A DNA stretch of 64,000 nt from positions 1,240,001 to 1,304,000 of the forward strand of contig NZ_QGEG01000002.1 of the NCBI RefSeq assembly GCF_003149745.1, given 5' to 3'. This document shows positions 1 through 64,000 of this stretch, piece after piece. This DNA comes from Flagellimonas aquimarina (lineage in GTDB: Bacteria; Bacteroidota; Bacteroidia; Flavobacteriales; Flavobacteriaceae). The translations under genes were made by a program, and so were the position numbers. How positions within the stretch are numbered: the first letter of the stretch is position 1; every line of letters starts with the position of its first letter. The notes below the pieces were generated by a model, which saw only the letters and a list, made by a program, of their open reading frames with translations, did not search any database and was not told the DNA's origin.

Positions 1-118
1 TTTTTTTCTTTTGCTAAGCCATCATTTATATCCATTCAATAAATTACCAAAGTCTTAACAGGCAAAAATCTAAATCAAAATTGTTTTAATCCCTATATTT
101 GTTCAATCAAAGTTGGGA

Positions 119-2041
119 ATGCAATTTAAACATCCGGAAATCCTTTGGGCCCTCGTACTTCTTTTAATTCCCCTTTTAATCCATCTTTTTCAATTACGTC
201 GTTTTAAGAAAACTCCTTTTACGAATGTGGCAATGCTGCAAAAAGTGGTTTCAGAATCCAGAAAAAGCAATACCCTAAAAAAATGGTTGTTACTGCTCAC
301 AAGACTTTTAATGCTTGCTGCTCTAATACTTGCTTTTGCACAACCATTTTCCGCCACTAATACGGCCTTGCGGCAAAAGGAAACTGTTATTTACTTGGAT
401 GATTCTTTTAGCATGCAAGCTAAAAAAAATGGTCTTTCCCTAATGGAAAAATCTATCCAGGATTTACTAAAAAATATAGGTCCTGAAAACACTTTTAGCC
501 TTTTTACGAACGAAAGGACATTCAAGAATGTGACAATTAAAGATATTCAAAACAATCTATTATCACTTCCATATTCTCATAAACAATTGAATTTTGAAGA
601 GATAAAACTAAAAGCTGGAACATTGTTTTCCGGTATCAATACCACATCCAAAAATCTGATCTTAATTTCAGATTTTCAGACAAGAATGGGGATGTCAACT
701 AGCCACTTAGATTCAGTAGTCAACATTTATTACGTACCTATTCGCCCTAGAGAAGTACAAAATGTTTCTATAGATTCCACATATTTGGAAAAAAGTGTAA
801 CCGCACAATCAAAACTTACAACGCTTCTGTCTGGAGGATTAGATAGTGAAAACTTGCCCATATCCCTATATAATGGGGACACATTAATTGCTAAAAGCTC
901 TGCGGATTTTAAAGCGAATGGAACAGCTAAAGTTGAGTTCTCAATCCCTTCAAATGAGGAATTAAACGGACATCTGCGTATTGCAGACAATAGCTTAACA
1001 TACGATAACCAGTTCTTTTTTAATATTAACAAAAAAGAAAAAATAAAGGTTTTGACCATTAGTGATTCTGATAGTGGTTATTTGGAACGCTTGTTCACCC
1101 AAGACGAATTTATTTACAACAAACACCCCTTGACACAAGTAGACTACAGTATTTTGGATCAGCAAAATGTTGTCATTTTGGATAATCTGAAGGCAATTCC
1201 CAACAGTTTACAAAAAGTATTGCGAACTTTTAAAGAAGACGGAGGAACATTGATTGTAATTCCTGCAACAGAAAGTGATTTGATTTCTTATAACCAGTTT
1301 TTATCAAATTTCTTTGCAACGCGGTTTATTGAAAATGTAAGCCTAAACAAAAAGGTGACCACTATTTCTTTTCAGCACCCCTTGTACAAAAATGTTTTTG
1401 AAAAAGAAGTGTACAATTTTCAATACCCTAGCGTAAAACAATTCTATAAGATTCAATCTAGAGCGCCCAAAATACTTTCGTTAGAGGGAAATGAAGCATT
1501 TTTATCAGGAAACGATGGTTTTTACTTTTTCTCCACGTCTTTAGAAATTGGAAATTCAAACTTTAAAAACTCACCTTTAATAGTCCCTACTTTCTATAAT
1601 ATGGCCGCATTCAGTTTAAAAGCGCCAGAAACATACTTTACACTTGGAAGAACAAATACAATCGATATCCCCATAGATTTGGGCAATGATGATATATTGA
1701 ATGTATCAAAAGATGGTTATGAATTTATTCCTTTACAACAGACTTTTCCAAATAAGGTAAGGTTGACCTTTGGAGATACTCCCACTGTTGATGGTATTTT
1801 TAGCATCAACAATGAAGGTGATCCGCTCAAAAACATCAGTTTTAACTACCCCCGGAATGAAAGCAATTTGAGTTATTTTGATATTGGCTTTATTGAAAGC
1901 AAAAACATGCAAGATTCAATTACTTCACTTTTTGAATTTTTAGAAGCGGAAAACAGTATTACGGCTTATTGGAAATGGTTTGTTATTTTAGCACTGCTTC
2001 TAACCCTTGTAGAGGTAATTATTCAAAAATACGTTACATGA
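119..2041 (+). CDS. BatA/VWA-domain membrane protein
   Basis: A protein of about 640 residues. The N-terminus has the BatA-type double membrane segment: a hydrophobic helix at about residues 9-25, a basic loop, and a second helix at about 58-80. A von Willebrand A-like region follows, with a DDSFSM motif fitting the DxSxS metal site. The rest is a long periplasmic part, and a final membrane helix lies just before the C-terminus. I chose ATG at 119; a TTG at 113 in the same frame is possible. BatA-type proteins in Bacteroidota occur in aerotolerance (Bat) operons, but no other bat genes or MoxR ATPase are visible here. The stop overlaps the next start as ATGA, so the two genes are probably translated together. 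Exact role unknown. Confidence 0.85.
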   Translation: MQFKHPEILWALVLLLIPLLIHLFQLRRFKKTPFTNVAMLQKVVSESRKSNTLKKWLLLLTRLLMLAALILAFAQPFSATNTALRQKETVIYLDDSFSMQAKKNGLSLMEKSIQDLLKNIGPENTFSLFTNERTFKNVTIKDIQNNLLSLPYSHKQLNFEEIKLKAGTLFSGINTTSKNLILISDFQTRMGMSTSHLDSVVNIYYVPIRPREVQNVSIDSTYLEKSVTAQSKLTTLLSGGLDSENLPISLYNGDTLIAKSSADFKANGTAKVEFSIPSNEELNGHLRIADNSLTYDNQFFFNINKKEKIKVLTISDSDSGYLERLFTQDEFIYNKHPLTQVDYSILDQQNVVILDNLKAIPNSLQKVLRTFKEDGGTLIVIPATESDLISYNQFLSNFFATRFIENVSLNKKVTTISFQHPLYKNVFEKEVYNFQYPSVKQFYKIQSRAPKILSLEGNEAFLSGNDGFYFFSTSLEIGNSNFKNSPLIVPTFYNMAAFSLKAPETYFTLGRTNTIDIPIDLGNDDILNVSKDGYEFIPLQQTFPNKVRLTFGDTPTVDGIFSINNEGDPLKNISFNYPRNESNLSYFDIGFIESKNMQDSITSLFEFLEAENSITAYWKWFVILALLLTLVEVIIQKYVT

Positions 2042-3291
2042 ACATTCTGCTGAAATCTGCAAAAATAGTATGCCCAGAAAATAAGGCACTACATTTAAAA
2101 AAGCGGGACATACTTATAAAGAAGGGAGTTATTGAAAAGATTGCTGCGTCTATTGAAGCACCCTCAGGTGTTAAAACAATTGAGCGCAAAGACCTTCATG
2201 TTTCTTTAGGTTGGTTTGATAGCAGTGTAAGTTTTGGAGAGCCGGGTTTTGAAGAAAGGGAAACAATAGAAAATGGGCTTGGTGTTGCAACTAGCAGTGG
2301 TTTTACAGATATCATTTTAAACCCCAATACAAATCCTTTACCAGACTCAAGTTCAAATATTGTTTTTCTCAAGGAAAGAGCTAACGGAAATAGCACAAAC
2401 TTACACCCTTTAGGAAGCCTTACCGTAAATTCTGAAGGAAAGGACTTGGCGGAACTTTATGATATGAAAAGCGCGGGTGCTGTAGCTTTTTATGATTTTA
2501 AAAAGCAGATTTCTAACCCAAACCTTTTAAAAATAGCTCTATTATATACTCAGAATTTTGATGGCCTTGTTTTTTCTTACCCACAGGACGGACAAATAAA
2601 AGGAAAGGGTATTGTACATGAAGGAGATGTTTCAACCATGTTGGGTCTAAAGGGAATTCCCGCTATGGCAGAGGAGTTACAAATAGCCAGAGACCTATTT
2701 ATTTTGGAATACACAGGAGGAAAACTGCATATACCAACTATTTCAACAGCAAATTCTGTAAAACTCATTGGCAATGCCAAAAAGAATGGCTTGGACGTTA
2801 CTTGCAGTGTAGCGGTCCATAATTTAATCTTTACTGATGAAAGCCTAAAAGAGTTTGATTCAAATTATAAAGTAATGCCGCCGTTAAGAACCAAATCCGA
2901 TTGTAAAGCTCTAATAAAAGGTCTAAAAGATGGGGTGATTGATTTTGTGACTTCGGACCATACCCCAATTGACATTGAAGACAAAAGAGTGGAATTTGAT
3001 AATGCAGTTAGCGGAACAATAGGTCTAGAATCCTCATTTGGAAGTTTAAATCTGCTGTTTGATATAGAAGAAACAATCGCTTTGTTGACCAAAGGGCGGG
3101 AACGTTTTGGAGTTAAAACCGCTTCTTTTGCTGAAGGTGAAAAAGCCTGCTTAACCCTGTTTGAAACCAGTTCAGAAGATATTTTTAGTATGGCCAATAT
3201 CCACTCCACTTCCAAAAACAGTCTGTTTTTGGGATCTACGTTAAAAGGACAGGTGTATGGTGTAATCAATAACAACCAAATTATAATCTAA
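2038..3291 (+). CDS. dihydroorotase-family protein, probably catalytically inactive
   Basis: About 417 residues with the amidohydrolase fold of class I dihydroorotases: an EPGFEERETI-like segment, the MAEELQIARD helix, an HIPTISTANSV strand and a TSDHTPI strand. Several zinc ligands of active enzymes are replaced. The usual DxHxH after the first strand reads FDSSVS, the second histidine of the HxxHVS strand is threonine, and the PHH motif reads AVHN. That argues for a pseudo-enzyme, perhaps a partner of aspartate carbamoyltransferase as seen for inactive DHOase subunits elsewhere (inference). ATG at 2038 overlaps the preceding stop by 4 nt and gives the expected N-terminus (MNILLKSAKIV); the frame is open further upstream, but inside the previous gene. 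Confidence 0.85.
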   Translation: MNILLKSAKIVCPENKALHLKKRDILIKKGVIEKIAASIEAPSGVKTIERKDLHVSLGWFDSSVSFGEPGFEERETIENGLGVATSSGFTDIILNPNTNPLPDSSSNIVFLKERANGNSTNLHPLGSLTVNSEGKDLAELYDMKSAGAVAFYDFKKQISNPNLLKIALLYTQNFDGLVFSYPQDGQIKGKGIVHEGDVSTMLGLKGIPAMAEELQIARDLFILEYTGGKLHIPTISTANSVKLIGNAKKNGLDVTCSVAVHNLIFTDESLKEFDSNYKVMPPLRTKSDCKALIKGLKDGVIDFVTSDHTPIDIEDKRVEFDNAVSGTIGLESSFGSLNLLFDIEETIALLTKGRERFGVKTASFAEGEKACLTLFETSSEDIFSMANIHSTSKNSLFLGSTLKGQVYGVINNNQIII

Positions 3292-3295
3292 TATT

Positions 3296-3619
3296 TTGAG
3301 CGAGGCTAAATCAGGAAAAACGACTGCAATAATAAGTTACATAACAATCGTAGGATGCTTAATTGCCATTACAATGAACATGGAACCGAAAAATGCTTTT
3401 GCCCGTTTTCACGTACGGCAGGCATTTGGAATTCATTTATTTTTTCATGCACTGGCAATTGTATTTACTTTTATGGGTGTGGTCTACGCTCCTTTAGTAC
3501 TTTATGCACTTTACTTGATACTGTTGGTATCTGGATTTTTACAGGCCTCAAGTGCAAAAACTAAACCTCTTCCTCTTTTAGGTGATCATTTTCAAAAATG
3601 GTTTACCTTTATATCATAA
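3296..3619 (+). CDS. small multi-pass membrane protein (DUF4870/Tic20-like)
   Basis: A 107-residue protein with about three hydrophobic segments (residues about 12-28, 45-63 and 66-85). The motif NAFARFHVRQAFGIHL between the first two is typical of small DUF4870/Tic20-like membrane proteins. The likely start is TTG at 3296, because the first in-frame ATG (residue 27) would remove the first membrane segment. It lies 4 nt after the dihydroorotase-like gene and 9 nt before the esterase gene, so it is probably in the same transcript. Function unknown. Confidence 0.75.
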   Translation: MSEAKSGKTTAIISYITIVGCLIAITMNMEPKNAFARFHVRQAFGIHLFFHALAIVFTFMGVVYAPLVLYALYLILLVSGFLQASSAKTKPLPLLGDHFQKWFTFIS

Positions 3620-3628
3620 TTTAGATAG

Positions 3629-4288
3629 ATGTCCCCCATCCCATTATCTTTAGAATACCTGCTACGTCCTTCATCCCTGCAATCAGGTAAAATCCCTTCA
3701 ATTTTTATGTTTCATGGATACGGCAGCAATGAAGAAGATTTATTCTCATTTGCTTCTGAACTGCCTAAAGAATTGTTAGTGATTTCCGTTAGGGCACCAT
3801 ATGACCTTGAGCCCTTCGGTCATGCTTGGTATGCCATTAATTTTGATGCTGAATACGGAAAATGGAGTGATGATGAGCAGGCCAAAGTATCTCGGGACAA
3901 AATAATTTCCTTTATTGATGAGGCCATTAATGCATATAATTTAGATAAGGAAAACATTACGCTATTAGGTTTTAGTCAAGGAACAATTCTTAGTTATTCT
4001 GTTGCACTGTCTTTTCCCGAAAAAATAAAAAATGTAGTTGCACTTAGTGGATATGTTAACAAAAATATTTTATTGGAGGGCTACGACACTAAGGATCATG
4101 GTTCATTAAACATATACGCTTCGCATGGCCAGGTAGATCAGGTTATCCCATTGGAATGGGCTCAAAAAACCCCTGATTTTCTTAACAGCTTAAATATAAA
4201 GCATACATACGAGGAATTTCCCATAGGACACGGTGTTTCTCAACAAAACTTTTATTCCTTTAGAGAATGGTTAATCAATCATATTTAG
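3629..4288 (+). CDS. phospholipase/carboxylesterase family alpha/beta hydrolase
   Basis: A 219-residue alpha/beta hydrolase of the phospholipase/carboxylesterase family (acyl-protein thioesterase/YpfH-like). Visible are the oxyanion-hole HGYGSNEED, the nucleophile elbow GFSQG, the acid in GQVDQVIP and the histidine in PIGHGVS, so the triad is complete. There is no signal peptide, so it is cytoplasmic. The substrate is a small ester or lyso-phospholipid and cannot be narrowed. It is the last gene of the plus-strand run and meets the next minus-strand gene tail to tail with a 4-nt overlap. Confidence 0.88.
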   Translation: MSPIPLSLEYLLRPSSLQSGKIPSIFMFHGYGSNEEDLFSFASELPKELLVISVRAPYDLEPFGHAWYAINFDAEYGKWSDDEQAKVSRDKIISFIDEAINAYNLDKENITLLGFSQGTILSYSVALSFPEKIKNVVALSGYVNKNILLEGYDTKDHGSLNIYASHGQVDQVIPLEWAQKTPDFLNSLNIKHTYEEFPIGHGVSQQNFYSFREWLINHI

Positions 4289-4779
4289 TTGCTACGTGCG
4301 TACAGTAAGTGGTCCATTAAAGTGAAATCTACGCCTAAATCATCTTTAAGTTCATATTTAATCACCAAATCTCCCCAATATTTTCCATCAGAAAAATCGG
4401 CAACAATCCATTTGTGATTCAATATTTTAATCTTATTGATTTTAAAATCACCTTCCATTCCTTCATATGGCACCAAGGGGTTGCTCCCCTTTTTCTCATT
4501 GGTTTCCAATAATTTATCTTCAATATAGCGGGTAGGGTTCTTTAAATTAAGGTGATCGTAATACGCAAGAGCATCATCATTGTTATCCAATGAGAAATAC
4601 TGAATGTCCAATATTTTCAACTGAGATTGCTGAAGTGAATCTTTCAGCTCCGCAACCTCGCTCTTTAAGTCTCCAATATCTGAATTAACAGCTTTTGCAA
4701 AGTTGTTGGCACTTATAAATTGGTAAAGAACTATTAGCGCAATAAATACAAAAAGGTAAAGGAAAATCTTGTTTTTCAT
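4285..4779 (-). CDS. membrane-anchored conserved protein of unknown function
   Basis: A 164-residue protein with one N-terminal membrane anchor (residues 5-22), a short coiled-coil stretch (residues about 32-55) and a mixed alpha/beta domain ending in a strand-rich segment. I see no catalytic motif. It starts 5 nt after the stop of the PhnP-like hydrolase on the same strand, so the two are probably co-transcribed. Similar Flavobacteriaceae proteins are sometimes labelled hydrolase, which nothing in the sequence supports. Confidence 0.7.
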   Translation of the reverse strand: MKNKIFLYLFVFIALIVLYQFISANNFAKAVNSDIGDLKSEVAELKDSLQQSQLKILDIQYFSLDNNDDALAYYDHLNLKNPTRYIEDKLLETNEKKGSNPLVPYEGMEGDFKINKIKILNHKWIVADFSDGKYWGDLVIKYELKDDLGVDFTLMDHLLYARSN

Positions 4780-4784
4780 TATTC

Positions 4785-5552
4785 TTAAATCTTCAATTGT
4801 AAGTTATCATAAGCCAAAAATACATTCTTGGGCAGTTTTTTCTCTACTTCCTCATGAAAACCTAATATATGACTAATATGGGTGAAATATGTTTTTTCTG
4901 CCCCTACTTTTTGTGCAAAGGCAAGTGCTTCGTCTAAATTAAAATGTGAATGATGCGGTTCTTCTCTTAGCGCATTAACAACCAAAACTTTTGCTCCCAT
5001 CATTTTTTTGGTTTCGGCTTCTTCAATACTTTTTACATCCGTTAGGTAAACAAAATCACCAAAACGGTATCCAAATACTTGAAGACGGTTGTGATAGGCT
5101 TCAATGGGGATTACTTTTAAATCTCCCAATTCAATGGTTTCATTATTAATAACTTGCGTAACTTTTACTGCAGGCGCTCCAGGATATCTATTTTCATCTG
5201 CAAAAATGTAATCAAATCTTCTGTTAAGTGAACTGATTACTCTTTGGTGCGCGTAAATGGGAATATCTCCTTGACGAAAGAAAAAAGGTCTAATATCATC
5301 TATCCCCGCAGTATGGTCCGCATGCTCATGGGTAAACAGAATACCATCCAATTTGGTTACAGAATTTGTCAACATCTGTTGTCTAAAATCTGGTCCACAA
5401 TCAATTACATAGTTAAAATTTTTCCATGAAATCAACACAGAAACCCTTAGTCTTTTATCTCTAGGATCCTTGCTTAAACAAACCGGATGATCACTCCCAA
5501 TTACGGGAATTCCTTGAGAGGTTCCCGTTCCTAAAAATGTAATGGTCATCAT
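4785..5552 (-). CDS. MBL-fold metallo-hydrolase, PhnP-like
   Basis: A metallo-beta-lactamase-fold hydrolase of about 255 residues. It starts with ITFLGTGTSQGIP and has the metal motif HEHADH followed by TAGIDDIRPFF, then downstream ligands in LTDVKSIEE, EPHHSHFN and THISHILG. This layout fits the PhnP / cyclic phosphodiesterase-like branch. The frame is open to 5570, but the paired ATGs at about 5552 lie directly before the family's N-terminal strand. It is divergent from the next gene (5637). Physiological substrate not known. Confidence 0.85.
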   Translation of the reverse strand: MMTITFLGTGTSQGIPVIGSDHPVCLSKDPRDKRLRVSVLISWKNFNYVIDCGPDFRQQMLTNSVTKLDGILFTHEHADHTAGIDDIRPFFFRQGDIPIYAHQRVISSLNRRFDYIFADENRYPGAPAVKVTQVINNETIELGDLKVIPIEAYHNRLQVFGYRFGDFVYLTDVKSIEEAETKKMMGAKVLVVNALREEPHHSHFNLDEALAFAQKVGAEKTYFTHISHILGFHEEVEKKLPKNVFLAYDNLQLKI

Positions 5553-5609
5553 ATCATCCATTAAAATCAAAATTATAACTTATTTATTTAATAGATTTGA
5601 TGAAGAGTG

Positions 5610-5617
5610 TAACTTTG
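5610..5617 (+). promoter_or_regulatory. candidate -7 element TAACTTTG
   Basis: Matches the Bacteroidota -7 consensus TAnnTTTG, 19 nt before the ATG at 5637. No TTG at about 19 nt spacing was found upstream, so only the downstream half is supported. Confidence 0.4.
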
Positions 5618-5636
5618 TTTCAATAAAACTCCGGTT

Positions 5637-7088
5637 ATGTCCACTGCTAAAAGCAACCAAAATCCTTTTGAAAACATTCCTTCCATAAAGGCCAAAACGC
5701 TTAGAATCAATTTAAATCCTAACATCTATGGAACTTTTGCCGAAATTGGTGCAGGTCAAGAAACTGCACGGCAATTTTTTAGGGCCGGAGGTGCTTCTGG
5801 TACCATTGCGAAAGCGATGAGTGCATATGATAAATCTTTTAGTGATGCCATTTATGGTGTTGAAGAGGATGGTAGGTATGTGACCCAAGCAAGATTAAAA
5901 CGCATGTTGGCCCATGAAATGCAGCTGGTAGAAGAACGCATTAGTAGAGAGAACAACCCAGATTATTTATTCTTTTCTTTCGCCAATACCGTTGCTACCA
6001 TAGATTTTTCAAAACGATATAAAGGGCATGGTTGGATAGGTATTCGATTTCAATTGGATCCAAAACAAAAAGAATTTGATGAGATTGTTCTGCATATCAG
6101 ATTCAAACAGACCGAGGCAAGATTACAACAGGAGACACTTGGTACTTTGGGGGTTAACCTTATTTATGGGGCATTTTTTAAATATCATAAGCCAAAAAAA
6201 CTATTAAAATACCTGTACGACCATATTGATAAGGACACCATAGAAATTGACATGGTCAATTTTACAGGACCTCATTTTAAAGAAGTTGATAATAGACTAA
6301 TGAGTCTTCAACTTATTAGAAATGACATGACCGATGCCGTAATGTTTGGTCCAGATGGAAACAATTTGTTACCCGCATCTGTACTTTACAAGAAAAATAT
6401 TCTTGCGCTAAGAGGTAGTTTTAGGCCCGTTACCAAAGTAAACATGGATATGTTCCAAAAGTCTTATGACATTTTTATACGGGAACAAACAGTGGAATAC
6501 GAAAATACCATTGTGGTTTTTGAAATTACCCTCTCTAACCTTAAAGCTTCTGGTGAGATTGATGAACAGGATTTTATGGATCGGGCAGAATTGTTAAGCT
6601 CCCTAGGACATACTGTGCTGATTTCGAAGTTTCAAGAATATTATAAGCTAGTAGAATACTTTAACAACTATACCAAGGCTAAAATAGGCCTTACGATGGG
6701 GGTCAACAATTTAGTTGATGTTTTTGATGAAAAGTACTATCGCGATTTAAGTGGCGGTATTCTTGAGGCCTTTGGAAAGCTATTCTTTAAAGATTTGAAG
6801 GTATACCTCTATCCTATGAAGGATGTGGCTACGGGTCAAATTATGACCAGCAACAACGTAAAGGTTCACCCACGTATGAAGGAACTGTACAAGTTCTTTA
6901 AGTATAATGGAAAAGTAATGGACATTATAGATTACGATCCAGATATCATGGATATTTTCTCTCGAGATGTATTAAAACGAATTACCACCGGTGAGGACGG
7001 ATGGGAAGAAATGCTACCGGAAGGTATTGCTGAAATGATTAAAGAAAAGCAACTTTTTACTAGAAAATTATTGCCAGAAAAAGCTTAA
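5637..7088 (+). CDS. conserved cytoplasmic protein of unknown function
   Basis: A 483-residue soluble protein, with neither signal peptide nor membrane segment. The N-terminal part has a glycine-rich segment (FRAGGASGTIAKAMS, about residues 48-62) and a conserved AIYG...RLKRMLAHEM region; the rest is mixed alpha/beta. Relatives in Flavobacteriia have been named TonB-dependent receptor or nicotinate-nucleotide adenylyltransferase, but I see neither a barrel nor an HxGH nucleotidyltransferase motif. It is a single-gene unit bounded by a -7 promoter element and a strong terminator at 7108-7142. Confidence 0.8.
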   Translation: MSTAKSNQNPFENIPSIKAKTLRINLNPNIYGTFAEIGAGQETARQFFRAGGASGTIAKAMSAYDKSFSDAIYGVEEDGRYVTQARLKRMLAHEMQLVEERISRENNPDYLFFSFANTVATIDFSKRYKGHGWIGIRFQLDPKQKEFDEIVLHIRFKQTEARLQQETLGTLGVNLIYGAFFKYHKPKKLLKYLYDHIDKDTIEIDMVNFTGPHFKEVDNRLMSLQLIRNDMTDAVMFGPDGNNLLPASVLYKKNILALRGSFRPVTKVNMDMFQKSYDIFIREQTVEYENTIVVFEITLSNLKASGEIDEQDFMDRAELLSSLGHTVLISKFQEYYKLVEYFNNYTKAKIGLTMGVNNLVDVFDEKYYRDLSGGILEAFGKLFFKDLKVYLYPMKDVATGQIMTSNNVKVHPRMKELYKFFKYNGKVMDIIDYDPDIMDIFSRDVLKRITTGEDGWEEMLPEGIAEMIKEKQLFTRKLLPEKA

Positions 7089-7107
7089 ACCCACTTTAAT
7101 TAGAATA

Positions 7108-7142
7108 AAAACAGCACTTTCCAAATGTGGAGGTGCTGTTTT
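7108..7142. terminator. bidirectional intrinsic terminator
   Basis: Inverted repeat AAAACAGCAC / GTGCTGTTTT with a 15-nt interior and T/A runs on both sides, between the convergent genes ending at 7088 and 7161. It can serve both. Confidence 0.85.
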
Positions 7143-7160
7143 TTTAGCTATAGTTAGTGT

Positions 7161-7613
7161 TTAGTTTAAAAGTTGTGCGGCGTGATCTTTGGTTTTCACC
7201 TTGGCTATCACCCTTTCAATTACTCCTTCACCATCAATTACAAAAGTTGTTCTGTGCAATCCGTCATATTCCCTGCCCATAAACTTCTTGGGGCCCCATA
7301 CGCCAAATGTTTCTATTACCGTGTGGTCCTCATCTGCCAATAACGGGTATTGGAAAGCATATTTATCCCTGAAATTTGTCTGCTTTTTCTGAGAATCTTC
7401 GCTAACACCTAAAATTTCATATCCTTGTTCTTGTAAAATTTCATAGTTATCCCTCAAATTACACGCCTCAGCTGTGCAACCAGGAGTATTGGCTCGCGGA
7501 TAGAAAAAGACCACTAATTTCTTTCCTTTGTAGTCACTAAGATTAATTATGTTTCCATCTTGGTCTTTTGAAGAAAATTCAGGTACTTTATCGCCCACTT
7601 TTAGCATGTTCAT
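7161..7613 (-). CDS. bcp: thioredoxin-dependent thiol peroxidase (BCP type)
   Basis: A 150-residue peroxiredoxin of the BCP/PrxQ class, which reduces hydroperoxides at the expense of thioredoxin. Landmarks are FYPRANTPGCTAEACNLRD, with the peroxidatic cysteine and a second cysteine five residues later (the intramolecular 2-Cys arrangement), then GVSEDS and GPKKFMGREYDG. The start is either of two ATGs (7613 or 7607). It is divergent from nth across a 55-nt gap; both deal with oxidative damage. Confidence 0.93.
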   Translation of the reverse strand: MNMLKVGDKVPEFSSKDQDGNIINLSDYKGKKLVVFFYPRANTPGCTAEACNLRDNYEILQEQGYEILGVSEDSQKKQTNFRDKYAFQYPLLADEDHTVIETFGVWGPKKFMGREYDGLHRTTFVIDGEGVIERVIAKVKTKDHAAQLLN

Positions 7614-7668
7614 ATGTATTCAATCTTTAATTTATTGTTTAATTTATTTTTGCTAAAGTTAAACAAAA

Positions 7669-8331
7669 ATGAATAAACAAGACAAAGTTAATTTCACTAT
7701 TAGAACTTTGGATGAACTTTATCCAACAATCCCTGTACCATTGGACCATAAAGATCCCTACACATTGTTAGTTGCTGTGCTCCTATCTGCACAAAGTACA
7801 GACGTTCGTGTAAATAAAATCACACCTCTATTATTTGAAAGGGCAGATAATCCATATGATATGGTAAAACTTACTGTGGATGAAATACGTGAGATTATAA
7901 AACCCGTAGGCCTCTCCCCTATGAAATCTAAAGGTATTCATGGGCTTTCGGAAATTTTGATTGAGAAATACGACGGAGAAGTACCAAAGGAAATTGAACT
8001 ATTGGAAGAATTACCGGCAGTTGGCCATAAAACTGCCAGCGTAGTGGTTTCCCAAGCATTTGGAATCCCCGCATTCCCGGTAGATACCCATATCCATAGG
8101 CTCATGTACCGCTGGGGTTTTACCAATGGTAAAAATGTAATACAAACTGAAAAAGATGCCAAACGATTGTTTCCCAAGGAAATTTGGAATAGACTACATC
8201 TTCAGATTATATGGTATGGACGAGAATATTCTCCTGCAAGGGGCTGGGATTTAGAGAAAGATATTATAACAAACACGATTGGTCGAAAAACAGTAATTGA
8301 TGACTACTATAAAACCAAAAAGAGCCGCTAA
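7669..8331 (+). CDS. nth: endonuclease III, lacking the 4Fe-4S cysteines
   Basis: A 220-residue DNA glycosylase/AP lyase for oxidised pyrimidines. It has the helix-hairpin-helix segment LPAVGHKTASVVV with the catalytic lysine, and PVDTHIHRL with the catalytic aspartate. The four C-terminal cysteines that bind the iron-sulfur cluster in E. coli Nth are absent: the region reads YGREYSPARGWDLEKDI and ends in a basic tail with no cysteine. The rest of the enzyme is intact, so it is probably an active cluster-less variant. A candidate -7 element TATTTTTG lies at 7645-7652. The stop codon lies inside the terminator hairpin. Confidence 0.93.
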   Translation: MNKQDKVNFTIRTLDELYPTIPVPLDHKDPYTLLVAVLLSAQSTDVRVNKITPLLFERADNPYDMVKLTVDEIREIIKPVGLSPMKSKGIHGLSEILIEKYDGEVPKEIELLEELPAVGHKTASVVVSQAFGIPAFPVDTHIHRLMYRWGFTNGKNVIQTEKDAKRLFPKEIWNRLHLQIIWYGREYSPARGWDLEKDIITNTIGRKTVIDDYYKTKKSR

Positions 8332-8345
8332 TTGCGGCTCTTTTT
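8317..8345 (+). terminator. intrinsic terminator of nth
   Basis: AAAAAGAGCCGC, loop TAATT, GCGGCTCTTTTT. The loop contains the nth stop codon. A-rich and T-rich flanks would also let it act on the minus-strand transcript of the small gene at 8362-8505. Confidence 0.88.
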
Positions 8346-8361
8346 GGTTTTTTTGAAGTTG

Positions 8362-8505
8362 TTAATTCAACGTTACTTCAAATTTGTGTGTTTTGTAATC
8401 AACTACTTGAATCGATTTAGAGTAGCTCAGCAAGAAATCAATTGTTTCTCGTCTAGCTTTCACCGATTTAACGGCTTTTGGTTCTTCAGAGTAAATGTTT
8501 TCCAT
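8362..8505 (-). CDS. 47-residue conserved small protein
   Basis: A short frame read by hand: it begins MENIYSEEPKAVKSVKARRE and ends THKFEVTLN, 47 residues, basic in the middle, with no membrane segment. It lies 72 nt downstream of the sigma-factor gene on the same strand and ends 17 nt before the nth terminator. I recall very similar short proteins in other Flavobacteriaceae, which supports a real gene, but I could not search. Its position suggests co-expression with the sigma factor; function unknown. Confidence 0.7.
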   Translation of the reverse strand: MENIYSEEPKAVKSVKARRETIDFLLSYSKSIQVVDYKTHKFEVTLN

Positions 8506-8577
8506 ATTCTAGCATTAATGTTACAATTAGATAACGCCGCTAAAATGGAAATATTGCTGTGTTCGACCTAATGCAGA

Positions 8578-9159
8578 TTAATTCGTTAAAACGATATTAT
8601 TGCGCTCAACTATCTTTCTTAAGTTGATTAGGGCGTATCTCATTCTTCCCAATGCTGTATTAATGCTAACCCCTGTATTCTCAGATATTTCCTTAAAACT
8701 CATGTCCTTGTAGATTCTCATCATCAAGACTTCTTTTTGATCTTCTGGTAATTCATCAATTAAAAGAGTTAAGTCACTATCAATCTGGTCTTTGATAATT
8801 TGCTTTTCAGCATTTAGTTTTTCATCCCTGATAACAGAGAATATATTGAAATCATCACTGCCTTCAAACTTGGGCATTCTTTTGTTCTTTCGAAAATGGT
8901 CAATGATAAGGTTGTGTGCAATACGCATTACCCAAGGCAAAAATTTACCTTCTTCACTATAAGAACCTCTCTTGAGCGTTTTAATTACTTTAATAAAAGT
9001 ATCCTGGAAAATGTCCTCTGCAACATCTCTATCCAATACTTTAGAGTATATAAAACTGGAAATTCTTTGGTTATGCCTGTTAATTAAGACTTCAAGAGCC
9101 TTTTCTTCTCCGGCAATGTAGTTTTTTACTAATATCGAGTCATCAATCTGTAGTTCCAT
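8578..9159 (-). CDS. RNA polymerase sigma factor, sigma-70 family (ECF-like)
   Basis: A 193-residue sigma factor. Region 2 includes RDVAEDIFQDTFIKVIKTL and FLPWVMRIAHNLIIDHFRK; region 4 includes LPEDQKEVLMMRIYKDMSFKEIS followed by the helix-turn-helix TGVSINTALGRMRYALINLRK. Regions 1 and 3 are absent, as in ECF-type factors. No anti-sigma gene with a membrane segment lies next to it. The small gene at 8362-8505 follows on the same strand. Regulon not predictable from this window. Confidence 0.92.
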   Translation of the reverse strand: MELQIDDSILVKNYIAGEEKALEVLINRHNQRISSFIYSKVLDRDVAEDIFQDTFIKVIKTLKRGSYSEEGKFLPWVMRIAHNLIIDHFRKNKRMPKFEGSDDFNIFSVIRDEKLNAEKQIIKDQIDSDLTLLIDELPEDQKEVLMMRIYKDMSFKEISENTGVSINTALGRMRYALINLRKIVERNNIVLTN

Positions 9160-9381
9160 ACAAATTACTTTTTTGGTTAAAATTAGGGGCCTCCCTTTAC
9201 AAAGAAAGACTTAGAGTTATCAGCTTAATTTTAAAAAAGTAATTATTTCTGTATAGGCCTATCAGCTTTTTAATTACACATCAAATATAGAAAAACAGTA
9301 TGCCCAGGAAAAAACAATGTTGTGATTTGAGCATTTTTAGATGTTAACTGATACAATATACGTATTAAGTGTGGTGTAGCG

Positions 9382-9389
9382 TATCTTTG
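9382..9389 (+). promoter_or_regulatory. candidate -7 element TATCTTTG before uvrA
   Basis: Fits TAnnTTTG and lies 18 nt before the uvrA ATG. No TTG at the usual spacing, so only the -7 half is supported. Confidence 0.4.
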
Positions 9390-9407
9390 AAACGCAAATT
9401 TTAACAT

Positions 9408-12185
9408 ATGACCCTTATCAAGAACGTTGATCCCAAGCGCAATATTATTATTAAAGGAGCTAAACTTCACAATTTAAAGAATATAGATGTAATAATTCCT
9501 AGAAATAAGCTGGTGGTTATTACGGGACTTTCCGGTTCTGGAAAGTCCAGCTTAGCTTTTGACACCCTCTATGCCGAAGGTCAAAGACGATATGTTGAGA
9601 GTCTTTCTTCCTATGCAAGACAGTTTTTAGGAAAATTGGACAAGCCCAAGGTGGACTATATAAAAGGTATAGCACCTGCAATAGCCATAGAACAAAAAGT
9701 TAACTCTACCAACCCTAGGTCTACAGTAGGGACTACAACCGAAATCTATGATTACCTAAAATTGTTATATGCCCGTATTGGTAAAACCATATCCCCAGTC
9801 TCTGGCAAAGAGGTTAAAAAAAATACGGTTGCGGATGTTATCAACTATATAAAACCTCTAGAGGTAGGTACTAAGCTATTACTCTTGTCTCCTATTACAA
9901 TAAAGGATGAACGAGATCCACTAAAGTCTTTGGAGCTTTTCTCCAAACAGGGATATGCACGTATTAAATATAAAGGAGAGGTTTTACGAATTGATAATGT
10001 TCCTTCAAATATTGGAAGAAGCTTTGATTTGGTCGTAGACAGAATAATTGTTAAAGATGATGAAGATTTTTACAACCGTTTAGGAAATGCCGTGGATAAT
10101 GCCTTCTTTGAAGGAAAGGGTAAATGTGCCATTGAAAGCTTGGAAAGTGGCAAAACCATAACATTTAGCAATAAGTTTGAATTAGATGGGATAAAATTTT
10201 TAGAACCTAATGTCCATCTTTTTAGCTTCAACAACCCTTATGGTGCCTGCCCAAAATGTGAAGGCTATGGAGATGTAATAGGTATAGATGAAGATTTGGT
10301 GGTACCTAATACCGCACTATCTGTTTTTGAAAATGCAGTTTTTCCCTGGCGAGGAGAAAGCATGGGATGGTACAGAGATCAGTTGGTAAACACTGCATAT
10401 AAATTCGACTTTCCAATTCATAAACCATGGTTTGAGCTAACTGAAGAACAAAAACAATTGGTATGGGATGGCAATGAACACTTCATGGGTATAGATGCTT
10501 TTTTTCAACAACTTGAAGAAAAAAGCTATAAAATTCAGAACAGGGTAATGCTTTCCCGTTACCGCGGAAAGACCAAATGCGCCGTTTGCAAAGGAAAGCG
10601 ACTACGAAAAGAGGCCAATTATGTTAAAGTAGGCGGATACTCTATTTCTGACCTAATTGAGCTCCCCATAAAAAACTTAACTCCATTTTTTGAAGAACTA
10701 CAACTTTCTGAGCATGATAATACCATTGCTAAAAGATTACTAAAGGAAATTACCACCAGATTGGATTTCTTGAGCAAAGTGGGATTGAGCTACCTAACAT
10801 TAAATCGAAAATCGAATACATTGTCCGGCGGCGAAAGCCAGCGCATAAATTTGGCCACGTCATTAGGAAGTAGTTTGGTGGGTTCCATGTATATTTTGGA
10901 CGAACCGAGCATTGGTTTGCATCCAAAGGATACTGAAAACCTAATTGAAGTATTGCTGTCTCTAAGAGATTTAGGAAATACCGTTATTGTGGTGGAACAT
11001 GACGAAGATATCATGAAAGCTGCGGATGAAGTTATAGATATAGGTCCGGAAGCAGGAACCTTGGGTGGTGAAGTAGTTGCCACAGGAAGTCTAGAACAAA
11101 TTTTGACATCTAATTCCTTAACAGCGGATTATTTAAATGGTACCAAGGAAATTAAGGTTCCTTTAGAGCGCAGAAATTCCAAAAATTACATTCAAATACA
11201 AGGAGCAAGGGAGAATAACCTTAAAAATATAGATACTACTTTTCCTTTAAACGTACTTACAGTGGTAACGGGTGTCTCAGGAAGTGGGAAAAGTACTTTA
11301 GTCAAAAAAATATTATATCCTACCATTTTAAAAGAAGTAGGTGGTTATGGTGAAAAAGCTGGTCAGTTTACTAAGGTAGAAGGAAAATACAGTCATATAA
11401 AGCATGTGGAGTTTGTAGATCAAAACCCTATTGGGCGTTCTTCAAGATCTAACCCTGTTACCTATATAAAGGCCTATGATGATATTCGAAATCTTTTTTC
11501 CTCACAAAGGTTGAGCAAGTTAAGAGGGTACCAACCAAAACACTTCTCATTTAATGTAGATGGAGGGCGTTGCGAAAAATGTAAGGGAGAAGGCGAGATC
11601 ACAGTAGAAATGCAATTTATGGCAGATGTGCATTTGGAATGCGATGTCTGTGCCGGAAAACGTTTCAAAAAAGAAATCCTTGAGGTTCAGTTTGAAGGTA
11701 AAAGTATTGATGATGTCTTAAACCTGACCATTGATGAGGCTATTGAGCATTTTAAGACCCATACCCAGGATAAGATTGTAAACAAGCTACAACCATTACA
11801 AGATGTTGGATTGGGTTACGTTACCCTAGGTCAATCCTCCTCTACTCTTTCTGGTGGCGAAGCACAACGTATTAAACTAGCTTCCTTTTTAGTAAAAGGA
11901 AATACCAAAGAAAAAGCCCTGTTCATTTTTGATGAACCCACCACGGGACTTCATTTTCATGACATAAAAAAATTGCTTAAGTCTTTTGATGAACTCATTA
12001 ACAAAGGGCATTCTGTAATTGTAATCGAGCATAACATTGAATTGATCAAATGTGCAGACTACATCATTGACCTTGGCCCAGAAGGTGGTGAAAATGGCGG
12101 ATATTTAATTGCCGAAGGTACACCAGAAGAATTAGTTCAAAACAAAGATTCACATACAGCAAGCTACTTAGCAGAAAAATTATAA
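9408..12185 (+). CDS. uvrA: excinuclease ABC subunit A
   Basis: A 925-residue damage-recognition ATPase of nucleotide excision repair, which loads UvrB on lesions. Two ABC modules are visible: Walker [10 protein letters not shown] near residue 42 with signature [12 protein letters not shown], and Walker [10 protein letters not shown] near residue 620 with signature [12 protein letters not shown]. Zinc-binding CxxC pairs are present ([25 protein letters not shown] with CDVCAGKR). The length is close to the family's usual 940. ATG at 9408 gives the standard N-terminus. It forms a single-gene unit divergent from the sigma-factor gene. Confidence 0.97.
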
Positions 12186-12579
12186 TTAGCAAAGCTACAC
12201 TGAACCTAAAGTTATAAGTTGCTCGCTCTTCGAGCCACCTTATAAAACAAAGCATTTTTTGGGGCACTCTCTTGGTGCTCCAATTCTTCCTTACAAAACA
12301 AAGTTTCAACTAAAACTTTCAAAGTAGATATTGTCATCGATCAGGTTAGAAGGTCAGATCAGAAACTGTAATCATCAATTGGAAAGGACAATACAAAAAA
12401 CCATAGCCAATTCTTCCATTTCTTTCTAAGAAATTCGCGTCCAAATATAAAACTCACATCAAATTCAGAAGTTATAATAGGCTGTCAAGCAATTGCTTAT
12501 AAAAGCATTGAGACATGATTTTGACACACTAATCATCACACAAAAATATTGATACTATAACCAACGTAATATTAAAGGC
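12186..12579. other. 394-nt gap without a supported gene
   Basis: AT-rich DNA between uvrA and the repeat-protein gene. Two modest inverted repeats are visible near the uvrA end (GCTCG/CGAGC at about 12220-12235; GGGGCAC/GTGCTCC at about 12267-12287), neither followed by a clear T-run. I found no convincing reading frame and no good TAnnTTTG promoter element. It presumably carries the uvrA 3' end and the promoter of the T9SS cassette. Confidence 0.4.
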
Positions 12580-15500
12580 ATGTTATTTAAACTAAATCTG
12601 ACTGAAAAGGGAAAATCATTTTTACTCTTTTTAGCCATTCTTTTTGCTTTGACATTAAATGTAAATGCATCTCACACCAAGCATATTGGTTCACGAAATT
12701 CTTTATTGGATTCTGGCATTATAGCGGATACAGAAAATGAAATGTTCGTACCGGGGATATCTTTGGTCAAAACTGCGACAGTTAGCGTCAACTGTAGTCA
12801 GATTCGTTTTTCTTTTGAAGTAGTAAACCAAAGTACTAATGGAGAAATACTCGAAAATGTTTTGGTCACTGATCCATCATTGGGTGGTATAATTGTCGGT
12901 CCATCTTCTGGTGACGATAACAACAATACTTTTTTAGACCCGGGTGAAACATGGATATACGGAGCCGTGTATAACCTTACCCAAATAGATATAGATAACG
13001 GGCAGTTTATTAATCAGGCCAATGTCACAGCAGACGTACAGGGCCAGCCAGGAGTTACAGTTAATGATTTATCAGATGACAATAGTGTTTTGGAGGACGA
13101 TCATACCATTACAGATTTAACCTCATGTCAATCTGGTATTTCGCTCATAAAAACTGGTATTGCAATCGCGGGAATAGATCAAGGTCCAGGGTGCAATTTA
13201 ATTATATACCAATTTCAAGTTGCAAACGAAGGTGCACAAATTCTAGAAAACGTTGTTCTTAACGATCCTCTGCTGGGTGGAGACTTACCAGGGCCCAATT
13301 CTGGTGACAACAACAACAATAGTCTTTTGGATATAAACGAAACATGGATTTATTCAGGGGTATATATTATAGTGCCAAACGATCTTAATAATGGACAGGT
13401 GATTAATCAGGCAACCGTTACCGCAGATGTGCAAGGCCAGCCTGGAACAACGGTTCAAGATCTTTCAGATGACAATAGCACTGTGGAAGATGATGCAACA
13501 ATTATTGATCTGTCTTTTTGTCAACCCAATATAGCCGTAATTAAAACAGGGGTTGCCTCCGAAGGGGTTGAACAGGGACCCGGGTGTAATCTCATTTTTT
13601 ACCAATTTGATGTTACGAACGAAGGAGAGATACCACTCGAGAATATAGTACTCAATGACCCATTGTTAGGCGGTGACATACCCGGACCTTTTTCTGGGGA
13701 CGAAAATAATGATTCGGTACTAGATCCAAACGAAATATGGATTTATTCAGGAGTATATGCAATTACCCAACAAGACCTGAATAATGGACAAGTAGTGAAC
13801 CAAGCAACGGTTATAGCGGATGTTCAAGGCCAACCCGGAGATACCGTGCAAGATCTTTCGGATGATAATAGTGTTCTGGAAGATGACCCTACATTAATTG
13901 ATTTAACCTTTTGTCAATCAGACATTGCCGTTGTAAAAACAGGAATTGCTATTGAAGCAGTTGATGCCGGGCTTGGATGCAACTTTATAATATACCAATT
14001 TCACGTAACAAACCAAGGAGCACAAATACTGGAAAACGTAGTTCTTAATGATCCTCTGCTTGGTGGAGATTTACCTGGCCCCGATTCAGGTGATGACAAC
14101 AACAACACTTTCCTAGACCCTGATGAGACTTGGATTTACTCAGTGATTTATCCCATAACACCAGATGATTTAAACAACGGACAAGTGATTAACCAAGCTA
14201 CCGCCACAGCAAATGTACACGGGCTGCCGGGTAGTACGGTAGATGACCTTTCAGATGACGATAGTATTTTGGAGGACGACCCTACAATAATTGATCTTGG
14301 TGCTTGTGAAAATCCCGGTCCTGGAATTGGACTTATCAAAGAAGGTGAACTCGCGGACATCGATGGCGATGGCTGTATCGAGAGCATACGATATACCTTC
14401 ACCGTGACCAACCTGGGAGACGTAGACCTGGACGAAGTGGATCTAGAAGATCCTCTGTTCGGCGGAAACATACCCGGACCAGAGTCCGAGAGCATTAACG
14501 AAAACGGTATCCTGCAAGTGGGAGAGATATGGACCTACGTGGCTATCTACGCCATCACACAGGCCGACATAGACGCTACCGTAGTGATCAACCAGGCCAC
14601 CGTCAGTGCCGAGCCCGTAGGACTGGATGAGCAAGTGGTCGATTCCTCTGATGATGACAGCAACTTCCAAGACCAGCCCACTAGGACAGAAGTACCGGAC
14701 GATGCATGTACCGATGGAGGTGCGGGCATTGGACTTATCAAAGAAGGTGAACTCGCAGACATCGATGGCGATGGCTGTATCGAGAGCATACGCTATACCT
14801 TCACCGTGACCAACCTGGGAGACGTAGACCTGGACGAAGTGGATCTAGAAGATCCTCTGTTCGGCGGAAACATACCCGGACCAGAGTCCGAGAGCATTAA
14901 CGAAAACGGTATCCTGCAAGTGGGAGAGATATGGACCTACGTGGCACTCTATGCCATCACACAGGCCGACATAGACGCTACCGTAGTGATCAACCAGGCC
15001 ACCGTCAGTGCCGAGCCCGTGGGCTCCGATGAGCAAGTGGTCGATTCCTCTGATGATGACAGCAACTTCCAAGACCAACCCACCAGGACAGAAGTGCCGG
15101 ACGATGCATGTACCGATGGAGGTGCAGGCATTGGACTTATCAAAGAAGGCGAACTCGCGGACATCGATGGCGATGGCTGTATCGAGAGCATACGCTATAC
15201 CTTCACCGTGACCAACCTGGGAGACGTGGACCTGGACGAAGTGGATCTAGAAGATCCTCTGTTCGGCGGCGACATACCCGGACCAGAGTCCGAGAGCATT
15301 AACGAAAACGGTATCCTGCAAGTGGGAGAGATATGGACCTACGTGGCTCTCTACGCCATTACACAGGCCGACATAGACGCTACCGTAGTGATCAACCAGG
15401 CCACCGTCAGTGCAGAGCCCGTAGGACTGGATGAGCAAGTGGTCGATTCCTCTGATGATGACAGCAACTTCCAAGACCAACCCACCAGGACAGAAGTGCC

Positions 15501-16248
15501 AGATGATTCATGTCCAGGTGATGGTGGCGAAACGCCTCTGTTCGGCATTGCAATCCTAAAGATTGGATCTAGTCTCGACATCAATTTAGATGGGTGTGAC
15601 GACAGCATAAGATATGACTTTACAGTAATTAATACCGGGAGTATTAATCTAGAAGATGTAGAAATAAACGATGAGCTTCTTGGAGGGCAGATCAACGGAT
15701 TGGTGCTAAGCGAAGAAAGCGAAGATAACATTCTACAACCAGGTGAGGAATGGCAATACACTGCAATATATAATTTGACACAAGAAGATATAGATGGAGT
15801 ATTCGTTAACAACCAAGCTTCTGTTACTGCCAACTTAATAGGATCCAATAACATAGTTTTTGATTTTTCAGATAATGACAATTATCAAGAAGACGACCCA
15901 ACTGAAACTAATGTTTCTGGATTTTGTGCAGATGGCGGTTCTGATTTTGAAATATTCAATGGGATTACACCGAATGGTGATGGATTCAATGATTACTTCC
16001 AAATCGTAGGAATTGAGAACTATCCTAACAATAACCTTAAAATCTTCAACAGATGGGGGGTTTTGGTTTACCAAGCCGACAATTATGGTCAAGGTAACAA
16101 CCTTTTCAGAGGTATATCCGAGGGTAGATCAACCATGACTCAAGATAGGGAACTTCCAAGCGGCACCTATTTCTATTCCTTGACATTCTCAGCTGAAAAC
16201 CCAGGTAAAGACAGTTACAACGGATACCTGTATATCAACAGGGATTAA
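12580..16248 (+). CDS. secreted repeat protein with T9SS type B (gliding) C-terminal domain
   Basis: A 1222-residue exported protein. A hydrophobic signal peptide ends near residue 30. Eight repeats of about 130 residues follow, starting near residues 59, 186, 317, 447, 582, 716, 850 and 989. Each begins with a G/A-I-x-L-I/V-K motif and carries N/E-DPL-GG, E-WxY and N-x-A-x-V motifs of the DUF11/DUF7507-like surface-repeat class; many Asp/Asn suggest calcium binding (inference). The last 100 residues (FNGITPNGDGFNDYF, LKIFNRWG, GTYFYSL) are the gliding-motility-associated type B sorting domain recognised by the type IX secretion system. Repeats 5-7 are nearly identical in DNA and GC-richer than the rest. 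The two genes downstream are typical outer-membrane partners. Confidence 0.93.
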   Translation: MLFKLNLTEKGKSFLLFLAILFALTLNVNASHTKHIGSRNSLLDSGIIADTENEMFVPGISLVKTATVSVNCSQIRFSFEVVNQSTNGEILENVLVTDPSLGGIIVGPSSGDDNNNTFLDPGETWIYGAVYNLTQIDIDNGQFINQANVTADVQGQPGVTVNDLSDDNSVLEDDHTITDLTSCQSGISLIKTGIAIAGIDQGPGCNLIIYQFQVANEGAQILENVVLNDPLLGGDLPGPNSGDNNNNSLLDINETWIYSGVYIIVPNDLNNGQVINQATVTADVQGQPGTTVQDLSDDNSTVEDDATIIDLSFCQPNIAVIKTGVASEGVEQGPGCNLIFYQFDVTNEGEIPLENIVLNDPLLGGDIPGPFSGDENNDSVLDPNEIWIYSGVYAITQQDLNNGQVVNQATVIADVQGQPGDTVQDLSDDNSVLEDDPTLIDLTFCQSDIAVVKTGIAIEAVDAGLGCNFIIYQFHVTNQGAQILENVVLNDPLLGGDLPGPDSGDDNNNTFLDPDETWIYSVIYPITPDDLNNGQVINQATATANVHGLPGSTVDDLSDDDSILEDDPTIIDLGACENPGPGIGLIKEGELADIDGDGCIESIRYTFTVTNLGDVDLDEVDLEDPLFGGNIPGPESESINENGILQVGEIWTYVAIYAITQADIDATVVINQATVSAEPVGLDEQVVDSSDDDSNFQDQPTRTEVPDDACTDGGAGIGLIKEGELADIDGDGCIESIRYTFTVTNLGDVDLDEVDLEDPLFGGNIPGPESESINENGILQVGEIWTYVALYAITQADIDATVVINQATVSAEPVGSDEQVVDSSDDDSNFQDQPTRTEVPDDACTDGGAGIGLIKEGELADIDGDGCIESIRYTFTVTNLGDVDLDEVDLEDPLFGGDIPGPESESINENGILQVGEIWTYVALYAITQADIDATVVINQATVSAEPVGLDEQVVDSSDDDSNFQDQPTRTEVPDDSCPGDGGETPLFGIAILKIGSSLDINLDGCDDSIRYDFTVINTGSINLEDVEINDELLGGQINGLVLSEESEDNILQPGEEWQYTAIYNLTQEDIDGVFVNNQASVTANLIGSNNIVFDFSDNDNYQEDDPTETNVSGFCADGGSDFEIFNGITPNGDGFNDYFQIVGIENYPNNNLKIFNRWGVLVYQADNYGQGNNLFRGISEGRSTMTQDRELPSGTYFYSLTFSAENPGKDSYNGYLYINRD
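14326..15506 (+). repeat. three tandem 402-bp repeats inside the T9SS protein gene
   Basis: Units start at 14326, 14728 and 15130 (spacing exactly 402 nt, 134 codons) and stay almost identical, third codon positions included, until about 15506. The block is GC-rich by local standards: 32 of 60 bases G or C at 14401-14460 against 19 of 60 at 13981-14040. Confidence 0.95.
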
Positions 16249-16264
16249 TACCCCAACAAAAAAA

Positions 16265-17248
16265 ATGGAAAATCATAAGTATACAAACCAGAAGATAATA
16301 GTTAAGATGTCTAAGAACCTTTTTATCGGAATTGCCATTACCTTGATCTCAATCATAAGTGGTAACGCGCAACAAGACCCACAATACACACAGTACATGT
16401 ATAATACCCAAATCATAAATCCTGCTTATGCCGGTTCTAGAGAGGCATTGAGTTTTGGCCTTTTGGGTAGAATGCAGTGGGTCAATTTTGAAGGTGCTCC
16501 AAAAACAGGAACATTTACAGTAAACTCGCCTATTGGACTTTATGATAATATGGGCCTTGGTCTATCCATTGTACATGATGAAATAGGCCCTGCCACTGAA
16601 ACCAATGTGACAGCCGATTATTCTTATAGTATTGATGTTTCAATGAACGGCGAGCTCTCTTTTGGTCTTAAGGCTGGCCTTAATCTGTTGGATGTTGATT
16701 TCTCAAAATTAAATATTTTCAACCCAAATGACCCCTTCTTCCAAAACAACGTTGATAGAAAACTACAGCCTCAAATAGGTGGAGGAATGTATTTTAATAC
16801 TGACAGATTTTATATAGGTGCTTCAGTTCCAAATTTCCTGAATACCAAACATTTTGATGAAAGTTCACTGGAGGGCACAAACGAAGATGGAGTAGCTATC
16901 GAGAGATTACATTATTTTTTAATCGCTGGTTACGTCTTTAACTTAAATCAAAACCTTAAGTTAAAGCCCGCAACTTTATTCAAAGCAGTAAGCGGATCAC
17001 CTTTACAGTGGGATTTATCGGCAAACTTCCTGTTCAATGAAAAATTTACTGTAGGAGCTTCTTATCGATGGAGCGCATCAGTTAGTGCCATGTTAGGTTT
17101 TCAAGTTTCGGATTCCATCTTTCTTGGTATGGCCTACGATTACGAATCAACCGAGATAGAATCTTTTAGTGATGGTTCTTATGAACTGTTTCTACGCTTT
17201 GAGTTCTTCAAAAAATCGGACCGCATATTAACCCCAAGGTTCTTCTAA
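16265..17248 (+). CDS. PorP/SprF family T9SS outer-membrane protein
   Basis: A 327-residue protein with a signal peptide (NLFIGIAITLISIISGNAQ) and the family start QDPQYTQYMYNTQIINPAYAGSR, then a series of amphipathic beta strands predicted to form an outer-membrane barrel and an aromatic C-terminal strand. PorP/SprF proteins help display or attach type B T9SS substrates, and the substrate gene lies 16 nt upstream. The start may be ATG at 16265 or, better placed for the signal peptide, ATG at 16307. The cassette continues with the OmpA gene after 20 nt. Confidence 0.92.
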   Translation: MENHKYTNQKIIVKMSKNLFIGIAITLISIISGNAQQDPQYTQYMYNTQIINPAYAGSREALSFGLLGRMQWVNFEGAPKTGTFTVNSPIGLYDNMGLGLSIVHDEIGPATETNVTADYSYSIDVSMNGELSFGLKAGLNLLDVDFSKLNIFNPNDPFFQNNVDRKLQPQIGGGMYFNTDRFYIGASVPNFLNTKHFDESSLEGTNEDGVAIERLHYFLIAGYVFNLNQNLKLKPATLFKAVSGSPLQWDLSANFLFNEKFTVGASYRWSASVSAMLGFQVSDSIFLGMAYDYESTEIESFSDGSYELFLRFEFFKKSDRILTPRFF

Positions 17249-17268
17249 AAATTTAAAGACAAATTACT

Positions 17269-19203
17269 ATGCTACACAAAGTAAAAATATGCTTACTGTT
17301 CGTTTTGTTTGTAGGCAACATTTTTGGACAAAAGGATAAAATTAAAAAAGCGAATGAAGAATTTGAAACCTATTCTTATATCGATGCCAGAAAGATTTAT
17401 CTTAAAGTTGTTGAAGATGGTTATGAGTCCTCACAGGTGTTCAAAAAATTAGGGGACACCTACTATTTCAATAGTGAATACAAGGACGCATCCATTTGGT
17501 ATGCCAGGTTATTGGAAAAATTCCCTGATGATGCCGAACCAATATATAAGTATAGAGCAGCCCAGTCCCTTAAGAGCATAGGTGCATATGATGAATCTAA
17601 AAAATTGATGGATTCTTATACAAGTTCAACAAAAAATAGTCCAATAGCCAATAGCTATCAAAGAAACACTTCTATTTTAGATGACATTATTGATTTTGAA
17701 TCAGAAGAATATGAAGTCCATAAGGCATCGAACGGATTATCCAGTTCAGATTTTGGACCTGCATTCTTTAGTGATAAAATAGTCTACGCATCCACATCCA
17801 AGAACACTGAGGGAGGTAAAATCCATGATTGGAGCGGACTCCCCTATTTAGATCTCTATATGGCAGAGTTGGACGAAGATGGAAATTTCTTAACATCGAC
17901 CGCATTAAATGGAGACATAAACACTCCATATCATGAGTCCTCCGCATGTTTTACCAAAGATGGCAATACAATGTTTTTTACCAGAAACAATTATTTAAAT
18001 GGTAAAAAGAAGAGAGGAAAAAACAAGTTGGTAAGTTTGAAGATATACAAGGCCACAAAAAATGCAAATGGAAGTTGGGGCAATATCCAAGAACTTCCAT
18101 TCAATGATGATTCTTACGCTGTGGCTCATCCCGCACTGAATCATGATGAATCCAAATTGTATTTTTCTTCCAACATGCCAGGAACTTTAGGAATGTCGGA
18201 TATCTGGTATGTGGACATTTTAAGCAATGGAGAGTTTGGAAGCCCTATAAACTTAGGTGAGAAAATAAACACAGAAGCTCGGGAAACCTTTCCTTATTTG
18301 AGTGATGACAACAACCTATACTTTTCTAGTGATGGTCATGTTGGCCTAGGGGGTTTAGATGTCTTTGTAGTATCGCTAAGTAATTCAGGACCATTTAAGC
18401 AGGTTACCAACCTAAGGAAACCAATAAACACCAATCAAGATGATTTTGGCCTGATCATCAATGAAGAAAATAGAACAGGTTACCTGTCGTCTAACAGAAA
18501 TGGTTCCGAAGGAAGTAAATCTGATGACATTTATAGATTCTCCGAAAGCTGTAGCATTACTGTAAGAGGACTCGTGATAGACAAGAAAACTAAGGCAGTA
18601 CTTTCCAGCTCATTGGTTATGTTACTTGATAATAACAATAAAATAGTTTCCCAAACAATCTCCGATAGCAAGGGAGCCTACAACTTTGAAGGTGTTGTTG
18701 AATGTAACAAACAATATTCAGTTAGGGCAACAAATAAGGAAATGGAGTACCAACCAGATGAAACGTTGGTCAACACACCCAGAATTTCCAAAGTTTTAGA
18801 AGTCGATTTGTTATTAACACCCCCAGATTGTCCAGTAAATGATTTAGGCTGCAGATTGGCCCTACAACCCATCTATTTTGACTTTGACCAACATGATATA
18901 AGATCAGATGCAGAAGTGGAACTGGCTAAAATCTTGTCTGCTATGAAAGAATACCCACAATTGAACATTCACATTGAGTCCCATACAGATTCTAGAGGAA
19001 ATGACAATTATAATGAACTACTTTCAGATAGAAGGGCAAAGTCTACTCTAGAATGGCTGGTTAAAAACGGTATTAATAGAGCCAGATTTTCTGCTAAAGG
19101 TTATGGTGAGTCGCAACTTCAAAATGAATGTTCCAATGGTGTGGAATGCTCAGAAAAAGCACATCAACTTAATAGAAGATCCATGTTCATTATAAAGAAC
19201 TAA
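17269..19203 (+). CDS. OmpA-family protein with TPR and beta-propeller repeats (T9SS-associated)
   Basis: A 644-residue exported protein. Order: signal peptide to about residue 21; TPR-like helices (about 25-140); PD40/WD40-like propeller repeats with LYFSSNMPG, LYFSSDGHVGLGG and GYLSSNRNG motifs (about 155-420); a carboxypeptidase-regulatory-like beta domain (about 430-515); and an OmpA C-terminal domain (YFDFDQHDIR, ESHTDSRGNDNYNELLSDRRA, GYGE) that binds peptidoglycan. This is the usual third member of substrate-PorP/SprF-OmpA cassettes in Flavobacteriia and would anchor the surface complex to the cell wall. A strong terminator follows. Confidence 0.92.
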   Translation: MLHKVKICLLFVLFVGNIFGQKDKIKKANEEFETYSYIDARKIYLKVVEDGYESSQVFKKLGDTYYFNSEYKDASIWYARLLEKFPDDAEPIYKYRAAQSLKSIGAYDESKKLMDSYTSSTKNSPIANSYQRNTSILDDIIDFESEEYEVHKASNGLSSSDFGPAFFSDKIVYASTSKNTEGGKIHDWSGLPYLDLYMAELDEDGNFLTSTALNGDINTPYHESSACFTKDGNTMFFTRNNYLNGKKKRGKNKLVSLKIYKATKNANGSWGNIQELPFNDDSYAVAHPALNHDESKLYFSSNMPGTLGMSDIWYVDILSNGEFGSPINLGEKINTEARETFPYLSDDNNLYFSSDGHVGLGGLDVFVVSLSNSGPFKQVTNLRKPINTNQDDFGLIINEENRTGYLSSNRNGSEGSKSDDIYRFSESCSITVRGLVIDKKTKAVLSSSLVMLLDNNNKIVSQTISDSKGAYNFEGVVECNKQYSVRATNKEMEYQPDETLVNTPRISKVLEVDLLLTPPDCPVNDLGCRLALQPIYFDFDQHDIRSDAEVELAKILSAMKEYPQLNIHIESHTDSRGNDNYNELLSDRRAKSTLEWLVKNGINRARFSAKGYGESQLQNECSNGVECSEKAHQLNRRSMFIIKN

Positions 19204-19221
19204 TCGTTTTGGTTTCACAAG

Positions 19222-19264
19222 AATAAATGGTAAATACTTAATTGACAGGTATTTACCATTTATT
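19222..19264 (+). terminator. strong hairpin terminator after the T9SS cassette
   Basis: Perfect 16-bp inverted repeat (19222-19237 with 19249-19264), 11-nt loop, then CTATTTTTTT. It ends the unit that begins at 12580. Confidence 0.88.
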
Positions 19265-19341
19265 CTATTTTTTTGGCACGCTGTTTGGTATTTACTTGTC
19301 GGGATGTAAATAATTGCATTCAGAATTTAAAACCTTATAGT

Positions 19342-20589
19342 ATGAAACATTTAGTACTCATTTTTGCAGCGGTTCTTTTAGGTACTCCAAGTACCAAAGC
19401 TACCACCATGGAAGATAAGGTTGCCATCAGCAATGCTTATAGATACGGAAACTCATTCATTTTTGTTGAAAATGGAATTACATTTTCTGTATATCCCGAT
19501 GGAGAATTTGATTTTTATATAGACAATCAAGTAAATGTTGGCGTTAATGCACGTATTGGAAATGTTGGTGTCACATTTAACTCAGGATATAATTACAACC
19601 CTTTTGTACAATATGACGATTACGGATCTGTAATACAGGTAGAGAATATCCCTGTGTATTATGATCATTACGGTCGTGTAAATCAAATAGGAAGTGTTGA
19701 TGTTTGGTACAGAAATGGTCGGGTACGAAGACTTGGTGGATTAAACGTTTTTTATAACGGTGGCGTTTTCAGTCACTATACAGGATACATCAATATCTAC
19801 AACAGGCATTATGTATATAGACCTTTCCATAGGTATTTTGCAAGACCGGCAGTATCCTTTTGTAATGTATACAACAGGCCATATAGAAGGTATTACAATC
19901 CTATACGCTATACATATTATAGGCCATACAGACACAACTATAGAAGGTCTTATGCATCATATGGTAAAACATATAGAAACGATAGAAGACATAGAAGAGA
20001 TAATATTTATAGAAATGACAGAAGAGTTTCTGAACGAAACAACAATGTGAGAAGAAGTGGTGATTATGGTAGAAGCAATAGGTCTGTGAACCGTGATGAT
20101 TACAGGTCAGATACCAGAAGAGTGAGTAGAAATACCACTACAAGAAGATCTACTGATCAAGGAAACTATAGAAAAGGAAATGCTGTAAGCCGTTCTAACA
20201 ACAGTGTAAAAAGAAATACTGGTACTAATAGAACAGTTAAGCAGAGCGAATATAGAAGAGGAAATGTTGCAACAAGAAGCAACTCTAATAGTAGAACGGT
20301 TACACAAAGACAAGTAACGCGAAAGCCGAACAGTAGAACTGTGACCAAGCGACAAGTGACCACCACGCCCAGAAGCAAAACGGTCACCCGCAGCACAACA
20401 AATACTTATAAAAGACCACAAGCTAGAAAAAGTACAAGTAGGTCGGTTGCAAGTAGAAGCAGTGCACCAAAAAGAACTGTATCCAGAAGTGCTAAAACAA
20501 CAGTAAAAAGAAGTTCTGGTAATACAAGTTCAAATAGAAGAAGTAATAATTCAGGCACTAGGACAAGAAGTTCCGGAAGAGTGCAATAA
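19342..20589 (+). CDS. exported arginine-rich protein of unknown function
   Basis: About 415 residues. ATG at 19342 begins a clear signal peptide (MKHLVLIFAAVLLG); the frame is open upstream to 19273 but that stretch includes the preceding terminator region. Residues about 40-140 form a strand-rich part with repeated GNVGV, YDHYGRVNQIG and NGRVRRLGGL motifs. Next comes a Tyr/Arg-rich segment (about 150-220), then a roughly 190-residue low-complexity tail of Arg, Ser, Thr and Asn with RTVTKRQVT-like repeats. The tail is strongly basic and probably disordered; it could bind polyanionic surface polymers or nucleic acid (inference). It stands alone between two terminators. Confidence 0.8.
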   Translation: MKHLVLIFAAVLLGTPSTKATTMEDKVAISNAYRYGNSFIFVENGITFSVYPDGEFDFYIDNQVNVGVNARIGNVGVTFNSGYNYNPFVQYDDYGSVIQVENIPVYYDHYGRVNQIGSVDVWYRNGRVRRLGGLNVFYNGGVFSHYTGYINIYNRHYVYRPFHRYFARPAVSFCNVYNRPYRRYYNPIRYTYYRPYRHNYRRSYASYGKTYRNDRRHRRDNIYRNDRRVSERNNNVRRSGDYGRSNRSVNRDDYRSDTRRVSRNTTTRRSTDQGNYRKGNAVSRSNNSVKRNTGTNRTVKQSEYRRGNVATRSNSNSRTVTQRQVTRKPNSRTVTKRQVTTTPRSKTVTRSTTNTYKRPQARKSTSRSVASRSSAPKRTVSRSAKTTVKRSSGNTSSNRRSNNSGTRTRSSGRVQ

Positions 20590-20617
20590 AGATAGTTTTT
20601 AGGTTGGTTAGTTGTTT

Positions 20618-20653
20618 ACCCCGTAGTTGGATTTATCCTCTACGGGGTTTTTC
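20618..20653. terminator. bidirectional terminator
   Basis: ACCCCGTAG (20618-20626) pairs with CTACGGGGT (20640-20648), followed by TTTTTCTTTT. The right arm contains the stop codon of the minus-strand flippase gene. Confidence 0.82.
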
Positions 20654-22100
20654 TTTTCAGCCACTTAGCAAGTATCCCCGAAACATCTTCAGAAATTTCG
20701 AAGCGATACAAAATACCCAAATACATCAGCACAATGAGTCCTGATTTTAAAATGATATTAATAACAGGATGAAAAGAAAACTGTAAAAGGTGAAATAATA
20801 TACCCAATAGCACCAGCGTGGCGAAAACTTTAAATGTAGCTCCAGTAAAAGGCAAAAAACCAAACTTTAGCTTTACAAAAACCAGTTTCACCAAATTAAA
20901 AATGAAGATGGAGATAAAGCTTGCAAGAGCAGCACCTTCCAATCCCAACTCAGGTATTAACACCAGGTTTAAAACAATCGTCAACAATGCCAGACAAATG
21001 CCAAAAACAAGAACCGTTTTGTAATATTTTGAATTGAACAAAATTGAATTATTGTTCCCCAGCATAGAATCAAAAACCTTTGCCAAGCCAATAAGAAAAA
21101 CAATTGTAAAGCCATTTCGGTAAGATTCCGGAAGCAAAAGATACAGGTCCTCCAAATTAAGGACAATCAACACAAACAATATTCCGGAAGCAATAAACAA
21201 GGTCAAAGAGGTCTTTTTGTAAAGTGTTTCCAATCCGAAATGATTACCCGTGTTCAACAACTCGGCAGTCAACGGATAGGTAATCTGGTGCATGGCCCTA
21301 GATGGTACAATAATCACAGTAGCAATATAAACCGCTACCCCATAATACGCCACATTTTCAATTTTAATAAACTGATTGAGCATCACTTTATCTATTTCCA
21401 ACAAGATTAAGGCCGCTGACCCCCCTAGAATAATCAAAAAAGTATAAACAAGAATCTCTTTGGTATTGGACGGGAAATTAAACTTAAACCTTGGGAAACG
21501 AATGCTATAGGCATACAGTTTAATGATTATGGTCCTTAAAATATACAGGCCGACCAAACACTTAAAGAAAGAATCTAAAGAGACAATATCAAAATATAAC
21601 AACAACAGCAATATGGCAACGGCAATACGTCCAAAAACTTCTTTCATGAAGTTACCAAAAACCGACTTCAAATGTACTTTGCACCAAGAGTAGAACACTT
21701 CAAAATATCCCATGGACAATGCAACCAGAAAAATATACCAGACATAATCTTTCACCATGGGATTTACTTGAGAAATCATAGCTCCCAACTGTTCTTGAAA
21801 CAGAAACGTTATAATGGCCATTGGTATAATTCCCAGCAGTGGTATTAATAGCATCAAAGTCAAAAAACCATCTTTTTCAGCATCATGATAATTGCTGTAG
21901 AACTTTACCATGGTATTATGCACACCAAAAGCCATCAAAGGCATTAAAATAGCACCAGAGGCCAAAATAAAAGTGACAAGCCCATAGTATTCATCCGGTA
22001 AAATCTTTGTGTAGAGAAACAATGTATTTATTGCTCCAAAAGCAAATCCTAAATACGTAATACCAATGTTTTTTAAAGACTGCTTTAAGACGATTCCCAT
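20640..22100 (-). CDS. Wzx-like polysaccharide flippase (MOP superfamily)
   Basis: A 486-residue integral membrane protein with about 12-14 hydrophobic helices, beginning QSLKNIGITYLGFAFGAINTLFLY and containing a RAMHQITYPLTAELL segment. Length and pattern fit the MOP/MATE-type lipid-linked oligosaccharide flippases that move glycan units across the inner membrane. Its start overlaps the end of the glycosyltransferase gene by 16 nt, so it is the last gene of a four-gene envelope operon. The glycan cannot be named. Confidence 0.87.
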   Translation of the reverse strand: MGIVLKQSLKNIGITYLGFAFGAINTLFLYTKILPDEYYGLVTFILASGAILMPLMAFGVHNTMVKFYSNYHDAEKDGFLTLMLLIPLLGIIPMAIITFLFQEQLGAMISQVNPMVKDYVWYIFLVALSMGYFEVFYSWCKVHLKSVFGNFMKEVFGRIAVAILLLLLYFDIVSLDSFFKCLVGLYILRTIIIKLYAYSIRFPRFKFNFPSNTKEILVYTFLIILGGSAALILLEIDKVMLNQFIKIENVAYYGVAVYIATVIIVPSRAMHQITYPLTAELLNTGNHFGLETLYKKTSLTLFIASGILFVLIVLNLEDLYLLLPESYRNGFTIVFLIGLAKVFDSMLGNNNSILFNSKYYKTVLVFGICLALLTIVLNLVLIPELGLEGAALASFISIFIFNLVKLVFVKLKFGFLPFTGATFKVFATLVLLGILFHLLQFSFHPVINIILKSGLIVLMYLGILYRFEISEDVSGILAKWLKRKTP

Positions 22101-23368
22101 TGAATGAAATTTGCCAGTGCTTTGGTCAGTTCTTTTCTGTGGTACTTTTCAATTTCTTTGGAATTGAATTGTAGTTCTCCTTTTTCATATTTACCAAACC
22201 AGTCTAAAAGTACATTTTTTAAAACAGTCTTGTCATTTTGCCTGCATACCTCTCCAGAGTTGGTTTCTTTTACAATGGTCCCAGCCTCCCATCCGTTAGG
22301 GCCAACTGCCAAAATTGGTCTCTTTGCATTTAAGTACTCAAACAACTTCCCAGGGATTATTCCTTTGGTTTCTTCCGAATCAATTTCCAACAACAGAAGT
22401 ACTTGTGAACTTTGCTGTACATCCAAAACCTTTTCATGCGAAAGGTACCCTAAGTGCTTCGTATACGAATCCAGTCCATATTTACGAATAGATTTCACAA
22501 CCTCTTCTCCCACTACTCCGGCCAATTGGATTTTTAAGTGGCTTTTAAAAGTTTCATGCTCTTCTACCAATTCTTTTATGGCTTGCCACAACGCAATTGG
22601 GTTTCTGCCTGTAAGCAAAGAACCAATATGAGAAATAGTGAAATTTGGGTCCAGCGAAACAGCGTCAAGAATTTCATCATACCCATTTGTAATGACCTGT
22701 ATGGGTTTATTGGTAATTTGCTCAAACTCCCTTTTAGTTGTGTCGCTTGTAACCACAATTTTATCTGCAGAATTAAGTACCCTCTTCTCCAACTCCTTAT
22801 GTTTTCTTTCAGAAGATTTTGTTAACCGCAATTTCTTATGATAGCCAATAGAGGTCCAAGGATCCCTAAAATCAGTGATCCAATGTATTTCCTGTTGTTC
22901 CTTTAAACCAAGTCCAATTAAATGTAAACTATGAGGAGGGCCTGAAGTGACGATTGTCTTAATCTCTTCCTTTTTAATAATCTCTGATAGATACTTTATG
23001 GATGGTTTCACCCAAAACTTACGGGCATCTGGAATGAACAGGTTTCCTCTGATCCAAAGTAAAATTTTCTCAACTGTAGATACTTTCCTTTCTTGAATAA
23101 TACCGGAGCTAATGGTCTGGGTCTTTTTTTTAGATAGCAATGAGGCCCATGAATAAGGTTCTTTTATGGGCTGTTTCAATATTTGGATCCCTTCTGGAAT
23201 CTCACTGATCAAATTTTCATCTAGGATGGGATAGCTTGGGTTCCGTGGAACGTACACAATAGGTTCTATATTAAAACCTTTTAAATATTTTACAAATTTC
23301 AGCCATCGCTGTACTCCCGGCCCGCCTGCTGGTGGCCAATAGTATGTTATGACCAAAACCTTCCGCAT
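22085..23368 (-). CDS. glycosyltransferase (GT4-like)
   Basis: A 427-residue GT-B-fold glycosyltransferase. The N-terminal nucleotide-fold half begins VLVITYYWPPAGGPGVQR; the C-terminal donor-binding half includes ITNGYDE, FTISHIGSLLTGRNP, HLGYLSHEKV and the EYLNAKRPILAVGPNG segment with its conserved glutamate. No signal peptide or membrane helix. The start shares a TAATG with the YfhO stop upstream and the end overlaps the flippase start, which is strong evidence for coupled translation. It probably builds the sugar chain that the flippase exports. Confidence 0.9.
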   Translation of the reverse strand: MRKVLVITYYWPPAGGPGVQRWLKFVKYLKGFNIEPIVYVPRNPSYPILDENLISEIPEGIQILKQPIKEPYSWASLLSKKKTQTISSGIIQERKVSTVEKILLWIRGNLFIPDARKFWVKPSIKYLSEIIKKEEIKTIVTSGPPHSLHLIGLGLKEQQEIHWITDFRDPWTSIGYHKKLRLTKSSERKHKELEKRVLNSADKIVVTSDTTKREFEQITNKPIQVITNGYDEILDAVSLDPNFTISHIGSLLTGRNPIALWQAIKELVEEHETFKSHLKIQLAGVVGEEVVKSIRKYGLDSYTKHLGYLSHEKVLDVQQSSQVLLLLEIDSEETKGIIPGKLFEYLNAKRPILAVGPNGWEAGTIVKETNSGEVCRQNDKTVLKNVLLDWFGKYEKGELQFNSKEIEKYHRKELTKALANFIQWESS

Positions 23369-25824
23369 TAAGACTTGTTTTTTGATTTCTTGGGCCGAAG
23401 TGAAAATCCAAACCCGCCAATAATAATTAGTCCCAACAAAATAGAGCTACCCAAAGCTATTTTACTTCCCGTTTGAATGATTTCTGGTTCAAATTTAAAT
23501 TCAATCTCATGCTCTCCCGCCGGTACTTTAATTCCTCTCAGTGCATAATTGACATTGTAATGTTTCTCTGGTTTTCCGTCAACAAAAGCACTCCAACCAG
23601 ACGGATAGTGCATCTCAGAAAATATTGCAAAACCATTGTTGGTGTTTTTAGTTTGATATTTGATGTAATTGGGGCGATAATCCAACAACTGGATTGATGC
23701 TGTAGAATCAACAACATAATTGGATTTTGTAACCGTTGGGTATTTATTTGTATTGATTACCGCTTCCTTTTTAGAATCAAACTCCTTCAAACCTTGGATT
23801 TCATCATTTGCAGATTTAACGAACCTTAGTTGCTCTACAAACCACCCATTACCATTGGCGTTATCATTGACAGCAGGAAAACTGTTGCCCTCTTCGTCTT
23901 GTTGAATAATATATTTTACGTTCAACATGTTCAATACCTCAATATTGTTTTGGTACAAATGATACTCAAATAAATCCTGAAGCGGTCTTGGTTTTGCAGC
24001 ATGATATCCCCCAATTGATTTATGAAAATATGAGGTTCTGGCTCCATTTAATCCTTCCTGTGGATCAAAAACTCGGAAAATGGATTTATCTTGCTTGATC
24101 AACTCATCTATCTGATTAGCTTGAAACGGGGAATTCACATTTCTTTGCCGCACAAAATCATCTTTGTTTACGTATCGGAGGTTCACTCCTATCAAATCAA
24201 ACAAAACCAATGCTCCTAAAACCAGAGTGACCAAGTTTTTTCCAAACTTTTCCTTTATCAAGAGCCATAAGGCCACAGCTGTTAGCAAAACAAAGATCAA
24301 TGATCTTAGCGTATCACTTACATAAACCGCTTCTCTGTCCCTTTTGATCATGGTCATTAGCTCATCACCAAAGTAGCCTCTATATGTTTCATCCCTTAAT
24401 CCATCAAAATCAAAGAAGCCTTTCATCAAGAATATGACCACTCCCAAGCCTATGGTTATAAAAAAACTAAGCTTTAGTGATCTCATTTTTTTTGATGCCT
24501 TTATTTTTGATTTAAAAAGTTCTCGAACTCCCAAAATACCCAATACAGGAAGGCACAATTCCAAAACTACTTGAATAGATGATACCGCGCGAAACTTGTT
24601 GTACAACGGAAAATAGTCAATCATAAAGTTGGTCAGTGCCGGGAAATTTTTTCCCCAAGACAAAAGGAGGGCCAAAATAGCACCAGTTAGTAACCACCAT
24701 TTCTTTTTGCCTTTTACCATAAAAAGACCTAGAACAAACAAAAAAAATATGATTGCGCCAACATATGCTGGTCCAGCTACTATTGGCTGATTTCCCCAAT
24801 ACAAGGGCATGCCGCCAGAAAATTCCAAAGCTTTTGTTGGTGAAAGTCCCTGACCAGTTAAATACTCGTATGCCTTGGATTTTTTTCCGAGGTTCTCGTT
24901 TCCAGAACCACCAAACAGTCTTGGTGAAAATAAATTCAAAGACTCCGCAATACCATAACTGTATTGAGTTATGTATTCTTTATCAAGTCCGTTTTGAGCT
25001 GTTTTTGGGCTTCCGTCTGGGTTTATAGTCAGTTCAGATTTGCCCCGGGTACTCCAGTCCGCATATTCTTTAGTGGCAATTAGGCCTGTTGCATTTGTAG
25101 CTATGGATAAGGCGACCGCGGCAATTAATATTCCCACAGAAATAAAATAGTGCTTGAGCTTTCTATCTTTTATGGCATAAATGAGATGAACTAGGCCAAA
25201 GACCAGAACCAACAACATAAAATAATAGGTCATCTGGTAATGGTTGGCATTGATTTCCAATGCCATCGCCAAAGCGGTTAGAATAAAGCCCAATAGGTAC
25301 TTCTTTCTAAAAACAAGAACAATCCCTCCTAAAACCATTGGAATGTAGCCCAATGCATGTGCCTTGGCATTATGCCCCACACCAAGTATAATAATTAGGT
25401 ATGTGGAAAAACCAAAAGCAAGTGCTCCAAGCACCGCTAGTCGATATTCAACCTTTAGGCAGAGCATTAAAACATAAAACCCAAGAAAATACAAAAAGAG
25501 ATAATCCGCTGGTCTAGGTAAAAATCGAATCAGTCTGTCCAGTTTCTTAATATAATCATGCTGGTAGTTTGCCCCTAACTGATATGTGGGCATCCCTCCA
25601 AAAGCGCTATTGGTCCAATAGGACTCCTCACCTGTCAATTCCTTATAATCATTGCGCTCTTTGGACATACCTTTGTACTGGGCAATGTCTGATTGAAAAA
25701 TTGCTTTGCCCTGAAGTACTGGGTAAAAGTATATGAGTGACGCAAGAATGAATAAAGCAATTACACAAATATTGGTGATAACAGCTTTTGGAGAAAGATT
25801 CATGGATTGATTTTGAAAAGACAA
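23368..25824 (-). CDS. YfhO-family integral membrane protein
   Basis: An 818-residue protein with about 12-13 membrane helices in the first two thirds, then a C-terminal extracytoplasmic domain (about residues 530-780) and a final helix. It carries the YfhO-type FQSDIAQYKGMSKERND segment just after the first helix and FSEMHYPSGWSAFVDGKPE near the end. In Gram-positive bacteria YfhO is a GT-C-like glycosyltransferase that modifies envelope polymers with lipid-linked sugars; a similar role is inferred here from its position next to a glycosyltransferase and a flippase. It starts 3 nt after the DUF4834 gene. Confidence 0.9.
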   Translation of the reverse strand: MSFQNQSMNLSPKAVITNICVIALFILASLIYFYPVLQGKAIFQSDIAQYKGMSKERNDYKELTGEESYWTNSAFGGMPTYQLGANYQHDYIKKLDRLIRFLPRPADYLFLYFLGFYVLMLCLKVEYRLAVLGALAFGFSTYLIIILGVGHNAKAHALGYIPMVLGGIVLVFRKKYLLGFILTALAMALEINANHYQMTYYFMLLVLVFGLVHLIYAIKDRKLKHYFISVGILIAAVALSIATNATGLIATKEYADWSTRGKSELTINPDGSPKTAQNGLDKEYITQYSYGIAESLNLFSPRLFGGSGNENLGKKSKAYEYLTGQGLSPTKALEFSGGMPLYWGNQPIVAGPAYVGAIIFFLFVLGLFMVKGKKKWWLLTGAILALLLSWGKNFPALTNFMIDYFPLYNKFRAVSSIQVVLELCLPVLGILGVRELFKSKIKASKKMRSLKLSFFITIGLGVVIFLMKGFFDFDGLRDETYRGYFGDELMTMIKRDREAVYVSDTLRSLIFVLLTAVALWLLIKEKFGKNLVTLVLGALVLFDLIGVNLRYVNKDDFVRQRNVNSPFQANQIDELIKQDKSIFRVFDPQEGLNGARTSYFHKSIGGYHAAKPRPLQDLFEYHLYQNNIEVLNMLNVKYIIQQDEEGNSFPAVNDNANGNGWFVEQLRFVKSANDEIQGLKEFDSKKEAVINTNKYPTVTKSNYVVDSTASIQLLDYRPNYIKYQTKNTNNGFAIFSEMHYPSGWSAFVDGKPEKHYNVNYALRGIKVPAGEHEIEFKFEPEIIQTGSKIALGSSILLGLIIIGGFGFSLRPKKSKNKS

Positions 25825-25827
25825 ATA

Positions 25828-26088
25828 TTAGTCAATTTCTTCAAAATCTATATATTCTCCAACTTTTTTTGAAGGATTGGCTTTTCTAGATGGCTTTTTA
25901 GAAAATGGAGTCTTTCCTTCATTATCAGGTTTGTTTCCAAAATCTTGATAATTACCAAATTGCTGCCCAAAACGTTCTTGGGTTTTTCTCATAGCATAAT
26001 TAAGCAGTTTGGGTGCTAACCATTTCAGAAGCATTTTTACCGCGTAGTATACTAATACAAGTATTAAAATCGTTTGTAATAAAACCAT
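25828..26088 (-). CDS. DUF4834 family small membrane protein
   Basis: An 86-residue protein with one N-terminal hydrophobic helix, a basic amphipathic segment (KWLAPKLLNYAMRKTQERFG) and an acidic end (EYIDFEEID). This matches the DUF4834 pattern in Bacteroidota. It is the first gene of the operon with YfhO, the glycosyltransferase and the flippase, and is divergent from the outer-membrane protein gene at 26174. Function unknown. Confidence 0.8.
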   Translation of the reverse strand: MVLLQTILILVLVYYAVKMLLKWLAPKLLNYAMRKTQERFGQQFGNYQDFGNKPDNEGKTPFSKKPSRKANPSKKVGEYIDFEEID

Positions 26089-26173
26089 ATAACAATAGCT
26101 ATTGCATCAAAATTACATTGTTAGTCCCTTAAAAGGCCCGAAAGTATCTTAAAATAGTATTAAAATCAGTTAT

Positions 26174-27157
26174 ATGGCTCTCCGCATTATAAAAAAAACC
26201 CTTTTCGTTCTCTGTTTTGTTCCCTTTTTTGCACATGCACAATATACAGATGTTATAAACTCCAATAGACCTGGTAGGGCTGTAAGTGCATACGCAGTTG
26301 GGAAAAATGTAGTTCAGGCGGAGGTAGGGCTTGTTTATGAACAACAGGACAACGCATCCTTAAATTCTGACTCAAATATTTTTGGTGCCGATTTCTCCAT
26401 TAGGTACGGATTGCTCTTTGAAACATTGGAAATTAACTATGAAGGAACTTTTATAAACCAAAACATAACCTTCACCGATTTGGGCACCGATGAAACCAGA
26501 ACAGATTTCTCTAGAAATAGATTGGGGCTAAAATACCTGATTTTCGACCCTTTCAAGAACCCTGAAAACAATAAACCCAATCTTTATAGTTGGAGAGCCA
26601 ACAACGTCTTTCAATGGAAAAATTTAATTCCTGCGGTTTCGCTTTATGCTGGTGCCACATTTAATTTGGGAGAAAATCCTTTTTACGTTGGTGACCCAAC
26701 AGTATCCCCTAGAGTGGCAGTTGCAACCCAGAGTAGACTTTCTCCACGGTTTGTGCTTATTTCCAATATTGCGTATGATAGAATTGGAACTGATTTTCCA
26801 GAACTCAGCTATGCAGTTTCACTCTCACATGCATTTAGGGACCCTAAGTGGAGTGTTTTTATAGAAAACCAAGGATTTAAAAGTGATAGGTACTCAGATA
26901 TTTTATTGCGTTCCGGCGTTGCATACTTGTTTAACCCAAACTTTCAAGCAGATTTTCATTTAGGTTCTAATTTTAAAAACTCTCCTTCCCGTATTTTTGC
27001 AGTTTTGGGATTTTCATATCGAATGGATTTCCACAAGGATAAATTGGTGGCGATAGAAGACCAAAAAGGAGGACAGAACGGAAAAATCCGTAAAAACTCA
27101 GCAAAAAAGAATAGAAAGAAAAAGGACAAAAAGAAAAAAGATAAAATAGACTTTTAA
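26174..27157 (+). CDS. outer-membrane beta-barrel protein (phenol_MetA_deg/transporter-like)
   Basis: A 327-residue exported protein. The signal peptide ends at AHAQ (about residue 22), followed by INSNRPGRAVSAYAVGKNVVQAEVG, which is typical of the small outer-membrane proteins named transporter in Flavobacteriia, and a run of alternating strands up to about residue 290. The last 35 residues are an unusual lysine/arginine/asparagine tail that is not part of a barrel. Cargo unknown. It is transcribed alone, 66 nt before the acyltransferase-like gene. Confidence 0.78.
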   Translation: MALRIIKKTLFVLCFVPFFAHAQYTDVINSNRPGRAVSAYAVGKNVVQAEVGLVYEQQDNASLNSDSNIFGADFSIRYGLLFETLEINYEGTFINQNITFTDLGTDETRTDFSRNRLGLKYLIFDPFKNPENNKPNLYSWRANNVFQWKNLIPAVSLYAGATFNLGENPFYVGDPTVSPRVAVATQSRLSPRFVLISNIAYDRIGTDFPELSYAVSLSHAFRDPKWSVFIENQGFKSDRYSDILLRSGVAYLFNPNFQADFHLGSNFKNSPSRIFAVLGFSYRMDFHKDKLVAIEDQKGGQNGKIRKNSAKKNRKKKDKKKKDKIDF

Positions 27158-27223
27158 GTTTTTTCTATATCATTTTTCTTCTGCTTGGAATATTCCTAAT
27201 ATTGGCCTTACAAAAAATAATGT

Positions 27224-28342
27224 ATGGTCACCATAAAGCAAGCTCAATCCAAAGCTGATTTAAAACAATTTGTAAAGTTTCCATTTTCGTTATATAAAGA
27301 TTCCAAGTATTGGGTGCCCCCTATTATCAAGGATGAATTGGAGTCGTTCGATGCAGACAAGAACCCAGTTTTCCAAAATGCAGAAGCATCATTTTTTTTG
27401 GCTTACAAAGACAATAAAATAGTAGGCAGAGTAGCTGCAATCATAAATTGGATAGAAGTAAACGAACAACGGCTAAGAAAAATGCGATTTGGTTGGTTCG
27501 ATTTTGTTGATGACATGGAGGTATCCAAGGCTTTATTGGAAAAAGTAGCTGAAATGGGTCTGCAACATAAACTGGAATATATGGAAGGCCCTGTTGGTTT
27601 TTCCAATTTGGACAAGGTTGGGGTGTTAACGGAAGGTTTTGATCATATAGGAAACATGATTACATGGTACAACCATCCATATTATCAATCTCACTATGAA
27701 AAACACGGATTCATAAAGGAAAAAGAATACCTAGAAAATAAATTCCTATTTGCAAACGCAGACCCCAAGATATTTTACAAGGCCAATTTGTTGATCAAGA
27801 AAAGATATAAATTAAGAGAACTCAATTTTACAAACAGCAAGGATATTATGCCATGGGTGGACAAAATGTTCGACTTATTTAATAATTCATATTCCAGTCT
27901 AGCATCTTTTGTAAAGATTACTGATGTACAAAAAGAGTATTTTAAAAAGAAATACATCAGTTTTATCAATCCTGAATACATAAAATTTGTAGTTGACGAA
28001 CAGGATGAACTGGTTGCCTTTGCCATTGTTATGCCATCATTTTCAAAAGCTTTACAAAAAGCTAAAGGCAGGTTGTTTCCAACTGGGGTTTTCCATCTCC
28101 TAAAAGCTAAAAAACAAAGCAAAGATGTTATTTTTTACCTTATTGGCATTCATCCAGATTATCAAAACAGGGGGGTAACGGCAGTAATCTTTAATGAGTA
28201 TTATAAAACTTTCCTGAAAAGAGGTATTGTCAATTGTATAAGAACTCCTGAACTGGAAGAAAACACCTCAATACGGCAGATTTGGAAACATTTTGACCCA
28301 GTTACCCACAAACGAAGAAGAACATACAGAAAAGCGCTCTAA
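27224..28342 (+). CDS. GNAT-fold acyltransferase-like protein
   Basis: A 372-residue cytoplasmic protein. The N-terminal half carries the family segment FPFSLYKDSKYWVPPIIKDE and a first GNAT-like unit (FFLAYKDNKIVGRVAAI). The C-terminal half has a second, with YLIGIHPDYQNRGVTAVIF resembling the acyl-CoA-binding loop. From memory, this tandem GNAT family with a D-x-x-WVPP motif resembles the bacterial ceramide synthase family that N-acylates sphingoid bases; I could not test this. Support comes from context: it converges, with a 1-nt gap, on an alpha-oxoamine synthase of the serine palmitoyltransferase/cysteate acyltransferase type. Some relatives are mislabelled GTP cyclohydrolase. Confidence 0.75.
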   Translation: MVTIKQAQSKADLKQFVKFPFSLYKDSKYWVPPIIKDELESFDADKNPVFQNAEASFFLAYKDNKIVGRVAAIINWIEVNEQRLRKMRFGWFDFVDDMEVSKALLEKVAEMGLQHKLEYMEGPVGFSNLDKVGVLTEGFDHIGNMITWYNHPYYQSHYEKHGFIKEKEYLENKFLFANADPKIFYKANLLIKKRYKLRELNFTNSKDIMPWVDKMFDLFNNSYSSLASFVKITDVQKEYFKKKYISFINPEYIKFVVDEQDELVAFAIVMPSFSKALQKAKGRLFPTGVFHLLKAKKQSKDVIFYLIGIHPDYQNRGVTAVIFNEYYKTFLKRGIVNCIRTPELEENTSIRQIWKHFDPVTHKRRRTYRKAL

Positions 28343-28343
28343 T

Positions 28344-29603
28344 CTATTCCCCCATGGCTGCGGCAACAGCTGCAGAAAGCCTCTTATACGTACCGTTTTC
28401 CAATCGTTCACGTATACCAGAGAATGCCTCCAAAGTTACTTCAATATCTTCCATGGTATGCGTTGCCGTCGGAATCATACGTAGTAAAATTAACCCTTTA
28501 GGTATTACAGGGTAAACCACTATAGAACAGAATATTCCATAGTTTTCTCGAAGGTCTTTTACCAAGGCCATAGCTTCAGGAATACTTCCATTTAAATATA
28601 CCGGGGTAACACAACTGGTAGTGGTTCCAATATCAAAACCACGATTTTTTAGACCATTCTGCAATGCATTTACGTTCTCCCATAGTTTTGCTTTAAGTTG
28701 TGGCATAGTGCGCAACATGTCTAAACGTTTAAGCGCACCTTTTACGTAGACCATGGGCAGTGACTTGGCAAACATCTGTGATCTTAGATTATATTTCAAA
28801 TATTCTATTATCTCTTTATCCGCAGCAACAAAAGCTCCTATACTTGCCATTGATTTGGCAAAAGTTGCCAAATAGACATCAATATCGTCTTGTATTCCTT
28901 GTTCTTCTCCTGCACCTGCTCCTTTTTCACCAAGAGTTCCAAACCCATGGGCATCATCCACAAGTAATCTAAACTTAAACTTGTCTTTAAGTGAAACTAT
29001 TTCTTTAAGTATACCTTGCTCTCCCCTCATTCCAAAAACCCCTTCAGAAATCACAAGTATTCCTCCGCCTGTTTCTGTGGCCATTTTTGTGGCTCTCTCT
29101 AGGTTTTTCTCTAAACTTTGAACATCATTATGCTTGAAAGTAAAACGCTTTCCCATATGCAGACGTACCCCATCAATAATGCAGGCATGGCAGTCAACAT
29201 CGTACACAATAATATCATCTTTTGAAACCAACGCATCAATTACGGACATAAACCCTTGATATCCAAAATTCAAAAGGTAGGAAGCTTCTTTATTTACAAA
29301 GGCAGCCAACTCTCGCTCCAGTTGTTCATGGAAATCTGTGTGTCCGCTCATCATTCGCGCACCCATTGGATAGGCAGAACCATGTTCATGGGCTGCATCA
29401 CCGTCAACTTTCTTAACTTCAGGTAGATTTGCAAGCCCCAAATAGTCATTGATACTCCATGTAATAACATCTTTACCTTGGAATTTCATTCTATTGGAGA
29501 TAGGACCTTCCAATTTTGGAAAAACAAAATAGCCTTCTGCTTGCGATGCCCATTTTCCCAAAGGGCCTTTGTTTTCAATGATTCTATCAAATAAATCTCT
29601 CAT
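28344..29603 (-). CDS. alpha-oxoamine synthase (serine palmitoyl-/cysteate acyltransferase type)
   Basis: A 419-residue fold-type I PLP enzyme. Catalytic features: HACIIDG (His139), LLVDDAHGFGTLG (Asp216-His219 region) and the PLP lysine in LATFAKSMASIGAF (Lys250). Enzymes of this family condense an acyl thioester with an amino acid. The sequence resembles the Bacteroidota serine palmitoyltransferase and cysteate acyltransferase group more than BioF or HemA. In Flavobacterium such an enzyme makes capnine, the base of the sulfonolipids needed for gliding. Cysteate as substrate is inferred from the cysteine-synthase-like neighbour upstream; serine or glycine remains possible. Confidence 0.85.
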   Translation of the reverse strand: MRDLFDRIIENKGPLGKWASQAEGYFVFPKLEGPISNRMKFQGKDVITWSINDYLGLANLPEVKKVDGDAAHEHGSAYPMGARMMSGHTDFHEQLERELAAFVNKEASYLLNFGYQGFMSVIDALVSKDDIIVYDVDCHACIIDGVRLHMGKRFTFKHNDVQSLEKNLERATKMATETGGGILVISEGVFGMRGEQGILKEIVSLKDKFKFRLLVDDAHGFGTLGEKGAGAGEEQGIQDDIDVYLATFAKSMASIGAFVAADKEIIEYLKYNLRSQMFAKSLPMVYVKGALKRLDMLRTMPQLKAKLWENVNALQNGLKNRGFDIGTTTSCVTPVYLNGSIPEAMALVKDLRENYGIFCSIVVYPVIPKGLILLRMIPTATHTMEDIEVTLEAFSGIRERLENGTYKRLSAAVAAAMGE

Positions 29604-29678
29604 CTACCTCAAAATTGTTTCAAATGCAAAAATATAGATTTTATGCCAACCTCAGGTAATGAATTTGGTATATAAAAA

Positions 29679-29703
29679 AACGGCAATGGAAACCATTGCC
29701 GTT
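29679..29703 (-). terminator. intrinsic terminator of the cysteine-synthase-like gene
   Basis: Perfect 11-bp stem, AACGGCAATGG and CCATTGCCGTT, with a 3-nt loop; read on the minus strand it is followed by a run of seven T. It suggests the PLP gene upstream and the oxoamine synthase are separate transcripts. Confidence 0.87.
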
Positions 29704-29730
29704 CAGTTATTTACGCTGTCAAGTATTTGC

Positions 29731-30771
29731 CTACTTGATGTATTCTACTTTTTCAGGAGTCTCAGCATTCTGTGTATCAAAAAAGCCTTGGTTCTTCATC
29801 CATTCGTTGCTATACACTTTGCTCATATATCTTGAACCATGATCTGGAAAAATAACCACCACATTGCTATCTTCTGCAAATTCCCCCTCTGTATTTAGTT
29901 GATACAATGCTTGCATTGCGGCACCACTTGTATATCCTACAAACATACCTTCTGAATGGGATATTTTTCTGGCCATATGTGCACTTTCAGCATCTGTAAC
30001 TTTAATATAACGGTCAATACAGTTAAAATCTGTTGCTGCGGGAATCAAGTTTTTCCCTAATCCTTCAATTCTGTATGGATATATCTCATTATGGTCAAAC
30101 TCGCCAGTTTCATGATATTTTTTTAAGACAGAACCATATGCGTCAACGCCAAGTATTTTTACGTTTGGGTTTTGCTCTTTTAGATAACGGGCTATTCCAG
30201 AAATAGTTCCACCTGTTCCGCTACAAGCTACCAAATGCGTGATAGCGCCATTAGTCTGACTCCAGATTTCTGGTCCGGTAGTCTTATAATGTGCCTCTAT
30301 ATTCAACTCATTAAAATATTGATTGATGTATATGGAGTTGTTGGTTTCACTGTGCAAACGTTTTGCAACTTCATAATAGGACCTTGGGTCATCTGCACTG
30401 ACATGTGCGGGACAGACATATACCTTTGCTCCCATTGAACGAAGCATATCTATTTTGTCTGGAGATGATTTTGAGCTTACAGCCAAAATACATTTGTATC
30501 CTTTTACGATACTTACCATAGCAAGGCTAAAACCTGTATTCCCAGAAGTAGTTTCTATAATGGTGCTATCAGGCTTAAGAATACCTTTACGTTCCGCTTC
30601 TTCAATGATATAGGCAGCAACTCTGTCTTTTGAAGAATGTCCTGGGTTGAAAGATTCAATCTTAGCGTAGAAATTACCTGTAAGGGGTTCTGCAATTTTA
30701 TTTAGCTTAACTAAGGGGGTGTTTCCAATTAAATCAAGGATATTGCTATGCGCATTTATCTGTTTTCTCAT
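29731..30771 (-). CDS. PLP-dependent cysteine-synthase/CBS-like enzyme, possible cysteate synthase
   Basis: A 346-residue fold-type II PLP enzyme. It shows [14 protein letters not shown], the PLP lysine in [10 protein letters not shown] (Lys48), the substrate loop TTSGNTG (74-80) and the phosphate-binding loop SGTGGT (184-189). This is the catalytic core shared by O-acetylserine sulfhydrylase and cystathionine beta-synthase; no heme or CBS regulatory domain is present. The generic reaction is beta-replacement on a serine derivative. Lying directly upstream of a cysteate-acyltransferase-like gene, it may use sulfite to make cysteate (inference); plain cysteine or cystathionine synthesis is the alternative. 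Confidence 0.85.
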
Positions 30772-30843
30772 AACTGGTTTTAGGTAAGGAACAAACCTAG
30801 ATTGGCTCCAAATTTATCCGGTGCAAAAATAACATTTTTTATT

Positions 30844-32982
30844 TTAAGGCATTTTGTCCTCCAAATCTAGAATAAATGCATATTCCTTAGCGGTTTCTTT
30901 TAAGGACTCAAAACGTCCAGAGGCACCGCCATGACCTGCATCCATATTTGTATCTAAAAACAGGATATTATCGTCTGTCTTATGTTCTCTAAGCTTGGCC
31001 ACCCATTTAGCTGGCTCCCAATATTGTACTTGTGAATCGTGTAGACCTGTAGAAACATAAATGTTGGGGTAATCTTTTGGTGAAACATTATCATATGGAG
31101 AGTATGATTTCATGTACTCGTAAAATTCTTTCTCCCCAGGATTTCCCCATTCGTCATACTCACCGGTTGTCAAAGGAATTGAATCGTCCAACATGGTTGT
31201 AACCACATCAACAAAAGGAACAGCGGCAATTACTCCGTTGTAGAGTTCTGGTGCCATGTTCACGATAGCTCCCATTAAAAGTCCTCCTGCAGAACCGCCA
31301 CTGGCATATAAATGATCCGGACTGGTGAATTTATTTTCTATTAAGAATTTAGAACAATCAATGAAATCCGTAAATGTATTTTTCTTTTGCAACAATTTTC
31401 CATCCTCATACCATGACCTCCCCAAATACTCCCCTCCTCTTACATGGGCAATGGCATAAACAAATCCCCTGTCCAACAAACTTAAACGAACAGATGAAAA
31501 ATAGGGGTCTATAGTACTCCCATAAGAACCGTAGGCATATTGCAACAAGGGACTGGTCCCGTCCAAGCTGGTATTCTTATTATAGACCAAAGAAATTGGG
31601 ATTTTAACTCCATCTCGAGCAGTAGCCCATAACCTTTCTGTACGGTAGTTGGTTTTATTAAAATTATTTCCTAGGACTTCTTGTTCTTTTAAAACCTTCT
31701 GAGTCTTTTTTTCCATATTAAAATCAATGATAGCATAAGGAGCTCCCATTTCATTGTAATAATAGCGAAGCTCATCTGTATCAAAGTCTAAGTTTACAGA
31801 TGTTCCGGCAACATAGGTTTCACTCTCAAAAGGCAAATGGTAGCTATCAGATTTATCCCAACGAGAGATTTTTAATTTATTTAACCCATTTTCCCTCTCT
31901 GAAAGCACATAGTAGTCTTTAAAAATATCTACATTTTCTAACAGCACATCCTCTCTATGAGGAATAAACTCTTCCCAATCTTTAGAAGTTGTATTTGCGT
32001 CTGAAGTTTTCATCAATTTAAAATTGGTAGCACCATCTTTGTTTGTAAGCACAAAGAAATCCCCATTATAGTGCGCAATTGAATACTCCACTCCCTTTTC
32101 TCTGGAAGAAAATATCTTAAAATCTCCTTTTGGGTCATCAGCGTTCAAAATTTGATATTCTGAGGTAAGCGTACTTACAGAACCTATCACTATAAATTTT
32201 CTGGATTTAGTTTTGTAAACAAAAGTGTTGAACGTGGAGTCCTTTTCATGAAAAATAAGCTCATCATCAATTGATGGTGTACCTAATTGGTGCCTGTATA
32301 TCTTATCTGAACGCAAGGTGACAGGGTCTTTTTTGGCATAGAACAAAGTTTTTCCATCATTGCCCCAAACAGAACTCCCCGTGGTGTTTTCAATTTTATC
32401 AGGATAGACTTCACCCGTTATCAAATTTTTAATTTGAATATCGTATTGTCTACGGGAAACCGTATCAACCGCGAAAGAAGCCATTGTATTGTCCGGACTA
32501 ATTGAAATGCCCCTTAGGTTATAATATTCATGGTCCTTGGCCAGTTCATTACAATTAAACATCAGCTCGTCATCTGCATCCAAATTTTCTTTTTTTCGCG
32601 AATAAATCGGATATTCTTGGCCTGTTTCATATTTGGTGATATACCAATAGCCATTGTATTTATAAGGAACGGATGAATCGTCTTCCTTTATCCTAGACTT
32701 CATCTCTAGAAAAAGCTCCTCTTGGAACTTCTTGGTATGAGATGTCATTTTGGCGTAGTACTCGTTTTCCGCATTTAAATGATCTAAAACATCCTGATTT
32801 TCCCTATCATTCATCCAATAGTAATCGTCTATTCGAACGTCACCATGTTTTTCAAGCTTTGTGGGAATCTTTTTTGCAACTGGAGGTTGAGCACTCATAG
32901 GTTCTTTTTTGATATTTTGACAAGAGGCCGCAAAAGTAAGGTATAAAATAAAAAAAGTACTTCTTAAAACTAAGTGCTTCAT
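30844..32982 (-). CDS. S9 family prolyl oligopeptidase, probable lipoprotein
   Basis: About 712 residues. I chose ATG at 32982, which begins a lipoprotein-like signal (MKHLVLRSTFFILYLTFAASC, lipid cysteine at 21); the frame runs on upstream but overlaps ybaB on the other strand. An N-terminal beta-propeller region is followed by the alpha/beta-hydrolase domain with Ser564 (GGSAGG), Asp649 (GLHDSQV) and His684 (DAGHGG). The protein fits oligopeptidase B/prolyl oligopeptidases that cut short peptides, here in the periplasm or at the envelope. Confidence 0.92.
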   Translation of the reverse strand: MKHLVLRSTFFILYLTFAASCQNIKKEPMSAQPPVAKKIPTKLEKHGDVRIDDYYWMNDRENQDVLDHLNAENEYYAKMTSHTKKFQEELFLEMKSRIKEDDSSVPYKYNGYWYITKYETGQEYPIYSRKKENLDADDELMFNCNELAKDHEYYNLRGISISPDNTMASFAVDTVSRRQYDIQIKNLITGEVYPDKIENTTGSSVWGNDGKTLFYAKKDPVTLRSDKIYRHQLGTPSIDDELIFHEKDSTFNTFVYKTKSRKFIVIGSVSTLTSEYQILNADDPKGDFKIFSSREKGVEYSIAHYNGDFFVLTNKDGATNFKLMKTSDANTTSKDWEEFIPHREDVLLENVDIFKDYYVLSERENGLNKLKISRWDKSDSYHLPFESETYVAGTSVNLDFDTDELRYYYNEMGAPYAIIDFNMEKKTQKVLKEQEVLGNNFNKTNYRTERLWATARDGVKIPISLVYNKNTSLDGTSPLLQYAYGSYGSTIDPYFSSVRLSLLDRGFVYAIAHVRGGEYLGRSWYEDGKLLQKKNTFTDFIDCSKFLIENKFTSPDHLYASGGSAGGLLMGAIVNMAPELYNGVIAAVPFVDVVTTMLDDSIPLTTGEYDEWGNPGEKEFYEYMKSYSPYDNVSPKDYPNIYVSTGLHDSQVQYWEPAKWVAKLREHKTDDNILFLDTNMDAGHGGASGRFESLKETAKEYAFILDLEDKMP

Positions 32983-32987
32983 AGTTT

Positions 32988-33014
32988 TTGATTTGTGCCA
33001 AATTACTACTTTTG
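32988..33014 (+). promoter_or_regulatory. candidate promoter of ybaB (TTG-N16-TACTTTTG)
   Basis: The -7 element TACTTTTG at 33007-33014 fits TAnnTTTG and lies 29 nt before the ybaB ATG. A TTG at 32988-32990 is 16 nt upstream, shorter than the usual spacing of about 19, so the upstream half is uncertain. Confidence 0.4.
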
Positions 33015-33043
33015 AACCATTAGAACTATAAAACAGCAATACG

Positions 33044-33370
33044 ATGTTTGGAGATATTATGGGAATGATGGGCAAACTAAAGGATACCCAGGAAAAAGTG
33101 AAGGCTACCAAAGAACGTTTGAATACGGTTTTGATTGATGAAACATCCTCAGACGGGAAATTGAAAGTTACGTTGACAGCCAATAGAGAAATTAAATCAA
33201 TAGAAATTGACGACTCCCTAATAGAGAATAAGGAACAACTGGAAGATTATCTGGTTCTTACCCTGAACAAGGCTATTGAAAAGGCCACTAATGTTAACGA
33301 AACCGAATTGGCGGCCGTAGCCAAAGAAGGCATGCCCAACATCCCTGGAATGGATTCTTTGTTTAAATAA
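33044..33370 (+). CDS. YbaB/EbfC family nucleoid-associated protein
   Basis: A 108-residue small DNA-binding protein of the YbaB/EbfC family. The N-terminal helix ([23 protein letters not shown]) leads into a central sheet ([20 protein letters not shown]) and a C-terminal helix ([15 protein letters not shown]), ending in [11 protein letters not shown]. Family members form dimers with tweezer-like helices that bind DNA. The usual dnaX-ybaB-recR cluster is not present here. It is divergent from the S9 peptidase and ends 5 nt from the threonine aldolase stop. Confidence 0.92.
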
Positions 33371-33375
33371 GCCTA

Positions 33376-34401
33376 CTACCCTAAAGTCTTTAACACTTTC
33401 AAGAAATGCGCGTGCATTTCTTGGGTGTAGTCCAAGTGAGTTACAACTCGCAATTTTCCTTGCCCCATACCAATAATTGATATTTGATTTTCTTCTAATT
33501 TACCAAGAAAAGTCTCTGCGGACAGTCTTGCTTCGTCCAATTCAAAAATGATAATATTGGTCTCAATTGGTTCCACTTTTTTAATGAATTCCAATTCCTC
33601 CAACACCTTGCCTATTTCCTTGGCCTTTTTATGATCGTCTTTAAGTCTACTTATATGATGATCTAGAGCATAAATTCCCGCTGCCGCCAAAAAACCGGAT
33701 TGTCGCATACCTCCTCCCAATACTTTTCTTACGCGTAGAGCATTATCAATAAACTCTTTATTTCCAAGCAGTACCGAACCTACTGGGCAACCAAGCCCTT
33801 TACTCAAACAAACACTAATTGAATCAAATAGACCTCCATATGCTTTGGCACTTTCATTCTTTGCCACTAATGCATTCCAAATACGAGCTCCGTCCAAATG
33901 GTAATTCAGTCCATTGTTTTGGCAGATTTCCTTTATCTTCTCTAATTCATGAAAATCCCAGCAAGCTCCTCCACCCTTGTTTGTGGTGTTTTCAATACAA
34001 ACCAAAGAGGTCAAAGGACTATGATAGAAATCTGGAGGGTTTATGGATTGTACCACTTGGTCAGCTGTCATCATTCCCCTATTGCCGTCCACCAACCTGC
34101 AGGACACGCCACTATTAAAGCTTACACCACCTCCTTCATAATTATATACATGGGCATACTTATCACAAATTAGCTGTTCCCCAGGGTTCGTATGTAGTTT
34201 AATTGCAGCTTGATTGGCCATGGTGCCACTAGGAAAGAACAATGCAGCTTCCATTCCAAAAAAATCAGCTATTTTTTCTTCCAAAGCGTTTACACTTGGA
34301 TCGTTTTTAAACACATCGTCACCAACTTTGGCTGTCATCATGGCCTCCAACATACCAGGCGTTGGTATTGTGACCGTATCACTTATTAAATTGATTTTCA
34401 T
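33376..34401 (-). CDS. ltaE: low-specificity L-threonine aldolase
   Basis: A 341-residue fold-type I PLP enzyme that splits threonine/allo-threonine into glycine and acetaldehyde. It begins INLISDTVTIPTPGMLEAM and contains the FFPSGTMANQAAIK segment, NYHLDGARIWNA with the PLP-contacting aspartate, and the Schiff-base lysine in CLSKGLGCPVGS (Lys201). Length and motifs are normal. It lies tail to tail with ybaB and 13 nt downstream of the metalloprotease stop on the same strand. Confidence 0.92.
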   Translation of the reverse strand: MKINLISDTVTIPTPGMLEAMMTAKVGDDVFKNDPSVNALEEKIADFFGMEAALFFPSGTMANQAAIKLHTNPGEQLICDKYAHVYNYEGGGVSFNSGVSCRLVDGNRGMMTADQVVQSINPPDFYHSPLTSLVCIENTTNKGGGACWDFHELEKIKEICQNNGLNYHLDGARIWNALVAKNESAKAYGGLFDSISVCLSKGLGCPVGSVLLGNKEFIDNALRVRKVLGGGMRQSGFLAAAGIYALDHHISRLKDDHKKAKEIGKVLEELEFIKKVEPIETNIIIFELDEARLSAETFLGKLEENQISIIGMGQGKLRVVTHLDYTQEMHAHFLKVLKTLG

Positions 34402-34414
34402 TTACGGTTAGAGA

Positions 34415-36817
34415 TTAATTCATGCAATCCATTCCTATTGGCGATCCATCTGGAATTTTAGGAACTGGAATAACTTTAAAAGCAGAAGGTTTGCTTAAAA
34501 AAGCATCTATTCTTCTTACCATTTCTGAAGAAACAGCATTTTTACCATTGTTCAAAAGATAGGTTCTTAACTCCTTAATTGATTCATTGGCGATTGCATT
34601 TACCTGCGGGTGCACTTTCTTATGAGCTGCAAGATTCATTATATGATACAACACCCTAAAATTGATGGTTTGCTGTACCTCGTTCAAGTAAGTATCCTTA
34701 TTATTTTCCTCCACCGTGTTTTCAATTAATTCATTCAAAACATTTTTTAATCCAAGTTGGTCGTTATCTACACTTTTTTGTTGGATCAACCTTGAAGCAC
34801 GTTCTGGATGTAACAATAACCCTAAGGTCATATCGGCAGCAGTTTCTGCAGCAGAGAGCGCATCAAAAGAAACGCCCGTTCTCCCTTTAAAAGATTCTCT
34901 GGATCGGCCATAACCAATTGCTCTTGGTGGAAATAAATCCAATTTTTCTTTTGGAATGGCTACTTCTTCTGCATTTAAAGTCCTAAGAATAGATTTTAGG
35001 GCATTTTGTTGAGTTGCTTCACTGATTGAATAAACAGTGCGTTGTCCATCTCCTTTTATGGAATAATTATAGTCCAATCCTCCAATTAATTTTGAAACAG
35101 CTTCTGTTTGATATCTATGGAAAAAATATAAAGGCGCAAACACATCTTCTAGTACTGAGTTTGGTTCTCCTGTGCGCACATTGTCAATGGAAAAGTTATC
35201 AATAGCGGTTTTTCTAATTTCTAATACTTTTTCTAATTCTTGAGATGCGTTCCTGCCATTATCCCATAAATGGGCCAAGGCATGCGCACCACCTTGTGGG
35301 CGGGCGTCCTGGTCAGAGATATATCTTAATCCATCTGTTTGAGCTTTTTTTAGAATTGCACCTAAACTCACCTCTTCATTTACCGTGCTGGGAAAATCTG
35401 AATATGAATAAGCTACGGTTACTTTATCCCATGCGCCTATGCCTGTATCGTAAGCATTGGAAAAATCAATAGTATTCCCCTCCAATTCAAATTGTGGGTG
35501 TGGATAATCCATTACTGAAGCCCTACCGTTTGTGCTTGCGGCAAAATTATGAGCAAAGCCAAGTGTATGTCCTATTTCATGTGCAGAAAGCTGACGAATT
35601 CTAGCTAATGCCATTTCTAACATAGGTTGGTAATTATCATCTCTTTCTGCAAAAGGCTTGTTCATTAGTGCTTGGGCTATTAAAAAGTCTTGGCGAATAC
35701 GCAAGCTGCCTAAACTAACATGCCCCTTAATGATTTCACCTGTACGTGGATCTGTAATACTACTACCATAGCTCCATCCCCTTGTTGAACGGTGTACCCA
35801 TTGAATCACATTATATCTAACATCCATAGGGTCCGCATCATCTGGTAAAACATTAAGTTGAAATGCATCTTTGTACCCTATAGCCTCAAAAGCTTGATTC
35901 CACCATCTGCCGCCATCCAACAATGCGGAACGAACCGGCTCTGGTGTTCCATTATCCAAATAATATACAATAGGTTCAACCGCTTCACTTGAAGCAGCAC
36001 TAGGGTTCTTTTTCTCTAAACGGTGTCTTGTTACAAAACGTTTTAATATTGGCTCTTGCACTGGTGTGGCATAATCATAGTACGAGAATGGATATGACCC
36101 GCAGCGTGGGTCAAATGCTCTCTTTTTGTAGTCATCATCCGGTAATTCTATCAATGAGTGGTGTTGCGCTACGGTCACCAAACTTGCATTTGGTGTTACA
36201 GAGCGAATGTTGTTTCCTTCGGGAGTTCCACTAAAAGTAAGAGTAATATCGAATTCTACATTTTTGGGGAAAGCCTTTGTCCTTTCAAAAGCCCAAGCAC
36301 TCTTAGATTTGTCTAAACTGTAGGAGCCTTGTTTTGCATTCTTCAATCTATTTGAAACTCCGTGGGCATCACGCATTAAAAAATCCGTGATATCTATTAA
36401 ATATTTTCCTTTGGATTCTTCTTCAATCTTAAATCCATGCAGTACTGACTTGGCAAAGGCTTGTTGCACTGATTTACGTTCTAGTTCATTGTTCGTGAGT
36501 GCTCTAAATTTTAAATTAGGTTGAATTAAAAGCAATTTAGCGCCCGCTTTTTTAAAATAGACCACTTGTTCGTTCCCCAGTTGGCCGCGATCAAGACCAA
36601 TATCATTGCTTCCAATACCACTGCTCAAGGAATACACGTACAAGAATTCCTTTTCGAGTTCATCGACCTCTAAGAAAATCTTATCGGAACTATCATCATA
36701 GTAAAAATTGAAGTAGCCATTGAACATTTGATAATCCTTGATTTTATCAAAACTTTGGGCATTTAAAAAAGTTGCCGTGAAGACGATTGGTAGAAAGTAA
36801 TAAAAGTATTTTTTCAT
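34415..36817 (-). CDS. exported zinc-dependent metalloprotease (DUF5117-type)
   Basis: About 800 residues, starting at ATG 36817 with the signal peptide MKKYFYYFLPIVFTATFLNAQ. The zinc site HEIGHTLGFAH (residues 413-423) fits HExxHxxGxxH of metzincin-like peptidases. The long N-terminal region (FYYDDSSDKIFLEV, GIGSNDIGLDRGQ) and the helical C-terminal part match the large Bacteroidota DUF5117 metalloprotease group. It would act in the periplasm or outside; I see no T9SS C-terminal domain. Divergent from prfB. Confidence 0.9.
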   Translation of the reverse strand: MKKYFYYFLPIVFTATFLNAQSFDKIKDYQMFNGYFNFYYDDSSDKIFLEVDELEKEFLYVYSLSSGIGSNDIGLDRGQLGNEQVVYFKKAGAKLLLIQPNLKFRALTNNELERKSVQQAFAKSVLHGFKIEEESKGKYLIDITDFLMRDAHGVSNRLKNAKQGSYSLDKSKSAWAFERTKAFPKNVEFDITLTFSGTPEGNNIRSVTPNASLVTVAQHHSLIELPDDDYKKRAFDPRCGSYPFSYYDYATPVQEPILKRFVTRHRLEKKNPSAASSEAVEPIVYYLDNGTPEPVRSALLDGGRWWNQAFEAIGYKDAFQLNVLPDDADPMDVRYNVIQWVHRSTRGWSYGSSITDPRTGEIIKGHVSLGSLRIRQDFLIAQALMNKPFAERDDNYQPMLEMALARIRQLSAHEIGHTLGFAHNFAASTNGRASVMDYPHPQFELEGNTIDFSNAYDTGIGAWDKVTVAYSYSDFPSTVNEEVSLGAILKKAQTDGLRYISDQDARPQGGAHALAHLWDNGRNASQELEKVLEIRKTAIDNFSIDNVRTGEPNSVLEDVFAPLYFFHRYQTEAVSKLIGGLDYNYSIKGDGQRTVYSISEATQQNALKSILRTLNAEEVAIPKEKLDLFPPRAIGYGRSRESFKGRTGVSFDALSAAETAADMTLGLLLHPERASRLIQQKSVDNDQLGLKNVLNELIENTVEENNKDTYLNEVQQTINFRVLYHIMNLAAHKKVHPQVNAIANESIKELRTYLLNNGKNAVSSEMVRRIDAFLSKPSAFKVIPVPKIPDGSPIGMDCMN

Positions 36818-36853
36818 ATCGGAATAGTTGTAGCTAAAATTATATAAATTTCG

Positions 36854-36883
36854 TTGCTCCACGGCATTGAAATACTATTTTTG
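36854..36883 (+). promoter_or_regulatory. prfB promoter, TTG-N19-TATTTTTG
   Basis: TTG at 36854-36856, a 19-nt spacer, then TATTTTTG at 36876-36883, 17 nt before the prfB ATG. This is the fullest match in the window to the Bacteroidota -33/-7 consensus. Confidence 0.65.
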
Positions 36884-36899
36884 CTTGAAATTTAATTTT

Positions 36900-37995
36900 A
36901 TGGTTACTACAGATCAGCAAAAAGATCTTATAGAGCGCCTTGGTGCGTTAAGGAGGTATCTTTGACATTGATGCCAAACTTATTGAAATAGAGAACGAAG
37001 AGGAGAAAACCTTAGCTCCCGGGTTCTGGGACAATCCACAACAGGCCCAAGTTCAGATGCAAGTTCTTAAATCTAAAAAAAGATGGGTGGAAGATTTTAA
37101 TTCTGCCAAATCCCTTGTTGGAGATTTAGAAGTTTTAATGGAATTCCAAGACGCCGGAGAAATATCTGAAGAGGAAGTTAACCAGCAGTATGACAAGGCA
37201 ATTCTGACCATTGAAAATCTTGAATTTAAAAATATGCTCTCTGATGAGGGTGACGAACTAACAGCAGTTTTACAAATAACCGCAGGTGCCGGTGGTACAG
37301 AAAGTTGTGATTGGGCGGCCATGCTAATGCGGATGTATCTTATGTGGAGCGAGAAGAATGGTTATAAAGTCAAGGAACTTAACTATCAAGAAGGAGATGT
37401 TGCCGGAATTAAAACGGTTACATTGGAAATTGAAGGAGAATTTGCCTTTGGATGGTTAAAAGGGGAAAACGGTGTGCATCGTTTGGTACGTATCTCTCCT
37501 TTTGACAGTAATGCAAAACGACACACTTCTTTTGCATCTGTTTATGTGTACCCTTTGGTAGATGATACTATTGAAGTTGATGTAAATCCTGCAGACATTG
37601 AGATCACCACCGCCCGATCCAGTGGCGCAGGTGGACAGAATGTGAACAAAGTAGAAACAAAAGTGCAATTGGTGCACAAACCCACAGGAATACAGATTTC
37701 ATGTTCGGATTCCCGCTCACAGCATGATAATAGAGCCACTGCCATGAAAATGCTTAAATCACAGCTTTATGAGATAGAGCTACGTAAAAAGCAAGAAGCA
37801 AGAGCCGAAATTGAATCAACTAAAATGAAAATTGAATGGGGCTCTCAAATTCGTAACTATGTAATGCATCCATATAAACTGGTCAAAGATGTACGAACTG
37901 GTGAAGAAACAGGAAATGTTGATGCTGTTATGGACGGTGAGATAGATTCATTTTTAAAGGCGTTCCTTATGATGATGGGGCAACGCGAGCAATAA
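36900..37995 (+). CDS. prfB: peptide chain release factor 2, programmed +1 frameshift
   Basis: RF2 releases the finished protein at UGA and UAA codons. The coding sequence is split: ATG at 36900 opens 21 codons ending AGG AGG TAT CTT, then an in-frame TGA at 36963-36965. Skipping T36963 continues as GAC ATT GAT and stays open to 37995, giving 364 residues, the family's usual length. The slippery CTT TGA C and the upstream AGGAGG are the classic RF2 autoregulation site: low RF2 stalls the ribosome at UGA and favours the shift. The GGQ motif is at residues 244-246 and the stop-recognising SPF at 199-201. Confidence 0.97.
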
Positions 37996-38007
37996 ACTCA
38001 ATTAGAT

Positions 38008-38349
38008 ATGATTAAGATTTATCACAATCCAAGATGTAGAAAATCCCGAGAAGGCCTGGACCTGTTGCAAAAGTCTGGAAAAGATTTTGAGACCGTTCTA
38101 TATCTTGAAAATGTTCTAAGCCATGATGAGCTAAAAACAATACTTAAACAACTAGGTATTTCCGCAATGGAATTGGTTCGCAAGAACGAAGCCGTTTGGA
38201 AAGAAAAGTACAAAGGCAAAACACTTTCAGAAAATGAAATTATTGCTGCAATGGTTGAAAACCCCAAATTGATAGAACGTCCTATTGTAGTAAATGGAAA
38301 CAAAGCAGTAATAGGCAGACCTTCTGAAGAAATTAGTAAAATAGTATAG
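38008..38349 (+). CDS. ArsC/Spx-family arsenate-reductase-like protein
   Basis: A 113-residue thioredoxin-fold protein of the ArsC family. IKIYHNPRCRKSREGL carries the single active cysteine near residue 10, and LIERPIVVNGNKAVIGRP carries the conserved arginine and the cis-proline region. The glutaredoxin-coupled arsenate reductase signature is reasonable, but no ars genes are nearby, so a general redox role is equally possible. It begins 12 nt after prfB and may share its transcript. Confidence is high for family, low for substrate. Confidence 0.85.
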   Translation: MIKIYHNPRCRKSREGLDLLQKSGKDFETVLYLENVLSHDELKTILKQLGISAMELVRKNEAVWKEKYKGKTLSENEIIAAMVENPKLIERPIVVNGNKAVIGRPSEEISKIV

Positions 38350-38473
38350 CATGATAAAAAAATGGCAAGAGTTTTGCATTCAAGAACTTAAAGGGAAACC
38401 TATTTAACATATATTTAACCAAGCTAGGTTAAACCTTGATCTAATTTTAAAATCATACATTTTGAATACAATC

Positions 38474-38947
38474 ATGAAAAACACACAGACCACCATTCTA
38501 CTTGCCCTCTTTTTGGGAATATTTTCAATAACCACTTTAGAGGCTCAGTACGGGAATAGATACGGCAATAATGGCTACGGTAGGCGGCAGAGTACATTGC
38601 CGCAAACTCAAGAAACTCCTAAAAAAGAAGAGCCGCTTACCGCAGAAGAACTTGTTGATGAGCGCATGCCTTCCATAACTGAATCTATTGGGTTAAACCC
38701 ATTTGAAGAGGCTGTTGTGAGGACAACTTTGATAAAATCCGTTCAAAAAAGAATGGAACTTAGAATATTGAATTTGGACCCACCCAAAATGCAAGAAGAA
38801 CTGCAAAAAATAGTGGCCAACCAAAACGAAGAGTTAAAATCTGGCCTACCAGAAGATAAGTTCAATGCCTTCCAAGAACTTCAGGAAAATAGATTCAAGG
38901 ACAAGAAGAAGAAAAAGAAGAAGAAAAAAAAGAAATCCAAAGAATGA
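38474..38947 (+). CDS. small exported protein with poly-lysine tail
   Basis: About 157 residues from ATG 38474 (a TTG at 38462 is also in frame). A signal peptide (to EAQ, about residue 24) is followed by a short Gly/Tyr/Asn/Arg segment, a helical domain (about residues 55-140) and a C-terminal block of some twelve lysines. No known domain. The stop lies 1 nt before the start of the outer-membrane barrel gene, so the two are almost certainly translated from one message and may work together at the envelope. Confidence 0.75.
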   Translation: MKNTQTTILLALFLGIFSITTLEAQYGNRYGNNGYGRRQSTLPQTQETPKKEEPLTAEELVDERMPSITESIGLNPFEEAVVRTTLIKSVQKRMELRILNLDPPKMQEELQKIVANQNEELKSGLPEDKFNAFQELQENRFKDKKKKKKKKKKKSKE

Positions 38948-38948
38948 T

Positions 38949-41462
38949 ATGAGAATACTGCTACTGTCCTTTTTACTGTTAAATACCATAACAACAATTG
39001 CTCAAGGACAGGGCAACCGACCAAATCCAATTAAAACTACAGGGAAAGTAGTAGATATTGATACAGGTCAACCTCTTGAATATGCAACCTTAATACTCCA
39101 GCGCACTAAAAATCCAGAAAGAATAACAGGTGGCATTACTGATGCCATGGGTATGTTTGAGGTTGAAACCTCTCCTGGAGTTTATAATATTCGTATAGAA
39201 TACATTTCGTACAAAACATACGAAGCCAAAGCACAGGTTTTAAGAACAAGTACAGACTTAGGTACTATTAAATTGTCTATTGATGTAGAACAGCTTGAAG
39301 ATGTAGAAGTTGTGGGTGAACGCACAACAGTAGAATTGCGCTTGGACAAGAAAGTCTATAATGTAGGAAGTGATTTAACCGTAAAAGGTGGTTCGGTAAC
39401 AGATGTTCTGGACAATGTACCATCTGTGACCGTAGATGTTGAAGGCAATATAAGTTTAAGGGGCAATGAAAGCGTACGCATACTTATAAACGGCAAACCC
39501 TCTGCACTTTCAGGGCTTAGCCCAGATGCGTTACAGCAACTCCCAGCTGAGGCCATTGAAAAAGTGGAAGTTATCACAAACCCTTCCGCTAGGTATGATG
39601 CTGAAGGTACTGCGGGAATCCTAAACATTATTCTCAAACAAAGTAAAACAGCAGGGTTAAATGGCTCTGTCAACGTCTTTGCCGGAAACCCAGATAATTT
39701 TGGTGGAGCGGTAAGTCTAAACTTAAGAAGGGAAAACTTCAATATTTTTTCTAATACTACCTACCGCTATAGAAATGCTCCCGGAAATGCGCAATTTCTT
39801 CAAGAGAATTTTAATGATGATGGCTCTACCGATAGCTTTCAAGATGAGTTTAGAGAATATCAGCGAGAACGAGATGGATTCAATACCAATTTTGGTTTTG
39901 AACTTTTCCTTTCTGAAAACAGTAGCATTACCAATTCTTTTGTTTATCGAAAAACAAATGGTAAAAATACGGTTGATGTAGATTTTTTCAATTTTGATGC
40001 CCTTAGAAATCCTACTATCCAACGAAACAGATTTACCTTGGAAGATGAAGAAGATGAAAATGTGCAGTATTCCTTGAATTATGAGAAGAAATTCAAAAAG
40101 GATGGACATGTACTGACCATGGATTATCAATATTCCAAAGGAACAGATTTTGAAAATTCTATAATTGATGAAGTTATACTTGGTGAGAATATCGTTTTGC
40201 CAACAGAACAGACCATCAATGACGAAAGTCAAATTAACCAGTTAGTGCAATTTGATTATGTATTACCTTTTGGTAAGGATAATCAATCACAATTTGAATT
40301 AGGATATCGTGGCACTTTCAACAATTTCAATACCGATTTTGATTTTGGCATTTTAAATACAAACGGCTCTTTAAATGTTGACCCAGACTTTAGTAATGAG
40401 CTAAACTACAGTGAATATGTAAATGCGGCGTACACCCAAATAGGAACAAAACTAAAAAAGTTCAGTATTCTTGGTGGTTTACGAATGGAAGCTTCGGATA
40501 TTGGTATTGACTTGGTGGAAACCAATGAGACTACGGACAAGGATTATGTGGATTGGTTCCCTTCTTTGTTTCTGGGCTATGAATTTTCAGAAATGGAACA
40601 ATTGACCATTAGTTACAGTAGAAGACTTAGAAGGCCTAGATCAAGGTTTATTAATCCATTTCCTTCACGTTCCAGTAATACCAACCTATTTCAAGGTAAC
40701 CCAGATTTAAATCCAACGTATACCAACGCATTTGATTTGGGCTATTTAAAAAGATGGGATAAGCTAACCTTTACCACCTCTGCCTACTATAATCGTTCTA
40801 CAGGTGTTTTTCAATTTATTACACAAGAAACCGGAGATTTTGTGGAAATTGAAAACGCCAACAATCCCTCAGAGCCAATATTAGTGCCGGTACAAGTGCG
40901 CACTCCAATCAACTTGGCTACGGATACCCGCTATGGAGGGGAGCTGACAACTTCCTATACTCCAAAGAAAAATTGGCGATTTACATGGAACTTAAATCTT
41001 TTTCAACAACAATTAAGAGGAGATTTCTCGTTTATTGATTTTCAAAATGAAGAAGTTGTTCAAAACTTTGATGCCGACAACTTCACTTGGTTTACGCGCT
41101 TAAGTGCCAAGCTACCCCTACCAGGAGCAATCGATTTTCAATCCAACCTTTTTTATAGGGGAAGACGTATTGATGCACAAAATGTGAATAAAGGAATACT
41201 ATCTACCAATTTGGCATTCAGCAAAGATGTTATAAAGGACAAAGCAACACTTTCTTTAAATGTTAGAGATCTGTTTAATTCTAGAAAGAGAAGAACAGAG
41301 ACTAGAACAGAAAATGTATTTACGGAGAGTGAGTTTCAATTTCGTGAACGGCAAATCACATTATCGTTTTTATATCGATTTAACCAACCTCAAAATGAAA
41401 GAACGAGAAGGGACAGAGGAAGTGGAGGAAATGGGGAAGATGATATAGAATTTGACGGGTAA
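38949..41462 (+). CDS. TonB-dependent receptor-like outer-membrane beta-barrel protein
   Basis: About 837 residues. ATG at 38949 starts a signal peptide (MRILLLSFLLLNTITTIAQ); the open frame before it overlaps the previous gene. A carboxypeptidase-regulatory-like domain (about 35-120: TGKVVDIDTGQPLEYATLIL) is followed by a plug domain (about 135-240: VTDVLDNVPSVTVD, RGNESVRILINGKPSAL, GTAGILNIILK) and a long barrel. This fits the outer-membrane beta-barrel family (OMP_b-brl_3) that imports ligands or acts as a surface channel. Ligand unknown. A strong terminator follows the stop. Confidence 0.9.
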   Translation: MRILLLSFLLLNTITTIAQGQGNRPNPIKTTGKVVDIDTGQPLEYATLILQRTKNPERITGGITDAMGMFEVETSPGVYNIRIEYISYKTYEAKAQVLRTSTDLGTIKLSIDVEQLEDVEVVGERTTVELRLDKKVYNVGSDLTVKGGSVTDVLDNVPSVTVDVEGNISLRGNESVRILINGKPSALSGLSPDALQQLPAEAIEKVEVITNPSARYDAEGTAGILNIILKQSKTAGLNGSVNVFAGNPDNFGGAVSLNLRRENFNIFSNTTYRYRNAPGNAQFLQENFNDDGSTDSFQDEFREYQRERDGFNTNFGFELFLSENSSITNSFVYRKTNGKNTVDVDFFNFDALRNPTIQRNRFTLEDEEDENVQYSLNYEKKFKKDGHVLTMDYQYSKGTDFENSIIDEVILGENIVLPTEQTINDESQINQLVQFDYVLPFGKDNQSQFELGYRGTFNNFNTDFDFGILNTNGSLNVDPDFSNELNYSEYVNAAYTQIGTKLKKFSILGGLRMEASDIGIDLVETNETTDKDYVDWFPSLFLGYEFSEMEQLTISYSRRLRRPRSRFINPFPSRSSNTNLFQGNPDLNPTYTNAFDLGYLKRWDKLTFTTSAYYNRSTGVFQFITQETGDFVEIENANNPSEPILVPVQVRTPINLATDTRYGGELTTSYTPKKNWRFTWNLNLFQQQLRGDFSFIDFQNEEVVQNFDADNFTWFTRLSAKLPLPGAIDFQSNLFYRGRRIDAQNVNKGILSTNLAFSKDVIKDKATLSLNVRDLFNSRKRRTETRTENVFTESEFQFRERQITLSFLYRFNQPQNERTRRDRGSGGNGEDDIEFDG

Positions 41463-41464
41463 CA

Positions 41465-41489
41465 AAAAAGAGACTTCAAGTCTCTTTTT
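41465..41489. terminator. bidirectional terminator
   Basis: AAAAAGAGAC, loop TTCAA, GTCTCTTTTT plus further T. It sits between the convergent barrel gene (ends 41462) and the small minus-strand gene (ends 41491) and can serve both. Confidence 0.88.
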
Positions 41490-41490
41490 T

Positions 41491-41664
41491 TTAATCGTTT
41501 CGCTTGGCTTTTTTAGCCTCGCGTTTTTCTTTGTACATTTCTATCAAGTTGCCAAACAACCAGTAAGGCACTACAAAAGTCAATAAGAAAATCATTAACC
41601 AGAAACCGATTGTCAAGATGGTTAAAAAAGCTAAGAAACCTAAATATTGGTCAAAATCAAACAT
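41491..41664 (-). CDS. 57-residue small membrane protein
   Basis: A short frame read by hand. It begins MFDFDQYLGFLAFLTILTIG, continues as one long or two short hydrophobic helices (residues about 8-38), then PYWLFGNLIEMYKEKREA and ends KKAKRND. A membrane anchor with a basic cytoplasmic tail is typical of small stress or scaffold proteins, but nothing specific is recognised. It ends on the shared terminator. Clean start and stop and a plausible protein pattern support a real gene. Confidence 0.7.
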   Translation of the reverse strand: MFDFDQYLGFLAFLTILTIGFWLMIFLLTFVVPYWLFGNLIEMYKEKREAKKAKRND

Positions 41665-41776
41665 TACTTTTTCCTTTTGTTCAACAAAGATACCGTGATT
41701 TGATTAAAAAAAACAAATCTCCAATTAAAAAATGTTCATTTGTGCGCATGTCATGTAAAATAAATCCATGAACCCC

Positions 41777-41784
41777 TAACTTTG
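41777..41784 (+). promoter_or_regulatory. candidate -7 element TAACTTTG before fumC
   Basis: Matches TAnnTTTG, 22 nt before the fumC ATG. No upstream TTG at normal spacing. Confidence 0.4.
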
Positions 41785-41806
41785 CATATCATTAAAAACA
41801 TAAAAA

Positions 41807-43204
41807 ATGAGTTTTAGAATTGAAAAAGATACGATGGGCGAAGTAAAAGTGCCATCGGATAAGTATTGGGGAGCACAAACTGAGCGATCCCGTAACAATT
41901 TTAAAATTGGCGCTCCCGCTTCCATGCCTTTAGATGTGGTTTACGGATTTGCCTACTTAAAAAAAGCAGCGGCATACACCAATCATGAGCTTGGAGTACT
42001 TGCTGTGGAAAAACGAGATTTGATTGCTCAAGTATGTGATGAGATTCTTGAAGGAAAGCATGACGAACAATTCCCGTTGGTTATCTGGCAAACTGGCTCA
42101 GGTACTCAAAGTAACATGAACGTAAATGAGGTAGTTGCCAACAGGGCCCATGAGATAGCGGGAAAAAAAATTGGCGAGGGTGAAAAAACCATACAACCCA
42201 ACGATGATGTTAATAAGAGTCAGTCCTCCAACGATACATTTCCTACTGGCATGCATATTGCTGCTTATAAAAAGGTAGTTGAGGTTACCATACCGGGTGT
42301 TGAACAGTTAAGGAATACGTTAAATAAAAAGTCACAAGAGTTTAAAGATGTAGTTAAAATTGGGCGTACCCATTTAATGGATGCCACTCCCCTAACCTTG
42401 GGTCAAGAATTCTCAGGTTACGTTTCACAATTAGACCATGGGCTTAAAGCACTAAAAAACACACTTGATCACCTTAGTGAACTTGCCTTAGGGGGCACCG
42501 CGGTTGGAACAGGATTAAATACGCCAAAGGGCTATGATGTGCTAGTGGCAAAGTATATTGCGGAGTTTACAAAACACCCTTTTGTAACAGCTGAAAATAA
42601 ATTTGAGGCCTTGGCCGCGCATGATGCCATAGTAGAAAGCCATGGAGCATTAAAGCAGCTGGCCGTTTCCTTAAACAAAATTGCCAACGATATTAGAATG
42701 ATGGCCTCAGGACCACGTTCTGGTATTGGAGAAATCATCATCCCAGCCAATGAGCCAGGAAGTTCTATAATGCCCGGTAAAGTAAATCCAACACAATGTG
42801 AAGCATTGACCATGGTTTGTGCACAGGTAATGGGAAATGATGTTGCAATTAGCGTTGGTGGCACACAAGGTCATTATGAGTTGAACGTCTTTAAACCTAT
42901 GATGGCTTCCAACATTCTACAATCCGCTCAGTTAATTGGAGATGCCTGTGTGAGCTTTGATGTAAATTGTGCCAGCGGTATTGAGCCAAACAATGAGGTA
43001 ATCAAGACACTTTTGAATAACTCTTTGATGCTGGTCACTGCCCTGAACACCAAGATTGGTTATTATAAGGCTGCAGAAATTGCCAATACGGCACATAAAA
43101 ATGGAACAACTTTAAGAGAAGAAGCGGTTAACTTAGGTTACGTTACTCCAGAAGAATATGATGAATGGGTAAAACCTGAAGATATGGTTGGCAGTTTGAA
43201 ATAG
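41807..43204 (+). CDS. fumC: class II fumarate hydratase
   Basis: A 465-residue TCA-cycle enzyme that interconverts fumarate and malate without an iron-sulfur cluster. The N-terminal [21 protein letters not shown], the [13 protein letters not shown] and [12 protein letters not shown] active-site segments, [10 protein letters not shown] and the superfamily signature [15 protein letters not shown] are all intact. Length is normal. Single-gene unit ending in a strong terminator. Confidence 0.97.
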
Positions 43205-43223
43205 AAACTTCTCTAAGCAAATA

Positions 43224-43260
43224 AAAAAAGCCCGGTTCAAAATGTGAACCGGGCTTTTTT
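43224..43260. terminator. strong terminator between fumC and the coiled-coil gene
   Basis: GCCCGGTTC (43230-43238) pairs with GAACCGGGC (43246-43254), flanked by A7 on the left and T6 on the right, so it can act in both directions. Confidence 0.92.
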
Positions 43261-43281
43261 ATAAAATGTGGATAGTGTGTA

Positions 43282-44169
43282 TTATTTTAATGCGAACTTA
43301 GAAGTTCCCAATAATTTTAGACCATTGTCATATACATTTACCATGTAGTTTCCTTTTTGGAAATCTGAAGCAGGTTTGTTAATGTAATCACAAACATCTA
43401 AAGAACTGTTTTCGTAGTAGAAGTTAGTTCCCTTGCTGTAAGTGATAGAAGCACCTTCTTCGCTAGACTTAGAAAAGCTATCTCCCAATACGTTACCTTG
43501 TGGATCAAGAACCTCAATAAAAAATTCTCTATCACCAGCTTCAGCAATTACGTTATCGGCAATTGTAAAACATACTTTGAACTTATCAGTAGATTTAGCT
43601 CTTGAAGTAGAAACCAATTTTCCGCTGTTTCTCTCTCTTACTGCATCAACAGTAAATGTAGAAAGGCTTAATGCAGAACCTCTTTCAACAGCATCTGCCA
43701 ATTGAGTGTTTTGTACAACCAAAGAATCGTTAAATACAGTTTGCTTTTCAAGTTCAACAAACGTGCTGTCTCTTTGCATAGCCAATAATGTGTTTGAGCT
43801 AGTTAAAGAATCAACTTGTTTTAATAACGCTTCTCTCTCCTTTTTAAGAACGCTAACTTGTCTTCTGTATCTAGAAAGTGAAGCAATATCAGCTTTCATA
43901 CCTTGTACAGAATCAATGTATTTTGCAATATTGTCTCTAGCAGCAACCAATTCTTCATTAGTAGCATTGCTTTCTAAAATAGCTTTATCATATTCTGATT
44001 TCAAGCTGTTCAAATCTTCAACAACCAACTCTTTTTCTTGAGTAAGTGCCGTAGTGGTCTTTTTCTTATCCTGGTAAAGACTCACTGTATAAATAATAGT
44101 TCCTAAAAGAACCACACCTAATAGACCAGCTATTACCTTTAATCCGTTGTTACTTTTTGTTTCAGTCAT
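43282..44169 (-). CDS. membrane-anchored coiled-coil protein
   Basis: About 295 residues from ATG 44169. A short cytoplasmic tail (MTETKSNNG) leads into one membrane helix (about residues 10-30), a long heptad-rich coiled coil (about 35-160) and a C-terminal beta-rich domain (about 175-295) with VCFTIADNVIAEAGDREFF and LDVCDYINKP. Relatives in Flavobacteria have been labelled chromosome-partitioning ParA, but no Walker motif is present, so that name is wrong here. The topology would put the coiled coil in the periplasm. Function unknown. Confidence 0.78.
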   Translation of the reverse strand: MTETKSNNGLKVIAGLLGVVLLGTIIYTVSLYQDKKKTTTALTQEKELVVEDLNSLKSEYDKAILESNATNEELVAARDNIAKYIDSVQGMKADIASLSRYRRQVSVLKKEREALLKQVDSLTSSNTLLAMQRDSTFVELEKQTVFNDSLVVQNTQLADAVERGSALSLSTFTVDAVRERNSGKLVSTSRAKSTDKFKVCFTIADNVIAEAGDREFFIEVLDPQGNVLGDSFSKSSEEGASITYSKGTNFYYENSSLDVCDYINKPASDFQKGNYMVNVYDNGLKLLGTSKFALK

Positions 44170-44337
44170 AACTTTTAAATTAATTGATCTTGCGTTTAAA
44201 GTGTATTTAATCAATTGTGTTCTGTTTATATACGCTTGAGTTTTTATTTTGGATTATTAAGGATTAAATAATGTTAAAAAAATTATCATCAATATATTTA
44301 AAGTATTAATTTTAAAGGGTTTACAAACTTATCTATT

Positions 44338-45114
44338 ATGAAAAAAAAATACTTTTTAGTTGCATTTAGCTTTTTCTTAATGCTTGGTTGCAAGGAAATT
44401 AAGGGTCAAAAGGATGATGTTACCTCCAAAGAAGATCTAACTGCCACCTTGAAAATCATTCCTATAGAACATGCCACTGTGGTTTTAGAATGGAAAGGAA
44501 TTATCATATATATAGATCCTGTAGGTGGAATTAAGGCCTTTGAAAATCAAAAACAACCAGATTTAATTTTAATTACAGACATTCACGGTGATCACTTTAG
44601 TTTAGAAACGCTGCAAGAACTAAATACATCAAAAGCCAAAATCATGGTTCCGCAAGCAGTTGCAGATAAGATGCCAGAAGAATTTACCCCACAAATAGAT
44701 GTTTTGAACAATGGAGATTCTAAAGAGCGATACGAAATTACCGTTGAAGCAATTCCCATGTACAATCTGCGAACAGAAGCCTTGAAATTTCATGCTAAAG
44801 GAAGAGGAAATGGTTATGTGCTGAATATGAATGAACAGCGCTTATACTTTTCAGGGGATACCGAGGACATACCCGAAATGCGTGCACTTAAAAACATTGA
44901 TAAGGCATTCATCTGCATGAATCTTCCTTATACCATGACGGAGGCAAGTGCTGCGGATGCTGTTCTAGAATTTAAGCCAAAAGAAGTGTACCCGTACCAT
45001 TATAGAGGACGTCCAAATGTGAGCGACGTGACAAAGTTCAAAGAGATTGTAAACAAGGGAAATACAGCAATAAAAGTGGTACAATTGGATTGGTATCCGA
45101 ACGATGATTTTTGA
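44338..45114 (+). CDS. MBL-fold (UlaG-like) lipoprotein
   Basis: A 258-residue protein with lipobox FFLMLGC (lipid cysteine near residue 18) and a metallo-beta-lactamase fold: EHATVVLEWKGIIIYIDPVGG, the metal motif TDIHGDHFS, LYFSGDTED, and YPYHYRGRPNVSD near the end. The pattern (a single HxxDH-like DIHGDH, small domain) is that of UlaG/metal-dependent lactonase-type hydrolases. Being a lipoprotein, it acts in the periplasm or at the outer membrane. Substrate unknown. Confidence 0.85.
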   Translation: MKKKYFLVAFSFFLMLGCKEIKGQKDDVTSKEDLTATLKIIPIEHATVVLEWKGIIIYIDPVGGIKAFENQKQPDLILITDIHGDHFSLETLQELNTSKAKIMVPQAVADKMPEEFTPQIDVLNNGDSKERYEITVEAIPMYNLRTEALKFHAKGRGNGYVLNMNEQRLYFSGDTEDIPEMRALKNIDKAFICMNLPYTMTEASAADAVLEFKPKEVYPYHYRGRPNVSDVTKFKEIVNKGNTAIKVVQLDWYPNDDF

Positions 45115-45124
45115 AGCAATAAAA

Positions 45125-45173
45125 TATTGATGGGTTATTGTCGTTATTGATAGAGAATCAACCCAAATCAATA
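45125..45173. repeat. inverted repeat upstream of 45181 CDS
   Basis: TATTGATGGGTT (45125-45136) pairs with AACCC-AA-ATCAATA (45160-45173), with a 2-nt bulge and 23-nt loop. It ends 7 nt before the next ATG. Either a weak terminator or an operator/5'-leader structure. Confidence 0.4.
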
Positions 45174-45180
45174 CTAAACC

Positions 45181-45867
45181 ATGGCTCCCAAATCCTATGT
45201 TTTGTTTGCATTTGCATTTATTTTTGCTGTAAACGCCAACTTTTCCAATCAGTGTGACAATTTTTATGCAAAAGTCACGTATGGTCTCAGTCATTCAAAA
45301 AAAGCCCTAACCGCAACCAATTTTGAGCATCAGATGTATTATGCCGAAAGAGCTATGATAGCTCTGGAAAAATCAAAATCTTTTCTGGAAGAATGCGGTT
45401 GTGCCAAGTCTGAGGATAAAACTTTAGACGCCATTGAAAGTTTGAACAAAGCCACATCACCAGTGGATTGGGATGCCGGACGTTACTTCACAAAAAAATC
45501 TGTTGGAATAATCAATGAGTTGATCACCATTCTGGATGAATGTACTCTAGGAATTGCTGCAACGGCAGTAGTTGAAGATAGTGCTGACAGCGCACTTGAA
45601 CATGAGGCCTACTCAGATGCAGAAGAAAGTGGGCAAACTTCTGTGGAGATGGAAATGATAACCGTTTTTGATAAGCATGCTAAGGATAAACTGGCATCAA
45701 CTAAAAAAGCCATTGATCAAATGGTTTTGCTTTCAAAATCATTTGATCATGATTCATCAAAAAAACAAAATGATCCCAATAGCTTGGAATTTCACCAAAA
45801 AGCATATCTGCAAGAAGCTAAAAAACTACTTGAACAAGGGTTAAAAGCATTTGAAAAAGAAGAATAA
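45181..45867 (+). CDS. exported helical protein of unknown function
   Basis: A 228-residue protein with a signal peptide (MAPKSYVLFAFAFIFAVNA) and a mostly helical body. Three cysteines in the first half (QCDNF, ECGCAKSED) could form disulfides. An acidic linker (about 145-165) is followed by a lysine-rich helical C-terminus. No domain recognised. It follows the UlaG-like lipoprotein by 66 nt on the same strand and ends 4 nt from the convergent ettA stop. Confidence 0.7.
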   Translation: MAPKSYVLFAFAFIFAVNANFSNQCDNFYAKVTYGLSHSKKALTATNFEHQMYYAERAMIALEKSKSFLEECGCAKSEDKTLDAIESLNKATSPVDWDAGRYFTKKSVGIINELITILDECTLGIAATAVVEDSADSALEHEAYSDAEESGQTSVEMEMITVFDKHAKDKLASTKKAIDQMVLLSKSFDHDSSKKQNDPNSLEFHQKAYLQEAKKLLEQGLKAFEKEE

Positions 45868-45871
45868 TATT

Positions 45872-47566
45872 CTAACGAATAAGTTTTTTATACTTAATAC
45901 GCTTGGGCATGATATCTGTTCCCAGGCGTTTCTTTTTGTTTTCCTCATAGTCAGAGAAAGAACCTTCAAAGAAATAAACCTGCGAATCTCCTTCAAAAGC
46001 CAAAATATGGGTGCATATTCTATCTAAAAACCATCTGTCGTGAGAGATGATAACCGCACAACCTGCAAAATTCTCCAACCCTTCTTCTAAAGCCCGTAAC
46101 GTATTTACATCCAAATCATTGGTAGGCTCATCCAAAAGCAATACGTTGCCTTCTTCCTTAAGGGTCATAGCTAAATGAAGTCTATTGCGTTCACCTCCAG
46201 AAAGCATGTTTACTTTTTTGTTTTGCTCACTGCCAGAGAAATTAAATCTACTCAGATAAGCCCTTGAGTTCACTTGCTTCCCTCCCATCATTACCAGTTC
46301 CTGACCATCACTGAAGTTTTCCCAAATTGTTTTATTGGGGTCAATATTGGAATGACTTTGATCTACATAGGCCAACTTGGCCGTGTCTCCAACAACAAAT
46401 TCTCCTTTATCCGGTGTTTCCTCTCCCATGATCATTCTAAAGATGGTGGTTTTACCAGCCCCGTTTGGGCCAATAATGCCAACAATACCTGCTTGCGGAA
46501 GATTAAAGCTTAAATCTTCATATAGCAACTTATCCCCATAGGCTTTACTTACCCCTTTGGATTCAATAACATTGGTTCCCAGTCGAGGTCCATTTGGAAT
46601 GTATATTTCCAGTTTTTCCTCCAGTTGTTTTTGATCCTGGCTCAAAAGCTTATCGTAATTCTTTAAACGTGCCTTTTGTTTGGTTTGCCTTCCTTTAGCT
46701 CCTTGCCTAACCCATTCCAATTCACGTTCCAACGTTTTTTGTCGTTTCGAGGCCTGTTTGCTCTCCTGAGCCAGTCTTTTGGATTTTTGATCCAACCAAC
46801 TGGAATAATTCCCTTTCCACGGAATACCCTCTCCCCTGTCCAGTTCCAAAATCCACCCAGCAACATTATCCAAAAAGTATCGGTCGTGCGTAACTGCTAT
46901 AACTGTTCCCTTGTATTGTGCCAAATGATGTTCCAACCAATGTACGGATTCGGCATCCAAGTGGTTGGTGGGCTCGTCCAAAAGTAGCACATCTGGTTCT
47001 TGTAACAGGAGTCTGCACAAGGCCACCCTTCTTTTTTCACCTCCGGACAAAACGCCAATTTTCTTATCAGAATCTGGGGTACGGAGTGCATCCATGGCAA
47101 TCTCCAATTTGGTATCCAATTCCCACGCATTGGAAGCATCAATCTTATCTTGAAGCGCAGCCTGTTTATCCATCAACTTCTGCATCTTGTCTGCGTCCTC
47201 ATATACTTCGGGCAGACCAAACATATCATTGATTTTGTTGTATTCATCAAGAATAGCAACGGTTTCCGCAACACCTTCTTTAACCACTTCAAGGACTGTT
47301 TTTTCATCATCCAATTGAGGTTCTTGCTCTAAATAGCCCACGGAGTAACCCGGTGAAAAAACCACATCTCCTTGATAATTTTTATCCTCTCCCGCTATAA
47401 TCTTTAATAGCGTAGACTTACCAGAACCATTAAGACCTAAAATTCCAATTTTGGCTCCATAAAAAAAGCTTAAGTAAATGTTCTTTAATACTGGGGTGTT
47501 AGCTGTTTTAAACGTCTTTGTAACACCGGACATTGAAAAAATGACCTTTTTATCGTCTGACATCAA
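45872..47566 (-). CDS. ettA: energy-dependent translational throttle protein EttA (ABC-F)
   Basis: A 564-residue ABC-F ATPase with two cassettes: Walker A GLNGSGKST with signature LSGGEKRRVALCR and LLLDEPTNHLD, then GPNGAGKTT with LSGGERNRLHLA and LLLDEPTNDLD. The linker between them is the arm/P-site tRNA-interacting segment typical of EttA (ELEWVRQGAKGRQTKQKARL). It binds the ribosomal E site and links translation to ATP level. Either of two adjacent ATGs can be the start. The small membrane-protein gene lies 29 nt upstream on the same strand. Confidence 0.95.
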   Translation of the reverse strand: MMSDDKKVIFSMSGVTKTFKTANTPVLKNIYLSFFYGAKIGILGLNGSGKSTLLKIIAGEDKNYQGDVVFSPGYSVGYLEQEPQLDDEKTVLEVVKEGVAETVAILDEYNKINDMFGLPEVYEDADKMQKLMDKQAALQDKIDASNAWELDTKLEIAMDALRTPDSDKKIGVLSGGEKRRVALCRLLLQEPDVLLLDEPTNHLDAESVHWLEHHLAQYKGTVIAVTHDRYFLDNVAGWILELDRGEGIPWKGNYSSWLDQKSKRLAQESKQASKRQKTLERELEWVRQGAKGRQTKQKARLKNYDKLLSQDQKQLEEKLEIYIPNGPRLGTNVIESKGVSKAYGDKLLYEDLSFNLPQAGIVGIIGPNGAGKTTIFRMIMGEETPDKGEFVVGDTAKLAYVDQSHSNIDPNKTIWENFSDGQELVMMGGKQVNSRAYLSRFNFSGSEQNKKVNMLSGGERNRLHLAMTLKEEGNVLLLDEPTNDLDVNTLRALEEGLENFAGCAVIISHDRWFLDRICTHILAFEGDSQVYFFEGSFSDYEENKKKRLGTDIMPKRIKYKKLIR

Positions 47567-47595
47567 GTAGTATTTTAGTTAAGAAAAATGGAAAG

Positions 47596-47778
47596 CTATA
47601 CTCTACCTTTAAGTGCATTAAAAACCCAAGCTATAGCAAAAAAGCCAACGCCTACGGCAGCAAATCCGTAGCCCGCAACTTCATCATATTTAAAAGCACC
47701 CAATGCTATCATTCCCATACCCACAAAAATCATTATCCATGTAGCCCAAGCGAGCACTGTATTTTTATTCATTCCCAT
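47596..47778 (-). CDS. small CAL67264-type membrane protein
   Basis: A 60-residue protein with two hydrophobic helices (about residues 8-26 and 34-54) and a short basic end. The pattern NTVLAWATWIMIFVGMGM...YGFAAVGVGFFAIAWVFNALKGR matches, from memory, a small Flavobacteriaceae family named after the Gramella protein CAL67264. Function unknown. It sits between the oxidoreductase gene and ettA on the same strand. Confidence 0.75.
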   Translation of the reverse strand: MGMNKNTVLAWATWIMIFVGMGMIALGAFKYDEVAGYGFAAVGVGFFAIAWVFNALKGRV

Positions 47779-47844
47779 ATAGTTAGTTCAGTAGAAAATC
47801 AAATATCGTAAAAATTGATATAATCTTGGTGACCTATGTGCAGT

Positions 47845-48828
47845 TTATATCTCAAACGGAAATTTAACTCCAGCTTTTTCACGCACCGTATCCAATAATT
47901 CAGCTAAATCTAAGCTATTTTGGTGTGACCATAATTCACTTTGCAGTTTTTTTGCGCCAAGACACTTATGCACTTCTTCTATCTCATAAACAAATCCATT
48001 TCCTTGTTTTGGAAGGTCAATCAATTGGGATTCTTCATTTTTTACCAAAGTATAACTATCAGCTTCATGCCATCTGGGGTTTATGAACACCTCACCTTTA
48101 CTGCCAGAAATTTCTGCCTTCATTTCTGATGTGCTTGTTAACCCACTGTACAAAATGGCCTGAGCTTTTTCATACTGAAAAATCATTGATGTTTGCAATT
48201 CCGTACCATTTGGATGAAAATTGGAAGAAGCGGAGATTTGTTTGGGTTTACCCAATAGTAAATACGCCAAAAAAATAGGGTAAATCCCAATATCCAATAT
48301 TGAACCAGAAGCCAAATTAGGGTTTAACAACCTAGAATCCATACCTCTGTCCATGGCATAAAAGGCAAAATCTGCATGTATATAGGAAACCTTACCTATT
48401 ACCCCTTCATCCACTAAACCTTTAACTTTATTAATGGACGGGTTAAATCTTGACCATAATCCCTCCATTAAAAAAACTTTGTTTTGCCTAGCAACTTCAA
48501 CAAGCTCTTGCACTTCAGATTTATTGATCCCTAATGGTTTTTCACAAAGCACATGCTTACCGGACTGCATAGCCCTAATTGCTAAATCTTTATGAAAATT
48601 ATGTGGGGTTGCTATGTAGACAATATCCGCTGTATTGGACTCAAAAAGTTTGTCATAACTGTCAAATACGTTTTTAATATTGTATTGGTCTGCAAACTTT
48701 TGTGCCTTTTCCAAGGTTCTAGAAGCCACTGCAGCAATCTCTGCATCATCAAAAAGTTCTAAATCCGAAGCAAATTTCCCTGCTATGTTCCCAGGGCCAA
48801 TAATGCCCCATTTAATTTTACTTTTCAT
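47845..48828 (-). CDS. Gfo/Idh/MocA family oxidoreductase
   Basis: A 327-residue NAD(P)-dependent oxidoreductase. The N-terminal Rossmann fold begins KWGIIGPGNIAGKFASDL, AVASRTLEKAQKFADQY follows, and VLCEKPLGIN carries the conserved EKP catalytic lysine; the C-terminal alpha/beta domain completes the fold. Members act on sugars, inositols or related polyols. The substrate cannot be read from the sequence, and no sugar-uptake gene is nearby. Confidence 0.92.
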   Translation of the reverse strand: MKSKIKWGIIGPGNIAGKFASDLELFDDAEIAAVASRTLEKAQKFADQYNIKNVFDSYDKLFESNTADIVYIATPHNFHKDLAIRAMQSGKHVLCEKPLGINKSEVQELVEVARQNKVFLMEGLWSRFNPSINKVKGLVDEGVIGKVSYIHADFAFYAMDRGMDSRLLNPNLASGSILDIGIYPIFLAYLLLGKPKQISASSNFHPNGTELQTSMIFQYEKAQAILYSGLTSTSEMKAEISGSKGEVFINPRWHEADSYTLVKNEESQLIDLPKQGNGFVYEIEEVHKCLGAKKLQSELWSHQNSLDLAELLDTVREKAGVKFPFEI

Positions 48829-48895
48829 ATGAAATCAAAAGTAATGATTATAACTCCTTATCTTTAACCAACAAGATGAAATTGGGTTACAAACT

Positions 48896-50524
48896 ATGGA
48901 TATCAACTTCAATAAGAACGAAGACCACAACAAATTAAAACTCTCTGAGCTAAGAAAAAAACTAACGGAGGTTAAGCTCGGTGGAGGCAAAAAACGCATA
49001 GAAAAACACCATGCCAAAGGCAAGATGACAGCTCGCGAACGGATTGAGTACCTCTTAGACGCGAATGCTGATACTGTTGAAATTGGGGCTTTTGCAGGAG
49101 ATGGCATGTATGAAGAACATGGTGGTTGCCCTTCTGCAGGGGTCGTTGTAAAAATTGGATACATTCAAGGCAAACAATGCATTGTTGTGGCCAATGACGC
49201 TACCGTGAAAGCTGGAGCATGGTTCCCCATAACTGGAAAGAAAAATTTAAGAGCTCAAGAGATTTCAATTGAAAACAGATTGCCCATAATCTATTTAGTG
49301 GATAGCGCTGGGGTCTATTTACCTATGCAGGATGAAATTTTTCCCGACAAAGAACATTTTGGAAGGATTTTTAGAAATAATGCCGTTATGAGCAGTATGG
49401 GAATAACACAAATCTCTGCCGTAATGGGAAGTTGCGTGGCCGGCGGTGCATACCTGCCCATTATGAGCGATGAAGCCCTTATTGTAGACAAGACGGGTAG
49501 TATCTTTTTAGCAGGCAGTTACTTGGTTAAAGCGGCTATTGGTGAAAGTATTGACAACGAAACCTTAGGCGGCGCCACTACACATTCAGAAATTAGTGGG
49601 GTAATAGATTATAAAACGAAAGATGATAAGGATGCTTTGGACAAAATAAAGAATATTGTTGGCAAAATTGGAGATTTTGATAAGGCTGGTTTCAATAGAA
49701 TCGAAGCTAAAAAGCCTATTGAAAACCCCCAGGATGTCTATGGTATTCTTCCTGCTTCGCGTGGAGACCAATATGACATGTTGGAAATTATAAAACGATT
49801 GGTAGACAACTCTGAATTTGAACAATATAAGGAAGGTTTTGGAAAGACCATTCTAACGGGTTATGCACGTATTGATGGCTGGGCCGTTGGTATTGTTGCC
49901 AATCAAAGAAAAGTGGTTAAAACAAAAAAGGGAGAAATGCAATTTGGTGGTGTTATCTATTCTGATTCTGCGGATAAGGCCACAAGGTTCATAGCCAACT
50001 GTAATCAAAAGAAAATCCCATTGGTCTTTCTACAGGATGTTACCGGCTTTATGGTAGGTAGTAAAAGTGAACACGGAGGCATTATAAAAGATGGGGCCAA
50101 AATGGTGAATGCGGTAAGCAATTCGGTAGTTCCTAAATTTACCGTAGTAATTGGAAACAGTTATGGAGCCGGTAATTATGCTATGTGCGGAAAAGCCTAT
50201 GATCCAAGACTTATTGTGGCATGGCCAAGTGCCGAACTTGCGGTTATGAGCGGTAACTCAGCTGCTAAGGTTTTGTTGCAAATTGAGAAGGCCTCATTGG
50301 AAAAAAATGGGGATGTATTGAGTGCCGAAAAAGAAAAAGCATTGTTTGATAAGATTAAACAACGCTATGATAATCAGATTTCGCCATACTACGCAGCGTC
50401 TAGACTTTGGACAGATGCCATTATAGATCCATTGGAAACAAGGAAATGGATATCTATGGGCATTGAAGCTGCAAATCATTCGCCCATTGAAAAGCAGTTT
50501 AATATGGGCGTTTTACAAGTCTAA
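48896..50524 (+). CDS. acyl-CoA carboxylase, carboxyltransferase (beta) subunit
   Basis: A 542-residue biotin-dependent carboxyltransferase with N- and C-terminal crotonase-like halves. Motifs: AKGKMTARERIEYLLD, YLVDSAGVYLPMQDEIFP, MGSCVAGGAYLPIMSDE, FLAGSYLVKAAIGE, VFLQDVTGFMVG and GNSYGAGNYAMCGKAYDPR. The DSAGVYLP and GGAYLP pattern resembles methylcrotonyl-CoA carboxylase beta more than propionyl-CoA carboxylase, but the substrate is not certain. The alpha (biotin carboxylase) partner must be elsewhere. Its stop abuts the convergent plug-protein gene with no gap. Confidence 0.9.
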   Translation: MDINFNKNEDHNKLKLSELRKKLTEVKLGGGKKRIEKHHAKGKMTARERIEYLLDANADTVEIGAFAGDGMYEEHGGCPSAGVVVKIGYIQGKQCIVVANDATVKAGAWFPITGKKNLRAQEISIENRLPIIYLVDSAGVYLPMQDEIFPDKEHFGRIFRNNAVMSSMGITQISAVMGSCVAGGAYLPIMSDEALIVDKTGSIFLAGSYLVKAAIGESIDNETLGGATTHSEISGVIDYKTKDDKDALDKIKNIVGKIGDFDKAGFNRIEAKKPIENPQDVYGILPASRGDQYDMLEIIKRLVDNSEFEQYKEGFGKTILTGYARIDGWAVGIVANQRKVVKTKKGEMQFGGVIYSDSADKATRFIANCNQKKIPLVFLQDVTGFMVGSKSEHGGIIKDGAKMVNAVSNSVVPKFTVVIGNSYGAGNYAMCGKAYDPRLIVAWPSAELAVMSGNSAAKVLLQIEKASLEKNGDVLSAEKEKALFDKIKQRYDNQISPYYAASRLWTDAIIDPLETRKWISMGIEAANHSPIEKQFNMGVLQV

Positions 50525-52687
50525 TTATTGTACCGTGAATTTGGCCAATTGCTGTTCGTCATCTGTATCTTGAAGACGAACCAAATGTTCTTCACTGGTC
50601 TGGTTAAACTTTCCAAAATTGTATTGCACTGTGCACTTTAAAAAAGTTGGCGTTTTATTTCCACTAGTCCTATTTCCAAGGTACGTAACGTTCAATATCC
50701 AGTCTCCTATCGTTTCGGAACCAACAATTTCAAACTGTTCATTTGCAAAACCGTGCTGTAGTTCATCCAAAATTCTCTTCCTATCACTTGTGTTCGTGTG
50801 TTCCCAATTAAAAAAACGTTTTTGAGGATTCACAAATTGAACAACAAACTCTGCATCTGGGTTGTTCCAATCCAATATCAATCTTGCGTTATAGGTTAGA
50901 TTGTTCAGGTATTTTTGGTTCACTTTTTTAAAGTCAATATTTTTTCGCTCCTTATTGATTAAATTCCTTATTTCGGTGCCCACCACTTTTTCCAAACTTG
51001 CAAAGTCCAATTTAGCATTAGCAGTTCCATTTGCAATGCTATTGAACATATTTAAGGCACTTTGGTAGTTCCCTGAGTTTTTGTTCGCTATGGCCACATC
51101 GAAATAGGATTGTATTTTATTAGGAAAAGCCTCCAACATCTTATTTGCTGCCAATAGTGCCATTGTATGATTTCCGCTTTCCACAGATTTTAGGAACATT
51201 CCTCTTAGCTCTTCGTATTTCGCGTCCTGTTTTTCTAGGATATTTGATAAAATTCGTTCTGCAATTTCTTGGTTTGAAGCATAAAAGAATCCATAAACAT
51301 CTAAAAAATATTCAGAGGTGTTCCAATATCTATTTCTTTGGTTTAGGTAAAGGTTGTAAGCTTCTTGTAGGTTTTTCCCTTTTTTCAACTCTTTTAAATA
51401 GGGAGTTACCAAGATCTTACTGTTTACCTTGATCTTACCTTCATATATATTATTGGTAAGTCGTGCCAAATCTTTTTTCTGTTTTCTAGGCCCGTCAATG
51501 GTAGCTGTTTTTGTGGTAATCAACAGGACACCATTAGCTCCTTGGCTACCATATCTATTTGTGGCCGAAAGGCCCTTTAAGACAGTTATGTTTGCGATAT
51601 TCTGGGGGTCAATAAAACTAGTGTCCACAATATTTCCGGTGCCCGAATTTGACCTTTCCGTTGGAACTCCATCTATTACAATTAATCCATAATTATTGCC
51701 CAGAATTGAATTACTTGGGCGCATCTTCACCTGGCTCAAATCTTCATTCTGCCCTAAGCTAACACCAGAAAACTTTCCTTGTATTGCATTGTTTGCGGTT
51801 GTTGAAACGGATCCAATATCTTCATCTGATATGGACTGTACTGCGTACCCAATCTTATCTTTGTTTTCTTTACCATATGCGGTTGTCACCTCCTCTTCTT
51901 GCTCTGGTACTTTCTCAATTAAAACAACCTCTTCCAGTTGTATGCCACTATCTTCAAATGAAAAGTTGATGGCGAGGTTATCATCTAGCGTATGTTCTGT
52001 CATTTTGTTTCCGTAAGACACTACCAAAGTATCTCCCACAGCCCCGTTTATTTTAAAATTGCCTTGATCATCGGACTTGACCTGTTCCGCTTCAAACCCC
52101 TTAACATAAATATTGGCGGAAGGAAGGCCGCTTGTGCCACTGTATATTGTACCTGAATATTTTTTTTGATTTTCTTTAGAAGCCTTTGCATCCGATTTGT
52201 CCAATAGGTTGACCAAATTTCCATTGTTAACAATGGATAAAAGATTCAAACTGGCTCTATCAAAATCTTTATTGCTATTTACAATGTACAGTTCTCCCTC
52301 AAAACTAGGTGAGGAGCCACCCGTATTCTGTTTTCCATCTGTAAACAAAAGAACTTCTCCGTTGCCCGCATAAGCTGCCAACTCCTCATAAGAGGTAGCG
52401 CCATCATAATTTACAGCACTTAGCTTTTCCTTTATCCCAGACCAATTACCGGATGTAACTGCAATGTCATATTTGGAAATAAGTTGATTGCTAAATGTAA
52501 GTAAGGTTACATTCGCGTTCCGAATGGTTTTGAAATAGGCATCCAAAAAATAATACTCTTTGTTGATATCCCGATCTTTCATGGATAGGGATACATCCCA
52601 ACAGATAGTGACATTTTTCTCTTCTTGAGCAAACGTCATATTTTGTAATGCAATAAGTAGTAACAATAGCAGGCCAATATGCTTCAT
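50525..52687 (-). CDS. VWA + TonB-plug protein without a beta-barrel (paralogue A)
   Basis: A 720-residue exported protein with an unusual domain order. Signal peptide to about residue 21; von Willebrand A domain (about 25-155) with a complete metal site (DVSLS at 31-35, a threonine in DGATSYEE, an aspartate in LFTDGKQ); carboxypeptidase-regulatory-like domain (about 175-245); TonB plug domain (about 285-400: AIQGKFSGVSLG, GLIVIDGVPTE, YGSQGANGVLLITTK); TPR-like helices (about 420-600); and a C-terminal beta domain (about 615-720: LILDWNNPDAEFVVQFVNP, ILNVTYLGN). No barrel follows the plug. The C-terminal domain and helices match the gene upstream, paralogue B. Function unknown; the end looks DUF2135-like, from memory. 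Confidence 0.85.
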   Translation of the reverse strand: MKHIGLLLLLLIALQNMTFAQEEKNVTICWDVSLSMKDRDINKEYYFLDAYFKTIRNANVTLLTFSNQLISKYDIAVTSGNWSGIKEKLSAVNYDGATSYEELAAYAGNGEVLLFTDGKQNTGGSSPSFEGELYIVNSNKDFDRASLNLLSIVNNGNLVNLLDKSDAKASKENQKKYSGTIYSGTSGLPSANIYVKGFEAEQVKSDDQGNFKINGAVGDTLVVSYGNKMTEHTLDDNLAINFSFEDSGIQLEEVVLIEKVPEQEEEVTTAYGKENKDKIGYAVQSISDEDIGSVSTTANNAIQGKFSGVSLGQNEDLSQVKMRPSNSILGNNYGLIVIDGVPTERSNSGTGNIVDTSFIDPQNIANITVLKGLSATNRYGSQGANGVLLITTKTATIDGPRKQKKDLARLTNNIYEGKIKVNSKILVTPYLKELKKGKNLQEAYNLYLNQRNRYWNTSEYFLDVYGFFYASNQEIAERILSNILEKQDAKYEELRGMFLKSVESGNHTMALLAANKMLEAFPNKIQSYFDVAIANKNSGNYQSALNMFNSIANGTANAKLDFASLEKVVGTEIRNLINKERKNIDFKKVNQKYLNNLTYNARLILDWNNPDAEFVVQFVNPQKRFFNWEHTNTSDRKRILDELQHGFANEQFEIVGSETIGDWILNVTYLGNRTSGNKTPTFLKCTVQYNFGKFNQTSEEHLVRLQDTDDEQQLAKFTVQ

Positions 52688-52874
52688 TTCCTTTAAGATT
52701 TAAGAACCCTTAGTAATGAATTTATCCATTTTAAGGATTATGCTGTTAAAGCTTTTGTTGAAGTTGCCTAAAGTTAAAAAAAAACAGCAATCAGGCCCAG
52801 TATAATTATTATAGAATATTATACGGTTTCTTATTAAAGGTAAATGTTACAAAATACAATTTAACGCAGGACTC

Positions 52875-54632
52875 TTAATTTAAAGATATTGACGACCCCT
52901 GATTAATCCGAAATAATGCTTGGTTTACATTTTTCGTTCCCAGCTTAAATACTTTTACTTCTTTGCGTTGCGATTTTGAGCCATAATCATGGTACACAAT
53001 TGCCTTCAAATAGGTGGGAGTTAAGCTCTTATTTCCTAAATACTTAATGTTTACTTTCCAATTTCCTGAAAACGAATCATCTATTAAATATTCAGCGCAT
53101 GAATATCCAAAGTCCTTTTCTTGGCGAATAGTATTTGCATTTTCTTTAAGACTGTGTTTCCATGTGTAATATTGATTATCCGGATTTACAAATTGAAGTT
53201 CAAATTCTGCCTCGCTGTCATTCCACTCTAACATTAAACGCGTACTGTCAAAATCCTCTTCTTCTAATTCCATTTTCATATTGGCAGGACTCTTGATCAT
53301 ATCTGTCTTTTCCAATGAAAGCAGATTATTAAACTCACGGCTAATAATTCTAGAAAAACTGCTCGTATCAGCCTCCATTATACCTTCATCCAGTAAATAA
53401 AAGTAACGGGCATATAATACAGCCGCTCTTTTCGTGTTTTGAAGGTTTCTGTTGCTTTTGGCGAGGTCAAGATAAGATTGTCTGTACTGAGGGCGAAGAA
53501 TAAATGCCCTTCTGAAGGCTTTGTGAGCCATATCATATCTTTCATGAGATTCATACATATAAGCCAACGCTTTCAAAAGCACGGCATTTTCTTTAAACAA
53601 GCCATAGCCTTTTTTGACAATATCATCTGCATAATCTTTTTGTTTCCATTTCTCATAGAAGTATTGGTAAGAATCCAATAAAAAGTATGGTGAACTTGAA
53701 TATCGTTTTGAATGCATCTCAAATGATGCTTTTGCATCTTCAAAACTACGGGACTCTTGTAATTCTTTTAAGTATGCGGGTGCATTCTTCATTACTCGTT
53801 CCTTAGAAAGAGCATTGCCATCATAGTTATTGTTACGAAGTCTCATTCTATCAAGGTATAACCCATTTTTATCCTTTGGGATAATTGTCCCCGTTTTGGT
53901 GTTAATAATAACTACTCCCCCTTTGGCCAAATTACCATATCGTACCGTTCCAATGGCAGATGGTATGATAGCGATACGGTCAATATTTTGAACATCAATA
54001 AAATCCGGAAAGTCCGTAAACACCTGTCCATCAATGTCAAATACGGCAGGCCAACCACTTCGCAGGAAAACTGCTCTGGTACTTCCTACTGTATTTCCTC
54101 CTCCAAAACCTATACCTCTAGAGACCCTTACTCCGGCAAATCTTCCTCTAAGTACATTCTCGAAATTATATTCTCCAGGTAGGAAATCATCTGCATCCAT
54201 CATCCTTACAGAATAGGAAGTCTTTGTTTTATCTAAATATCCAAAAGCTGTTCTGATGATATTTGGATTGTAGTGATAATCCATTTCCAATTCTTTTTGA
54301 CTACTGCGCCTGTTCCTTGTAACTGTTACATTCTCCAGTTTTTCCACTTTAGGAAACATGACCACATTTAAAACTCTTGTTACATCTTCTACTCGAATCT
54401 GTAATGGCTCCATTCCTTCTGCATTGTAGAACAGCATATCACCTGCACTGGCCACAATCTGGTATGCGCCATCTACATTAGAACTGGAACTTATACCCTG
54501 ATTTACGACTTGAACCTTAACATTTGAGATAGGATTTTCACCATTTGTAACCTTCCCGCTTATTAAACGTTCTGTTGCAAAGCCGGAGAAAATCATAAAA
54601 AAAGATGCGATAAAAGAATAGTGTTTTTTCAT
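52875..54632 (-). CDS. TonB-plug protein without a beta-barrel (paralogue B)
   Basis: About 585 residues from ATG 54632, which starts a signal peptide (MKKHYSFIASFFMIFSGFAT). Order: carboxypeptidase-regulatory-like domain (SGKVTNGENPISNVKVQVV), plug domain (NFENVLRGRFAGVRVSRG, AVFDIDGQVF, RYGNLAKGGVVIINTKTG), TPR-like helices (SYQYFYEKWKQ, VLLKALAYMYES, QSYLDLAKSNRNL) and the same C-terminal beta domain as paralogue A (LMLEWNDSEAEFELQFVNP, VNIKYLGNKS). It lacks the von Willebrand domain. SusC-type plug proteins normally continue into a 22-strand barrel, but only about 330 non-barrel residues follow here. The 187-nt gap to A makes a shared or paired regulation possible. Confidence 0.85.
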   Translation of the reverse strand: MKKHYSFIASFFMIFSGFATERLISGKVTNGENPISNVKVQVVNQGISSSSNVDGAYQIVASAGDMLFYNAEGMEPLQIRVEDVTRVLNVVMFPKVEKLENVTVTRNRRSSQKELEMDYHYNPNIIRTAFGYLDKTKTSYSVRMMDADDFLPGEYNFENVLRGRFAGVRVSRGIGFGGGNTVGSTRAVFLRSGWPAVFDIDGQVFTDFPDFIDVQNIDRIAIIPSAIGTVRYGNLAKGGVVIINTKTGTIIPKDKNGLYLDRMRLRNNNYDGNALSKERVMKNAPAYLKELQESRSFEDAKASFEMHSKRYSSSPYFLLDSYQYFYEKWKQKDYADDIVKKGYGLFKENAVLLKALAYMYESHERYDMAHKAFRRAFILRPQYRQSYLDLAKSNRNLQNTKRAAVLYARYFYLLDEGIMEADTSSFSRIISREFNNLLSLEKTDMIKSPANMKMELEEEDFDSTRLMLEWNDSEAEFELQFVNPDNQYYTWKHSLKENANTIRQEKDFGYSCAEYLIDDSFSGNWKVNIKYLGNKSLTPTYLKAIVYHDYGSKSQRKEVKVFKLGTKNVNQALFRINQGSSISLN

Positions 54633-54718
54633 AGCTTTAAGTTTAGATGCCTTATCAATTAACTGATACAGTGACAATTACTTCCTTAAAGTACTAAAAG
54701 AAAAACGTAAGGGCAATT

Positions 54719-56065
54719 TTAGTTTCCTAAAAATTCCTTAATTCTAGGAATTAACAACAGTTCCGTCTGCCTACCGTTTACATATCTAAAACCATCTTCA
54801 CCATAAAATCCGGCTTCTTCCAACATTATGCGGATATCTCTTTTCCATTCTGGAATATTGACCGTTGCATTGAGCTCAATGGCATATACGGTATTTGGAT
54901 TTAAGGGATAGTTCTCTCCATCATCTTTCATAACCCCGCCTTGAGAATCCCACATGCCTATTGTTGTGCCAGCTGAGTGACCATAGGTTCCTAAAGGGTG
55001 GGTATAGATCGCAGGTCTTAAACCAGCATCTTTAGCTTCTTGAAGTGCTGAGGCTAAAATTTCATTCCCGGTCCTGCCCTTTATCATGTTCTTAGTCAAA
55101 AAATCTTGCACTCGGTTTCCATCTTTTAAGGCACCCACCAAAAATGCAGGGGCTTCTTTTTCATTTGGTTTTAAAACATAGGCCAATTCCTGGCAATCGG
55201 TGTTCAATCTTAGATAGGTAATTCCAAAATCGCAATGCAACAGATCTCCTGGTTGAATGATTAAATCATCTGGTCTACCAGAAAAGGAATACAAATGTCC
55301 TACAAGTTCCTCGCTTGTCCGTTGCACATCTACCGTTGGGTGGAACCAAGTCTCCAATCCCAGATCAGTAACTTTCTGTCGCATCCACCACTCTACCTCT
55401 GTTGTTGTGGTAACTCCTGCCGTTATTATTTTTTCAGAAAAAGCTTCCGAAATAATATCATGGGTAATATCTACCAATTGGTCATAGATGACCATTTCTC
55501 TCTGTGTCCTGGTTTCAATCCACCTTACCGCTAACTGCTCAGCAGAAACCACTTTGGATTGATATTTTTTAGGAAGGTTGGCCATAAATTCATCATAATC
55601 CGTTTTGTCCAATCCGTCCGCAATGTTATGATCTTTGGAAAAGTTAAGACCAATCTTTTTCGGGTTCCGCTCTTCAATTAGCTGCATTAACCTTTTCCAT
55701 TGATTGGGTTCTTTTTCTTTGTCCCAAGCAGACACAATACTCTTACCAACATTATATCTTGCAACCGCCAATTTATCAATGGTCCCCTTTGAGTTATCCA
55801 TATAAAACAAAAGAATGGTTCTCCGTCTTGCATTTAGCCATGTTGCGGGAAGCATTGTCCTTATCACCGGATCCTCATTGTATTCTCTTGAGATTACAAC
55901 CCACATGTCAATCCCTGTATCATCCATTAATTTAGGAAGCAGGGTATTGAAACGCTCTTCCAAAATTTCGTCCACCACTCTAGCACGCTCAGATTCTGGA
56001 AGAATTTGTTGGGAATAGGAAAGAACGGAAAATGCAATAAATAGGGAAAGGGTAATTTTTTTCAT
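54719..56065 (-). CDS. exported M24 family Xaa-Pro aminopeptidase
   Basis: A 448-residue protein with a signal peptide (MKKITLSLFIAFSVLSYSQ), an N-terminal creatinase-like domain and the pita-bread catalytic domain. Metal ligands are visible as aspartates in LLHCDFGIT and NTDCQELAY, histidine in THPLGTYGHSAG and glutamate in YAIELNATV. It would remove N-terminal residues preceding proline, in the periplasm. Transcribed with the genes around it on the minus strand, 86 nt before paralogue B. Confidence 0.9.
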   Translation of the reverse strand: MKKITLSLFIAFSVLSYSQQILPESERARVVDEILEERFNTLLPKLMDDTGIDMWVVISREYNEDPVIRTMLPATWLNARRRTILLFYMDNSKGTIDKLAVARYNVGKSIVSAWDKEKEPNQWKRLMQLIEERNPKKIGLNFSKDHNIADGLDKTDYDEFMANLPKKYQSKVVSAEQLAVRWIETRTQREMVIYDQLVDITHDIISEAFSEKIITAGVTTTTEVEWWMRQKVTDLGLETWFHPTVDVQRTSEELVGHLYSFSGRPDDLIIQPGDLLHCDFGITYLRLNTDCQELAYVLKPNEKEAPAFLVGALKDGNRVQDFLTKNMIKGRTGNEILASALQEAKDAGLRPAIYTHPLGTYGHSAGTTIGMWDSQGGVMKDDGENYPLNPNTVYAIELNATVNIPEWKRDIRIMLEEAGFYGEDGFRYVNGRQTELLLIPRIKEFLGN

Positions 56066-56088
56066 AGGAATTAGTTTATCGCTTGAAT

Positions 56089-57168
56089 TTACAAAACTTC
56101 ACCTAGTTGGAGTAAAGTTTTTTTACGATCTATCTTACCGCTTTCGGTTTCAATAAATGACGTTAAAGAATGGATTTCCTTTGGAATCTCATATTTGGTT
56201 AATTCCTTCAGTGTTTTCATTTTTTCAAATAACTCGGTTTTTGATGCTCTTCCCTCTTCAACAAATAAAACAAGCTTTTGCCCCAGCTTTTTATCTGGCA
56301 TCCCAGCGACAAAAAAACGAGAATGTATTATTGATGATAGTTTTAATTCTATCTGTTCGGGCACCAATTTAATTCCTCCCGAATTAATAATTGAATCATA
56401 CCTGCCAATCCATCTAAACTGTCTGTCCCCCATTAATTCAACAATGTCATTGGTAACAACTTTATCATCAGAAATATGAGGTGCTGAAATCACCAAACAG
56501 TCTCTATCATCGGTTGACACGTTAATGTTGGGCAGCAGCTCAAAACTGTCAGAAACATGCTCATTAAGTCTTTTTACAGCTATGTGGGTAATGGTTTCCG
56601 TCATTCCATACGTCTCAAATACCATGTTAGAAACCAATTCCAATTTTTCTTTTAAGCTCTTGGCGATTGCGGCTCCTCCAATTATCAAAGTAGCAATTTG
56701 TGAGAGTTGGTCCAGAGAGTTTTCAACCTGAAGGGGTACCATGGCAGCAAAATCGTAATTAGTTTGAATCTTTGCCAGTGGAGTTGATGACGGTTCTTCG
56801 CAGTCTATTTCCATTCCTAAAACCATAGCTCTTACCAGCATCATTTTCCCTGCTATTCCAGTGCATGGAAGGCATAGCAGTGCAGTATCGCCCTGGCCAA
56901 TACTAAAATATTTACCTGTAGCCATGGCCGAATTGACCATGTGTTCCTTTTTTAGAACGATTTTTTTAGGTTTCCCCGTTGAACCAGAGGTGTACACTTC
57001 CAAAGTAGGTTTATCGGCAGACCAATCCAACATAAACTCTCCTATGGACTTCTGATAAGGTGCTCCTTCTTTGACCAGGCTATATCCAATTTCTAAAAGC
57101 TCATTGTACGAATAATGAACGCCATTGAGCTTAAAACTTGGGTGGATTCTATGCCAAATTAGATTCAT
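56089..57168 (-). CDS. menE: o-succinylbenzoate-CoA ligase (MenE)
   Basis: A 359-residue AMP-forming ligase of the menaquinone pathway, activating o-succinylbenzoate to its CoA ester. The ATP-binding P-loop VYTSGSTGKPKKIVLK (about residues 57-73), the FETYGMTET segment, IGRYDSIINSGGIKLVPEQIE and the terminal lysine of ETESGKIDRKK are present. It is shorter than the E. coli type because the N-terminal part is reduced, as is common in Bacteroidota. The start overlaps the CPBP stop by 20 nt, and menC lies one gene upstream, so this is a men operon. Confidence 0.92.
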   Translation of the reverse strand: MNLIWHRIHPSFKLNGVHYSYNELLEIGYSLVKEGAPYQKSIGEFMLDWSADKPTLEVYTSGSTGKPKKIVLKKEHMVNSAMATGKYFSIGQGDTALLCLPCTGIAGKMMLVRAMVLGMEIDCEEPSSTPLAKIQTNYDFAAMVPLQVENSLDQLSQIATLIIGGAAIAKSLKEKLELVSNMVFETYGMTETITHIAVKRLNEHVSDSFELLPNINVSTDDRDCLVISAPHISDDKVVTNDIVELMGDRQFRWIGRYDSIINSGGIKLVPEQIELKLSSIIHSRFFVAGMPDKKLGQKLVLFVEEGRASKTELFEKMKTLKELTKYEIPKEIHSLTSFIETESGKIDRKKTLLQLGEVL

Positions 57169-58087
57169 TTTTATTTAGAGCTACAAATTCGTCTTTGGTG
57201 AGTACTTTGCCAAACAGCTTGTCTTTCCAATTTTTCCACCCATATTTTCTTGAGAAGATGAGCAACAGAATTGGATAGAGCACAAATACAGGAATTAAAA
57301 CATCCCAGCCCAAAACAGGTTCAGAAATATCAAGGTAAATGGAATCTGTTTGGAAGGCGGTCCAATCCGCTGTAACCAAAAGAGCCGTTATTAAATTGTT
57401 CGCAGCATGAAAACCAAGTGCCAACTCTAGCCCTTCATCCATTAAGGTTAGTATGCCAAGAAAAAAACCTGTTCCTATGTAATAAATCATAATGCCATAG
57501 CCCAATTTGTCCACTTCTGGGTTTGCAATATGCATTAACCCAAAGAGAACAGAAGTTACTATAAGCGGTAACCAGCGGTTCTTAGCCATAATACCCAAGC
57601 CTTGCATCATATGCCCTCTAAAAAGGTATTCTTCAAAACTCGTTTGCAAAGGAATCAAAAGAATGGCAATAATGGCCAAGGGTATGAATTTGGTCAAATT
57701 AAAATTAAGCACATAGTTATCTGGAGAAAAGTAAATATCGGCTGCAGTTAATAAAATGGTAATAACTCCCCATATTCCAAAAGCAAAAGAGATTCTCTTC
57801 CAGTCTACTTTCTTTCTAGATGTTGTCAATGAGCTAATGGACTGTTGATGTACATATTTAACCCATAAGAGTAGCAACAAAAGTCCTACTATCAATGGTA
57901 AAATTGATTCTACCAAGAATCTATTTGTTCCCTTTCTTTCTATTTCGGATCGTATAAGAGCTTCTACATCAATATCTAAAAATTGGATAATTAAATAATT
58001 CAAAACCATAAGACCAATAAACCCTACTGGAAATATAAAATATTTCCAAAGTCCTAAAGTGCCCTTGTAACCTTGTTCTACGTACAT
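57149..58087 (-). CDS. CPBP family intramembrane glutamic endopeptidase
   Basis: A 312-residue membrane protein with about eight helices and the CPBP (Abi) motifs: the paired glutamates in SFEEYLFRGHMM, the histidine in LFGLMHIANPE and GFHAANN. Members are membrane-embedded proteases that handle prenylated or signal proteins. It overlaps menC by 10 nt and menE by 20 nt, so it is translationally coupled to menaquinone synthesis even though no role in that pathway is established. Confidence 0.9.
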   Translation of the reverse strand: MYVEQGYKGTLGLWKYFIFPVGFIGLMVLNYLIIQFLDIDVEALIRSEIERKGTNRFLVESILPLIVGLLLLLLWVKYVHQQSISSLTTSRKKVDWKRISFAFGIWGVITILLTAADIYFSPDNYVLNFNLTKFIPLAIIAILLIPLQTSFEEYLFRGHMMQGLGIMAKNRWLPLIVTSVLFGLMHIANPEVDKLGYGIMIYYIGTGFFLGILTLMDEGLELALGFHAANNLITALLVTADWTAFQTDSIYLDISEPVLGWDVLIPVFVLYPILLLIFSRKYGWKNWKDKLFGKVLTKDEFVALNKNESNLA

Positions 58088-59130
58088 AAATCTTCTATTA
58101 AATTAGTCTTCCAATTTTTGTCTTTTCTATAAAATAGTTTTCCTTTAGAAACCTCTAAAGGACTGTCAAGATTGTTGGTGAACAAGCTCCCCGTACCCAA
58201 ACCTTGTGGCATGCTGGTTTTTAATGAGTAAGTCCATTGTGCAATGGCATTAAGTCCAACATTGCTTTCCAATGCACTGGTCACCCACCATCCAATATTA
58301 AATTTTTCGGCTAAATCTATCCATTCATTGCACCTTGCATAACCACCTAACAAACTTGGTTTTAAAATGATGTATTGTGGTTGAATGGTTTGTAGTAATT
58401 TTTCTTTTTCCGTTACAGTAAAAATGCCAATTAATTCTTCATCCAAAGCAATTGGCAAAGGAGTCTGCAGGCAAAGCTCTGACATTGCCCGCCAATTGTT
58501 AGGTTTAATGGGCTGCTCAATGGAATGGATATGGTATTCTGATAATTGTTTTAGCTTCTCTAGTGCATTCTCTTCGGTAAAGGCTCCATTTGCATCAACA
58601 CGAAGCTCAATCTCTTCTGGAGCAAAGATTTCTCGGATGGATTTTAAAATGGACAGTTCTTTTTCAAATTCTATGGCTCCGATCTTCATTTTAATACAAC
58701 CAAAGCTATCCCGCAGTTTTTGTTCTAATTGTGAAAGCATAAAGGATTCATCTCCCATCCAAATTAAACCGTTAATGGAGATTGGAGATTCATTTTTGGT
58801 GAATCCGGATGGAAACAGCTCAAAAGGATTGTCTGAATTGAAGGATATAAAAGCTTGCTCCAAACCAAACTGGATAGACGGAAATTCTTTGAGCTGCTTT
58901 AATAATTCTTCTTCGCCCAAATGAATGTTATTGCAAACCCATGAAAGCTGGGTTTCATAACTGGGGACATCATCAACACTCAACCCTCTTAAAATGCCAC
59001 ACTCGCCAATTCCAAAACGTCCATCTTCTTGAAAAATAAGAAACCATGTTTCTTTTTCAGTCATTACACCACGAGATGTTCCGCTAGGGGCTTTAAATTT
59101 AAGAATGTACTTTTTATAGGTAGCTTTCAT
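58078..59130 (-). CDS. menC: o-succinylbenzoate synthase (MenC)
   Basis: A 350-residue enolase-superfamily enzyme that dehydrates SHCHC to o-succinylbenzoate. The KxK motif in CIKMKIGA, LRVDANGAF with the first metal aspartate, SIEQPIKPNNW, ALDEELIG and ILKPSLLGGYAR with the second lysine follow the expected order. First gene of the menC-CPBP-menE operon; 111 nt separate it from the kinase gene upstream on the same strand, with no clear promoter visible. Confidence 0.92.
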   Translation of the reverse strand: MKATYKKYILKFKAPSGTSRGVMTEKETWFLIFQEDGRFGIGECGILRGLSVDDVPSYETQLSWVCNNIHLGEEELLKQLKEFPSIQFGLEQAFISFNSDNPFELFPSGFTKNESPISINGLIWMGDESFMLSQLEQKLRDSFGCIKMKIGAIEFEKELSILKSIREIFAPEEIELRVDANGAFTEENALEKLKQLSEYHIHSIEQPIKPNNWRAMSELCLQTPLPIALDEELIGIFTVTEKEKLLQTIQPQYIILKPSLLGGYARCNEWIDLAEKFNIGWWVTSALESNVGLNAIAQWTYSLKTSMPQGLGTGSLFTNNLDSPLEVSKGKLFYRKDKNWKTNLIEDLCT

Positions 59131-59241
59131 CCAATGGTTTCAAATTTAATCATATTTTGAATCTAAAGGACAGAAGATGGTGGGCTATAAAGGAATATAA
59201 GTTTTAACGGAAAAAGAAGCACTTGAGTCTGGGCAATACAA

Positions 59242-61203
59242 TCAATTGAAATTAAACCAAAAACGAACTCCTTCGCTTGCTTTGTCAATATTCAATTTGG
59301 ATTGAAGTTGATTTACCAGTCTATTCATTAATCGGATGCCCATAGAGGAATGGGTTCGTTCTTCCGTATCTTCAGGAAGTCCTACCCCGTTATCTGTATA
59401 TTCAAAGTATCCTTGTTCTCCATTTTTTCGGAGATGGATATAAATTTTTCCGTTTTCGTCATTCTCTGGAAAAGCGTACTTAAAAGAGTTTGAAACCAAT
59501 TCATTTAAGATCAAGCCAAATGGAATGGCCCTATCAATATCCAGTTCTGTGCCTTCTGCATCAATGGTGATACTGATGTTATGTCCTCCTTTTTTATAAA
59601 CGGACTGCACACTGTTAATAAGACTTTCGATATAGCCTTGCATTTCAATAACGGACAAATCGTCATTTTGATACAGTTTCTGATGGATAAGTGCCATGGC
59701 CTTTACCCTGCTTTTACCTTCTTCCAATGCTTCAATGGCAGCTTTGCTTCTTGTATTTTTAGTCTGTAAGCTCAATAGGCTGGAAACCATTTGAAGATTA
59801 TTCTTTACCCTGTGATGAATCTCTTTTAATAGTGAATCCTTTTCAACAAGTGCATTCTCTATGATATGTTTTTGTTCTGCAATCAATCGTTGGTTCTTTA
59901 TACTTTTTAAATAAGCATAGACCAAGCCTGCAAAACCGAGTAACGTAAAGATCAGTGAGATAAAAACCAGATTGATTCGCTCATCCTTAGCTTTCATTTC
60001 GCTACGTGCGAGTTCATTGATTTGCTTTTGTTCATCTATTAAACGCTGTGAATTTTCTAAATCCTCATTGGCTACAATAGTGACCAACTGTTGCTTTATG
60101 ATAGAAGATTGTGTTTGTGTAAGGGAATCCTTTATTTTCTCATTACGTTTATAGTAGGTAGCTGCATTCTTAAAGTTCTCAACTTTATCATAATATGCTG
60201 CAAGTAAACTGTTGCGTTTAATATTTTGCAACGTGTTTATATTTTCAAAGTCAATGTTCAAACTTTTCTTAGCAGCAGAAAATCTTTCCAACTGCAAATT
60301 CGCATCGGCTAGATTAAGGGTGTTCTCAATGACTTCGCTTTTATGGAAATTTTTAGAAGAGGTAGTCAAAACTTCAATACTATTTTGCAATAATGGTATT
60401 GCGTCTTCATACTCATTTAATAGTACATGGCACTTTCCAATATTACCTTCTATCTCTGCTTTTAACAGATCGCTTTCAAAAAGTTGTTCTTCTGTTTTTG
60501 GCTTAGAAATGTCGTTAAGAAAAACATCTAAATATGCCTTGGCTTTTTTCAATTCACTCAACGCAGTTGGTGCAGAATTGTCCAATCTTAGGTAGTTTCC
60601 AACTTTGCTGTGGTATTTTGCCAGACCATAAGAATCATTATCTGCAATGGTGGGTTTAACCTCCATTATATATTGGTTTCTGGCTTTTCTGTACAACCCT
60701 AAATTACTGTAGATATCATAGAAAGCAACATTTTCTGTTAAGCCAAGCTCCCTTTTTTCCTTTCTGATTTCTATCTGTTTATCATATAGTTTAAGGTTGG
60801 AATAATTATCATCCAATACATCTAAAACAATTTTTTTGGAACTGGAGTCCAAAGAGTCCTTAGCAGCGTAAAGCTCTTTTGCCAAAGCAATACTTTTATC
60901 ATATTCCCCCAAATCATTGTAGACCTGTGTCTGCATTACCTTATAAAGACGTGTGGCAATGGTATCATTGGTCTTTTGGGAGTTTGAAAGATATATTTTA
61001 ATAGTGTCCAACCAATCATATGCGGAGTTAACATTGTATCGATCTATGGAGTTGAAAAAAACATCGAACCGGTTTGAAGGACCATTGGTGTCCTGGAACT
61101 CTTTTAAAGCGCTTTCCTCTTCATTCCCTATAGATTGTGCGGACACATTCAACAGAAAAACAAAAAACAAAGCCGAGAAAATCCTTTTTAAGTAACGTCC
61201 CAT
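59242..61203 (-). CDS. TPR-containing sensor histidine kinase (HisKA_2)
   Basis: About 653 residues from ATG 61203, which begins a signal peptide (RIFSALFFVFLLNVSAQ); the frame is open to 61320 but that stretch lacks protein character. A periplasmic TPR-like region (about 35-365) leads to one membrane helix (about 395-415: LVFISLIFTLLGFAGLVYAYL), a coiled-coil linker, the HisKA_2 dimerisation box KEIHHRVKNNLQM (phospho-histidine about 463-464) and a HATPase domain (N-box LILNELVSNSFKYAF near 567, TDNGVGLP). The two-histidine box is typical of LytTR-regulator partners, and a LytTR regulator gene lies upstream. Confidence 0.92.
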   Translation of the reverse strand: MGRYLKRIFSALFFVFLLNVSAQSIGNEEESALKEFQDTNGPSNRFDVFFNSIDRYNVNSAYDWLDTIKIYLSNSQKTNDTIATRLYKVMQTQVYNDLGEYDKSIALAKELYAAKDSLDSSSKKIVLDVLDDNYSNLKLYDKQIEIRKEKRELGLTENVAFYDIYSNLGLYRKARNQYIMEVKPTIADNDSYGLAKYHSKVGNYLRLDNSAPTALSELKKAKAYLDVFLNDISKPKTEEQLFESDLLKAEIEGNIGKCHVLLNEYEDAIPLLQNSIEVLTTSSKNFHKSEVIENTLNLADANLQLERFSAAKKSLNIDFENINTLQNIKRNSLLAAYYDKVENFKNAATYYKRNEKIKDSLTQTQSSIIKQQLVTIVANEDLENSQRLIDEQKQINELARSEMKAKDERINLVFISLIFTLLGFAGLVYAYLKSIKNQRLIAEQKHIIENALVEKDSLLKEIHHRVKNNLQMVSSLLSLQTKNTRSKAAIEALEEGKSRVKAMALIHQKLYQNDDLSVIEMQGYIESLINSVQSVYKKGGHNISITIDAEGTELDIDRAIPFGLILNELVSNSFKYAFPENDENGKIYIHLRKNGEQGYFEYTDNGVGLPEDTEERTHSSMGIRLMNRLVNQLQSKLNIDKASEGVRFWFNFN

Positions 61204-61428
61204 TAATATACTTCGCGTAATTGCAGAAAGATTTAGAAAGTCTATAATTAATTTTTTATGCTTACTGTTATTTGTATCGATCTTCTCATAAGAAAACCTG
61301 TCATTATGCTGAATGATCAATACACAAAACCATGGTTATTGTAAGCAACATTTCTAATTGTTGCTGTATATAAAGAACGCTAGTTTAGACACAAAATTAA
61401 ATCCAATCTAAAGGAGTTATTGGGTATT

Positions 61429-61458
61429 GTTGTGAAAGTGTCCATTTCTGTTGTGAAA
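61429..61458 (-). promoter_or_regulatory. direct repeat resembling a LytTR-type operator
   Basis: GTTGTGAAA occurs at 61429-61437 and 61450-61458, exactly 21 nt apart (two helical turns). Two nine-base boxes at this spacing are the layout of LytTR-domain binding sites. The boxes lie 30-59 nt upstream (minus strand) of the TAATTTTG element before the kinase gene. The base match to the AgrA-type consensus is only partial (the GTT core). Confidence 0.45.
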
Positions 61459-61534
61459 AGGCCTTGGGCATATGTAAAAAAGCCTTTTGTCGATGTTTTG
61501 TGCATTTCATGGATTACGAACCTAGTGTAACCAA

Positions 61535-61567
61535 AAAAGGTCCTGTCAAATTTGACAAGACCCTTTT
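61535..61567 (-). terminator. hairpin within the kinase upstream gap, possible attenuator
   Basis: AAAAGGTCCTGTCAAA pairs with TTTGACAAGACCCTTTT with one mismatch; read on the minus strand it ends in six T. No gene ends just before it, so it could end a leader or small RNA. Confidence 0.5.
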
Positions 61568-61714
61568 ACGAGAACACTATATGAAAATGAAAAAATTACT
61601 TTTCTGAATTAATTACACTACTAAAGTATGAGCACAAACAAACAGTAGAAAAATATTGTTGTGAACTGGTCAAAAGTTGTGGTTATTCAAGGTATACGAG
61701 ATAATTGGACAAAA

Positions 61715-61736
61715 AAAAGTGCCAAACGGCACTTTT
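61715..61736 (-). terminator. intrinsic terminator of the LytTR regulator gene
   Basis: AAAAGTGCC, loop AAAC, GGCACTTTT; in the minus-strand sense it is followed by a run of eight T. It lies 26 nt after the regulator stop. Confidence 0.85.
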
Positions 61737-61761
61737 AAAATCATTGTCAAATGGATAAGAA

Positions 61762-62517
61762 TTAACTATTCATTGAAGAAATTATGAACTCTTTAAAATC
61801 CTTTGATATTGGTATCAAGTTATTGTTAATTACAATATCTTTTGAATTGATCGCATCAATATGATCTACATTAACTATGTAGGACTTATGTGCTCTATAA
61901 AATTTATTCTTAGGCAATTTCTCCAAATAGTCCTTCAATGGAGAGCGAACCAAAAACTTTTTATCTACAGTATTTACTTCTAAATATACATTGTCCGCTT
62001 TGATGAACTGTATATCACCAAACTGTATTCTATAATACAAGTGCTGTTTCTTAACAAAGATTGAATCCTTTAAAACAGAATTGGAAGTAAAAGTATCGCC
62101 TTCGTTCCCAGCTATTTCCTTGCTATTCTCTTTTCTAGCATAATTAAAATTAGAAAGTGCTATTTCAATGGACGTGTATAAATCTTGTTGCTCAAAAGGT
62201 TTAACCAAGTATCCATCTGGTTTAACCGTCTTGGCATTCTCAACGGTAGCCCTATCTGAATTGGAAGTCACAAAAATGAACGGAATGTTATATGCGTCCC
62301 TAATGTGTTTCCCTAGATCTATACCTGTTTTATCAGAAGCCAAGATAATATCAATAAGCACCAAGTCTACATGGTTATTTTTTAATACCTCAACCGCTTG
62401 CTCGTAAACTATTACATTGTCAACAATCTCATACCCGATTTCTTCAAGCATGGATTGCATATCATCTGCAATAATTACATTGTCCTCTACAATTAGTATT
62501 TTAATGGGGTGTTCCAA
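61762..62517 (-). CDS. LytTR-type response regulator
   Basis: A 251-residue regulator. The receiver domain (1-125) has the acidic pair ED at 11-12, the phospho-acceptor Asp56 (LVLIDIILA), the switch Thr/Ser in FVTSNSD and the lysine in YLVKPFEQQD. A LytTR DNA-binding domain follows (about 150-248: IQFIKADNVYLEVNT, FYRAHKSYIVNVDHI). LytTR regulators bind pairs of short direct repeats about 21 nt apart; such a pair lies upstream of the kinase gene. It is co-transcribed with menA (33-nt gap) and ends in its own terminator. Confidence 0.93.
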   Translation of the reverse strand: MEHPIKILIVEDNVIIADDMQSMLEEIGYEIVDNVIVYEQAVEVLKNNHVDLVLIDIILASDKTGIDLGKHIRDAYNIPFIFVTSNSDRATVENAKTVKPDGYLVKPFEQQDLYTSIEIALSNFNYARKENSKEIAGNEGDTFTSNSVLKDSIFVKKQHLYYRIQFGDIQFIKADNVYLEVNTVDKKFLVRSPLKDYLEKLPKNKFYRAHKSYIVNVDHIDAINSKDIVINNNLIPISKDFKEFIISSMNS

Positions 62518-62550
62518 GTTTCGTAATGTTTAGTGAGTTGTCAATCAAAA

Positions 62551-63459
62551 TTACAAAAAATTATTAACTGCCATGAAGAATAGCAAGGAGAGCAAAAAAG
62601 TGCTCAACGCTAATTTTTTGAGTTCGCCATCAAGCTTTCCTGGTTCTTTTGTAATCGCCACTCTTCGGACATGAATTAAAATTGGTAAAAAAGCCAGCAT
62701 ATAAAATGAATGGAGAACGTCTATATTTTCAATCCACGTGTAACTCAAAAGACATAGAAATGCCAACGTGATTAGAAAAAAATGGTAGTGCTTACCATTT
62801 TCAAAGCCCATTTTAACGACCAAGGTATTTTTACCGTGTTTTTTATCTGAAGAAATGTCCCTAAGGTTATTCAAGTTTAACACACCTACGCACAACAAAC
62901 CAATAGTTATTGCAGGCAGTACAGAAGTCCAGGTCAACGATTTTGTATAAAGAAACATACTCCCCAATACACCAACCAATCCGAAAAACAGGAATACAAA
63001 TACATCTCCTAAACCTTTGTAACCATACGGTGCAGAACCCATTGTGTATCTGATAGCGGCCCAAATGGACAAGATTCCCAGCACAAAAAAGAAAGCGATA
63101 TATAGAAGGTTTCCTTTTCCGAACGCAAAATAAATCAACCCCATTGCTATGAGCATACTAATTGCCGAGGCGGTAATTATGCCTTTTTTAAGTTCAGATT
63201 GTGTTAGTAATCCACTTTGTAGGGCTCTGGCAGGGCCAATTCTATCTTCATCATCAGTTCCCTTAACACCATCCCCGTAATCGTTTGCAAAATTTGAAGT
63301 GACTTGAAAACCTACCGTAGTCAACAATGCCAATACAAAAATGGAAAGCTCAAAAAAATCTTGCTTTCTTGCCAATGCGGTTCCAACAATAATTCCTGAC
63401 AGAGATAATGGAAGTGTTCTTAACCTGGCAGCTTGCAACCAAGCCTTAGCTTTAGCCAA
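62551..63459 (-). CDS. menA: 1,4-dihydroxy-2-naphthoate polyprenyltransferase (MenA)
   Basis: A 302-residue membrane enzyme of the UbiA superfamily that joins the polyprenyl chain to dihydroxynaphthoate, giving demethylmenaquinone. About eight to nine hydrophobic helices and both aspartate motifs are visible: NFANDYGDGVKGTDDED (about 57-72) and NLRDISSDKKHGKNT. It begins LQAARLRTLPLSLSGI as expected. It starts 2 nt after the SPOR-like gene stop and leads into the LytTR regulator, so all three are probably one transcript. Confidence 0.93.
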   Translation of the reverse strand: MAKAKAWLQAARLRTLPLSLSGIIVGTALARKQDFFELSIFVLALLTTVGFQVTSNFANDYGDGVKGTDDEDRIGPARALQSGLLTQSELKKGIITASAISMLIAMGLIYFAFGKGNLLYIAFFFVLGILSIWAAIRYTMGSAPYGYKGLGDVFVFLFFGLVGVLGSMFLYTKSLTWTSVLPAITIGLLCVGVLNLNNLRDISSDKKHGKNTLVVKMGFENGKHYHFFLITLAFLCLLSYTWIENIDVLHSFYMLAFLPILIHVRRVAITKEPGKLDGELKKLALSTFLLSLLFFMAVNNFL

Positions 63460-63461
63460 AA

Positions 63462-64000
63462 CTAATAAGGGTCTTCTATTTTAACTCTTTTCCCATCTTG
63501 GTAAGAAGCAACAAAAGCATCTTTAAAACCCATGTTAACGAGTTGTTTTCTAAATGATTGAGCTTCATCCAATGTTTCAAAGTTTCCTAAAGAATATGCG
63601 TAGAAAGGATTGGTTTTGACAAAAAGAGTATTTGTAAGGGCTTCAGAAGCAAGGGTGACATTATTTTCCACAAATGATTTTACCTGAACCGAGTAAACCT
63701 TTTCCTTATCTAAGAATGCCTTTGCCAAGTAAAATTCCTTAACCAAACTAAGCTCCTCATTCTGTACTTTAAGGTTACCTATTCTTGTTTTTATTGCATC
63801 CAAGCTATCAATGGAAACAAGCAGATTGTTTTGATTTTCAAATGAATTTTTACTGCTAAGTCCAGCAGTAAAAGATGTAATGGCAAGTGTGCCAACAACA
63901 AAAAGCGCAGTAAAGCCGAGCAGTATATTACGATGCAGTCTTACTTTTCGCAAGTCTTTGTTTTTATACTTTATTTGATCCAAAAGTCTTTCGTTAATAA
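63462..64000 (-). CDS. SPOR-like membrane-anchored protein, cut by the window edge
   Basis: At least 173 residues are visible. The frame stays open to position 64000 (the codons before a TTG at 63983 read INERL), so the true start probably lies beyond the window. Visible: one membrane helix (about 23-44 from the TTG), a short helical linker and a C-terminal domain with VYSVQVKSFVENN, FYAYSLGNFETLDEAQSFRKQLVNMGFKDAFVASY, a SPOR-like pattern for peptidoglycan-glycan or self-association. Upstream partner of menA in the operon. Confidence 0.75.
   Translation of the reverse strand, partial: INERLLDQIKYKNKDLRKVRLHRNILLGFTALFVVGTLAITSFTAGLSSKNSFENQNNLLVSIDSLDAIKTRIGNLKVQNEELSLVKEFYLAKAFLDKEKVYSVQVKSFVENNVTLASEALTNTLFVKTNPFYAYSLGNFETLDEAQSFRKQLVNMGFKDAFVASYQDGKRVKIEDPY

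Follow-up and report, generated by a model that had tools for sequence, protein, structure and literature searches.

The window, a stretch of 64,000 nucleotides of the Flagellimonas aquimarina genome, contains two adjoining minus-strand paralogous genes, where an earlier note on this DNA had placed them. We designate their products protein A and protein B, and the features of the locus are as follows.

48896–50524, plus strand: carboxyltransferase, convergent downstream neighbour (relative found at 52 of 66 named loci)
50525–52687, minus strand: protein A, 720 aa, with signal peptide, VWA, NTE, Ton-box-like linker, plug, TPR and DUF2135-like domains
50528–50896, minus strand: DUF2135-like terminal β domain of A (residues 598–720; profile comparison)
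50933–51415, minus strand: TPR-like helices of A (residues 425–585; pLDDT mostly >90, weak TPR matches)
51500–51892, minus strand: TonB-receptor plug of A (residues 266–396; Pfam, NCBIfam and PDB matches)
51917–51937, minus strand: Ton-box-like LEEVVLI of A (residues 251–257, within a linker of predicted disorder)
51950–52165, minus strand: SusC-type NTE (CarbopepD_reg_2) of A (residues 175–246; Pfam and model match)
52193–52624, minus strand: VWA domain of A (residues 22–165; PF13519 E 0.0055, below the cut-off, and model match)
52875–54632, minus strand: protein B, 585 aa from the ATG, with signal peptide, NTE, Ton-box-like linker, plug, TPR and DUF2135-like domains, without VWA
52893–53249, minus strand: DUF2135-like domain of B (residues 462–580; Pfam E 0.13, profile comparison)
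53295–53804, minus strand: TPR helices of B (residues 277–446; model)
53883–54257, minus strand: divergent plug of B (residues 126–250; TIGR04056, A–B alignment, profile comparison)
54318–54338, minus strand: Ton-box-like LENVTVT of B (residues 99–105)
54339–54572, minus strand: NTE of B (residues 21–98; Pfam below cut-off, model match)
54719–56065, minus strand: M24 peptidase, upstream neighbour (relative found at 57 of 66 named loci)

Proteins A and B share 27% identity over 465 columns (BLASTP E 4e-45). The mechanical open reading frame of B opens at a TTG at 54677, ahead of the ATG. A third paralogue of 1005 aa is encoded elsewhere in the genome (L013:6496-9513); both it and the VWA domain at the start of A had been missed by the earlier note. 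The signal peptides of A and B are type-I-like, and no lipobox pattern is present in either. In a crude pattern scan, whose odd classes were judged from examples only, the signal peptide ended at Gln in 58 of the 74 entries of type A and 57 of the 80 of type B, which PMC5837995 describes as the usual type-I pattern in the phylum; the scan gave five lipobox pattern hits among relatives, all of them, by eye, inside the signal peptide. The NCBIfam matches of A and B with E values up to 1 include no T9SS C-terminal sorting domain, and A showed a weak PorU N-terminal match (E 0.014, below cut-off). PHROGs and PADLOC searches at E 1e-3 gave no match that would relate the pair to phage or defence, the Pfam and NCBIfam matches of A and B include no SusD model that would relate them to SusD via the TPR, and a promoter and terminator scan returned sites no commoner than in shuffles.

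The predicted structure of A matches VWA structures with Z up to 14.2, and its N-terminal domain has the residues D31-x-S33-x-S35, T98 and D117, which we take to be MIDAS-like. These residues are well kept among A orthologues (D31 58/58, S33 58/58, S35 56/58, D117 56/58, and T98 45/58 with 5 further Ser). Neither Pfam nor family comparison revealed a VWA domain in B. The NTE scores of both proteins (CarbopepD_reg_2; A, E 1.5e-7 and 31.8 bits; B, 2.3e-5 and 24.8 bits) lie below the Pfam cut-off of 32.2, and the models supply the structural match: the NTE of A resembles 9hfj (TMt 0.81) and 6ytc (TMt 0.62), and that of B superimposes on the solved SusC NTE 9hfj with Z 14.6 and 1.9 Å over 79 aligned residues. 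The linker that follows in A (residues 247–265) has pLDDT <50, and the core of its Ton-box-like motif is nearly invariant among the orthologues (L251 58/58, E253 54/58, V254 57/58). A loose form of this motif, which skips some near matches and, in either class, lets in a small number of questionable ones, follows the NTE in 30 of the 38 NTE matches with a plug in the same genome, and also in 8 of 14 without a PF07715 plug and without a PF00593 barrel, one of these 8 looking spurious. The motif follows the NTE in plug-less proteins too and therefore does not show TonB coupling, and we rejected it as proof thereof.

The plug of A was identified by Pfam (PF07715, E 1.2e-12), by the SusC/RagA model TIGR04056 (E 1.2e-34, residues 177–396 only) and by the SusC chain 5fq6_B of the PDB (E 9.7e-15, residues 254–395). 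The plug of B was not picked up by PF07715; it matches TIGR04056 with E 3e-17, and hhalign of 48 B orthologues against seven NTE-plug regions of SusC proteins from the same genome gave a probability of 99.9 and E 7.8e-32 over 217 columns. The B plug is degenerate, retaining 10 of 33 SusC-conserved columns, and its model has blocks of pLDDT 81–88 except in the loop 171–190; in model A, the plug has the lowest confidence of all folded parts (pLDDT about 50–75). Structural matches of model A include SusC chains. In the VIA-align rows, which cover only the VWA part of model A and residues 22–96 and 277–550 of model B, SusC chains are absent apart from two isolated NTE structures.

Downstream of the plug, both models consist of helices and one β domain, with no barrel, and a scan of A and B together with seven flanking proteins of the window found none in those either. 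A complete transporter (NTE, plug and barrel) lies at 38865–41462, about 9 kb away with other genes between. A BLAST search of 1060 neighbour ORFs from the window and 105 relatives' loci against 28 transporter frames of the genome itself found that, in the conserved slot, the family genes have no barrel gene as a direct neighbour; relatives of the barrels occur farther away in the window (38865–41462), L080, L082, L092 and L110, and distant barrels could escape this search. A barrel encoded separately or through a frameshift was rejected, none having been found in the seven flanking proteins or, by this BLAST search, in the conserved slot of relatives. The claim of the earlier note that the two proteins are tandem plug paralogues is borne out, with no barrel encoded in either gene or next to it, and its plug assignment held up in the profile comparisons (TIGR04056, hhalign), with SusC chains among the structural matches of model A; neither of the outcomes that it had named as refuting, a separate or frameshifted barrel and a failed plug assignment, occurred.

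Comparison with SusC/RagA transporters revealed that (i) the NTE (PF13715), the Ton-box-like segment and the plug follow one another in A and B as they do in SusC, with homology supported by profiles; (ii) they differ in having no barrel; (iii) they have additional VWA (A), TPR and DUF2135-like domains; and (iv) they score 119.9 (A) and 62.2 (B) bits against a TIGR04056 cut-off of 368. The terminal domain shared by A and B, which the earlier note had regarded as unknown, is a divergent DUF2135 according to profile comparison (E 4.8e-22, 119 columns), and a new C-terminal fold was rejected on this result. A single-sequence Pfam search found no DUF2135 in A and, in B, the match given above; PF09906 was matched by 7 of 7 VIT-type members submitted.

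A and B form one alignable family with the VIT-VWA-TPR-DUF2135 proteins of Bacteroidota, having in common with them the VWA (A only), TPR and DUF2135-like regions and differing from them in the missing VIT (both) and VWA (B) and in the presence of the NTE-plug. Full-length relatives are ordered VIT-VWA-NTE-plug-TPR-DUF2135, as in the 1105-aa protein L062 (Pfam: VIT 2e-19, NTE 5e-20, plug 8e-22, DUF2135 1e-10 and a weak VWA, 0.0016). Pfam and family comparison found no VIT in A or B, which are hence trimmed derivatives rather than full family members; the pair does not constitute a stand-alone system. No description of the VIT-VWA-NTE-plug-TPR-DUF2135 architecture was found in the titles and abstract openings searched, and no paper with the word DUF2135 was found in the literature covered, most subscription papers and bioRxiv being outside the scope of both searches.

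Among 204 family entries (189 after dropping identical terminal regions; the source genome sets overlap), the plug is present in all proteins of types A, B and C that are complete enough for its presence to be assessed. Long plug-less VIT/VWA forms are spread across the phylum, the plug being absent from long relatives at 19 of 26 phylum loci, and 6 of the 7 plug-bearing long forms of the phylum sample are from the window's own family. The four plug-less entries outside the long phylum set are all fragments: L075:15-1466 begins at a contig start and has an NTE, no plug before the TPR and a VIT-type DUF2135; L141 and L146 start at contig edges; and L145 is a fragment within its locus. On an 80-row tree, which included 16 of the 73 entries of type A and 16 of the 78 of type B, the plug state changes about six times, within the VIT-type part as drawn; B-type is defined by plug presence, so that its uniformity on the tree is no test. 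One origin for all family plugs was rejected on this quick tree (AU p 7e-7; 58 plug rows vs 22). The long relatives suggest insertion of a plug into a VIT-VWA-TPR-DUF2135 protein rather than loss of a barrel.

In the 36 of 57 A orthologues with less than 50% overall identity, the plug is the most conserved domain (mean identity 51%), followed by the DUF2135-like domain (44%), VWA (35%), TPR (33%) and NTE (24%); in B, the plug is no better kept than the TPR (39% each). Since the plug is the best kept part in many A relatives, the plug of A-type proteins probably has a job outside a channel. The suggestion of the earlier note that these plugs act as soluble binding modules fits this strong selection and the type-I-like signal peptides. 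Its other suggestion, a decoy for TonB-linked partners, gained no specific support, the Ton-box-like motif being present in plug-less proteins as well.

The reading that we favour, on a modest balance of probability, is that A and B are secreted, non-lipidated periplasmic multidomain scaffolds derived from the VIT-VWA-TPR-DUF2135 family. The NTE-plug module of SusC-type transporters would have been inserted into a member of this family, after which A would have dropped VIT, and B both VIT and VWA; we infer these losses and the order of events from the domain content of the relatives. Outside a barrel, the plug would serve as a dedicated protein-binding domain, the metal-dependent VWA, TPR and DUF2135-like domains would hold other partners, and the tandem proteins would link clients in the periplasm with a partner that is either in the outer membrane or of Ton type. 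In keeping with this, related genomes encode lipoproteins consisting of a plug alone, as well as plugs within further proteins that lack a barrel, and free-standing plug proteins are present in the same genome and family, in a survey that left out five short frames (L267, L272, L273, L274 and L276). Folding of the plug may depend on a partner, because its pLDDT in model A is low and, according to PMC11658791, the isolated FepA plug behaved as unfolded. Against the scaffold reading stand this low confidence, the plug of B being no better conserved than its TPR, the coming and going of the plug among long VIT-type relatives, and the location of all three TonB C-terminal-domain genes of this genome on contigs other than that of the window.

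A minor but real possibility is that A and B are TonB clients without a barrel, in which TonB grips the Ton-box-like segment and pulls on a soluble or membrane-associated protein, so that the proton-motive force is used for work other than import. The intact SusC order of NTE, Ton box and plug, the near-invariant motif core, the predicted disorder of the segment, as expected of a usable Ton box, and the three TonB genes are consistent with this, as is the resemblance of LxEVVVT to the tested Ton box DEVVVTG of Bt1763 in the available text of PMC7782687. The location of these TonB genes and the recurrence of the motif after plug-less NTEs argue against it. We regard as unlikely the wider reading that Flavobacteriaceae use NTE, Ton box and plug as a general barrel-free module, with TonB or a Ton-type motor gripping soluble and lipid-anchored plug proteins for mechanical or signalling work in the periplasm rather than import.

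The NTE and plug might instead be stable extracytoplasmic modules that set the VWA-TPR geometry without a specific ligand. The long relatives lack the plug at most of the phylum loci, so it is dispensable in the long-form setting; one would not, however, expect a spacer to be conserved above all other domains, and this reading is improbable. Quite improbable is a relic, a plug left from a transporter minus its barrel with no function of its own. The repeated changes of plug state in the VIT-type part of the tree and the degenerate B plug are in its favour, but the plug is the most conserved domain in divergent A orthologues, which speaks against a relic; moreover, all short-form members complete enough to judge carry it, and the long relatives point to insertion. 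A further reading, the earlier note's own alternative, is that A or B supplies its plug to a separate transporter whose barrel lacks one, as a plug on its own would require a barrel encoded at another site. It is very improbable, given the conserved slot without a barrel gene (distant ones could escape the search) and the absence of a convincing plug-less partner in the genome itself (PF00593/PF07715), where 28 of 33 PF00593 barrel matches have a PF07715 plug in frame and, of the remaining five, four have an NTE and frames of 790–1076 aa with room for a divergent plug and one is a weak match of 593 aa. Eleven plug frames of 683–1055 aa in this genome, without a match to PF00593, the barrel model used, were counted as ordinary transporters by length, the ends of seven being inspected.

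Plug domains are usually regarded as the corks of transporters. A family that lacks a barrel and yet keeps the plug better than any other domain suggests that the plug can be a functional module alone, and makes TonB action beyond transporters directly testable with soluble proteins. Annotation by the plug alone may over-count transporters in Bacteroidota.

Partial likenesses to A and B were found in other proteins. A DUF4139/DUF4140 protein of the same genome (L014:4880-6994), which we take to be MuiA-like, has an inserted NTE-plug without a barrel in an unrelated host domain. At this locus, relatives carry YfbK-type VWA proteins, such as L055:13697-15838 (713 aa), which have an N-terminal NTE by Pfam and differ in their vWF_A/VWA/YfbK_C architecture; the first ~250 residues of L055:13697-15838 align with the NTE-plug part of a SusC protein from the genome of the window (E 1.3e-36), although Pfam finds no plug in them. 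The VWA force transducers proposed in PMC12204202, where a VWA protein of the periplasm occurs with a TPR gene in a Ton/Tol setting, are alike as an idea and differ in having a transmembrane helix and motor box, with no plug mentioned in the accessible text. Residues 22–129 of the B ORF, that is, the NTE only, match BamP (NF053692; E 4e-6, 26.4 bits against a cut-off of 230), and the NTE of B also matches chain E of the solved F. johnsoniae BAM complex (9n2d, Z 11.0).

Proteins A and B are encoded consecutively on the minus strand; the gene on one side of the pair encodes an M24 peptidase, and the gene on the other, which is convergent, a carboxyltransferase. The genes concerned are as follows:

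50525–52687, minus strand: A, 720 residues
52875–54632, minus strand: B, the neighbouring paralogue, 585 residues
38865–41462: a barrel relative
45181–45867: a 228-residue protein with no Pfam match

A comprises, in order, a signal peptide, a VWA domain, a SusC-type N-terminal extension (NTE; CarbopepD_reg_2), a linker, a plug, a TPR region, and a β domain; B has the same order minus the VWA domain, and the two proteins share 27% identity over 465 columns. The third paralogue (L013:6496–9513, 1,005 residues) lies ~153 kb from A and B, and a further NTE and another domain precede its VWA domain. The window's genome is close to Allomuricauda/Flagellimonas; in the nearest named locus, identity to the C-terminal half of A is 87%. 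At the place equivalent to that of the 228-residue protein, many related loci have an unlabelled ORF of ~225–237 residues.

The plug of A was matched by PF07715 (E = 1.2e-12); the PF07715 search of B did not find its plug. TIGR04056 matched A (1.2e-34) and B (3e-17), both far below the family cut-off because the N-terminal part alone matches. Further comparisons revealed that (i) residues 254–395 of A match the solved SusC 5fq6 (E = 9.7e-15); (ii) the profile of 48 B orthologues aligns, across both NTE and plug (217 columns, E = 7.8e-32), with the N-terminal regions of seven SusC proteins from the same genome; (iii) a Foldseek search with the model of A listed SusC chains (8aa4_A with 36% identity over 131 columns at 3.3 Å; the listing does not give which residues of the model are aligned) and two solved NTEs; and (iv) of 33 plug columns conserved among seven SusC plugs, 18 are kept at ≥80% in A orthologues and 10 in B orthologues.

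The earlier note could not name the terminal domain. By alignment we assign it as a divergent DUF2135 domain, because it aligned with the terminal domain of VIT-type relatives (E = 4.8e-22, 119 columns), 7 of 7 of which match PF09906 at 0.01 or better. The Pfam search of A alone gave no match in this domain, and that of B alone gave DUF2135 at E = 0.13; 18 of 30 family members matched DUF2135 at E = 1 or better, the best at 5e-21. The conserved acidic motif of the VIT-type domains, DxDxDL..DP, reads ExEF.L..NP in the A and B consensus (50528–50896 and 52893–53249), so that the site, if it binds metal in the VIT-type domains, may differ in A and B.

The anatomy and relationship of A and B are shown, as is selection on the plug of A. 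In the A orthologues less than 50% identical to the window protein (36 of 57), mean identity is 51% for the plug, 44% for the DUF2135-like domain, 35% for VWA, 33% for TPR, and 24% for the NTE, and plug entropy is the lowest of the domains (1.46 bits). In the corresponding B orthologues (38 of 47), the DUF2135-like domain ranks first (61%), and plug and TPR are equal (39%). The VWA domain of A probably binds metal, since the residues that we take to be its MIDAS motif are near-invariant (D31 and S33 in 58 of 58, S35 and D117 in 56 of 58, T98 in 45 of 58 plus 5 Ser); by eye, the Thr position differs in the third paralogue.

The signal peptides of the family are type I in appearance. The likely cut in A exposes Gln 21, which is kept in at least 90% of orthologues; the window's B lacks the Gln. 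By a crude pattern, the peptide is Gln-type in 58 of the 74 A-type entries and in 57 of the 80 B-type entries. The remainder comprised 24 with another type I look, 5 lipobox matches (within the signal peptide by eye), and 10 with no recognised peptide, some being truncated ORFs or pattern misses. The Gln rule for type I signal peptides comes from PMC5837995. A type IX sorting domain was searched for in A and B and not found.

According to PMC7782687, the tested Ton box of Bt1763 (DEVVVTG) follows the NTE, is flexible, and is required for normal growth on levan. A has LEEVVLI within a linker predicted to be disordered, and B has LENVTVT. The control set held 57 NTE-type matches of the same genome, 38 near a plug (two of them, those of B and of the third paralogue, being manual additions) and 19 without one. 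The pattern occurs in 30 of the 38; the 19 comprise 4 with a PF00593 barrel, the first NTE of the third paralogue, and 14 others, of which 8 (one doubtful) carry it. Hence the motif accompanies the NTE and alone is no argument for TonB. We infer a binding partner for the plug and a role for A and B as periplasmic scaffolds. A bold reading, open to testing with soluble fragments, would have a Ton-type motor act on barrel-free plug proteins.

Among 66 named loci, 57 have an M24 relative, 52 a carboxyltransferase relative, and 48 both; 37 have two to five family members. The named records are labelled Flavobacteriaceae, a genus presumed to fall within that family, Flavobacteriales, Bacteroidia, or Bacteroidetes, the exception being L150 (Cytophagaceae). 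BLAST against 28 transporter frames of the window's genome found no barrel gene beside the family genes in the conserved slot. Barrel relatives lie farther off, at 38865–41462 in the window, in other gene surroundings (L080, L082), and near locus ends (L092, L110); the three TonB C-terminal-domain genes of the genome sit on contigs other than the window's. In relatives, the slot is sometimes occupied by a VWA protein of YfbK type, alignable over its initial ~250 residues with the SusC NTE-plug, by an ORF of 155–206 residues (both examples scanned are plug proteins), or by a gene corresponding to the N-terminal portion of the third paralogue. In L079 (8603–11317), a 904-residue protein with MG2 as its sole Pfam match and a plug-like stretch by eye lies between a family member and the M24 peptidase. 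In several genomes, a gene for 378–395 residues comprising an NTE and another domain (as in L046:10146–11315) adjoins the family genes. By eye its product is similar to the N-terminal portion of the third paralogue, there fused to VWA-plug-TPR-DUF2135, and this fusion hints that the two work together. The A-type gene seems to be divided between two ORFs in L117 (380 + 348 residues) and L136 (133 + 599); gene breakage or an error in sequencing may explain this.

Barrel-less plugs are not limited to the A and B pair. The same genome encodes a 704-residue MuiA-like DUF4139/DUF4140 protein with an NTE-plug inside DUF4139 (L014:4880–6994) and a 128-residue lipoprotein with little beyond the plug (L182:4837–5223; PF07715, E = 5.8e-7). 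The latter has matches at 1e-6 in 37 of 149 genomes of the window's taxonomic family (own included), many in transporter-sized frames. Seven short frames of ~130 residues (that of L182, L265, L266, and L268–L271) all have a lipobox by eye followed mostly by plug, a count that leaves out five more short frames. By eye, frames of 233–238 residues in L280 and L293 seem to be signal peptide, NTE, and plug alone.

The C-terminal half of A has matches at E = 1e-3 in 47 of the 149 genomes (own included); forty loci of these genomes supplied 54 members, and the window's two proteins plus the third paralogue bring the number to 57. A 30-member profile matched 222 of 296 genomes of the phylum at E = 1e-5, the weaker listed matches mainly spanning the TPR part. 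Matches above 200 bits over most of the profile occur in 27 genomes, own included, and the full-length architecture is VIT-VWA-(NTE-plug)-TPR-DUF2135. The other genomes contribute 26 such loci, and in 19 of these the plug profile built from the family shows no plug; L190, which belongs to the 19, has a weak single-sequence plug match (6e-4). The 7 plug-bearing loci lie in the window's taxonomic family (6) or the same class (1); L186, L205, and L207, which are plug-less, lie in the window's taxonomic family as well. The wide spread of plug-less VIT forms suggests that they may be ancestral. A quickly built 80-row tree has six changes of plug state; a single clade of all plug rows was rejected on this tree (p-AU 7e-7).
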